Positions 1 through 30,647 of a stretch of 30,647 bases of DNA are shown here, in pieces; positions within the stretch are counted from its first letter, which is position 1, and the number at the start of each line of letters is the position of its first letter. The notes below the pieces were generated by a model. That model made no database searches. It had not been told where the DNA came from and saw only the letters and a list, made by a program, of their open reading frames with translations. The DNA comes from a virus, in IMG/VR virus record IMGVR_UViG_3300030380_004032, positions 1 to 30,647 of that record; one strand, given 5' to 3'. A program made the position numbers and the translations under genes.

Positions 1-421
1 TAAAATCTATTCCGTACAAATAAAGCTTTGAGACTTTTGAATAAATTGCAAAAGCTAAAGCATATGCAACGGTATTGTTAAAATAACAAAAAGAAACATC
101 GTTAATAACGTCTTCTAAGGGGTATTCAACTATCTCCGGAACCCTCTCGTCTAAAGCGCAGGAGTAAATAGGTCCCTTGTTAGGCATATCAAGTAAAAAA
201 TCTCTAGCAACCCCTGTTTGCAACCCTGCCTTTACATCATCTAAAAACCTTTCAGCGGGATCCATCATAAAGGTGCGATCAACATGAAGCACTGCTCCTA
301 TGCTGTTTATGCCCCAAACTTCGTCAAATGTTTTTGAATTTATTCTGTGTAAAACGTAATCACTAAAGCTACCGCCCATTGCTACGATAGCTATCTCCTT
401 ACCCTCTAAAGTTTTTTTCAT
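1..421 (-). CDS. DUF115-like protein, 3' end cut by window edge
   Basis: Partial gene: 140 residues visible from an ATG at 421, and the reading frame runs off the left edge. The N-terminus has a Rossmann-like strand and glycine turn (AIVAMGGSFSDY, residues 11-22), then FDEVWGIN (32-39) and a DRTFMMD stretch (48-54). The visible end, residues 115-140, has a small-residue helix followed by LYLYGIDF. This pattern of an NTVAYALA helix followed by an I-x-L-x-G-x-D-F strand resembles the DUF115/MptE-like fold, whose characterised members handle pterin or sugar-nucleotide type substrates. That relation is from memory. The start overlaps the upstream adaptor gene by ATGA, so it is the next gene of the late operon. 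Function in the phage is unknown; a tail-region sugar or nucleotide enzyme is possible. Confidence 0.6.
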   Translation of the reverse strand, partial: MKKTLEGKEIAIVAMGGSFSDYVLHRINSKTFDEVWGINSIGAVLHVDRTFMMDPAERFLDDVKAGLQTGVARDFLLDMPNKGPIYSCALDERVPEIVEYPLEDVINDVSFCYFNNTVAYALAFAIYSKVSKLYLYGIDF

Positions 422-1059
422 TGTTTTTGAACTCTTGTTAAGCCCTCTCTGTAAGCATCTGTGTTTTCTACACCCTCTGCGTAAAGTTTTAATCGTGTTG
501 CGGCCTCGACAAACCTTTTTTCATATTCCTGAGATAATGTAGGGTCTCCCTTCATAAATATATAAGCATCAACAAGACACCCATAAAGCAAGACGTCTGG
601 TGCATTTTCCCCAAACCAAGATGTTCCGCTAGTTCCGGTTATAGAAGCGGGTCTATAGTAATAGTGTAACTCGCAAGTGTAGGTATCGTCCGGTGTAGGA
701 GCTAATATAAAGTTGTTTACGTCAAACAAACCATAATATTTTGGAGTGCCCGTAGTGGCAGGATTTGGAGTGTGTTCTTGCAGAAAATTTACATCTTTTT
801 GGAGAAGAAAGATGTTTTCGTTATTTTTTATCAGAGATAAAGAAAAAGAAGACAGATAATCGGAAGGAACGGCTAAGAACTTATTTCCAGAACTGGTTGC
901 GGCAGTAGCATTTTTTCTAAAGAAATCAAGGTCAACAAGCTTTAACAAACGTTCTTCTGTATTTCTTATAAAGTTATCAAGATTGTTAACAAACGTGGTT
1001 TCGCTGTTTTCGGTGTAGTCTTGAATAGCCGTTTTTAAAGTGGTGTGTGTATATGTCAT
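418..1059 (-). CDS. Neck/tail adaptor-like structural protein
   Basis: A 213-residue soluble protein. It starts with a helical segment (residues 20-50, FVNNLDNFIRNTEERLLKLV), then PSDYLSSFSL, a PKYYGLF motif near 105 and PTPDDTYTCELHYYYRP around 127-143. The last third is helical. This layout (N-terminal helices, then beta pairs with a 'PtPd...Y...Yyy.P' motif) matches a family that marine phages carry beside the gp4-like adaptor. I infer a connector or tail-completion subunit. It sits between the tail protein gene (3 bp gap) and the DUF115-like gene (ATGA overlap). It shares overall architecture with the product at 2163-2831 and could be a distant paralogue. Confidence 0.6.
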   Translation of the reverse strand: MTYTHTTLKTAIQDYTENSETTFVNNLDNFIRNTEERLLKLVDLDFFRKNATAATSSGNKFLAVPSDYLSSFSLSLIKNNENIFLLQKDVNFLQEHTPNPATTGTPKYYGLFDVNNFILAPTPDDTYTCELHYYYRPASITGTSGTSWFGENAPDVLLYGCLVDAYIFMKGDPTLSQEYEKRFVEAATRLKLYAEGVENTDAYREGLTRVQKQ

Positions 1060-1062
1060 TTT

Positions 1063-1716
1063 TTATACTATTGTTATGTTTCCGACCATGCTGCTATGAT
1101 TAGTGCATTGATACACTAATGATGTATCGCTTGGTTCATGTGGCACGATAAACTGAGTCAAACCTGTTGTGCTATTAAAGTTTTCTGTAACCCCTGTTGT
1201 AAAAGCAGAGCCCCCGTTAGATGTCCTAATCTGCAAAGGATGACTGCTTACGTTTGCGGTATTGTCAATAAGGTATGTATGACCTTTGTAGAAGGTAAAG
1301 TTTGGGTTGTCACCAGAAGTGGCTCCCGGACCTGTAAATGTAAAAGCACTCGAACCGTTTGTTCCAGCTACATATTTAGTCACTGGACCTGTTGTTTCAT
1401 CATTTAATCTAAGCCAAGCCCCACCATGAGCAAAATACAAACCACCTGTCGCATGAACATGAGCAATCGCACCATGATATGTTGATGCGCTAGGCAAATC
1501 ACTCAAAGCAGCGTAGTAAAAAACAATTTTGTTTGCTCCAGAACTAACATCTAAAAGACCGTTTGCATCTATGATATCAGTTAGAACGCTAGAACTGTTT
1601 CCTAACGCTGCATAAATCTCATTAAAATTGTCATTAATCTTATCCGCGCCAGCACGAAGAGTATCGCCAGTGCCATCGTTTGCGCTTGATCCAATTCCTA
1701 CTGTTTGTTTTGCCAT
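1063..1716 (-). CDS. Tail protein with C-terminal cupredoxin-like domain
   Basis: A 217-residue protein. Residues 1-40 (DGTGDTLRAGADKINDNFNE) are a motif common at the N-termini of phage tail or fibre-attachment proteins. Residues 75-105 are glycine- and tryptophan-rich, like a collar or fibre repeat. The C-terminal ~95 residues look like a cupredoxin sandwich: a strand-rich region, H159-P, and a closing YQCTNHSSMVGNITIV (202-217) giving C204, H207 and M210. H, C, H, M is the ligand set of type 1 copper sites, and the final strand resembles plastocyanin's. Similar tails occur in other marine virus structural proteins (from memory); whether copper binds is unknown. It starts 1 bp from the stop of the next upstream gene. 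Confidence 0.6.
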   Translation of the reverse strand: MAKQTVGIGSSANDGTGDTLRAGADKINDNFNEIYAALGNSSSVLTDIIDANGLLDVSSGANKIVFYYAALSDLPSASTYHGAIAHVHATGGLYFAHGGAWLRLNDETTGPVTKYVAGTNGSSAFTFTGPGATSGDNPNFTFYKGHTYLIDNTANVSSHPLQIRTSNGGSAFTTGVTENFNSTTGLTQFIVPHEPSDTSLVYQCTNHSSMVGNITIV

Positions 1717-2163
1717 TTAAGCCTCGTCAAAAGTCTTATTTGTTGCGTCAAGTGTAACACTTGTCGAGTCAAAGGTCGATGCCGATGTTGACGCTGATAT
1801 TGTTACAGATCCAAGTGCGCTGGTAGAAGATACGCCTGTTAATTGTATTGGCGTAACAACGTCACCTCCAAGAGAAACAATTCCAACAGACCCTGTTGCT
1901 TTTATTTGCACAGGGTTTGAATCTTCTACTGTGGGTATGCCAACATAAACTACGTAAGGTTCTTTTCTTGCAGGTCTAGCATCTTTTAGGCCAATCGCGT
2001 CAGAAATTCGAGTGTAAGGCTCCAATTGAGGATGTTTTGGTTCATATTCATCTTTACCAACTAACAGACCGTTCCACTCTTTACGCATATCTTTATACCG
2101 ATACCGTAACCCGGAACGATCTGATATAGCGTAAGAGTTTTTTCCTGTAGCAAAACGAGCCAT
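1717..2163 (-). CDS. Structural protein of the neck/tail module
   Basis: A 148-residue protein. The N-terminal 50 residues are charged and aromatic (NSYAISDRSGLRYRYKDM), a block I recall as strongly conserved in marine podovirus-like phages. The C-terminal third is a Ser/Thr/Val-rich beta segment (GSVTISASTSASTFDSTSVT) ending in a short helix. The two parts look like a small docking domain followed by a beta tail. Its ATG shares one base with the stop of the adaptor at 2163-2831, and it is followed directly by the tail protein gene. Precise role unknown; head-tail joining is inferred from position. Confidence 0.55.
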   Translation of the reverse strand: MARFATGKNSYAISDRSGLRYRYKDMRKEWNGLLVGKDEYEPKHPQLEPYTRISDAIGLKDARPARKEPYVVYVGIPTVEDSNPVQIKATGSVGIVSLGGDVVTPIQLTGVSSTSALGSVTISASTSASTFDSTSVTLDATNKTFDEA

Positions 2164-2831
2164 TAGTTCACCCTAAAATATTCGTATTGGGGCGTAACAT
2201 TGAAAGAAGCTCTGTCTCTGTCTTCTGTCAATGCTCGTTCCATCTCCTCTTCATACATTGCTTTTAGTAGCTGGACACGATTAGGGGCTCTTTTTATAGA
2301 GATGTAGTAAGAAAGACCTGCCGCCAAACAGGGGTAAAACCGAAAAGGCATATCTAATGTGTTCACTTGTGTATCCGCATCATCCATGCGAACTAAAGCG
2401 TCAAAGTGAATTACATCAGTGCTATTATCAGGCACGGGCCAAACCTTTAAAACAGGAGTTACTTGTCTGTCTAAGAAGAATTGATTGGGCCGTCCATCTG
2501 TCGTCTTAGTTGGAATAGATAAGTAAGTGTCTCGGCTAATCCGATCTAAAGGAAAATCTGTGGAACCACGACGAACGACAACAGAAAGAATATCAATAAT
2601 GTCCGCGTCTAACGTATAATTACCTGTGCTAGAAACCATTGAAACTGTGCGCTGTTTAATTGTCCACTGGTTTAAACCTCTATTTGCCCATTCTGCCAGC
2701 ATTAAGTTAAGAGAACGCCGTGCGGTTTTTAAGTCATAACCAGTTCTAACCTCTAAGCCGCACCGCTCAAAAGCCTCTTCGATATAGTCCGATACATCAA
2801 GTTCAAAGTTTTTACTGCCAGAAGTTGTCAT
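2163..2831 (-). CDS. gp4-like head-tail adaptor
   Basis: A 222-residue protein from the ATG at 2831, which overlaps the upstream stop as TGATG; a GTG one codon earlier is less likely. The N-terminal helices contain DLKTARRSLNLMLAEWANRG (about 37-56), followed by YTLDADIIDILSVVVRR and then DGRPNQFFLDRQ and KVWPVPD. Helix bundle plus 'LP.d..dil' and 'v.lwPtPd' is the signature of P22 gp4-type packaged-DNA stabilisation adaptors, which form the ring under the portal. Its position in the virion operon with a P22-like portal fits. The C-terminus ends in a helical, charged segment and QYEYFRVN. Confidence 0.72.
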   Translation of the reverse strand: MTTSGSKNFELDVSDYIEEAFERCGLEVRTGYDLKTARRSLNLMLAEWANRGLNQWTIKQRTVSMVSSTGNYTLDADIIDILSVVVRRGSTDFPLDRISRDTYLSIPTKTTDGRPNQFFLDRQVTPVLKVWPVPDNSTDVIHFDALVRMDDADTQVNTLDMPFRFYPCLAAGLSYYISIKRAPNRVQLLKAMYEEEMERALTEDRDRASFNVTPQYEYFRVN

Positions 2832-3508
2832 CACTCATCTTTCGCGTACAAGTTATCAAATATCTGATTTACGTCCATTGTATAGTCTAAATCTGATTTT
2901 GAATAGTGTATATGCTGAGAGGGCAAAAAGTCGGGTGCGCCGTCTCCTGTTTCAAACCATGCCGGATGCGTGACACGAACGCGATTGTTTGGCAAGGCCA
3001 CTATGTTTCCTGTCCATTCTCCTGCATCTAACAACTCCAACACGTGACTTTGTTTATGTTGTGCAGGGTCGTCAGCAATCTCACTTTCTGTATAATCTAC
3101 AGTAAAGTAATACTTTGCAGGAAAGAAATTCGGTCCTATTTTAGCCAACCACGGACAAGGATGCGCTCGGTCTAGTCGATAAACAGCGTGAGTATGTGAC
3201 ATACAATCCCAAGGCTGAGCGAGATGGACCGGCATAGGTTCCGGCCACTCCTCCAAGGGGGTATCCGCTACAAGAGCAGTTATGGGCATACGAGCCCACA
3301 TTGCACCCCCGTGCACATTAGGATTATCCGTCCCGTCTGTTTCGCAACCAGTAAATATCATTTGAAAGCTCAAACAACGACTTGGCATGGTTGTAACGGC
3401 AATCGCCATAGCGTGTAAAAACTCGCCATGATAATTTGAATGGTTGCACGTGTACTCTCTTCGCACCCAACATTTAAAGTGCGGTATGTTGCTTTGTAAA
3501 TAAGGCAA
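2831..3508 (-). CDS. Conserved phage protein of unknown function
   Basis: A 225-residue protein rich in His, Trp, Cys and Pro, with no signal peptide or membrane segment. It begins at a TTG codon (3508). No in-frame ATG precedes the apparently conserved PHFKCWVRREYTCNH block at residues 9-23, which favours the TTG. Other visible blocks are PSRCLSFQMIFTGCE (about 42-56), HGGAMWARMPI and HPCPWLAKIGPNFFPAKYYF. The mix of conserved Cys and His could bind metal, but no standard finger spacing is present. I recall relatives in marine phages labelled only as hypothetical. It lies between the basic-protein cassette and the adaptor, so a virion role is likely but unproven. Confidence 0.55.
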   Translation of the reverse strand: MPYLQSNIPHFKCWVRREYTCNHSNYHGEFLHAMAIAVTTMPSRCLSFQMIFTGCETDGTDNPNVHGGAMWARMPITALVADTPLEEWPEPMPVHLAQPWDCMSHTHAVYRLDRAHPCPWLAKIGPNFFPAKYYFTVDYTESEIADDPAQHKQSHVLELLDAGEWTGNIVALPNNRVRVTHPAWFETGDGAPDFLPSQHIHYSKSDLDYTMDVNQIFDNLYAKDE

Positions 3509-3509
3509 A

Positions 3510-3806
3510 TTACTTTACCTTACCGCCCTTAGCCATGCCCTTCTTCTTCATCATGCCGCCACCGGCCATCTTTTGGACTTTACCGCCTTTGGCGTAGCCT
3601 TTTTTCTTCATCATGCCGCCACCGGCCATCTTTTGGACTTTACCGCCTTTAGCCATGCCCTTCTTTTTCATGCCGACAGCACCACCTTTGGCGTAGCCTT
3701 TTTTCTTCATGCCAACTTTGCCACCTTTAGCCATGCCCTTAGACCGCATATTGCCGCCAACAAGAGTGGCGGAATACTCATCCATTGTCATAAATTCTTT
3801 TGCCAT
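3510..3806 (-). CDS. Lysine-glycine repeat protein (AKGG/MKKKG)
   Basis: A 98-residue protein. After a short ordinary N-terminus (residues 1-22) it consists of repeats built from MKKKG(Y/M)AKGG and KVQKMAGGGM. About 26 lysines and only three acidic residues make it strongly cationic; Gly and Met are also very frequent. It is predicted to be disordered and to bind nucleic acid or acidic protein surfaces. The repeats are also visible in DNA as a 60-bp period. It is first in a run of five very basic small proteins upstream of the neck genes. Comparable Lys-Gly repeat proteins occur in related marine phages (from memory). Function unknown; a DNA-associated virion protein is one inference. Confidence 0.6.
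   Translation of the reverse strand: MAKEFMTMDEYSATLVGGNMRSKGMAKGGKVGMKKKGYAKGGAVGMKKKGMAKGGKVQKMAGGGMMKKKGYAKGGKVQKMAGGGMMKKKGMAKGGKVK
3544..3650. repeat. Coding tandem repeat, 60-bp period
   Basis: Positions 3544-3590 and 3604-3650 are identical over 47 bp. The following 10 bp diverge, so two 60-bp units encode MAGGGMMKKKG(Y/M)AKGGKVQK. Shorter, diverged copies continue to about 3740. The near identity suggests recent unit duplication by slippage or recombination. Confidence 0.9.
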
Positions 3807-3815
3807 TTTTAGCTC

Positions 3816-4193
3816 CTATGCTTGACTTACTGAACCTTTGGTTCGTTTTCTACGGTTAGCCATGACCGCGCCACATCCTCGCGCGACTGCCGTTCCCGCA
3901 ATTCTCTTACCCCTAAACGGCCTTTTAGGCCTTGTTACAGCCCCACCGTTTTTTAAACCCGTTACTTTCGCAGCTTTTGTATTAGCGACTGTAGTTTTTC
4001 CTTTAGATCCTGCGCTTTTTTTCTTGCGAGCTGTCGAAGCTCTTTCACTTTTCGACAAGCTATTAGCTTTAGATCTAGGAAGACAACGGTCCGGGTTACG
4101 TTTATCTTTTGAAGTACCACACGGGCCTTTGATAGAGCCATCTGATCCAATCCTTACCCAATCTTGTTTCAACCACTGTTTAAGTTGTCCCAT
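3816..4193 (-). CDS. Small very basic phage protein
   Basis: A 125-residue protein. The N-terminal LKQWLKQDWVRIGSDG (about 4-19) leads to PCGTS...NPDRCLPRSKANSL, then a Lys/Arg/Ala/Ser-rich tail (RASTARKKKSAGSKGK) and a C-terminal TRPKRPFRGKRIAGTAVARGCG. Only about five acidic residues. The W..i......CG......P.C.P.sk pattern resembles a family found in many environmental phages, from memory. Paired cysteines in CG and RCLP could make a small fold before the disordered tail. Its ATG overlaps the stop of the 42-residue gene by one base. Likely binds nucleic acid; role unknown. Confidence 0.6.
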   Translation of the reverse strand: MGQLKQWLKQDWVRIGSDGSIKGPCGTSKDKRNPDRCLPRSKANSLSKSERASTARKKKSAGSKGKTTVANTKAAKVTGLKNGGAVTRPKRPFRGKRIAGTAVARGCGAVMANRRKRTKGSVSQA

Positions 4194-4321
4194 TAAGAAC
4201 TCTTCTTTTTACCTAAAACAGATTTTAAAGTTTTTGCCTGACCAGCGTGTAATTTAGACGCTTTTTTCAAGCCTTTAATAACTTTACGAACCTTTTTTCT
4301 TTTGGTTTTTGTAATAGTCAT
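4193..4321 (-). CDS. 42-residue basic peptide gene
   Basis: A short ORF from ATG 4321 to TAA 4193 encodes 42 residues (MTITKTKRKKVRKVIKGLKK...LGKKKSS) with no acidic residue. It is predicted to form one amphipathic helix (VRKVIKGLKKASKLHAGQAK) flanked by lysines. Both junctions support it as a real gene: it overlaps the upstream gene's stop by ATGA and the downstream gene's start by TAATG. It is part of the cationic cassette at 3510-5014. Similar 'KGLKKASK.HA.QAK' peptides are familiar from related marine phages. Function unknown. Confidence 0.65.
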   Translation of the reverse strand: MTITKTKRKKVRKVIKGLKKASKLHAGQAKTLKSVLGKKKSS

Positions 4322-4566
4322 TTGCCCTTCCTTTTACCACCTTTTGATTTTTTAGCATAGTTGGGGTCTTTACAATACTTTGATGCGGCAAGATTTGCAT
4401 ATGCGCTTGGATATGTATCAAAAGTACGTTTTGCCCAAGCTTTTCCTTCCGGACAAATCTTCCCACCACTTTTTACTTTTCCGCCCTTCTTCATGCGAAC
4501 TACGCCTTTTGAAGAGCGAGACGGGACAGGACAAGCACCTGCACCTAATCTAACTACGCTACCCAT
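4318..4566 (-). CDS. Small basic phage protein (ICPEGKAWAKRTFD type)
   Basis: An 82-residue protein. A disordered basic N-terminus (residues 1-35, with KKGGKVKSGGK) is followed by a compact core, ICPEGKAWAKRTFDTYPS and AYANLAASKYCKDPNYAKK (about 37-73), and a KSKGGKRKGK tail. The core with two cysteines and 'W.kr.fd.ypSAYA...a.kyck' resembles a small domain shared by environmental phages and some large DNA viruses (DUF5872-like 'SAYAsg' motif, from memory). The start codon follows immediately after the stop of the 52-residue gene, and the end overlaps the 42-residue gene by ATGA. Function unknown. Confidence 0.62.
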   Translation of the reverse strand: MGSVVRLGAGACPVPSRSSKGVVRMKKGGKVKSGGKICPEGKAWAKRTFDTYPSAYANLAASKYCKDPNYAKKSKGGKRKGK

Positions 4567-4725
4567 CTAAAACATCCTTTGTGCTACAGCCGCGGCAACA
4601 ATAAGAACAGCTATACCCCATAAGCGCATATCTAGCTTATCTAGCTGCTTTTGTATCTCAGCGTACCGCCGATTACATTCTTCTTCATGCTTCTCAAGCA
4701 ACTTTAATACATCCTCTGCCTGCAT
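4567..4725 (-). CDS. 52-residue membrane protein with coiled coil
   Basis: A short ORF from ATG 4725 to TAG 4567. Residues 1-33 form a charged amphipathic helix (MQAEDVLKLLEKHEEECNRR, then YAEIQKQLDKLDMR); residues 34-50 are one membrane segment (LWGIAVLIVAAAVAQRM). The pattern 'short coiled coil, then one C-terminal membrane helix' resembles XhlA-type small lysis proteins and similar peptides in marine phages. It begins 1 bp after the upstream stop and ends directly at the next ATG, so it is a coupled operon member. Function is inferred only as membrane-associated. Confidence 0.62.
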   Translation of the reverse strand: MQAEDVLKLLEKHEEECNRRYAEIQKQLDKLDMRLWGIAVLIVAAAVAQRMF

Positions 4726-4726
4726 A

Positions 4727-5014
4727 TCAACATTTCCATCGTTTACGTGCCGCGCAAATACGTTTTTTAGGAGTCTTTTTACAATTAATGTTATGCATCT
4801 TCATCTGACCTTTTGAACGGCTACAATACGATGCGCGACGTTTTGCGTCTTTAGACCCCTTTTTAACTTTACCTGTTACAGCGGTTTTTAGTTTAGAACC
4901 GGGATTTGCTTTCCTGTAAGCAGCAACACCGGCCTTAGTCATTCCCGCCCCTTTTGATGCGGGGCGGAAATTCTTTTTGTTACGAGCAGGCATTTTAGCT
5001 TTACGAGGAGCCAT
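4727..5014 (-). CDS. Basic phage protein (possibly DUF6321-like)
   Basis: A 95-residue protein with one acidic residue and more than 30 Lys/Arg. The conserved-looking core runs from about residue 23: AGMTKAGVAAYRKANPGSKL, then GSKDAKRRASYCSRSKGQMK, HNINCKKTP and a C-terminal RKRWKC. Three cysteines lie in the C-terminal half. The 'GMT..GV.aYR..NPGSkLktAVt' and 'gSk..KRR.Sfc.R' blocks resemble a family I recall as DUF6321, a phage-encoded basic protein of unknown function; that name needs a profile check. It is the first gene of the cationic cassette to be transcribed. It may bind DNA or RNA. Confidence 0.65.
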   Translation of the reverse strand: MAPRKAKMPARNKKNFRPASKGAGMTKAGVAAYRKANPGSKLKTAVTGKVKKGSKDAKRRASYCSRSKGQMKMHNINCKKTPKKRICAARKRWKC

Positions 5015-5022
5015 TTTTTACC

Positions 5023-5295
5023 TTAATTAAAAAATACCGTTGCAGCAGTAATATTGGTCAACACAGATATATGTATATCACTGACCCGTATGCCATTAGA
5101 CGGTATGTTTACTGAGTGTGTATCAGATGCGTTGAAATCAAGATCTAGCACGGTAGACCCGCCGTTACCATCAGTGATGGTAAGTCTGGGAGTTCCAGAG
5201 CCTGTTTTCAACTGTATCTGACGGATACGTGCTGGACCTACACTTAGAGAGCCCGTAGCCGTTACCCGTTTAGATCTTACATCAGAGTCAGACAT
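5023..5295 (-). CDS. Small beta-rich structural protein
   Basis: A 90-residue protein, almost all predicted beta strand: VTATGSLSVGPARIRQIQL, LTITDGNGGSTVLDLDF, GIRVSDIHISVLTNITAATVFF. There are no Cys, no membrane segment and few charges, as in virion beta-sandwich subunits. Related phages carry a similar 'v.atG....gparv......dG.......' protein at this place after the capsid genes (from memory). It is 12 bp downstream of the next structural gene. Virion decoration or a spike-type role is inferred from position only. Confidence 0.5.
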   Translation of the reverse strand: MSDSDVRSKRVTATGSLSVGPARIRQIQLKTGSGTPRLTITDGNGGSTVLDLDFNASDTHSVNIPSNGIRVSDIHISVLTNITAATVFFN

Positions 5296-5307
5296 TTCAG
5301 CCTCCTA

Positions 5308-5790
5308 TTAGGCTGTTGGTGAGTCAGATGAAAGGCCGAAGAACTTTAATGCAATTACTCCACCTGCACCGGCTGTTCCAGAAACAATCAACTCAACTTC
5401 GTCGGCTGTCTCTGTCGCTGCTGTAGTTGAACCACCGGACATACCTAATACACCGTTACACGGGAAGAAACCTTTAAATCCGGTTGAATTAATTGCCTCA
5501 GAAATACCGTCAACAAAACCGTCTGTATCAGCATCTGTACCAATGTCAACCAAGTTTACAGCATTTGCTGCCGCGCTTGTTACTGTAACAGCAACACCCA
5601 TAGGGATGAAGTTTGAAGGAATTCCAATTGAAGACTCTTTATGAGATGTCCCCGTAGCAGCAACTGTTATAGAGGTGCTGTAAGTTGAAAGAACCATCTC
5701 ATTTGTAAGTCCACCAGTGGTGGAGTTTTTAATGATTGTTTTGAACCCGTTTTCGGAACGGACTGGACCGTTAAAAGTAGTATTAGCCAT
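5308..5790 (-). CDS. Virion structural protein after capsid terminator
   Basis: A 160-residue, Ala/Gly/Thr-rich, low-charge protein. The N-terminus FNGPVRSENGFKTI is typical of phage structural proteins anchored to the particle. The middle (AVTVTSAAANAVNLVDIGTD) and C-terminus (ADEVELIVSGTAGAGGVIAL) are beta-rich, with an acidic DIGTDADTDGF loop that could bind a cation. A good ribosome site (AGGAG) precedes the ATG at 5790. It is the first gene after the hairpin at 5860-5887, so its dose probably depends on readthrough or on a separate promoter. Specific role not recognised. Confidence 0.55.
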   Translation of the reverse strand: MANTTFNGPVRSENGFKTIIKNSTTGGLTNEMVLSTYSTSITVAATGTSHKESSIGIPSNFIPMGVAVTVTSAAANAVNLVDIGTDADTDGFVDGISEAINSTGFKGFFPCNGVLGMSGGSTTAATETADEVELIVSGTAGAGGVIALKFFGLSSDSPTA

Positions 5791-5859
5791 GGTTTTCTCC
5801 TGTCGTGGCTAGTGTCAACCACCCCATGCGGTTGTCAGGGATGGTTTATATTACAATAA

Positions 5860-5887
5860 AAAAGGGCGACTGTGAAGTCGCCCTTTT
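5860..5887 (-). terminator. Hairpin terminator after the major capsid gene
   Basis: A perfect 12-bp stem (AAAAGGGCGACT / AGTCGCCCTTTT) closes a 4-nt GTGA loop just 3' of the capsid gene. The A/T ends make it usable in either direction. The remaining gap to 5791 holds a second inverted repeat (GTCAACC at 5812-5818 with GGTTGTC at 5831-5837, one mismatch). It probably trims transcripts so that capsid mRNA exceeds downstream mRNA. Confidence 0.85.
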
Positions 5888-5908
5888 CCGTCAAGAAAAC
5901 TGATTTTT

Positions 5909-6814
5909 TTATGCACCCGGAGTACCGAATACACAACGCCAATCAGAAACACCGAAGCTGTAACGCTCACGAGCCTTGAACCGCATATTACCTGTGTCAA
6001 AATCACCTTCCATGGCGGTCTTGATTGGTGCACGGTTAAAGAACTTGAAGCCGTTTGGAGCATCAGTCTTAATGAAGAATGCATCAGTATCAGTCAGGAA
6101 GTGATTGACCACTGCCCCTTCTGGAATCATACCCATGTTCTTCATTGCATTTGCATCATTGTCCGCAGTACCCGAACGAAGATTTGAGTTGATAACACGC
6201 TCTGCAATAAACTGAAGTTCCTTTGGAATAATCAATTTAGTGCCGCGTACAGCAACTTTTAAACCACGCTCATCAGTAAAACCTGCAATATCAATAAGCA
6301 TTTGCTCAAGAGAAGTCTCATTGAGGTCTGCCGCAGTTGAAAGCAAGTTACGCTGATTGCCTGACAAAGAAGGGTGAGCCGCTGAACACAAAGCTGCACC
6401 ATCACCAACAGGGCTTCCAGTGCTAAACGCATTGTTTAGAATAGAAGCTGCTTTGATTTGCTTGGTTTGTGCCATTGAGCGAGCCAAAGCCTTGGTGTAA
6501 CGAGACGCCAAACGATCATACAAATTATCTTCGATTGCTTCCTCAGTAATAGAGAACGCAAGAGCGATAGTTTCATGTGTATAACGTGCGGTATATGTCT
6601 CTTGTGCATCATCAAAAGTGATGGCAGAACCCTCACCTTTGACGGGTGCTGTGGTAAAACCACCAAGCATTACCTCTTCTTCGAACGCTCTATCAGAGGT
6701 TTCTTCTTCAAAAATCTCTGTGTGTTCGTTTTCGTAGCGGTTGTACTCCAGACCGAACAGTGCGTTCAAACCTGGCTCTAGCTCTTTAGCTAGTTGTGCG
6801 CGAGAAATAGCCAT
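5909..6814 (-). CDS. Major capsid protein
   Basis: A 301-residue protein with an HK97/Mu-T-like major capsid pattern. The helical N-arm (AKELEPGLNALFGLEYNRYE) is followed by an E-loop region with VMLGGFTTAPVKGEG, a helix-rich P-domain (EEAIEDNLYDRLASRYTKAL) and an A-domain. The A-domain has LIIPKELQFIAERVINSN, VNHFLTDTDAFFIKTD, and the closing FDTGNMRFKARERYSFGVSD. 'NHFLTDtDAwFi.TdapnG.k.f.r' and 'ArERySfGvsD' are recurrent in capsid proteins of environmental phages. No long N-terminal delta domain is present, and a separate scaffold-like gene lies upstream. It has a downstream terminator, as expected for a highly expressed product. Confidence 0.88.
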   Translation of the reverse strand: MAISRAQLAKELEPGLNALFGLEYNRYENEHTEIFEEETSDRAFEEEVMLGGFTTAPVKGEGSAITFDDAQETYTARYTHETIALAFSITEEAIEDNLYDRLASRYTKALARSMAQTKQIKAASILNNAFSTGSPVGDGAALCSAAHPSLSGNQRNLLSTAADLNETSLEQMLIDIAGFTDERGLKVAVRGTKLIIPKELQFIAERVINSNLRSGTADNDANAMKNMGMIPEGAVVNHFLTDTDAFFIKTDAPNGFKFFNRAPIKTAMEGDFDTGNMRFKARERYSFGVSDWRCVFGTPGA

Positions 6815-6828
6815 TATCTATGTCCCCC

Positions 6829-7476
6829 TTATATGCCAGTTGACAACGACGTGGTCTGTGAAGCCGAAGCCGCAACAGGCGCGTTGTGGTGGAAGTTAAA
6901 TCGAACTATGTAATTCACACCCGCAGCGTCAAAATCAAGGTTAGCCTCATCGCCTGAAAGGCCGACTATACGCATGAATAAGGTTGCTGTGACTGCTACT
7001 GTTGAAATATCCATTTCAGCAGTTGAACGGCCATTGTTCGTTGAACCAGAGGCTCCGTTTGCTAAAGACACGTTTGCAAAGATGTTTGACAAAGCTGTCG
7101 CACGATCTGTTGAACTGCCGTCCGCAGCAATCATAAACAACTGATTTGGGTTGTCAGCAACAAAAGCTTTCACAGGAAAGTTTGTGTCTACACTGACGTT
7201 GTTGGACCCAGGCCAGAAGTTCTTAAAGACAGTCTTTTTTGTAGAACTATCTACGTACTCAACGCCCATAAAGACCCCAAGAGCAGGAACTGTACCACCG
7301 TTTGCCGCACCAACAATGTCAATTACACCAGCAGCCAATGGAATCACTGGCGAATACTGGAAAATTGCATTGGTGTTGTTCGATGCGATCTCATATTGAG
7401 TCACACCAGTAGTGTTTGCACCTGAACCTGTAAGGCCAATTGGACGCAGACCAAAAGCAGTATCTTGGTTTGCCAT
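6829..7476 (-). CDS. Capsid-associated (decoration-like) protein
   Basis: A 215-residue, Gly/Ala/Asn/Thr-rich, beta-dominated protein starting MANQDTAFGLRPIG. Other visible features are GVFMGVEYVDSSTKK around 67-81, PNQLFMIAADG and a C-terminal NYIVRFNFHHNAPV. 'aFGlrPig' at the N-terminus and 'p.qlf.iq.d' in the middle are patterns of a capsid-neighbour protein family in marine phages (from memory). It lies 14 bp upstream of the major capsid gene and is probably translated at high level. Decoration or capsid stabilisation is the best inference; a second capsid subunit is the alternative. Confidence 0.62.
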   Translation of the reverse strand: MANQDTAFGLRPIGLTGSGANTTGVTQYEIASNNTNAIFQYSPVIPLAAGVIDIVGAANGGTVPALGVFMGVEYVDSSTKKTVFKNFWPGSNNVSVDTNFPVKAFVADNPNQLFMIAADGSSTDRATALSNIFANVSLANGASGSTNNGRSTAEMDISTVAVTATLFMRIVGLSGDEANLDFDAAGVNYIVRFNFHHNAPVAASASQTTSLSTGI

Positions 7477-7496
7477 TTTTTTTCTCCAATCAGGTC

Positions 7497-7982
7497 CTAG
7501 TTTTTAGGACCACCAAAGGTTACACGCGACTGACGATCGGCGTTGCCGATCCTCATAGTAGAGTGAGAATTTTCTCTCATCATATCGTGGTCCACGGCAT
7601 CCATCTGATCTTTAGTCCTACCATCAAAGTAGGCTTGTCTTTCGGCTACCGTTTCTAACGGAATACGAGCGAGAACTAATCCGCCAACTCCAAACACACC
7701 AGCATATTTACCTGATTCAACGACGGGTGCCTCAAAATCTGGGTACTCATCTTGGCGGACCAGTTCGTATCCTTCGCGCAGACGAGCAGAAATATTTTTC
7801 GTATCGTCAAATCCACGAACTTCGGCCCTGACCCAACGATGTTTGTATCCATCGGGCGCAGGTGGTGCGTCTAGCATAGACGGGGGAGCCCAGGGCTTAC
7901 GCCTTGTCTCTTTCTCCCTTGTCTGACTAGCACGAGAGCTACGATCAACGCCTGCGTTCTTAGTAACTTGAATTTCAGCCAT
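7497..7982 (-). CDS. Head-module protein, function unknown
   Basis: A 161-residue charged protein from the ATG at 7982, which has GGAGC upstream; the GTG one codon before overlaps the previous gene's stop and is less likely. Visible blocks: a basic N-terminal stretch (TREKETRRKPWAPPS, about 21-35), HRWVRAEVRGFDDTKNI (48-64), ARLREGYELVRQDEYP, and GGLVLARIPLETVAERQAYF. 'Gyk.RWvr.e.rG.dD..Ni..r.reGwe.v' is a recurring motif of small proteins encoded between scaffold and capsid in marine phages, from memory. Arg and Trp richness suggests contact with nucleic acid or with the scaffold. Role not established. Confidence 0.58.
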   Translation of the reverse strand: MAEIQVTKNAGVDRSSRASQTREKETRRKPWAPPSMLDAPPAPDGYKHRWVRAEVRGFDDTKNISARLREGYELVRQDEYPDFEAPVVESGKYAGVFGVGGLVLARIPLETVAERQAYFDGRTKDQMDAVDHDMMRENSHSTMRIGNADRQSRVTFGGPKN

Positions 7983-7984
7983 CA

Positions 7985-8878
7985 CTAGCTCCTTCCTAGT
8001 ATTTCAACTTGCCTTGCATAATCTTCAAGAGAAACTCCTAACTTTTTTGCAATAGCAACTTGAGAGGGGGTCAAACTGACCTTTTTGAGTCCAGATTTAT
8101 TAGCAGTCCTTGATGCAGAAGCAACCGTCTGAACAGGTCGATTACTCTGTGACTGATTTGAATCAAACTTATGCGGAAACTCCGTCTTAATTCGTCTGTC
8201 TAGTTCATTATAGTATTCATCTGAGCTCGGGTCAAACCCTTCTTTCTCGACAAGTTGTCTATGAATACCAAAAGCGGCATATGTCATGGTATTATCCGAA
8301 CCAAACCATTCATTTCTATCTGCCCACTCCTCTGCTTTAGGATCAGCAGGTCGAGGTTGGGCCGCAGGTTGTTGCACAGGCGTTTCTTCAACAGGTTGCT
8401 CCTGCCGACGTTTTTGTTGAGCTTGAGCACTTTCTGCCTTATCAGAAGCCACCGCAAGTTTTGCTAGTTTTTCTTGAGCTTCTACCGCAGCACTACTGTC
8501 ACCAATAGACAGTGCTTGGTTCAAATCATTTTTTACCTGTGATATTTCTGCTTCAACTCGATTTGAAAATTCTCTTACAAACCCCTGGTCTAAATTTTGC
8601 AAGCGGGCTTTTGTTTCTTCTAATTCTTTCTTTACGCCTTGAGCGTATTGAAGCGCATCTTGCTCCCGACGTTCTGCTTCTCTTCGAAGTTTGGTTAAAC
8701 GGTCAATTCGCTTTTTAGAATCAGATACTGGTTTTTCCTGCTGATCGTCCCCCGCTGCTTGTTGTACAACTTCAACAGCCTCTTCCGAGGTCGGAGCATC
8801 TACCTCTACCTCAACGGCCTCTTCCCGAGGCTCAACTGGTAAAACTTCTTCTGCTTGTTTATTCTCTTGATTTTCCAT
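7985..8878 (-). CDS. Scaffold-like protein
   Basis: A 297-residue protein from the ATG at 8878 (TGAGGA ribosome site 6 nt before). It is very acidic and Gln/Glu-rich at the N-terminus (EVLPVEPREEAVEVEVDA), with a long coiled-coil centre of about residues 60-170 (KLRREAERREQDALQYAQ, EAQEKLAKLAVASDKAES), a Pro/Gln linker and a C-terminal helix with SLTPSQVAIAKKLGVSLEDY. Acid/coil/basic-end organisation and its place between portal and capsid genes are typical of internal scaffolds. The C-terminal 'lt..q...akk.Gvs...ya' segment is frequent in scaffolds of related phages and probably contacts the capsid shell. No protease domain is visible. Confidence 0.68.
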   Translation of the reverse strand: MENQENKQAEEVLPVEPREEAVEVEVDAPTSEEAVEVVQQAAGDDQQEKPVSDSKKRIDRLTKLRREAERREQDALQYAQGVKKELEETKARLQNLDQGFVREFSNRVEAEISQVKNDLNQALSIGDSSAAVEAQEKLAKLAVASDKAESAQAQQKRRQEQPVEETPVQQPAAQPRPADPKAEEWADRNEWFGSDNTMTYAAFGIHRQLVEKEGFDPSSDEYYNELDRRIKTEFPHKFDSNQSQSNRPVQTVASASRTANKSGLKKVSLTPSQVAIAKKLGVSLEDYARQVEILGRS

Positions 8879-8886
8879 AATGTTCC

Positions 8887-9321
8887 TCAACCGTGTAAAA
8901 TGTCTTCAGGGTCAGAAATTTTAGCGAGAATTTCATCATCGTTAAGTATTCTGACCTCTCCGCCTTCAATCTTAAAGCGAGAACCCGCATATCTTGCAAA
9001 GATAACCCACTCCCCTTGCTTGCACCAAGTGCCTGTAGGAAATTTGTTTTTATCTTCGTAAGCAAGAGGGCCTACTTTAAGAACATACCCCACTTGTGTG
9101 GATATTTCTTGATTAGCTAGTATTTGGTCAGGAAGAAGAATTCCTCCTTCTGTTTTGCCCTTCCCTTTATAAGGGAGGACTAATATACGCCACCCGGTAG
9201 GGGTAGGCATCCTGTCCAATAGCGATTTATCAATTTTAGAAGGGTCGAGTACACGTTCAGAGGGATGCACCCAGGGTGAAGACGCAGTGTCTTCTTTTGT
9301 AGCTTGGACTGTATCAGTCAT
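8887..9321 (-). CDS. GroES-like co-chaperonin (Cpn10)
   Basis: A 144-residue protein. Residues 1-38 are an extra N-terminal segment; residues 39-136 match the Cpn10 fold. Visible are PTPTGWRILVLPY (first strand), a mobile loop with GGILLP (59-64) equivalent to the GGIVL that contacts GroEL, GYVLKVGP (78-85), the WCKQGEWVIFARYAG barrel strands, and the final VRILNDDEILAKI. It should cap the host GroEL, as T4 gp31 does, to help fold phage proteins, most likely the capsid protein encoded 2 kb downstream. No GroEL gene is visible. It overlaps the next upstream gene by 8 bp and lies 8 bp before the scaffold-like gene. Confidence 0.85.
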   Translation of the reverse strand: MTDTVQATKEDTASSPWVHPSERVLDPSKIDKSLLDRMPTPTGWRILVLPYKGKGKTEGGILLPDQILANQEISTQVGYVLKVGPLAYEDKNKFPTGTWCKQGEWVIFARYAGSRFKIEGGEVRILNDDEILAKISDPEDILHG

Positions 9322-9511
9322 CTATTAGCTCCTGTTTCTCTAGCAGGCTCTTGAGTTCCTGTTCAACATATTGCAGACCATCAATGTTCCCCATCAATTG
9401 TCTGTAGTGTTCCATATCCTTAACTTCATTATTTATAAGAACATCCACAATAGTTTGTTTGCGTTCTCTAATTAGTTTAAGAATAAATTGTGCGAGAGTT
9501 ATCTCATCCAT
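9314..9511 (-). CDS. Small helical protein, unknown function
   Basis: A 65-residue, all-helical, acidic protein (TLAQFILKLIRERKQTIVDV, then NIDGLQYVEQELKSLLEKQE). It has no membrane segment or cysteine. The end overlaps the co-chaperonin start by 8 bp. Similar short helical proteins lie near the holin and head genes of related phages (from memory). It could be an assembly factor or partner of the co-chaperonin; no evidence selects between these. Confidence 0.5.
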   Translation of the reverse strand: MDEITLAQFILKLIRERKQTIVDVLINNEVKDMEHYRQLMGNIDGLQYVEQELKSLLEKQELIDD

Positions 9512-9523
9512 ATGAGATATTTA

Positions 9524-9904
9524 CTATTTTTTCCTAAACTTGTCTACTCCTTTAATGCCTAATGCTGCAGATATTGTAAGAAAAACCAGATATGTATACC
9601 ACTCGGGTAATTCGTTCAAACGATCAAAACCGTTTTTAACAATCTGCTCCATGCCAGGAATGAAAACTAAAATTAGGGGGATTAGTATAATCACCGTTAC
9701 TATTTCATCCTTAATGGACGATTTTGTAGACTCGGCCATAATCAACTCCCACTTACTGTCGTGGGTAGCTGCGGTTTTCATTATTTCAGCTTTCGCTTCT
9801 GCCTCAGTTTGTGCAAGAGTTGCTTTCGCCTTTTGCTTGGATACCTGCCCCTCAACAAATGAGCCCGCCAATGATGCGATAGGGCCAATAAGAGCCTGAA
9901 ACAT
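9524..9904 (-). CDS. Holin-like protein (GTA_holin_3TM type)
   Basis: A 126-residue protein. It has an N-terminal small-residue hydrophobic helix (LIGPIASLAGSFVEG, about 5-19), a charged Ala/Lys helix (VSKQKAKATLAQTEAEAKAE) and two strong membrane helices at about 67-84 (EIVTVIILIPLILVFIPG) and 102-118 (WYTYLVFLTISAALGIKG). This order resembles the 3TM holin family described in gene transfer agents of alphaproteobacteria. Its probable job is timed permeabilisation of the inner membrane at lysis. It heads a group of small membrane and exported proteins, supporting a lysis module, although no endolysin gene is visible beside it. Confidence 0.68.
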   Translation of the reverse strand: MFQALIGPIASLAGSFVEGQVSKQKAKATLAQTEAEAKAEIMKTAATHDSKWELIMAESTKSSIKDEIVTVIILIPLILVFIPGMEQIVKNGFDRLNELPEWYTYLVFLTISAALGIKGVDKFRKK

Positions 9905-9907
9905 AGT

Positions 9908-10117
9908 TTACTCCTTAATGAAATCTAAAATTTCTCCATTTAACATCATAACTTTCAATTCCTTACAGGACCACTTTTGGTCAAAATTGTTGGTGTGGCC
10001 TACATTACGTTTTATTTTGCGGCGTACAGACAAGCACTCACCAAGTGACTTGTACGGGGTGTATTCTACTTTTTCCCCGCCCATGACCAGCAATAAAACA
10101 AAAGTTAATTCAACCAC
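9908..10117 (-). CDS. Small exported two-cysteine protein
   Basis: A 69-residue protein starting at GTG 10117; an ATG at codon 12 is the alternative. The N-terminus ELTFVLLLVMGG is a short hydrophobic export or anchor segment. The rest contains YKSLGECLSVRRK with C28 and a second cysteine, C51, in KWSCKEL. It shares the layout 'hydrophobic start, S-L-x2-C, about 24 residues, Cys' with the products at 10505-10726 and 18562-18771. A single periplasmic disulfide is likely. It sits in the presumed lysis cluster. Function unknown. Confidence 0.5.
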   Translation of the reverse strand: MVELTFVLLLVMGGEKVEYTPYKSLGECLSVRRKIKRNVGHTNNFDQKWSCKELKVMMLNGEILDFIKE

Positions 10118-10505
10118 CGTTACGCATCTTTTCTAAGTTTTCTTCTAAATTAGTTATTCGTTTCTCATAAAACTCTAATGTTAGCTTCTGTTGTTGATCA
10201 TAAGGGGCTTTGCCGCCTTCTATTTCGTTCTGTAGCTTCTCTAACTCAGTAGCTAAATGCTCTATTAGCATGAACTGCTCGCTATCTGCTGGCAAGCTAC
10301 CCATCTCACCCCTGGGCCACTTTATTCGGAATTCTGTATTTTGCTCTAAATCAGACTGCATCATAGTCTGATTGGTTTCTAGCGTATTCAATCTTTCTAT
10401 CAAACCAAAGTAAGCCCACGTTGCAAGACTAGCCGCTGCAACCATGCTGATTATATTGCGTAACGGTAAGGCAACCTCAGTGTTTTCATTTAACTTTGCT
10501 GGCAT
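10110..10505 (-). CDS. Single-pass membrane protein with coiled coil (spanin-like layout)
   Basis: A 131-residue protein. Residues 15-36 form one membrane helix (LPLRNIISMVAAASLATWAY), followed by a long, largely helical external part. That part contains WPRGEMGSLPADSEQF (64-79) and two coiled-coil stretches (HLATELEKLQNEIE; EKRITNLEENLEKM). An N-in, C-out protein with a periplasmic coiled coil resembles inner-membrane spanins, and its place between holin-like genes fits. No outer-membrane spanin lipoprotein partner is recognised. The ATG shares one base with the upstream stop (TAATG), and the 3' end overlaps the next gene. Confidence 0.55.
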   Translation of the reverse strand: MPAKLNENTEVALPLRNIISMVAAASLATWAYFGLIERLNTLETNQTMMQSDLEQNTEFRIKWPRGEMGSLPADSEQFMLIEHLATELEKLQNEIEGGKAPYDQQQKLTLEFYEKRITNLEENLEKMRNGG

Positions 10506-10726
10506 TAGTCACTACATACCTCTTTACCTGCACAATCTTTAGGAAAGCACTGAATGTTCATTTTGTAAAACTCATTATCGTAAGTGGCTTTCCACATGTC
10601 TTTTTGTAACAAACGGTAACATTGTTTTTGTGTGAAAGATTGCTGTAAAACTATTTGATTGCCAACATATGCCCATTCAGCACCAGTGTGCCCCCACATA
10701 GAAATGACAAGGACAAACTCTTTCAT
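10505..10726 (-). CDS. Small exported cysteine-containing protein
   Basis: A 73-residue protein with a moderately hydrophobic N-terminus (EFVLVISMWGHTG), an aromatic segment, FTQKQCYRLL with C36, and C60, C65 and C71 near the C-terminus. The C36-C60 spacing of 24 matches the paired cysteines of the products at 9908-10117 and 18562-18771. It is probably exported and disulfide-bonded. It overlaps its upstream neighbour by ATGA and its downstream neighbour by one base. Function unknown; a membrane or periplasmic accessory to lysis is possible. Confidence 0.52.
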   Translation of the reverse strand: MKEFVLVISMWGHTGAEWAYVGNQIVLQQSFTQKQCYRLLQKDMWKATYDNEFYKMNIQCFPKDCAGKEVCSD

Positions 10727-10929
10727 TTTTCAGAATTCAACCATACCGCCAGACTGCCTGTCATGGCCCCCGTGACGACTGAAATTAGCGAAGCCTGCTG
10801 AGTTGTCAAATCCGGCTGCGAAAGTGCCCACTCAATGCAACGTATATACACGCCTGTCATGCACAACATCATAAACCTTGGCAGTATTTTAAGTTCTAAA
10901 AGCTTTCTTGCTACGTCTTCTGCACTCAT
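10723..10929 (-). CDS. Small holin-like membrane protein
   Basis: A 68-residue protein with two membrane segments, about 16-35 (LPRFMMLCMTGVYIRCIEWA) and 45-64 (ASLISVVTGAMTGSLAVWLN), joined by a short QPDLTTQQ loop. A very short protein with two helices and both ends probably cytoplasmic is typical of class II holins. Similar proteins with 'lPR.mml.....y......w...lpd.t..qa' are seen in marine phages, from memory. With the GTA-type candidate at 9524-9904 this makes two holin-like genes within 1.4 kb; one may be an antiholin. Confidence 0.55.
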   Translation of the reverse strand: MSAEDVARKLLELKILPRFMMLCMTGVYIRCIEWALSQPDLTTQQASLISVVTGAMTGSLAVWLNSEK

Positions 10930-11375
10930 TAGTCAAACATCCCTTTTAACCATGCTATCCAAGCAATCATCCCTGCAACCATTGAAGCAACTAAAAGACC
11001 TGCTGCACCCAAACCAATGACTTCTGCAAGTTCCGCTCTTCTGCGTCTCGCCAACTCTTCCCGCACTCTGCGTTCTTTTCTAGCGTCTGCTTGAAACTTT
11101 TGCCAATCATGCCAAAGCCCCGGTCTTCCTGTGTATATCATTATCTGTTTTAGTTGTTCTTCTTTTTGACGAATACTTTCTAAAGCCATGAACTCTTCTA
11201 AGTCAGAAGAGCGAACACCCGATTTTTTCTTTCTGTTACCTTTTCGCTGCAGCTCTTCCTTGGCTATAACAAAATCTGAAATAGCCTTTCCTGCTTTGGC
11301 TATGTCTCCAGTGTTCTGGACAGCCTTCTTGATAATCGTAAAAGCCGCATTTGCAGCCGCGAGTTCTGCTAAAAT
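10929..11375 (-). CDS. Membrane-anchored helical protein, apparent ATT start
   Basis: The first ATG (11189) would give only 86 residues, but the same frame is open for 62 more codons to 11375 and reads as convincing protein. It has an Ala-rich helix (LAELAAANAAFTIIKKAV), then KAGKAISDFVIAKEELQRKG, RKKKSG, SDLEEFMALESIRQKEEQLK and the YTGRPGLWHDWQKFQADARK block, and ends in a membrane helix (about 118-146). No ATG, GTG or TTG occurs in that extension. An ATT at 11375 follows an AAGAGG ribosome site by 5 nt and would give MLAELAAANAAF, matching the N-termini I recall for relatives. The stop of the previous gene is 15 bp upstream. Function unknown; it sits beside holin-like genes. Confidence 0.62.
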   Translation of the reverse strand: MLAELAAANAAFTIIKKAVQNTGDIAKAGKAISDFVIAKEELQRKGNRKKKSGVRSSDLEEFMALESIRQKEEQLKQIMIYTGRPGLWHDWQKFQADARKERRVREELARRRRAELAEVIGLGAAGLLVASMVAGMIAWIAWLKGMFD

Positions 11376-11389
11376 TTTCGCCTCTTATC

Positions 11390-11584
11390 TTACTTGCAGC
11401 TATGATAGCTGCCGCCCTTAATTGCTGCGCCCATGCCGCGAACTTTTGAAATACCCATAGCTGTCGGTACAGACACCTCTTTGGCTTCGCCATATGGCAC
11501 ACGACCTTGCCCGTCAATCTCTGCAAAAGGCTTAGCCTTCGGGGCTTCCTTTGGCGTATTTATTACTATCTTTACTGCACTCAT
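11390..11584 (-). CDS. Small Gly/Lys-rich phage protein
   Basis: A 64-residue protein with VKIVINTPKEAPKAKPFAEI, then GQGRVPYGEAKEV and a C-terminal SKVRGMGAAIKGGSYHSCK. The 'rGmGAA.kGG.f' ending recurs in small proteins next to portal genes of environmental phages (from memory). It is basic, probably disordered, with one Cys near the end. It is ATGA-coupled to the portal gene. It may bind the portal or DNA; unproven. A second frame across 11236-11526 is not a gene. Confidence 0.52.
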   Translation of the reverse strand: MSAVKIVINTPKEAPKAKPFAEIDGQGRVPYGEAKEVSVPTAMGISKVRGMGAAIKGGSYHSCK

Positions 11585-13980
11585 TGTACGCTCCTATCTT
11601 TCATGCGTTCTCTTTCTAACGCAGCTTGTATTCTAGCTGCTGTTTGCTCTTCTTGACTTCTAATGCGCTCGTCGAACTGACGTGACTTATCCATCATCTG
11701 AGCCTGTTTAAGGTCAAGCTGACGCTCTTCCCGTTCCTTATCATTTTGCTCTGCAAGGGCATCAAGCTGCAATTCCTGTTGTTTCAACGCTACTACAGGG
11801 TCGGGCTGACCGCCTCCAGAAAGTTGGCGACCCAAGTCCTGAACGGCTTTCATGCCCTCAGCCATATACACCGCAGCTAGAGCGTCTATCTGCATCTGCA
11901 CTTCTGGCGGCACCTGCGGTTGTCCTTCCATGCCTGACTCACGCATAGCTCTTTCCACTGCATCTATCTGCACATGTTGGAAAACATGCTTCTGAAGGTT
12001 CACAGCGACCATCGGATTGGCAGACACCAGTGGAGATCCTGCCATAACAAGATGCGCCATAATGTGCGCTTCATGGTTCTGCCCAGGAAATGCCTGCATC
12101 TTCTTGCCGTCCAACGCTTCTTGGTTTTCTTGTGCAGGGTCTTTTGGTGTAGGCTGTTGAGCCTGTTCGTTCATCAAATACTTATCAATATCCCGCACAC
12201 CCAAGGCCTCGTACATATCCCGATAGACCTCATACATGTTGTGTATCTGCGGAGCCTGTGACGCAAGCTGCATCTTAGTTTGAGCAAGAGCAATGCGTTG
12301 TGCTTGAGAAAATACATTGGGGTTAGAAACTGGTATTACGTCTATGCGGTCATCAAAATCTTGTGCTTTGACTGCAGAATCTACACCTTCAATAGAATAT
12401 GGGTACACAGGCGGCAAACTTTCGGCCATTACCCTTGAAAGAAGCTTAAATTCAAGCTTCATTGCGTAGTGAAGACGTTTATGGACCGCGCTCATTACAC
12501 GAGAGCCCTGTTCCATCATAGCAATTGTCGTGCCTACTGCCGCTTGTTGGTTGCCGTCCCCGACCTTCAAGTCCGTAATCGTTGCAAATCGTCTTCCCGC
12601 GTCAACAACAAAGCCAAGAAGGTTGAACAACGTCCCATCGGGCCCCTTAAACGGCAAAGGCATTAAACTATCGCGTATTGCACCCCCAGGGGCGTCTACA
12701 TCTCTAAATTCACCCGGCTGTAAAGGCTCATCATCGTCCCTGATCCGTAGGCCGCGAGCTTTGAAGCCTGCTGGAAGGTTAGAGAGCGTTCCTGCGTCTA
12801 TCAATTGCCGTAAAGCTGCAGTCGCTGTCCGTGAAAGACCACCAATCGTGTGAATTAGCCCCAGTCCGTAGAACCCAAAGCCAGGAAGGAACTTATAATG
12901 CACAAAATACTGGATTTTTGCCTTATTGGGGTCTTCTTCACGGTAATTTCTGCGAATTGAGAGTATCTGTCCGTTATCTTGAGAGATGGTGACTACATAG
13001 GGAAGCTTGATTCCTGTTGGTTCGCCGTCTTCACCCATGTCCTCGAACCCTTCTAGGTCCAAATCGACATGACATTCAAGCATAGTACAGTCATAATCCA
13101 CGGACGACGGCTCTACGCCTGTGATACGGTCTAACTCTGACCCTAAATCGTCGTCAGCAGCCTGTTGAGGCAGCACAGGTATGTCTCTGTAAAAGCCCCC
13201 TATCTGCTTTTTACGCAACTCATTCAAGCTCATACGCACGACATGCGTGATATTTGGACAAGTTTCTAAATCAGCAGTTTCATACGGCACCACTAAATGC
13301 TCTGCAGCTATAAATTTGCTTACTGCCCTGTCAATACTCTCGTCATAGTAGACTTTTTTAAATGTACTACCCGCTAAAGGTAAGTAAAACAGCATTTGGT
13401 CAAACTCAGGGGTGTATTCTTCCATCACGTTTGTGATGTAGAAGTTCATAAAGTCCTTTACACGCTGTGCTTGGTCAGACTTTGCGGCATCTTCTGACCC
13501 GACAATAGCAGTGCGCACTGGTCCACCCGCTGGCAGCAACTCATTGAACGCTTGAGCTTGGAACTGCACTGCCGCTTCAGCCAACAGCGGATGCGTGACG
13601 CCCGACGCACCTCTGAACGGCTCTGACCTTTCTGAATAATTGAATCCCAATAATTCCAAACCGTTAGCATAAGCATCTTCCCAGTCCTGTCTGCTTGCCT
13701 TGTTAGCATCAAAGTCACTTGTAAGCTCACTTGCAACCGCCCCAAGCGTTCTGTCGTCCAACTCCTCAGCTAAATTGGCGTAAAAACCAGTGTCAGGCAT
13801 GTCTGTGGACGGTTCAAAGTCTACAATGGCCCCGCCGTCCTCAGATATTTGTATGTCAAATTCGCTATCAATAGGCATTTCAAGACTGCCCGGAGCTTCA
13901 ATCTCAACCTCTGCCATCAATTCTTCTTGATCAATCTGCGGATTTTGATTCTCTACCAGAGAAATAGGGGGTCTAACCAT
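11581..13980 (-). CDS. Portal protein (P22-type)
   Basis: A 799-residue protein, in the P22-like size class. Blocks in order: acidic N-terminus (1-80); QDWEDAYANGLELLGFNY and the FRGASGVTHPLLAEAAVQF wing segment (about 100-140); FMNFYITNVMEEYTPEFD; the LPLAGSTFKKVYYD block; YFVHYKFLPGFGFYGLGLIH and SRTATAALRQLIDAGTLSN (stem region); AVGTTIAMMEQGSRVMSAVH and YAMKLEFKLLSRVM; and a Gln/Met-rich helical tail from about 640 ending in a coiled coil of repeated DLKQ/RIRSQEEQ type. It forms the dodecameric DNA channel at the portal vertex, with TerL docking outside and the gp4-like adaptor below. It overlaps the 97-residue upstream gene by 8 bp. Confidence 0.88.
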   Translation of the reverse strand: MVRPPISLVENQNPQIDQEELMAEVEIEAPGSLEMPIDSEFDIQISEDGGAIVDFEPSTDMPDTGFYANLAEELDDRTLGAVASELTSDFDANKASRQDWEDAYANGLELLGFNYSERSEPFRGASGVTHPLLAEAAVQFQAQAFNELLPAGGPVRTAIVGSEDAAKSDQAQRVKDFMNFYITNVMEEYTPEFDQMLFYLPLAGSTFKKVYYDESIDRAVSKFIAAEHLVVPYETADLETCPNITHVVRMSLNELRKKQIGGFYRDIPVLPQQAADDDLGSELDRITGVEPSSVDYDCTMLECHVDLDLEGFEDMGEDGEPTGIKLPYVVTISQDNGQILSIRRNYREEDPNKAKIQYFVHYKFLPGFGFYGLGLIHTIGGLSRTATAALRQLIDAGTLSNLPAGFKARGLRIRDDDEPLQPGEFRDVDAPGGAIRDSLMPLPFKGPDGTLFNLLGFVVDAGRRFATITDLKVGDGNQQAAVGTTIAMMEQGSRVMSAVHKRLHYAMKLEFKLLSRVMAESLPPVYPYSIEGVDSAVKAQDFDDRIDVIPVSNPNVFSQAQRIALAQTKMQLASQAPQIHNMYEVYRDMYEALGVRDIDKYLMNEQAQQPTPKDPAQENQEALDGKKMQAFPGQNHEAHIMAHLVMAGSPLVSANPMVAVNLQKHVFQHVQIDAVERAMRESGMEGQPQVPPEVQMQIDALAAVYMAEGMKAVQDLGRQLSGGGQPDPVVALKQQELQLDALAEQNDKEREERQLDLKQAQMMDKSRQFDERIRSQEEQTAARIQAALERERMKDRSVQ

Positions 13981-14266
13981 TTACAACCTCACATTCGCAA
14001 CGCGGGCTCATGCCCTTTACAAATACAGGGGTGCCCTCACCCATGTATGCGCCTGTTACATTAAAATCCATGAACTCTATTGCCTCTTCTAAAGACATGC
14101 CATCTCTTGCCCGCAGTATATCTACACACTTATCCCAATCATAAGCAACCATGATCGGTAGCCCGCATCTTTCAGCAGATCCAATAATTGCCTCGTCAAA
14201 ACCGTCAGCTTTTAAAGCCACTCCTTCGTCAAACTCTTCTTCTATCATAGCATATCCCTCCATCAT
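13973..14266 (-). CDS. Conserved small phage protein, unknown function
   Basis: A 97-residue acidic protein. Visible: DGFDEAIIGSAERCGLPIMV, AYDWDKCVDILRARDGMSLE and EAIEFMDFNVTGAYMGEGTP, ending in CECEV. 'GfdeAiiG.g.r....ivYd.dk.i.iL..rdGM..eeA.ey.dfNv.ga..Ge.tP.f' is one of the commonest small-protein patterns in environmental tailed phages, usually near the terminase or portal, and is known to me only as hypothetical. It is ATGA-coupled to the polyvalent protein gene. Two ATGs in tandem could start it. Confidence 0.68.
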   Translation of the reverse strand: MMEGYAMIEEEFDEGVALKADGFDEAIIGSAERCGLPIMVAYDWDKCVDILRARDGMSLEEAIEFMDFNVTGAYMGEGTPVFVKGMSPRCECEVVNG

Positions 14267-17115
14267 TGCATATGTTTGATAAATTCTGCGATACCAGCCT
14301 TAACTGGGCCGCCTTTTGCAAACTCCTGTGGCTGGTCCGTGGGCCGCGTTTCGGTCAACGCCGCCCCTGTACCAATGCCCACGGTCCCCGCAAAACCGTA
14401 TTTCTTTAAAATATCTAAAGTAGCCGCATCAAAAACAACGTAATTATAATCGTCTGCTCCGGGGTCTAACCTATCGTACCGCGTACCACGGGTTGAATAC
14501 TTCGTTCCTTTTATGCCGTTATTGTTCAGTAAAATAGAAATACGCGGGTCATCTAAACTCGAACCACCATAGAAATCGGCAATGGACAACAGAACTCCCT
14601 GACCGTCAGCCCGCCCCCGCTCGACCTCCTTAATCAACTTCTTATCGCCAATCTTACGAGCGATTGCTAAAACCTTTTCACGAACAGCAGGGTGCTGATC
14701 CTCCATTGAGCGATAAAAATCAATCATCTCGGTACGCGGATCAATGTCCATAGCTACTTGCATTAACTTACCGTCAGAAGGGCCGAGACCTATAACCTCA
14801 AAACCATCTCGTTCCACACCCGTCTTCTCATCAACGTGAACTGCGTTTTTTAAACGTAAAGTTTTACCATCTTCAAAAGCATAATCTGTAAAGCCCCCAG
14901 TCAAATTTGTATTTGCATTGTCCGCGCCAATGCCATCAACTAATTCATCGAGCGCATTGGCTAAATCTTCATTGTCTTCAACAAAAAGCTTTGGTCTGCC
15001 TGTGTCAGGGTCCGTCACACGCTGTGTGTTAAACCGTCCAACAACCATGTTCAAATCGTCTTCATCTGCAAAAGGGTCTAACTCTTTGCGAAAACCTACG
15101 TTGCGTTTGTATGTTTCGCCCACCTGACGAAGATCCGAAAGATAAATACCATGACCAAACATGTTTGCTCCTTCACCTGTCTTTACATAGTGAAGATCAA
15201 ACTTATCAAAATCAGTTCCTGCCCCGTGCCAAGTCTCAACTTTACGGCGACGAGCGGCTTCATTTATTTTTGGAACCATGCCCTGAATGCCGCCTGTTGT
15301 TCTTCCGTAATCAACACCCATAGGGCCGACTTCTTTAATTACGTCCTGCATGTCATAGCCGCCTGGGGCAAAAACCCCTATAGGAGCGGTCTCAGCTCTC
15401 ATTTCGAGCTCATATAGTCGGCTCTCTATTCTCTCTAATGCAGCAGGAGAAGTAGCCTTTTGTTGCGATCTTTCCAATTCACGAATTTCCGCAAACAACT
15501 TCTCCCTTTCCTCAGAGCTTCTAGCAACCTTTTCCCCAATTATTTTAAAATAATTATTGTATGAGTCTTCAGTAATGCCTAAAGCTTTCATTACTTTTTG
15601 TTGTTTTTGTATCGCGCCTTGATATCTATTAGCCATTATTTCTTTAGCGCGAGCCAAAACTTCTTCACGCATGGCGAGATTATTGGGGTCTAATTTAGCC
15701 CCTTGGTCCATAGGACCTGGATAAACTATCGCACGAGACCGCATGTTTATGGGCATATTATTTTGCGAAATAATGTCATCACGAGCCATGTTTAAAGCTT
15801 GGTAAATTCTACCATTTTCGCTTTGGGGGGCTGCCTGCGATAAGTTGCCAATATTGTAGGTTCCTTGATCTAGGCCCGTGGTTATGTTTCGGTCAACTTC
15901 ATCTAACCGTTTTATAAACGCATCAGAAATTTTTTGATAATCAACTAAAGTAAAACCCATGCCCCCTTGAGGTAGGCCCTCTACATCTTGCAATAAATGC
16001 TGTAATTCATGGATCATGATGCTTCTAAATTGGTCAGGGTCACTCGAATTAAGCTGATCTGCTCTTATTGTAATGCGTTTATCATACGGGCTAAAATGAC
16101 CTAGTTCGCCATTTGGAGTCGTTTCAGAAATACGAAGTTCATATTTATTAATGAAATCCCCATACGCCTGCATTATAGGGTGGTCAGAGGGCATATGCTC
16201 TGACAAAGGACTGTCAAAGAATTTTCCAAAGCCAGGTTCTGTCGGAAGGCTTATGTTATTGTCTAAATAAGTAATGACATTCCCCCCATCCAAAGATTCA
16301 TAATCGAAAAAGTCGTACATGTCATGGACAACGCTGTCCATTGGAGCATCTGTTCCAAAATTAATATCGGTAAGATCTGCTTCAAATTCAGTGTAAAAAG
16401 TTACGGTTGGTTTTCCGTTTGCGTCATATGTAATTGATGGCCCTGTCCCAAAACCTGTTTGCTTTTTTGTTTCTCTGAAAATGTCGTCCGCTAAAGAGTA
16501 AACATTTTCTTTGTTTGCAAAGTCAGCCTCTTTTGCCCTGTATAAATTTTCAGCTAATTCTCTTGATTTTGTGATTTCAGGAAAAGCTCTGGCCGCCTCT
16601 TCGCCGCCCATCATTTCTGTCCTTGACGTGTCGGGTAAATCTTGATCCGGGGACCGTGGTACGGGAACTATCTGCCCGTCAGGTGTGACCGCGACAGGAG
16701 TATTTTTGTTTTTCATATATTTTATGAAGCTTGCAATGCCGTCACTTAAAAGATCTGCTCCTTTAGCGGTGGCTATCTCCCCCAAACCTAGAGCACCTCC
16801 CACGAGACGTGCATCATCCCGCATCTTTTGACGTAACTCTGTTGGGGCTTTGCCAAAAGTTTTCTCCCCTAAAACTTCAGAGCCAGCTATTTTATCTAGC
16901 CCCTGCATTTGTTGAAGCATCAAAATATTTGATGTGACTGGAGGTAGAGAAGTAGCACCTTCGCCTACTAATCCTGCAATATCAGAAAAACTTCCCACAA
17001 GGTCGGGGCCCATTCCTTGCAAAAGACCTTTAAAGGTTTCTATGCCCTCACCTGTACGGTCGTACCCTTCCGGGTATCTTCGGGACGGCACTAAAGAAAA
17101 TTTTGATTCAGCCAT
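14263..17115 (-). CDS. Polyvalent protein: zincin-like motif plus ADP-ribosyltransferase-like domain
   Basis: A 950-residue multidomain protein between TerL and the portal. Residues 1-140 are helical. A region at about 300-380 contains a metallopeptidase signature, SIMIHELQHLLQDVEG, with HELQH at 369-373. A coiled coil follows at about 530-575. From about 627 the sequence matches the ADP-ribosyltransferase-like domain of phage polyvalent proteins: TWHGAG (628-633), FDKFD, GEGANMFGHGIYLS (647-660), VGETYK, an inserted segment (about 685-785), and then IKGTKY with NYVVFDAATLDIL near 890-903. The C-terminus ends GIAEFIKHM, echoing GIASFIKYM at 126-134. Such proteins are thought to be injected with phage DNA and to act on host targets. 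It overlaps TerL by 8 bp. Both enzymatic activities are inferred from motifs. Confidence 0.75.
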   Translation of the reverse strand: MAESKFSLVPSRRYPEGYDRTGEGIETFKGLLQGMGPDLVGSFSDIAGLVGEGATSLPPVTSNILMLQQMQGLDKIAGSEVLGEKTFGKAPTELRQKMRDDARLVGGALGLGEIATAKGADLLSDGIASFIKYMKNKNTPVAVTPDGQIVPVPRSPDQDLPDTSRTEMMGGEEAARAFPEITKSRELAENLYRAKEADFANKENVYSLADDIFRETKKQTGFGTGPSITYDANGKPTVTFYTEFEADLTDINFGTDAPMDSVVHDMYDFFDYESLDGGNVITYLDNNISLPTEPGFGKFFDSPLSEHMPSDHPIMQAYGDFINKYELRISETTPNGELGHFSPYDKRITIRADQLNSSDPDQFRSIMIHELQHLLQDVEGLPQGGMGFTLVDYQKISDAFIKRLDEVDRNITTGLDQGTYNIGNLSQAAPQSENGRIYQALNMARDDIISQNNMPINMRSRAIVYPGPMDQGAKLDPNNLAMREEVLARAKEIMANRYQGAIQKQQKVMKALGITEDSYNNYFKIIGEKVARSSEEREKLFAEIRELERSQQKATSPAALERIESRLYELEMRAETAPIGVFAPGGYDMQDVIKEVGPMGVDYGRTTGGIQGMVPKINEAARRRKVETWHGAGTDFDKFDLHYVKTGEGANMFGHGIYLSDLRQVGETYKRNVGFRKELDPFADEDDLNMVVGRFNTQRVTDPDTGRPKLFVEDNEDLANALDELVDGIGADNANTNLTGGFTDYAFEDGKTLRLKNAVHVDEKTGVERDGFEVIGLGPSDGKLMQVAMDIDPRTEMIDFYRSMEDQHPAVREKVLAIARKIGDKKLIKEVERGRADGQGVLLSIADFYGGSSLDDPRISILLNNNGIKGTKYSTRGTRYDRLDPGADDYNYVVFDAATLDILKKYGFAGTVGIGTGAALTETRPTDQPQEFAKGGPVKAGIAEFIKHMQ

Positions 17116-18565
17116 AATATGCGCGGACCTGAGTATGCTTATCTTCGTCTATGTCCCAATCGTCCGTGGGCAGCGATACAAAGTTACCTTGCCGATAACG
17201 CATCAACGCTTGGGTCATGCTGTCAACAAGGTCATCATACTCCCCATTTGGAAACGCTGCAACTTCTTCAATTAGTTCATCCGCAAAGGTCTCATCAGGA
17301 GCAAAGACCATGCCTGCCTCAAACAAAGGAGAGACCGCATGTACTCTTGAAACTTTGTCATTACCCCGTGATGGAGAGAAGTTAACAACAGGAATGCCCA
17401 TATTGCGTAATTCGTGGGTTAAAGGGGTCCCTGACGCTTTTGCCTCAATAATGACTGTTTCTGGCTCCCAAAAGTTGTATTGATCCCAAGCTACCTGTTT
17501 TAACTCCGGAAAATCCCAACGCCCCTTCTTACTGTCCAACAATATCAACCCTCTAGGGCCCCCAATTTCTTCTGGCCTGAATACCCCCCAAGTAGTGATT
17601 GCAGAGTAATCTGCCGTCTCCTTCTTTGAAAACGCAGTATCATAACTTTGTATGACGTATTCAAGATTAGGGACATCATCGTTTTCCCACCTCTGCCACC
17701 ACTCACGCGGGATTATGGCATTTTCTTCGCCCGTGGGCCGTTGTTGGTACTGTGCGTTCCATTTTGAAGGCGGGATGGACGCTTTAACCTTCTCTAAATC
17801 ATCTTTTGACCAGAACTCAGGCCATGTTGGGTCCCCGTCCCCCAACAAAGCAGGAAGTTCAACTATCTCCCACTGGTCCGCTTTAGGGTCTTTATTCATC
17901 TGTCGTATGAGTTGCCCAGTCAAATCCTTCTGAGACCACCGTGTCATAACCAAAATGATTGAACCCCCTGGCTGTAGTCTCTGTCGGGGGCCCCCAGTGT
18001 ACCAATCCCAAGCGTCATCAAACCCGTTATTTGACATGGCCGTCTGTTCAGAGTGAGGATCGTCAATGATAACAAGATCTCCCCCTCGACCAGCTAAGTT
18101 TGAGCCAACGCCGACAGCATAATATGCCCCACCCCTGGCGGTATCCCAACGACCAGAGGCTTTACTGTCGGCTGAAAGTTTGGCTTCAGGGAATATTTCT
18201 GTGTAATCTTCCCTGTCCAAAAGGTTTTTGACCTTACGGCCAAAGCCTACGGCAAGCTCTGTGGTGTGCGTCGCCTGTATTATTTTCATATTTGGATTGC
18301 GGCCTATAAACCATGCAGGCAGAAAGTTTGACGCGAACTCCGACTTGGTGTGTCGCGGTGCCATGTTGATAATAAGCCTCTTGAGGGACCCATCAGCTAC
18401 CCTTTGGAACTTCTCTGCAATGATTTTGTGGTGCTCGCCTGCTATAAACTCAGGCCACATTGCGCGGACAAAGGTAAGAAAGTCATTACGACAGGAATCT
18501 ATCCTGTCTAGTTGAGCTAATCTTAACTGAAGTTTGACCGCTCTATCTCTTGCGTCTTCACTCAT
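17108..18565 (-). CDS. terL: Terminase large subunit
   Basis: A 485-residue packaging ATPase-nuclease. The ATPase half has an atypical Walker A, APRHTKS (69-75), a coupling region near QATHTTELAVGFGRK, Walker B LVIIDDP (164-170) and motif III around LVMTRWSQKDLTG. The nuclease half has SYDTAFSKK (D309), VIIEAKASGTPL (E374) and YDDLVDSMTQAL (D444/D445), the acidic RNase H-like triad. Length and motifs are complete. It binds the portal and cuts and pumps DNA. It is the second gene of the late operon, ATGA-coupled to the gene before it. The likely small subunit is 5 kb away, at 23675-24238. Confidence 0.92.
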   Translation of the reverse strand: MSEDARDRAVKLQLRLAQLDRIDSCRNDFLTFVRAMWPEFIAGEHHKIIAEKFQRVADGSLKRLIINMAPRHTKSEFASNFLPAWFIGRNPNMKIIQATHTTELAVGFGRKVKNLLDREDYTEIFPEAKLSADSKASGRWDTARGGAYYAVGVGSNLAGRGGDLVIIDDPHSEQTAMSNNGFDDAWDWYTGGPRQRLQPGGSIILVMTRWSQKDLTGQLIRQMNKDPKADQWEIVELPALLGDGDPTWPEFWSKDDLEKVKASIPPSKWNAQYQQRPTGEENAIIPREWWQRWENDDVPNLEYVIQSYDTAFSKKETADYSAITTWGVFRPEEIGGPRGLILLDSKKGRWDFPELKQVAWDQYNFWEPETVIIEAKASGTPLTHELRNMGIPVVNFSPSRGNDKVSRVHAVSPLFEAGMVFAPDETFADELIEEVAAFPNGEYDDLVDSMTQALMRYRQGNFVSLPTDDWDIDEDKHTQVRAYYG

Positions 18566-18771
18566 GCCTTTTCTTTCGTCTCAACTTTTTCATTTAATAT
18601 ACATTTTCTTTGAAAAAAGATAACTGGTGAAAAATTTTGTTCTACGTTCAACGCCATTTGTTCTAATCTTTGACCACACTGCTCTAGAGACGTGTAGGGG
18701 CCCCAATCATCTCGTATATTAAAGCACTGTGGGTCTTGTCCTATACACGCTATCAATAAAACAATAAACAT
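18562..18771 (-). CDS. Small exported two-cysteine protein, first late gene
   Basis: A 69-residue protein with a strong ribosome site (AAAGGAGG) before the ATG. The hydrophobic start FIVLLIACIG includes C9. Then come C16, YTSLEQCGQRLEQMA with C32, and RKCILN with C57. It shares hydrophobic N-terminus, S-L-x2-C and a second Cys 23-25 residues on with the proteins at 9908-10117 and 10505-10726. It is probably exported; 'IACIGQDPQC' does not fit a clean lipobox. First gene of the TerL operon. Function unknown. Confidence 0.55.
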   Translation of the reverse strand: MFIVLLIACIGQDPQCFNIRDDWGPYTSLEQCGQRLEQMALNVEQNFSPVIFFQRKCILNEKVETKEKA

Positions 18772-18800
18772 CTTCGCCTCCTTTACAGGGTTTTACCCTC

Positions 18801-18833
18801 ATTATATGCGATATTTTATATAATGATATCATT
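18801..18833 (-). promoter_or_regulatory. Candidate late promoter with operator palindrome
   Basis: On the minus strand a perfect TATAAT (18806-18801) lies 29 bp before the first late ATG. About 16 bp upstream is a perfect 12-bp palindrome, AATGATATCATT (18822-18833), where the -35 region should be. No good -35 hexamer is seen at 17 bp, which is consistent with an activator-dependent late promoter. Inference from sequence only. Confidence 0.5.
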
Positions 18834-19140
18834 TTTTTACCTATTGTTTGTGAAAAACATGGACTTTGTCGTCGCCGACGCTGCCACCCGCCGTTTTTCG
18901 CGTCGGTTTTTTGACGGTCATTGTTTTTATTGAGAAAAATTAAGTCTAAATGGGCCCCGCAACGTTTGCGCTGCGCGACGGTTTTTTATGCGCGGGCCGT
19001 GATCAGGTGCAGCTGGGCCGCGTAACAACGTCACTAAATATCGAATCACGGGACACGGACCACGGCTCATATGTTTTAAAGCGGGCCAGTCGGTCGAGCT
19101 GGGCAAGTTTTATCTGAATATACCGGACAAGTGATCCATA

Positions 19141-19208
19141 GGCTTATAACTTTGAATCTTAGCCCGATCAGCGTGTAAACATACGACGATCGATCACGAG
19201 CTGGACGA
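19141..19208. repeat. Direct repeat copy 1 (68 bp, 37-bp identical core)
   Basis: The core 19166-19202 is identical to 19447-19483, and the flanking 25 bp (19141-19165) match copy 2 at about two thirds of positions. The core holds GCGTGTAAACATACGAC followed by the self-complementary GATCGATC. Copies lie in the same orientation, 281 bp apart. Confidence 0.9.
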
Positions 19209-19421
19209 CAATTGACTATTTAAGGTTGTATAAACATAAAACTGGTTAAAAACGGACATTTTGAGTCCGGTGTTTGTTTTAATTGAATAAAAGCCCGTCC
19301 AGGACGAGCTCCCTGGTGCACGTTTTAGGCGATTAAGTACAACTGGCGGGAAAAATCGACGCGCTGCGCCTCGAATCTTTTGTGCAGCTTGATTGATTTT
19401 AAGCAAAAACCCGAAAAAACT

Positions 19422-19489
19422 GGCTTAAAACTGGGATTTTCAGGCTGATCAGCGTGTAAACATACGACGATCGATCACGAGCTCGACGA
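19422..19489. repeat. Direct repeat copy 2 (68 bp, 37-bp identical core)
   Basis: The core 19447-19483 is identical to copy 1; one mismatch is followed by five more matching bases. The preceding flank (19422-19446) is diverged but alignable, so the core has been conserved relative to its surroundings, as expected for a binding site. Confidence 0.9.
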
Positions 19490-19526
19490 GAATCGCGTTA
19501 AAATGGGCCTATTTTTAACAAAAGAC

Positions 19527-19554
19527 AAAAAAAGGCCCGCCATATAGGCGGGCC
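19527..19554 (-). terminator. Intrinsic terminator after the Cys-rich gene
   Basis: A perfect 8-bp stem GGCCCGCC/GGCGGGCC (19534-19541 with 19547-19554), 5-nt loop, followed on the minus strand by seven T (19533-19527). It lies 20 bp after the stop codon at 19575. Confidence 0.93.
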
Positions 19555-19574
19555 GGAGTCGTTAATTGTGGGGC

Positions 19575-20297
19575 TTATTTGGGCTTTTTAGACTTGCCAA
19601 GATCTCCAGCTATATGATGACGGATCACAGCTCGCGGGCCAAGCTGGCGCAAAAACTGGTCGAGCTGCTCCGAATCGCTAAGCTGCTGATCGGAGTCTTT
19701 TGTGTCTTCCCATTGTCTCCGTGTATTGTGAAAAGTCGCATAGCACCCGCCCTGCTTGTCGAGCTGTCGTGCAGCTAGTCTACCGGACCCATGCCCAGAG
19801 AAAATGATCGGATAATCACGATCGCCCCGTGCACAAAGCGGTTTACCGTTCCCGCAATCAATACAACTGAAATTATCCAGATATTCGGCTGGACACCTAA
19901 CAAGAGTTGTCCCGTCGAATTCCCCTGATCGATAAGACTTTGATTCGCTCCAGAATGACTTGTCCACGATTGAAACGGTTGGCTGGCCCCGTTTAATCCA
20001 CCGGACGGCTTGTTGAAAAGTGTCTGCCGAAAAATTGATGACGGTTTTTGCTGGGCTTAATAAGTCCCGATACCATTTCGGATCAAAATGTGAGTAGGTC
20101 ATTGATTCACCCGCTCGCGGTTTAGCGTTTAAAACTGAATCCATATAAACAAGGTCGGGCATATTTGACCCGCAACCACTGGGATTCAGACTGCAGCTCT
20201 TCGGGCAAGTGTCAAAAACAGACTGATCGCCCGCCCTATATGTCACGGCGCAACCTTTTGTTTTTGTAGCTCGACTCATTTCAACGGTTTTTAACAT
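19575..20297 (-). CDS. Cysteine-rich phage/plasmid protein of unknown function
   Basis: A 240-residue protein with nine cysteines. The N-terminal cluster is C31-x3-C35-x6-C42 (DTCPKSCSLNPSGCG), then MTYSHFDP (66-73), VINFSAD (86-92), VRCPAEY (134-140), a second cluster CIDCGNGKPLC (145-155), IIFSGHGSGR (164-173) and a C-terminal GGCYATFHN...VIRHHIAGDLG. The motifs CPxxC..GCYA, RHxxAGDL, THxP, NxSA, CPA, CxxC and HG are those of a phage/plasmid family I recall. Here the GCYA...AGDL block is at the C-terminus rather than the N-terminus. Two metal- or Fe-S-binding clusters are plausible. It overlaps the 77-residue gene by 7 bp and ends in a strong terminator. Confidence 0.6.
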   Translation of the reverse strand: MLKTVEMSRATKTKGCAVTYRAGDQSVFDTCPKSCSLNPSGCGSNMPDLVYMDSVLNAKPRAGESMTYSHFDPKWYRDLLSPAKTVINFSADTFQQAVRWIKRGQPTVSIVDKSFWSESKSYRSGEFDGTTLVRCPAEYLDNFSCIDCGNGKPLCARGDRDYPIIFSGHGSGRLAARQLDKQGGCYATFHNTRRQWEDTKDSDQQLSDSEQLDQFLRQLGPRAVIRHHIAGDLGKSKKPK

Positions 20298-20524
20298 TGA
20301 TCAATTCTCCGTCCGTACTGGTCAAGCTGCGTGTAAATATTGCCGTGAATTAATTCCACGATATCTGCCGTTTCATGCTTGTCGGGCTTGTCGTAGACGT
20401 CGAGCTGCCAAAATTTTCCACCATATTCTATCACGACTCCAGCGTCATCACCGTGGATCGGGTGTTCATAAAACTTGCGGCCCGATACTTTAAAGAGTGG
20501 TTTAAAATCCGTTATTTTGTGCAT
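20291..20524 (-). CDS. 77-residue protein, unknown function
   Basis: A soluble 77-residue protein: KVSGRKFYEHPIHGDDAGVV, EYGGKFWQLDVYDKPDKHET, then a helical end (IVELIHGNIYTQLDQYGRRI). It has one Cys at the very end and is rich in His, Asp and Tyr. It leads the two-gene unit with the Cys-rich protein, with which it overlaps by 7 bp (ATGTTAA), so the two are translationally coupled and may act together. The ribosome site and leader match those of the DUF932 gene over 13 nt. Not recognised. Confidence 0.55.
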   Translation of the reverse strand: MHKITDFKPLFKVSGRKFYEHPIHGDDAGVVIEYGGKFWQLDVYDKPDKHETADIVELIHGNIYTQLDQYGRRIDQC

Positions 20525-20529
20525 TTTTG

Positions 20530-20592
20530 AATCTCCATTAATTGCACTGTTTCAATTGATATAAGATTAAGCCCATATATGGCCCCTGTCAA
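20530..20592 (-). promoter_or_regulatory. Promoter and leader of the 77-aa/Cys-rich unit
   Basis: Minus strand: TTGACA (20592-20587), then after 17 bp a weak TAATCT (20569-20564), with a near-palindromic GCCCATATATGGCC in the spacer. The leader ends in ATTAATGGAGATT (20542-20530), identical to that of the DUF932 gene. The -35 box abuts the T tract of the preceding terminator. Confidence 0.55.
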
Positions 20593-20623
20593 AAAATAAA
20601 AAAGCCCGGGTTTATGCCCGGGC
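20593..20623 (-). terminator. Intrinsic terminator after the DUF932 gene
   Basis: A 7-bp GC stem GCCCGGG/CCCGGGC (20604-20610 with 20617-20623), 6-nt loop, followed on the minus strand by TTTTTTATTTTTT-type sequence. It lies 27 bp after the DUF932 stop. Confidence 0.92.
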
Positions 20624-20649
20624 CTTTCTGAATGTTTAAGCTGCTGCTG

Positions 20650-21798
20650 TTAAGCTGCTAAGCTGGCCCGACTCACGCTGGCCCAGTTGGCGGGGCTCAT
20701 GTTCAAAACATCTCCGCCCAGCCGTTGCCATTCGTCGACGTGATCAGCTTCAGCATTATTCGCGCAAGCTGTCACGGCGTTCATGAGGGTGGCGCGGCTT
20801 ATCGGCTGGCCCTGCTCATATCCAGACTGGCCGATCGTATTTAAGAGCCCGTCAAAAATTGTGCTTGTTTGCTTTTTAGGAATTGCAAGCACTTTGCCAA
20901 GCTGCTCCACAGCCCCTTGCGTATAAGTCCCTTCAATAACGTCACCTGCAGCAGCTTTCATCTGCTCAAGTACAGCGTCGAAGGATTCGCGGCTGGCATA
21001 GTTGCGGGTTATGTCCCGCAGCTTCAGACCAAGTGCAGCATTATCCGCATTTTTTGCTTCATCAGATAGAATGCTCCATGTGTCATCGTCACCGCGAGCG
21101 GATGTGATGTGCGAGCTGCGCGACCTGTTTTGTGTTTGCATCCCGTTTTTGCAAGCCAGTGTCCAATTGATCTGAAAAATTTGAATAGACCCCTGCCCTA
21201 CTTCAGAATTTGAAACACCTAAACCCAAAGCCATTAGATCCCCAACATTCGCACCTTCGCCCAATATGGTCTCAGATTTAAATCGGGCATAAAGCCTTTT
21301 TTCTGTAATGTCCGCGTTTTGGATTTTCCATTGAGCGTCTGATTCCATCAGCTCAGGCAAGACAGTTTCAATCAAGTGCACGTTGTCAAAAGTTTTGAAC
21401 TTGTCAGAAACAAAAGCACGGGCAGTCCCATAAGTGTCAGTCTCCATATGCGTTCTGATCATGCGGATTACTGGCTCATTTTGCCAAATAGCGTTGACGA
21501 GTCCGTCCCATTCTTCAGGATAGCTGGACTGCAACCGTCTAGCAGTCCGCACGTCTATTCCAGCACGGGCGGCTATCTGGTCAAAAGCAACATCATTTAT
21601 CTGTAGATGACGGGTTGGTTCACCGCCCTGCCCTTCAAGGATAATTTCAGAAAGGTTTTTATCTTCTGAAAATTCTGCAGTTTTATAAAAAGCCTGATCG
21701 GTTGGTACTAAAAAATCCTGAGACCTTGCAGCTTGATCCTGAACTTTTAACATAAGGTTTTGCAGGGTGTAGCCTTCATTTTCGATAGTGTGTGTCAT
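20650..21798 (-). CDS. DUF932 family protein
   Basis: A 382-residue protein matching the DUF932 (phage/plasmid-like protein) pattern. It has an N-terminal region with LQINDVAFDQIAARAGIDVR (about 66-85), DTYGTARAFVSDKFKTFDNV (116-135), the signature turn RAFVSDKFKTFDN, the LYARFKSETI strand, GVSNSEVGQGSIQIFQINWT and LACKNGM near 215-220. The C-terminus is helical (DAVLEQMKAAAGDVIEGTY). DUF932 proteins are widespread on phages and plasmids. Their biochemical function is not settled; a nucleic-acid role is often assumed. It is monocistronic here, with a near-consensus promoter and its own terminator, indicating strong independent expression. Confidence 0.8.
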   Translation of the reverse strand: MTHTIENEGYTLQNLMLKVQDQAARSQDFLVPTDQAFYKTAEFSEDKNLSEIILEGQGGEPTRHLQINDVAFDQIAARAGIDVRTARRLQSSYPEEWDGLVNAIWQNEPVIRMIRTHMETDTYGTARAFVSDKFKTFDNVHLIETVLPELMESDAQWKIQNADITEKRLYARFKSETILGEGANVGDLMALGLGVSNSEVGQGSIQIFQINWTLACKNGMQTQNRSRSSHITSARGDDDTWSILSDEAKNADNAALGLKLRDITRNYASRESFDAVLEQMKAAAGDVIEGTYTQGAVEQLGKVLAIPKKQTSTIFDGLLNTIGQSGYEQGQPISRATLMNAVTACANNAEADHVDEWQRLGGDVLNMSPANWASVSRASLAA

Positions 21799-21803
21799 GT
21801 GTA

Positions 21804-21863
21804 AATCTCCATTAATGACAGTTGAACTATGAGTGTTATAAGCTTTGTCCTATATGCTGTCAA
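21804..21863 (-). promoter_or_regulatory. Strong promoter of the DUF932 gene
   Basis: Minus strand TTGACA (21863-21858), 17-bp spacer, TATAAC (21840-21835): six of six and five of six consensus bases for a sigma-70 type promoter. The leader ends with ATTAATGGAGATT (21816-21804), which supplies the GGAG ribosome site. Confidence 0.78.
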
Positions 21864-21870
21864 ACAGAAA

Positions 21871-21905
21871 TTTTAAAAAATTCCCCCGCCAGAATGTGAC
21901 GGGGG
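21871..21905 (-). terminator. Intrinsic terminator of the TerS-like/VRR-NUC unit
   Basis: Stem CCCCCG/CGGGGG (21883-21888 with 21900-21905), 11-nt loop, with a T run on the minus strand opposite the A tract at 21875-21880. It lies 6 bp after the stop of the 31-residue gene and just upstream of the DUF932 promoter. Confidence 0.85.
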
Positions 21906-21911
21906 CAAAAA

Positions 21912-22007
21912 TCATTTTTTCTTTTTCCACTCATACCGACTTTTTACTTTCTCGATGTCGGAGCTGCCATAGAGCAACCAATAATAAAGCTTGGCAAAAA
22001 TTATCAT
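21912..22007 (-). CDS. 31-residue peptide, putative last gene of unit
   Basis: A short ORF from ATG 22007 (ATGA overlap with the stop of the upstream gene) to TGA 21912, encoding MIIFAKLYYWLLYGSSDIEK and a basic tail, KKKK at the end. It has one short hydrophobic, aromatic helix (residues 2-14), so it may be membrane-associated. The coupling and the terminator immediately after it favour a real gene, but the length makes this uncertain. Confidence 0.42.
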   Translation of the reverse strand: MIIFAKLYYWLLYGSSDIEKVKSRYEWKKKK

Positions 22008-22480
22008 GCGGCAGTCTCCATAACGACTTCTTCGTTGTATTCTTCGTCATCATGCTGGCGAGCTTCTTTTGTCACGATAAAGCCCTCACGATTCACATAA
22101 TGACGGGGATCTGTAAACGTCCACATAACCCCCTCTTCAGTGTCGGTAATAATGACGGCCCAAATATGTTTCAGAGCACTCTCTCTCCATTCGGTTGTCA
22201 TGTCTGGCAAAGACAGGTTTTGTATGTCTGCCATTTTGGTGAAAGCTGCACCAAGGGATAGGAAGTAGTCGCCATTAGCGTCCCGGATTTCTTCATAAGG
22301 AAACTCTTCAGCTTCAACAATGTTGCTTTCAATTGTGAAGTCGTGCCCGTCGTCAGTTCGTCTCCATTCAAATTCATCAGGATTCCATTTAGCCTTCTCA
22401 AAAGCCTCTTCTTCACTTTCGGCAATAACTATTGCCTCATAACCAACATCCTTCGTTGCTGATACTTTAAAACTTTTCAT
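22004..22480 (-). CDS. Acidic protein with N-terminal DpnD/PcfM-like strand-helix unit
   Basis: A 158-residue protein from ATG 22480 (ATGA overlap; a GTG four codons earlier is less likely). The N-terminus FKVSATKDVGYEAIVIAESE, then EEAFEKAKWNPDEF, has the beta-alpha pattern 'kV.......v.a.seeeA.e.a' of small phage proteins like DpnD/PcfM; the resemblance is weak. The middle is TEWRESALKHIWAVIITDTE, and the C-terminus is strongly acidic. No Cys. Function unknown. It follows a coupled 98-residue gene in the TerS-VRR-NUC unit. Confidence 0.5.
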   Translation of the reverse strand: MKSFKVSATKDVGYEAIVIAESEEEAFEKAKWNPDEFEWRRTDDGHDFTIESNIVEAEEFPYEEIRDANGDYFLSLGAAFTKMADIQNLSLPDMTTEWRESALKHIWAVIITDTEEGVMWTFTDPRHYVNREGFIVTKEARQHDDEEYNEEVVMETAA

Positions 22481-22773
22481 GTCAGTGCCCACCTTTCCCG
22501 CAGCTCATAAACTGCCTTGCAAACTTTTCTCATACGTTCGATTTTATCAAACTCAGTATCCCCAGTTATATGCGTCAGCATTTTTGGGTCATAATTCGGA
22601 TGTTTTGAATGATTACAAAATTTGATTGGGCCTAAAATTCCTATGCCAGAATGTTCCCCTTCACCAGTTACATTTTCATCACAAACTCGAAAAATCTGTT
22701 CTAAATCTTTAATAGCTTTCAGAACATTACAAAGCCTCATTTCATCTGAGGCTACCAAAACTGTTTTATTCAT
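22477..22773 (-). CDS. Small helical protein, unknown function
   Basis: A 98-residue protein from ATG 22773 (TGATG junction with the upstream gene). Blocks: ASDEMRLCNVLKAIKDLEQI helix, a central CDENVTGEGEHSGIGILGPI and FCNHSKHPNYDPKMLTHITG region with two Cys and several His, and a final helix KIERMRKVCKAVYELRERW. The middle could bind a metal (C, H, H), but spacing is not diagnostic. Not recognised. Confidence 0.5.
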   Translation of the reverse strand: MNKTVLVASDEMRLCNVLKAIKDLEQIFRVCDENVTGEGEHSGIGILGPIKFCNHSKHPNYDPKMLTHITGDTEFDKIERMRKVCKAVYELRERWALT

Positions 22774-23045
22774 CACGATGCCTTCCTTAAAAAACCTATT
22801 TTTGTAAGATGCTCTTCGAGCTGCGGCAGCATATCTGAACTGTGATATTTATTAGGCAAATCTGCCGCACTACAACCCGTAATTTTCGCCACTTTTGTGC
22901 GATACTTACGCAGCAGATGATAGTGATTCTTGATTGCCTCATCGTTGCCCCAAAAATCCACACTGTTCAACGCAATCCAAATCATGCAAATTTCAGCGTC
23001 CTTTTCTTTTTTGGGTTTAAAAATTCTAGGTTCTGTTGTTTTCAT
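22773..23045 (-). CDS. Small protein, unknown function
   Basis: A 90-residue protein. It has a basic start (RIFKPKKEKD), then AEICMIWIALNSVDFWGNDE, a helix-turn-helix-like stretch KNHYHLLRKYRTKVAKITGC with AADLPNKY (about 40-66), and a C-terminal helix PQLEEHLTKIGFLRKA. The central helices could be DNA-binding, but no canonical HTH is certain. ATGA-coupled to the gene at 23042-23302. Confidence 0.5.
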   Translation of the reverse strand: MKTTEPRIFKPKKEKDAEICMIWIALNSVDFWGNDEAIKNHYHLLRKYRTKVAKITGCSAADLPNKYHSSDMLPQLEEHLTKIGFLRKAS

Positions 23046-23302
23046 AGCAAGCCTCCAAACATAAAAGTCATCAAATCATTTTGTTTTGTAATGACGCCAT
23101 CAGAATATTCATAGATGCCGTGCAGCTCCATGCCCTCACGTTTCTTTTTACAAACGTGAATCATGTCCCCATCTTTTAAGCTGTCTGGAAATACGGAAAG
23201 GGTGTGAGCTAAAGCGGGCCCAATATCAGAAATTTTATCTGCTTTAGAATAAATAGAAAAGCTGCTACTGCGCTGCTTTGGGGTTGCATACCAAAAGGCC
23301 AT
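23042..23302 (-). CDS. Small beta-rich protein, unknown function
   Basis: An 86-residue protein beginning MAFWYATPKQRSSSFSIYSK. It has ALAHTLSVFPDSLKDGDMIH, a basic strand HVCKKKREGMELHGIYEYSD and a C-terminal FMFGGLL. One Cys, no membrane segment. Its ribosome site (AAAGGAG, 6 nt before ATG) is overlapped by the right arm of an inverted repeat at 23311-23339, so its translation may be regulated. Not recognised. Confidence 0.5.
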   Translation of the reverse strand: MAFWYATPKQRSSSFSIYSKADKISDIGPALAHTLSVFPDSLKDGDMIHVCKKKREGMELHGIYEYSDGVITKQNDLMTFMFGGLL

Positions 23303-23310
23303 GCTTGTCT

Positions 23311-23339
23311 CCTTTAGTTAGTTAGTTGGTAACTAAAGG
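23311..23339 (-). promoter_or_regulatory. Inverted repeat overlapping a ribosome binding site
   Basis: A perfect 10-bp inverted repeat CCTTTAGTTA/TAACTAAAGG with a 9-nt loop. On the minus-strand mRNA the 3' arm includes AAAGG of the AAAGGAG ribosome site for the gene starting at 23302. It could act as an RNA hairpin blocking translation or as a protein operator. There is no T tract, so a terminator is unlikely. Confidence 0.65.
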
Positions 23340-23346
23340 ATAAGTC

Positions 23347-23772
23347 TTATATGTCAAATGTCAAGTCTAAAAGTTCTTGCCAGTTAACCGGATTAGAAAA
23401 TTTAAACTGAGGTTTAAGGAGCAAGCCTCTGTCCAGCAGCTCAATTGCTTGCTCGCCAGCATATACAAAAATGTCTGCGTCTTTTGTATGCACAAAAATG
23501 TATGTTGGAGCGTGTTTGTGTTGGGTCATCCAAGAAACTTGGTGAGGGGACAATCGAACAGCCGAACCTTTTGTGGTTTTTAACTCTACAAAATAAAATT
23601 TTCCGCGTTCAGAACAAACAACAAGATCTGGTACACCAAGGGAAGCCCAGCTTTCTAAACGGGTAAAGCGAAGACTAGGCCGACACTTCTTCTGGTTCTT
23701 CTTCAGTTTCTGATAAAAGCTCGACTCTAGATTTTTTTTCTTCAGGGGTGATGTTGATAATATCTTTTCCAT
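23347..23772 (-). CDS. VRR-NUC domain nuclease
   Basis: A 141-residue stand-alone VRR-NUC (PD-(D/E)XK superfamily) protein. Visible: ESSFYQKLKK helix (16-25), RFTRLESWASLGVPDLVVC with GVPD at 46-49 (D49), FYFVELKTTKGS with E63-x-K65, and LSPHQVSWM with Q78, then TYIFVHTKDADIFVY strands. The D, ExK and Q set is the complete active site. Phage copies are thought to process branched or damaged DNA during recombination or packaging; the substrate here is unknown. The gene overlaps the TerS-like gene by 98 bp in another frame, and the conserved N-terminal helix lies inside that overlap. Confidence 0.85.
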   Translation of the reverse strand: MEKILSTSPLKKKNLESSFYQKLKKNQKKCRPSLRFTRLESWASLGVPDLVVCSERGKFYFVELKTTKGSAVRLSPHQVSWMTQHKHAPTYIFVHTKDADIFVYAGEQAIELLDRGLLLKPQFKFSNPVNWQELLDLTFDI

Positions 23773-24238
23773 GCTGGTCTCGCAGCTCCTGCAAAGCTTT
23801 TTCTACTTCTTCTCTGCTCATGCTGTCGATAGACCCATGACGGATTTCAGATTTATTAATATAGATATTCCCTTGGGCCTGCCCTCTGCGGTATTCTGCT
23901 TGCACGGCTGCAGAGTAAGCCCCATTTTCAATAGCCAGGTCACGGATGCGTTGCATATCACGAACATGTCGAGCAAAAGTGATGCCGTACTTTTCGTCTA
24001 ATTCTGCTCTAAAAGCTTTTATAGCTGCTACTACATTTGGGTGCATAGTCGGGTTGGTCAGCTCTGAGGCTTTCACATGAGCCGATCTTTCAGGATATCC
24101 CGCATTAATAGCGGCTTGACGTTTTGTAATCATGCCGTCGTTTGCTACAAATTCTTTTACAAACTTTTCTTGTTTTGGGGTCAAAGGGGTTTCCAGTGTC
24201 TTACGCGGTCTGCCCCTAGATTTCTTTACTACCTGCAT
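23675..24238 (-). CDS. Terminase small subunit-like protein
   Basis: A 187-residue protein. An AT-hook-like KKSRGRPRKT (5-14) precedes LTPKQEKFVKEFVANDGMIT, with KRQAAINAGYPERSAHVKAS (39-58), a helix-turn-helix arrangement typical of terminase small subunits ('LT.kQ..Fv.ey......t.AA..AGys'). The middle is helical (AFRAELDEKYGITFARHVRD), with EYRRGQAQGNIYINKSEIRH (115-134), as in phage TerS of the Terminase_2 type. The C-terminus is acidic and probably disordered, and it is this part that overlaps the VRR-NUC gene. It should recognise the packaging site and load TerL. AAGAGGG is the ribosome site. Confidence 0.72.
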   Translation of the reverse strand: MQVVKKSRGRPRKTLETPLTPKQEKFVKEFVANDGMITKRQAAINAGYPERSAHVKASELTNPTMHPNVVAAIKAFRAELDEKYGITFARHVRDMQRIRDLAIENGAYSAAVQAEYRRGQAQGNIYINKSEIRHGSIDSMSREEVEKALQELRDQHGKDIINITPEEKKSRVELLSETEEEPEEVSA

Positions 24239-24239
24239 T

Positions 24240-24640
24240 TTGCCCTCTTATATGGCTTAATACCTTAAAACTAAGGTAAATCAGGTATTTTTGCAACCAA
24301 TAGGGAAAAGTGTAACATGTTACAAAAAAAGTTACACTCTGAAATTTATAAATATCTGTTATATATACATAATAACCCTGTGTAACTTTTTGATCATTTG
24401 AATCACCATAAAAAAATGAAAAAAAAATATTTTTTGAAAATATCCCCATATATAAGTTTCACAGCAAGCAACCCCTTATCCAGCAAGGACTACAGCGTAA
24501 CTTTTTTGGTTTTTAAAAGTGTTACAAAAGTTACACCCCGCTTTGAAAACAAAACGAGGTGTAAATTTAAACCAACTAACAACAGTATGGAGATCTGCGT
24601 TAATACTAAGTTAGACCGTGGGCCGCGTACCGTCAAGCCC
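24240..24640. promoter_or_regulatory. AT-rich control region with GTTAC/GTAAC motif cluster
   Basis: No convincing gene in about 400 bp. A perfect palindrome TGTAACATGTTACA (24311-24324) is followed by GTTACAC at 24331, GTGTAAC at 24380, GTAAC at 24497, GTTACA at 24521 and GTTACAC at 24530. Poly-A/T tracts lie between. Several copies pair as inverted repeats (24331-24337 with 24380-24386). It is likely an operator cluster and/or origin upstream of the TerS-VRR-NUC unit. ORFs at 24216-24449 and 24398-24643 look spurious. Confidence 0.6.
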
Positions 24641-24649
24641 TAAAAGCAA

Positions 24650-24684
24650 ACGACGGGCGATTTATATTTCACCCGTCGTCTTTT
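24650..24684. terminator. Hairpin terminator of the four-gene unit
   Basis: An 11-bp stem (ACGACGGGCGA with TCACCCGTCGT, one C-A mismatch in DNA terms) at 24650-24660 and 24669-24679 with an 8-nt loop. It lies 36 bp after the last gene at 24716. The plus-strand side is followed by CTTTTATTTG, so it can also stop plus-strand transcripts. Confidence 0.8.
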
Positions 24685-24715
24685 ATTTGTTAGGCGCGAC
24701 CAGTCGAATCGTCTT

Positions 24716-24988
24716 TTAGTGCATTGTTTCATCTGGCAGTTCTGCTGCGGTTCGTGCAAAGGTATCTGCAACTGATATCATTTCAGACACATTTTCAGGA
24801 TCGGGGCAGCTTCGGTAGGCACATTCGATAATCACTGTAAGCAGTCCGACCATGACCAGCGGTTCGTGTTCCGCGTCCCCTGATTTTGTAGCTTTAGAAA
24901 TTGCTTCAAGGGTATCGACGCCCATATCATATCCGTGCTCGAAATCTTTTTGATTTCGGTAGACTGTAAGGCGTTTAAAGTCGGTCAT
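24716..24988 (-). CDS. Small protein, unknown function
   Basis: A 90-residue protein from ATG 24988 (ATGA overlap with the upstream stop; a TTG seven codons earlier is the alternative). It is helical and acidic: FKRLTVYRNQKDFEHGYDMG, VDTLEAISKATKSGDAEHEP, then a hydrophobic helix LVMVGLLTVIIECAYRSCPD with two Cys. It is probably soluble with a buried helix rather than membrane-bound. Last gene of the unit ending at the 24650 hairpin. Not recognised. Confidence 0.5.
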   Translation of the reverse strand: MTDFKRLTVYRNQKDFEHGYDMGVDTLEAISKATKSGDAEHEPLVMVGLLTVIIECAYRSCPDPENVSEMISVADTFARTAAELPDETMH

Positions 24989-25191
24989 CCCTGCAATATC
25001 CTGTTCCAATGTTTATTTATAACAGAGACTTCTTGATGCGCTTCACGAGAGTAACCACGGTCACGCAACAAATTTTGATTATGCAGGTTCACCACCTTTT
25101 GAATAGCTTCCATCGACTCATGCCATTGAGGACGTAGGCCCTCCACATAGCCAGCTTTATTCACCATATCTTTTACGGTTTCATCATCCAT
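24985..25191 (-). CDS. Small helical protein, unknown function
   Basis: A 68-residue, Asn/Gln/His-rich helical protein (VKDMVNKAGYVEGLRPQWHE, then SMEAIQKVVNLHNQNLLRDR). No Cys or membrane segment. It lies 18 bp after the 91-residue gene and is ATGA-coupled to the 90-residue gene. Not recognised. Confidence 0.48.
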   Translation of the reverse strand: MDDETVKDMVNKAGYVEGLRPQWHESMEAIQKVVNLHNQNLLRDRGYSREAHQEVSVINKHWNRILQG

Positions 25192-25209
25192 GTACTTATC
25201 TTCCTATTT

Positions 25210-25485
25210 TTAAGACTTTTGATCAATTAATAATATTTTATCTATTAACTCACTAAAATCTTTATCAACCTGTACAACAGCGGTCATATCCTGGTATTTG
25301 ATTTCTTCTCTATTCAAATAGCGCAGATGTAAAGTGGTCAGCATATTCCGGGTGTTTCTCAAAATCTGTAAATCAGATTCAGTAAACACAACGCCTTGTG
25401 GGCGGTTTATCTGTTGGACCACTTCGCCTGCAACTTTAAGCTCGACTTTACGGGGGCGACCAGCTTTCTTTTTGTTTTCTGTCAT
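25210..25485 (-). CDS. Small AT-hook-like protein
   Basis: A 91-residue protein from ATG 25485, which has AAGGAG 5 nt before it and overlaps the upstream stop by ATGA; this favours it over an ATG 21 codons earlier. The N-terminus KKKAGRPRKVELKV contains an AT-hook-like GRPRK. The remainder is helical (TESDLQILRNTRNMLTTLHL, then RYLNREEIKYQDM) and ends KDFSELIDKILLIDQKS. It may bind AT-rich DNA such as the control region downstream. Function unknown. Confidence 0.55.
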   Translation of the reverse strand: MTENKKKAGRPRKVELKVAGEVVQQINRPQGVVFTESDLQILRNTRNMLTTLHLRYLNREEIKYQDMTAVVQVDKDFSELIDKILLIDQKS

Positions 25486-25802
25486 TTCTTTCTCCTTATC
25501 TTTATTGATGAAATATTTCTGTGCATCTCCTGCAACTTTAAAATCCACTCGAAATCTTCAGACCAATATTTGTTGGCACTGAATATCGGGCGGAAAGCCT
25601 CACCTACATCCATGAGGTTTTTTGGGATTTCATCCCAATTAGTGTTAGTGTCTCTTAGGTCTCCAAGCGTGATTCGTTTTTTAAGACCTATGTAAATATT
25701 TTGCAAAGCCCTTAAGGCAGCATCTTTTTCTTCTGGTTTAAGATAAACACGACTATTTAATTTTTCAGCAATCTTACGATTAGTTCGGATTAAATCGTTC
25801 AT
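25482..25802 (-). CDS. Helical protein, first gene of minus unit, unknown function
   Basis: A 106-residue protein from ATG 25802 (AAGGAAAA ribosome site); an upstream ATG 11 codons earlier would lie inside the promoter region. Sequence: MNDLIRTNRKIAEKLNSRVY, KPEEKDAALRALQNIYIGLK, TNWDEIPKNLMDVGEAFRPI and a basic C-terminus (IKIRRKK). All helical, no Cys. It leads a four-gene unit driven by a divergent promoter. Not recognised. Confidence 0.5.
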   Translation of the reverse strand: MNDLIRTNRKIAEKLNSRVYLKPEEKDAALRALQNIYIGLKKRITLGDLRDTNTNWDEIPKNLMDVGEAFRPIFSANKYWSEDFEWILKLQEMHRNISSIKIRRKK

Positions 25803-25812
25803 TGTGTTTTCC

Positions 25813-25841
25813 TTGACAACTGTTGAATAGGTCATTAGTAT
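25813..25841 (+). promoter_or_regulatory. Plus-strand promoter of the 25879-27252 cassette
   Basis: Consensus TTGACA (25813-25818), 17-bp spacer, TAGTAT (25836-25841), with TATATA alternatives just after. AGAGGAG precedes the first ATG at 25879. The -10 overlaps the -10 of the opposite promoter. Confidence 0.6.
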
Positions 25842-25866
25842 ATAAGAGTTATTTTATATAAGTCAA
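25837..25866 (-). promoter_or_regulatory. Minus-strand promoter of the 25802-24716 unit
   Basis: Minus strand TTGACT (25866-25861), 18-bp spacer, TATACT (25842-25837): five of six consensus bases in each box. It faces away from, and overlaps, the plus-strand promoter, so the two probably exclude each other. Confidence 0.65.
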
Positions 25867-25878
25867 GAGGAGTTTTAT

Positions 25879-26094
25879 ATGAACGCCGCAGACATGAGCG
25901 TAGAAGAATTTAAAAAGCATTTAGCGGACATGAGAGACCGGCTTTTTTATTACAAAACATATGAAAAGAACAAAGGCTCGAAACGTGATGACCCAAAGAG
26001 CAAGCGCACTTACCTGACCCAGAAGCGCGGGCAGGGGTTAGCGGGCGGTTCGTTAAAGCGTCGCAAGCCTATGCGTCATCAGAGGCCATATTAA
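25879..26094 (+). CDS. Small basic protein, unknown function
   Basis: A 71-residue protein: an N-terminal helix MSVEEFKKHLADMRDRLFYY followed by a strongly basic, Gly-containing tail (KNKGSKRDDPKSKRTYLTQK, RGQGLAGGSLKRRKPMRHQR). Probably nucleic-acid binding through its tail. First gene of the only plus-strand unit, with a good ribosome site. One base separates its TAA from the next ATG. Not recognised. Confidence 0.55.
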   Translation: MNAADMSVEEFKKHLADMRDRLFYYKTYEKNKGSKRDDPKSKRTYLTQKRGQGLAGGSLKRRKPMRHQRPY

Positions 26095-26095
26095 A

Positions 26096-26398
26096 ATGTT
26101 TGACAAGACTAAGTTACATTTGCACGTTCCAGGCTATAACAGAGTTGCGGGTTACACTTTGTTTATTCCGTTGGAAAAAAATGAAAAAATTATTGAAGAA
26201 TTAAAAGCCATAGACGGAGTTCAGCTTAAAAAGAACTTCAACGAATCCTTGTGCCAAAATTGTGGCATAGAGTTTAGATATTTTTACCATGGTGAGCTTG
26301 CAAGATTTTGTTCTAACCTTTGTAGGGTCAGAGCATATCGGAAAAAACATCCACCGAAAAAACGTGGCAGAAAAAGAAAAAATGAAGCTGACCTGTAG
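26096..26398 (+). CDS. Zinc-finger-like protein with basic tail
   Basis: A 100-residue protein. The N-terminal half is LHVPGYNRVAGYTLFIPLEK and KIIEELKAIDGVQL. Then C53-x2-C56 (LCQNCGIEF) and C72-x3-C76 (RFCSNLCRVRAYRKK) form a probable four-cysteine zinc site of the 'C..C....aRFCS..CR..ayR' type seen in small bacterial and phage proteins. The C-terminus PPKKRGRKRKN is AT-hook-like. It is likely a DNA-binding protein acting with the methyltransferase-like gene, whose start lies inside its 3' end. Confidence 0.62.
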   Translation: MFDKTKLHLHVPGYNRVAGYTLFIPLEKNEKIIEELKAIDGVQLKKNFNESLCQNCGIEFRYFYHGELARFCSNLCRVRAYRKKHPPKKRGRKRKNEADL

Positions 26399-27071
26399 AT
26401 ATGTCAGTGTCGATGACCCCGTGCCGGAAGGCTGGACGTTACACAAACTATATGGTCATCATGGTGCAAATGGATATGGAGTAATTACAATGCCGGATAA
26501 CAGAGAAAAGGATGATTTCTATCCAACGCCTCCTGAAGCCACAAAGGCCATGATGGCCCGTTGTCCGTGGTTAAAGTTTCCTGAAGAGGGGAACGGGTAT
26601 GCTATATGGGAGCCCGCGTGTGGCGAGGGTCATATGTCAGAAGTTTTTAAAGAAGCAGGACTGAGCACATACAGCACGGATCTTGTGGACCGTGGGTATG
26701 GTGACACACACGGTGTAGATTTTTTAATGGAGCAGAAGAGCTTTGCTCCGTGGATAATTACAAACCCCCCATACAAGCTTGCGAATGAGTTTGTGAAACA
26801 TGCTTACAAACTCCAGGTTGAGAACAAGCAGGGCGAGGGGTTTATATTTTTGTTGCGACTAGCATTTTTAGAGGGACAAAAACGGTATACAGAAATTTTT
26901 AAAGATATGCCGCCTAGTAAAGTGCTAGTGCATACAAAGAGGCTGACCTTGATTCGGGGCGACCACGAAGAAGCGTGGTATGGTTCGGGCAAGACAGCTA
27001 TGGCGTGGTTTGTCTGGGAGATAGACCCATTTACGAAAGAAGGGGCTCAGCCCCGCATTCAATGGTTATAA
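26382..27071 (+). CDS. Adenine-specific DNA methyltransferase-like protein
   Basis: A 229-residue protein from ATG 26382, which overlaps the preceding gene by 17 bp; an upstream ATG at 26289 would add 31 residues that only read the neighbour out of frame. Motifs: DFYPTPPEAT (45-54), SAM-binding IWEPACGEGHMSEVF (76-90), a following acidic STDLVDRGYGD and catalytic WIITNPPYK with NPPY at 128-131, then helices and AMAWFVWEIDP. Order (motif I before NPPY) and size fit orphan phage N6-adenine methyltransferases. No target-recognition domain or restriction partner is visible. It might protect phage DNA or alter promoter binding. Confidence 0.78.
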   Translation: MKLTCRYVSVDDPVPEGWTLHKLYGHHGANGYGVITMPDNREKDDFYPTPPEATKAMMARCPWLKFPEEGNGYAIWEPACGEGHMSEVFKEAGLSTYSTDLVDRGYGDTHGVDFLMEQKSFAPWIITNPPYKLANEFVKHAYKLQVENKQGEGFIFLLRLAFLEGQKRYTEIFKDMPPSKVLVHTKRLTLIRGDHEEAWYGSGKTAMAWFVWEIDPFTKEGAQPRIQWL

Positions 27072-27081
27072 GGAGACCAAC

Positions 27082-27252
27082 ATGTTGCAGAAGTTTTTAA
27101 AAGTATTCTTTCCGTGCTTTGCGAAGTCAGAAAAGCTTGAACCGTTCAAACATCCACAGGAGGAAGAGGTTCAAGATATGTTGAACAAAGCGCGAGAAAA
27201 GAAAATGAAAGCCGCACCTAAGAAGCGGGGCAGGCCAAAGAAGAAGAAATAG
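27082..27252 (+). CDS. 56-residue peptide with AT-hook-like tail
   Basis: A short ORF from ATG 27082 (AAGGAG ribosome site) to TAG 27252. The N-terminus LQKFLKVFFPCFAKS is an amphipathic, hydrophobic helix with one Cys; an acidic middle (EEEVQDM) and then a basic tail KKMKAAPKKRGRPKKKK carry an AT-hook-like RGRPKK. Both ends make sense: ribosome site upstream, terminator hairpin starting at the stop codon. It may tether DNA to a membrane or partner; unproven. Confidence 0.58.
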   Translation: MLQKFLKVFFPCFAKSEKLEPFKHPQEEEVQDMLNKAREKKMKAAPKKRGRPKKKK

Positions 27253-27300
27253 GGCAGAGATATATGGGATCGGCTGGTTAAAACTTTCTCTGCCCCTTTT
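27252..27300 (+). terminator. Terminator of the plus-strand cassette
   Basis: A 9-bp stem GGGCAGAGA/TCTCTGCCC (27252-27260 with 27287-27295) with a 26-nt loop, followed by TTTT. It begins at the last base of the stop codon of the 56-residue gene. Confidence 0.75.
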
Positions 27301-27315
27301 GTATACGAACTTTTT

Positions 27316-27346
27316 AAAAGAGCAGCTTAACTGGTTGCTCTTTTTT
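27316..27346. terminator. Bidirectional hairpin terminator between convergent genes
   Basis: A 9-bp stem AAAAGAGCA/TGCTCTTTT (27316-27324 with 27336-27344), 11-nt loop, with T6 on the plus side. The stop codon of the TSCPD-like gene sits in its loop, so it ends that minus-strand transcript and backs up the plus-strand terminator. Confidence 0.8.
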
Positions 27347-27563
27347 CTTGCTCTATATAGGGATTGTCGTCCTGCATAAGCAAAGAAGCCGTAACGCCAA
27401 GGTTATATAACGCTTCTTGCATAGGATTGTCGGAAGCTTTGCCCCGCTCAGATAGAAAAACCTCAATAGGTTGGCCTGTCTTTGGATGATAACTTACAGT
27501 TACAGACAGCCCCATGCCAACTTCTTTTGTTACACAAGGTCTTCGGGTAGGTAAATCCAACAT
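27327..27563 (-). CDS. Small TSCPD-like protein
   Basis: A 78-residue protein: residues 9-62 (PCVTKEVGMGLSVTVSYHPK, then TGQPIEVFLSERGK, and ALYNLGVTASLLMQDD) follow the 'v......vtv.yd...gkP.Evf...gk.....a....lg...Sl.Lq' pattern of the TSCPD domain, otherwise found at the C-terminus of class II ribonucleotide reductases. Here it stands alone. The catalytic reductase is not in this window; it may lie nearby, or this may be an independent regulator. Its 3' end lies in a terminator hairpin. Assignment is tentative. Confidence 0.5.
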   Translation of the reverse strand: MLDLPTRRPCVTKEVGMGLSVTVSYHPKTGQPIEVFLSERGKASDNPMQEALYNLGVTASLLMQDDNPYIEQEKRATS

Positions 27564-27625
27564 ATTTCACTCCTCATTTGTTTGATTCTATCAGTCTATA
27601 GAGAAGGTCAAAGTGAATCTAGATA

Positions 27626-27787
27626 TTAATCTGTCTCTTTTATCTCATACCCTTCTGACCTGCAAAACACATCAAACATGACGCGAAGCTGACCAGATAT
27701 ACTTCGGTTTTCTAATTCTGCAATTTTCTTAATGCCCTTATATACTTTGATAGGCACTAAAACTGATTTCCATTTTGATGTGTCCAT
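27626..27787 (-). CDS. Ribbon-helix-helix regulator, 53 residues
   Basis: A short ORF from ATG 27787 (AGAAGGG-type ribosome site) to TAA 27626. The sequence MDTSKWKSVLVPIKVYKGIK followed by KIAELENRSISGQLRVMFDV is a clear Arc/CopG-type ribbon-helix-helix: a basic strand (WKSVLVP), helix A (VYKGIKKIAELE), an S-I-S turn, then helix B. It should dimerise and bind DNA through the paired strands. It is the next gene after polA, and a long imperfect stem-loop (27812-27855) lies just upstream and could contain its operator. Likely autoregulator or regulator of replication genes. Confidence 0.7.
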   Translation of the reverse strand: MDTSKWKSVLVPIKVYKGIKKIAELENRSISGQLRVMFDVFCRSEGYEIKETD

Positions 27788-27811
27788 AATACCCTTCTTT
27801 ATAATTGCCCC

Positions 27812-27855
27812 GGCAAGAGCAGGGCCTCAAATGAGGGTTGGACCCCTGCTCTGCC
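27812..27855. other. Long imperfect stem-loop between polA and the RHH gene
   Basis: Outer arms GGCAAGAGCAGGG (27812-27824) and CCCTGCTCTGCC (27844-27855) pair over 12 bp with one bulged A; an inner CCTC-AAAT-GAGG hairpin sits at the tip (27825-27836). No T tract follows on either strand. It could be an RNA element, processing site or operator. Confidence 0.7.
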
Positions 27856-27900
27856 TGTAAGATAATATAAGAGATTATACTAGAAATGGCAAGAGAAAAC

Positions 27901-29796
27901 CTACATACTCTCGCCCCAGTTGCTTCCTATCTCAATATCTGTCTTCATGGGCACTTCTAACTCTATAGCGTCACACATGATCTCTGCGATATTCTTCGCG
28001 ACTTGCTCATGCTCTACGCTGAAAGCGAGCTCATCGTGCACCTGCAACAAGGGCAGGCATCCCTCTTTGTACAGGTTTACCATTGCTTTCTTGGTCATGT
28101 CCGCAGCCGACGCCTGTATTAAACGGTTTAAAGCTTTGTATGCCTTGGACCGTTGCAGGGGAACTGTGGGCCCGTAATGTGCGCGGGCCTCATCATACTT
28201 CATGGCCTTGTGCATACCAAACTTGGTAGGCTCAAAGTCTGGAAACCTACACTTGCGGCCCAATAGAGACCGGATAGAGCCCTCTTCATTGCCGTTCTGA
28301 ACACGGTCTTGCACCACCCGCATAAGCTTTTTGACAAACGGAACTCGTTGGTCATATTGCTGTGTTAAATCTTTTGCCTCTTCACTGGACAGGTCCAACT
28401 GGTCCCCCAGCTTGCCGACACCCATGCCGTACATCATGCCCAGGTTAATGACCTTTGCCTGCTTGCGCGGTATGTCTGCCATGTCCGCGACCATCGTATG
28501 AAAGTCCATGTCTGGGTTGTTTCTGTAACCGTCAACAAATTCGTCAACTTTGGGCATAAGCTTGCCTGTTTTCTTCTGGTATAAGGCCGCAAAGTGCACC
28601 AATATGCGTGGTTCCTGTTGTGAGTAATCAATTGACGCCCACTTCTCCCCTTCATTTGGTACAAAAACGGACCTAATTAAGGGCCCTAACTTCGGATGAC
28701 GGGCAGGAATCTGTTGAAGGTTAGGATTATTCATAGAAATTCGTCCCGAAACGGTCCCACCGTCGTCAGATCTAATCTGGTTGATATGGCCGTGCACCCG
28801 ACCGTCCCGACCTATATGCTTCTGCAGCCCGTCGATAAACGTACCTTTGCTTTTATTAAATTCTCTTGCCAGCAATATCTGCTTAGGTAGTTTGTGCGTG
28901 TGATTATTCAGAAACGCTTTTGTAAATGACGGGGCATCTTTAGCTGTTCTAGGATAATCCAGACCAAGTTTGTCAAAAGCTTTGGCGATAGAAGCTGCCG
29001 CCCATATCTCAACGTCAAATCCAACTAAATTGTCTAACTGTTCACGGGCTTTCTTTTCTTCCCCTAGCATAAACTGAGTTGCCCGCTCCATTGCGTCTTG
29101 ATCTACACGAATGCCCCGCAAGGTCATATCAACAAGGCAGGGCAGTAGGTCCCGCTCAAGCTCGTGAACCGTGGTCAGTTCTTCGCGTTGTATTTGAATT
29201 TTAAAATATTTCCACAGTTCAAGTGTAAGCACCGCATCCTGCTCTGCATATTCACCTACAAAGTTGGCAGGCATACGCCACATTTCCCCCTTGGGGTCAA
29301 AGCCAAACTCTTTTGCAGCCTCGACCAAGGCACGTTCTGATTTCGTTTTGTTGATATGGTCATAAGCAACAGCGTTCAGACTGTAGCTAAAACGGTTCTC
29401 ATCCAGCAGCGCAGCCACCACCATTGTGTCTATGATGTCGCCCTTAACTTCAAAGCCGCTTGCTTTCAGCCAACCAAGGTCATATTGAGCATTGTGCATC
29501 ACCTTATCTGCAGGGCAGGCGAGCACCTTTTTCATATAGTTTCCCACGATTCGCTCGTCTAAATTGCCCCCACCCTCGTGTTTTATAGGCAGGTAGCCTT
29601 GCCAGCCATCTACTGCTAGTGCAAAGCCGACAATATAGCCGTCCTTGCGGGGCCAGCCTGGGCCAAGCGTTTTGATGTTTGGGTCACATGTTTCAAGGTC
29701 AATGGCTATTTCTTTTGCGCCTGTCAGGTCTGGCAGCTCAAAAGGCGGAGCCCACTCGAAACTTTTTAATGGAGACATAAACTCAACTTCATTCAT
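27901..29796 (-). CDS. polA: DNA polymerase, family A
   Basis: A 631-residue replicative polymerase with a 3'-5' exonuclease. Exo motifs: AIDLETCDP (D33, E35), HNAQYDLGWL (D106) and YAEQDAVLTL (Y183, D187). Polymerase motifs: SGRISMNNPNLQQIP (350-364), motif A SIDYSQQEPR (D390), motif B PRKQAKVINLGMMYGM (R444, K448, L452) and motif C LLQVHDELAF (H587, D588). All catalytic residues are present. The position equivalent to E. coli Phe762 is leucine. The 5'-3' exonuclease domain is absent, as usual for phage PolA. The ATG overlaps the DUF3310 stop by 8 bp, with a GGGG-type ribosome site. It copies the phage genome with the upstream helicase. Confidence 0.93.
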   Translation of the reverse strand: MNEVEFMSPLKSFEWAPPFELPDLTGAKEIAIDLETCDPNIKTLGPGWPRKDGYIVGFALAVDGWQGYLPIKHEGGGNLDERIVGNYMKKVLACPADKVMHNAQYDLGWLKASGFEVKGDIIDTMVVAALLDENRFSYSLNAVAYDHINKTKSERALVEAAKEFGFDPKGEMWRMPANFVGEYAEQDAVLTLELWKYFKIQIQREELTTVHELERDLLPCLVDMTLRGIRVDQDAMERATQFMLGEEKKAREQLDNLVGFDVEIWAAASIAKAFDKLGLDYPRTAKDAPSFTKAFLNNHTHKLPKQILLAREFNKSKGTFIDGLQKHIGRDGRVHGHINQIRSDDGGTVSGRISMNNPNLQQIPARHPKLGPLIRSVFVPNEGEKWASIDYSQQEPRILVHFAALYQKKTGKLMPKVDEFVDGYRNNPDMDFHTMVADMADIPRKQAKVINLGMMYGMGVGKLGDQLDLSSEEAKDLTQQYDQRVPFVKKLMRVVQDRVQNGNEEGSIRSLLGRKCRFPDFEPTKFGMHKAMKYDEARAHYGPTVPLQRSKAYKALNRLIQASAADMTKKAMVNLYKEGCLPLLQVHDELAFSVEHEQVAKNIAEIMCDAIELEVPMKTDIEIGSNWGESM

Positions 29797-30013
29797 GGGT
29801 TTCCCCTATCTCATATTGTAAACGTGCTAAATAAAACTGTGCTTTGGCAAGGTCCTCAGCAGGATTGCCTTTGTGTTCAAATCGCCATATGTATTTCATT
29901 ATCGCGCCCTGCAAATAGTATTTGTAGCCCGGACCCAGAGCCGCCTTGATTGCATCAAGGCATTCCACCTTACCAAGCGTGTAGTGTTTAGGGCTGTTAA
30001 CCATGTCGCTCAT
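29789..30013 (-). CDS. DUF3310 protein
   Basis: A 74-residue protein: VNSPKHYTLGKVECLDAIKA (about 5-24), then YYLQGAIMKYIWRFEHKGNP, AEDLAKAQFYLARLQYE. 'v..P.HY..g.iEcidai.....................KYi.R...K.g..edl.KA..yl' is the DUF3310 signature, common beside phage nucleotide and replication genes. Some members are annotated as nucleotide-kinase-like, but the reaction is unsettled. It is ATGA-coupled to the helicase and overlaps polA, so it belongs to the replication unit. Confidence 0.85.
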   Translation of the reverse strand: MSDMVNSPKHYTLGKVECLDAIKAALGPGYKYYLQGAIMKYIWRFEHKGNPAEDLAKAQFYLARLQYEIGETHE

Positions 30014-30647
30014 ATCTGATAGCTCCTTATGCCGTCCATAGGTGAAACGATAAACAGGTTTTGCTTTGACCGTGTTACTCCTACATAAAACAAACGGTGC
30101 AGGTCATCTAACATTCGGCGACCTTCGCGTGTGTCAGAGGATATAGCTAAATCAGACGCATTTGAAATGTCTGTGTACAGGACAACATTAGTTGCCTCAC
30201 CGCCTTTTGTGCCGTGTATGGTAGAAACCTTGATCCGTGGTGCGCGGTTTAAGTCCTCTCCTCTACGAAGCAGCGCAGCTATATACGTTTTGTTGTCTTC
30301 GGATATCTTGTCCATAGCTATGTCCCACGTCATGTCTTTAGTTGCAAGTAACCCCATGTTATTTTGCAAGCTTTCAAGAGTGAACATATCGTCAGCCTGT
30401 GTGTTAGGTAAATTTTTAAAGCCTCGCTTTATACGAGTGACAGACTTCATAAAGTAATAAAGATCTTTAACGCTGTTAGCCGTGACTTCTTCGCCTTTGA
30501 CTAGGGACTTCCAAGTATCCAAGGCAATAGCCAACTTCAAACTAATGCTTCTGTAGCCCCTGTTTTCAAAGTAAAAGCCGTGTTGTTTCAACGATTCGCA
30601 TACCTCATTGAGCATATAGTTGCATTGAGCCATAATCATCCAATCGC
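30010..30647 (-). CDS. UvrD/Rep-type DNA helicase, 5' part cut by window edge
   Basis: The C-terminal 211 or so residues of a superfamily 1 helicase. The frame stays open through the right edge (codons for D, W before the first visible M), so the start and motifs I-III lie outside. Visible: IMAQCNYMLNEVCESLKQHG (motif IV region), YRSISLKLAIAL, helical 2B-like part, motif V IKVSTIHGTKGGEATNVVLY and motif VI RLFYVGVTRSKQNLFIV. These motifs couple ATP hydrolysis to 3'-5' unwinding in UvrD/PcrA/Rep. It is directly upstream of DUF3310 and PolA, so it is probably the replication helicase. Confidence 0.86.
   Translation of the reverse strand, partial: DWMIMAQCNYMLNEVCESLKQHGFYFENRGYRSISLKLAIALDTWKSLVKGEEVTANSVKDLYYFMKSVTRIKRGFKNLPNTQADDMFTLESLQNNMGLLATKDMTWDIAMDKISEDNKTYIAALLRRGEDLNRAPRIKVSTIHGTKGGEATNVVLYTDISNASDLAISSDTREGRRMLDDLHRLFYVGVTRSKQNLFIVSPMDGIRSYQI

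Follow-up and report, generated by a model that had tools for sequence, protein, structure and literature searches.

Predicted genome ends and a clade-specific 72-nt repeat in non-coding DNA at the early/late gene boundary of an uncultured marine phage

The non-coding region at the boundary between early and late genes in a 30,647-nt viral DNA stretch (the whole stretch analyzed from IMG/VR record IMGVR_UViG_3300030380_004032, here called the window) very probably holds the ends of the phage genome. For the broader statement, that this region is the concatemer junction and that the two 72-nt repeats found in it are clade-specific, end-flanking sites serving packaging, we see about even chances. 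Judged from its sequence, the phage is a distant relative of pelagiphages HTVC027P and HTVC023P, which are its nearest annotated relatives by TerL (55–61% identity) and have the TerS gene located a few kb upstream of that of TerL. The features of the window are listed in Table 1, where the late strand is the minus strand.

The region comprises 803 bp, limited by the stop of the DUF7227 gene and the start of a short ORF preceding TerL, all three genes being on the minus strand, with the early-gene terminator on one side and, on the other, a sigma-70-like promoter that precedes TerL. A previous sequence-only reading had placed non-coding DNA at 18781–19526; the region is indeed non-coding, but extends slightly further. 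The direct repeat with a perfectly kept 37-bp core, noticed in the same reading, is real: its two copies are 72 nt long, spaced by 281 bp and 86% identical, the longest identical block being the 37-nt core, and the two matches in the window compare to none in 100 dinucleotide-preserving shuffles. The copies agree at about 70% of the positions flanking the core, in line with the two-thirds identity earlier estimated for the flanks. On the plus strand, the core reads AAACATAC / GTAAACATACGACG. It contains GATCGATC, as had been pointed out, but this string is not conserved, as clade copies read GTTGGTGATC, AGCGATGATC, or AGCAACGATC. A search for further core copies found none in the window and none in three related records, and the possibility of a dispersed operator was rejected because the latter lack such copies. 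BLAST of the non-coding region against annotated phages yielded no matches.

Table 1. Features of the window around the early/late boundary and their basis
Feature	Position	Strand	Basis
Non-coding region, early/late gene boundary	18772..19574	.	ORF list and Pfam; same place in relatives
72-nt element, proximal copy (exact core 19166-19202)	19141..19212	-	repeat search, shuffles; 99–104 bp to predicted cut in 9 genomes
72-nt element, distal copy (exact core 19447-19483)	19422..19493	-	repeat search, shuffles; 48–50 nt to early terminator
Predicted direct terminal repeat, 244 bp	18861..19104	-	homology: terminal repeats of G009, G023; end sites in L259, L031, G028
Predicted left cut ATAAAACTT^GCCCAGC (late strand), 28 nt before box	19104..19105	-	homology
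Predicted right cut GTCC^ATGTTTTTCAC (late strand; also written GTCC^ATGTTTTTC)	18860..18861	-	homology
AAACATAT box, kept in nearly all relatives	19069..19076	-	motif search
Predicted sigma-70-like late promoter TTCACA-N17-TGATAT	18826..18854	-	sequence, conserved across relatives
Early-operon intrinsic terminator	19534..19554	-	terminator scan
Last early gene, DUF7227 protein, 240 aa	19575..20297	-	Pfam
ORF, 69 aa, preceding TerL	18562..18771	-	ORF list; relatives
Terminase large subunit (TerL)	17108..18565	-	Pfam Terminase_6C; relatives annotated TerL
Terminase small subunit (TerS), candidate binder	23675..24238	-	Pfam Terminase_2

Genome ends were recognized in the relatives. Two near-complete records originating from different metagenomes, G009 (57,546 bp) and G023 (58,588 bp), have exact direct terminal repeats of 301 and 520 bp, respectively; the lengths differ because the spacers differ, and neither is a common assembler word size. 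On the left, these repeats start 28 and 29 nt ahead of a conserved AAACNTAC box; on the right, their boundaries agree within 1 nt (GGGCC^ATG or GGGC^CATG, in the context GGGC^CATGTTT). An overlap produced by strain variation would be expected to carry conserved flank past the right boundary, and none is seen. Moreover, the first base of the L259 contig lies 29 nt ahead of its box; G028 has a run of ten N, and the scaffold piece following it begins exactly 29 nt ahead of the box; and L031 opens with GTGCTCTTCCGA, 12 nt of Illumina adapter, behind which the insert starts 28 nt ahead of the box if one mismatch is tolerated in the adapter (L031 is the sole convincing match among all locus ends checked for adapters). 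Taken together, the terminal repeats of G009 and G023 and these three starts represent physical DNA ends, and the identical terminal repeats and the boundaries shared by independent genomes are those of fixed ends. Throughout the family the left junction aligns as TTAAWCWT^GCC; both it and the box can be recognized in almost all relatives whose upstream sequence is long enough. The right junction, if reversed (AAAAACAT^GGCC), resembles the left one, and the two cut sites thus appear to be one motif in opposite orientations.

Other contig ends were treated with caution. Among contigs ending at most 3.9 kb upstream of TerL (L013–L092), 18 of 42 end within the first 500 bp, compared to 1 of 25 on the downstream side. 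Hence, breaks are enriched upstream of TerL, but, apart from the junction starts, those in the region are scattered; therefore, they were not accepted as proof of ends, and only starts exactly at the junction were counted. The terminal overlaps of G008 (77 bp) and G012 (127 bp) were left out, as both lengths are common assembler word sizes. Terminal repeats are seen neither in the contigs of the window's own clade (G001, G004, and the window itself) nor in the HTVC027P record. The main text of PMC9599517 mentions neither terminal repeats nor non-coding regions, and no account of the genome ends or of this region was found in the literature on the nearest isolates.

Transferred to the window by homology, the two cuts delimit a terminal repeat of 244 bp (244–250 bp in clade members), which stays a prediction, since no clade contig shows a terminal overlap of its own. 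The mature DNA would be linear, with this segment as the direct terminal repeat. In concatemers, the packaging enzyme would cut two similar, oppositely oriented sites, on the late strand ATAAAACTT^GCCC at the left and GTCC^ATGTTTTTCAC at the right, and the segment between the cuts would be duplicated, yielding the terminal repeat. The non-coding region would then be the concatemer junction, where copied DNA is cut into single genomes for packaging. The 72-nt repeats are situated outside the predicted terminal repeat, between the early terminator and the left cut, at distances of 37 and 318 bp from the cut.

The core was matched in five IMG/VR contigs; in all of them the region is located as in the window and holds two copies of the element, one of them sometimes mutated. 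Further clade members and relatives were gathered by TerL and DUF7227 searches, resulting in a comparison of about 80 relatives and in an element alignment of 16 distinct copies. L015 has a single copy, and L016, two copies 175 bp apart. The element is confined to the window's clade, since it is absent from L018 and L019 despite 94% and 91% TerL identity, respectively. In nine clade members, 99–104 bp separate the AGCTC motif in the proximal copy from the predicted cut, and this spacing is constant, even though either of two unrelated sequences fills the 49–54 nt adjoining the cut. The distal copy is found at a constant distance of 48–50 nt from the early terminator, and the single copy in L015 retains both distances, to the cut and to the terminator.

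Distal orthologues are on average 93% identical, and proximal ones, 81%. As paralogues are hardly closer within genomes (mean about 0.85) than between genomes (0.83), gene conversion is unnecessary, and selection is favoured. Selection on the core, suggested in the sequence-only reading, is supported for the distal copy, but the proximal core varies in some relatives. AAACAT is also found five times in the non-coding region, where 0.97 occurrences are expected (Poisson p 0.003); the right cut and the box each hold one of them. This excess would favour the packaging reading, but is only suggestive, as the motif is short and was picked after looking.

A contribution of the 72-nt repeats to end formation or packaging has, in our estimate from these comparisons, at best even and possibly slightly lower odds. 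Most likely, the repeats would be binding sites for the small terminase, or for a partner, helping to recruit the cutting and packaging machinery; the protein bound would most likely be TerS, encoded elsewhere in the window. TerL directly follows the region, a TerS gene is present, and the proximal element lies close to the homology-predicted cut and keeps its distance through replacement of the intervening sequence. On the other hand, L015 makes do with a single copy, and the element is missing in L018–L092, among them genomes with the same junction motifs, including relatives with the same ends and 62–64% identical TerS. Given its position outside the terminal repeat and its lack in relatives whose ends are the same, it is not a universal packaging signal, these relatives package without it, and therefore it is not classed as a pac site. 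Of the earlier proposals, that of TerS-binding or pac sites is the one to have gained support, from the coincidence of the region with genome ends in relatives and from the fixed distance of the near repeat to the predicted cut.

A possible but rather doubtful alternative accepts the genome ends and assigns the repeats to a clade-specific regulatory or replication element (an origin or transcriptional control), unrelated to packaging. It agrees with the restriction to one clade, with the absence from same-end relatives, with the constant distance between the distal copy and the early terminator, and with the partial dyad symmetry of the core (GATC-AGCGT...ACG-AC-GATC), but the fixed proximal spacing across replaced sequence speaks against it. 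An origin formed by iterons, as had been suggested together with a check of cumulative GC skew, gains no support from this check: the skew is monotonic, with no turning point at the region, and uninformative. The element has just two copies, the neighbouring genes are those of DUF7227 and TerL, and no initiator gene adjoining the repeats was identified.

That the repeats have no function, being a small insertion of palindromic type or a duplication remnant, is in our view improbable. One or two copies in a single clade, diverged flanks, and an imperfect terminal inverted repeat (GCGATTCTC...GAGAATCGC; the distal copies of L004 and L002 have it in perfect form) would fit this reading. However, the distal copies are better kept between genomes than the proximal copies of the same genomes, the distances to the terminator and to the predicted cut are constant, and no copies occur elsewhere in the three related records.

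Paired phage-specific promoters of the late operon, proposed earlier given the position upstream of late genes, the common orientation, and the kept core, are very unlikely, as in relatives a conserved sigma-70-like TTCACA-N17-TGATAT is much nearer to the late genes, the promoter scan found none in the repeats and no promoter-like hexamers are seen there (non-sigma-70 types of phage promoters are outside the reach of the scan), HTVC027P has no RNA polymerase of its own (PMC12753301), and most relatives lack the element. A structured RNA was rejected after folding, consensus folding on both strands, and comparison with Rfam: the z-scores of the window copies range from –0.8 to 0.4, one compensatory pair is found per strand, and no Rfam match reaches the threshold. 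In another part of the window, 5788–5840 on the minus strand, the Mu-gpT-DE RNA of Rfam is matched with 70.4 bits within the structural gene block.

In the relatives, the early terminator is followed on the late strand by a short junction, then by a hypervariable, GC-rich stretch that in many cases is internally repetitive, by a conserved block (CCATGTTTYTSNCAAAYAWT, containing TTSACA-N17-TGATAT), and by TerL. Nearly every spacer with enough sequence has one AAACNTAC box. In the spacers of 29 dissimilar relatives, GATCAC is observed 34 times compared to 2.5 expected, and CAGCTG, 24 times compared to 1.4 expected; the former word, as GTGATC, is contained in the window repeat. The enrichment concerns both GTGATC/CCGTGATCCG and CAGCTG, the latter being nearly absent elsewhere in most of these genomes. 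Many 6-bp palindromes are strongly avoided by the genomes G001, G004, G006, G009, G012, and G013, in their coding DNA; for example, GCATGC is found 0 times in G001 with 41.7 expected. Loading of the region with palindromes was also considered and dropped, because the region looks like other intergenic DNA.

Directly behind the late promoter, 36 of 80 relatives have an exact bacterial parS, TGTTTCACGTGAAACA, about 100–146 nt upstream of TerL in L030–L092 (e.g., G006:35528-35541 and G009:57193-57206). It occurs once per genome in five near-complete records, and the promoter tail with parS is matched in 70 contigs; in L259, TGTTCCACGTGGAACA stands in its place. No ParB gene was found in eight phage genome records, and therefore host ParB is the likely binder of parS. 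In the window, an almost invariant AT-rich block of the clade, ATGATATCATTATATAAAATATCGCATATAATG, replaces parS at 18800–18850 and contains a perfect TATAAT and the palindrome ATGATATCAT. One may speculate, although we regard it as a long shot, about a lineage with conserved, oppositely oriented cut sites around a freely scrambling interior of the terminal repeat, where the single parS beside the late promoter of sister clades would load host ParB at the genome end, controlling late transcription or genome handling, and where the window's clade would have replaced parS by a conserved operator of its own and the 72-nt elements.

The predicted arrangement has parallels in known systems. In T7, short repeats forming an array of 7-nt units lie beside the terminal repeats, whereas here the flanking element is 72 nt long and has one or two copies. 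The R sites of lambda cosB and the T3 pacB site are terminase recognition sites next to a cut. Similarly, the element described here is within about 100 bp of the predicted terminase cut, with fixed spacing and an adjoining TerL gene; unlike them, it is a putative site restricted to one clade, with the TerS gene about 5 kb away, and, unlike in lambda, the ends have direct repeats rather than cohesive ends. The genomes of T7, T3, P-SSP7, and, by prediction, the window family are linear and end in direct repeats that measure a few hundred bp and arise by duplication at a concatemer junction; compared to T7-like phages, the interior of the repeat is hypervariable here, the ends have a different conserved motif, and HTVC027P encodes no RNA polymerase. 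The gap upstream of TerL in HTVC027P is short, 206 bp. For P-SSP7, direct terminal repeats are named in the title of PLoS ONE 2012 e36710 (cited in PMC10504331).

These results provide a sequence-level definition of genome ends for a group of uncultured marine phages, with cut sites predictable from sequence alone, and make terminase recognition testable in this group. They also indicate that public assemblies can betray a packaging strategy through terminal overlaps, gaps, and adapter remnants. Finally, parS beside the genome end in sister clades raises a new question, that of the use of host ParB by phages.
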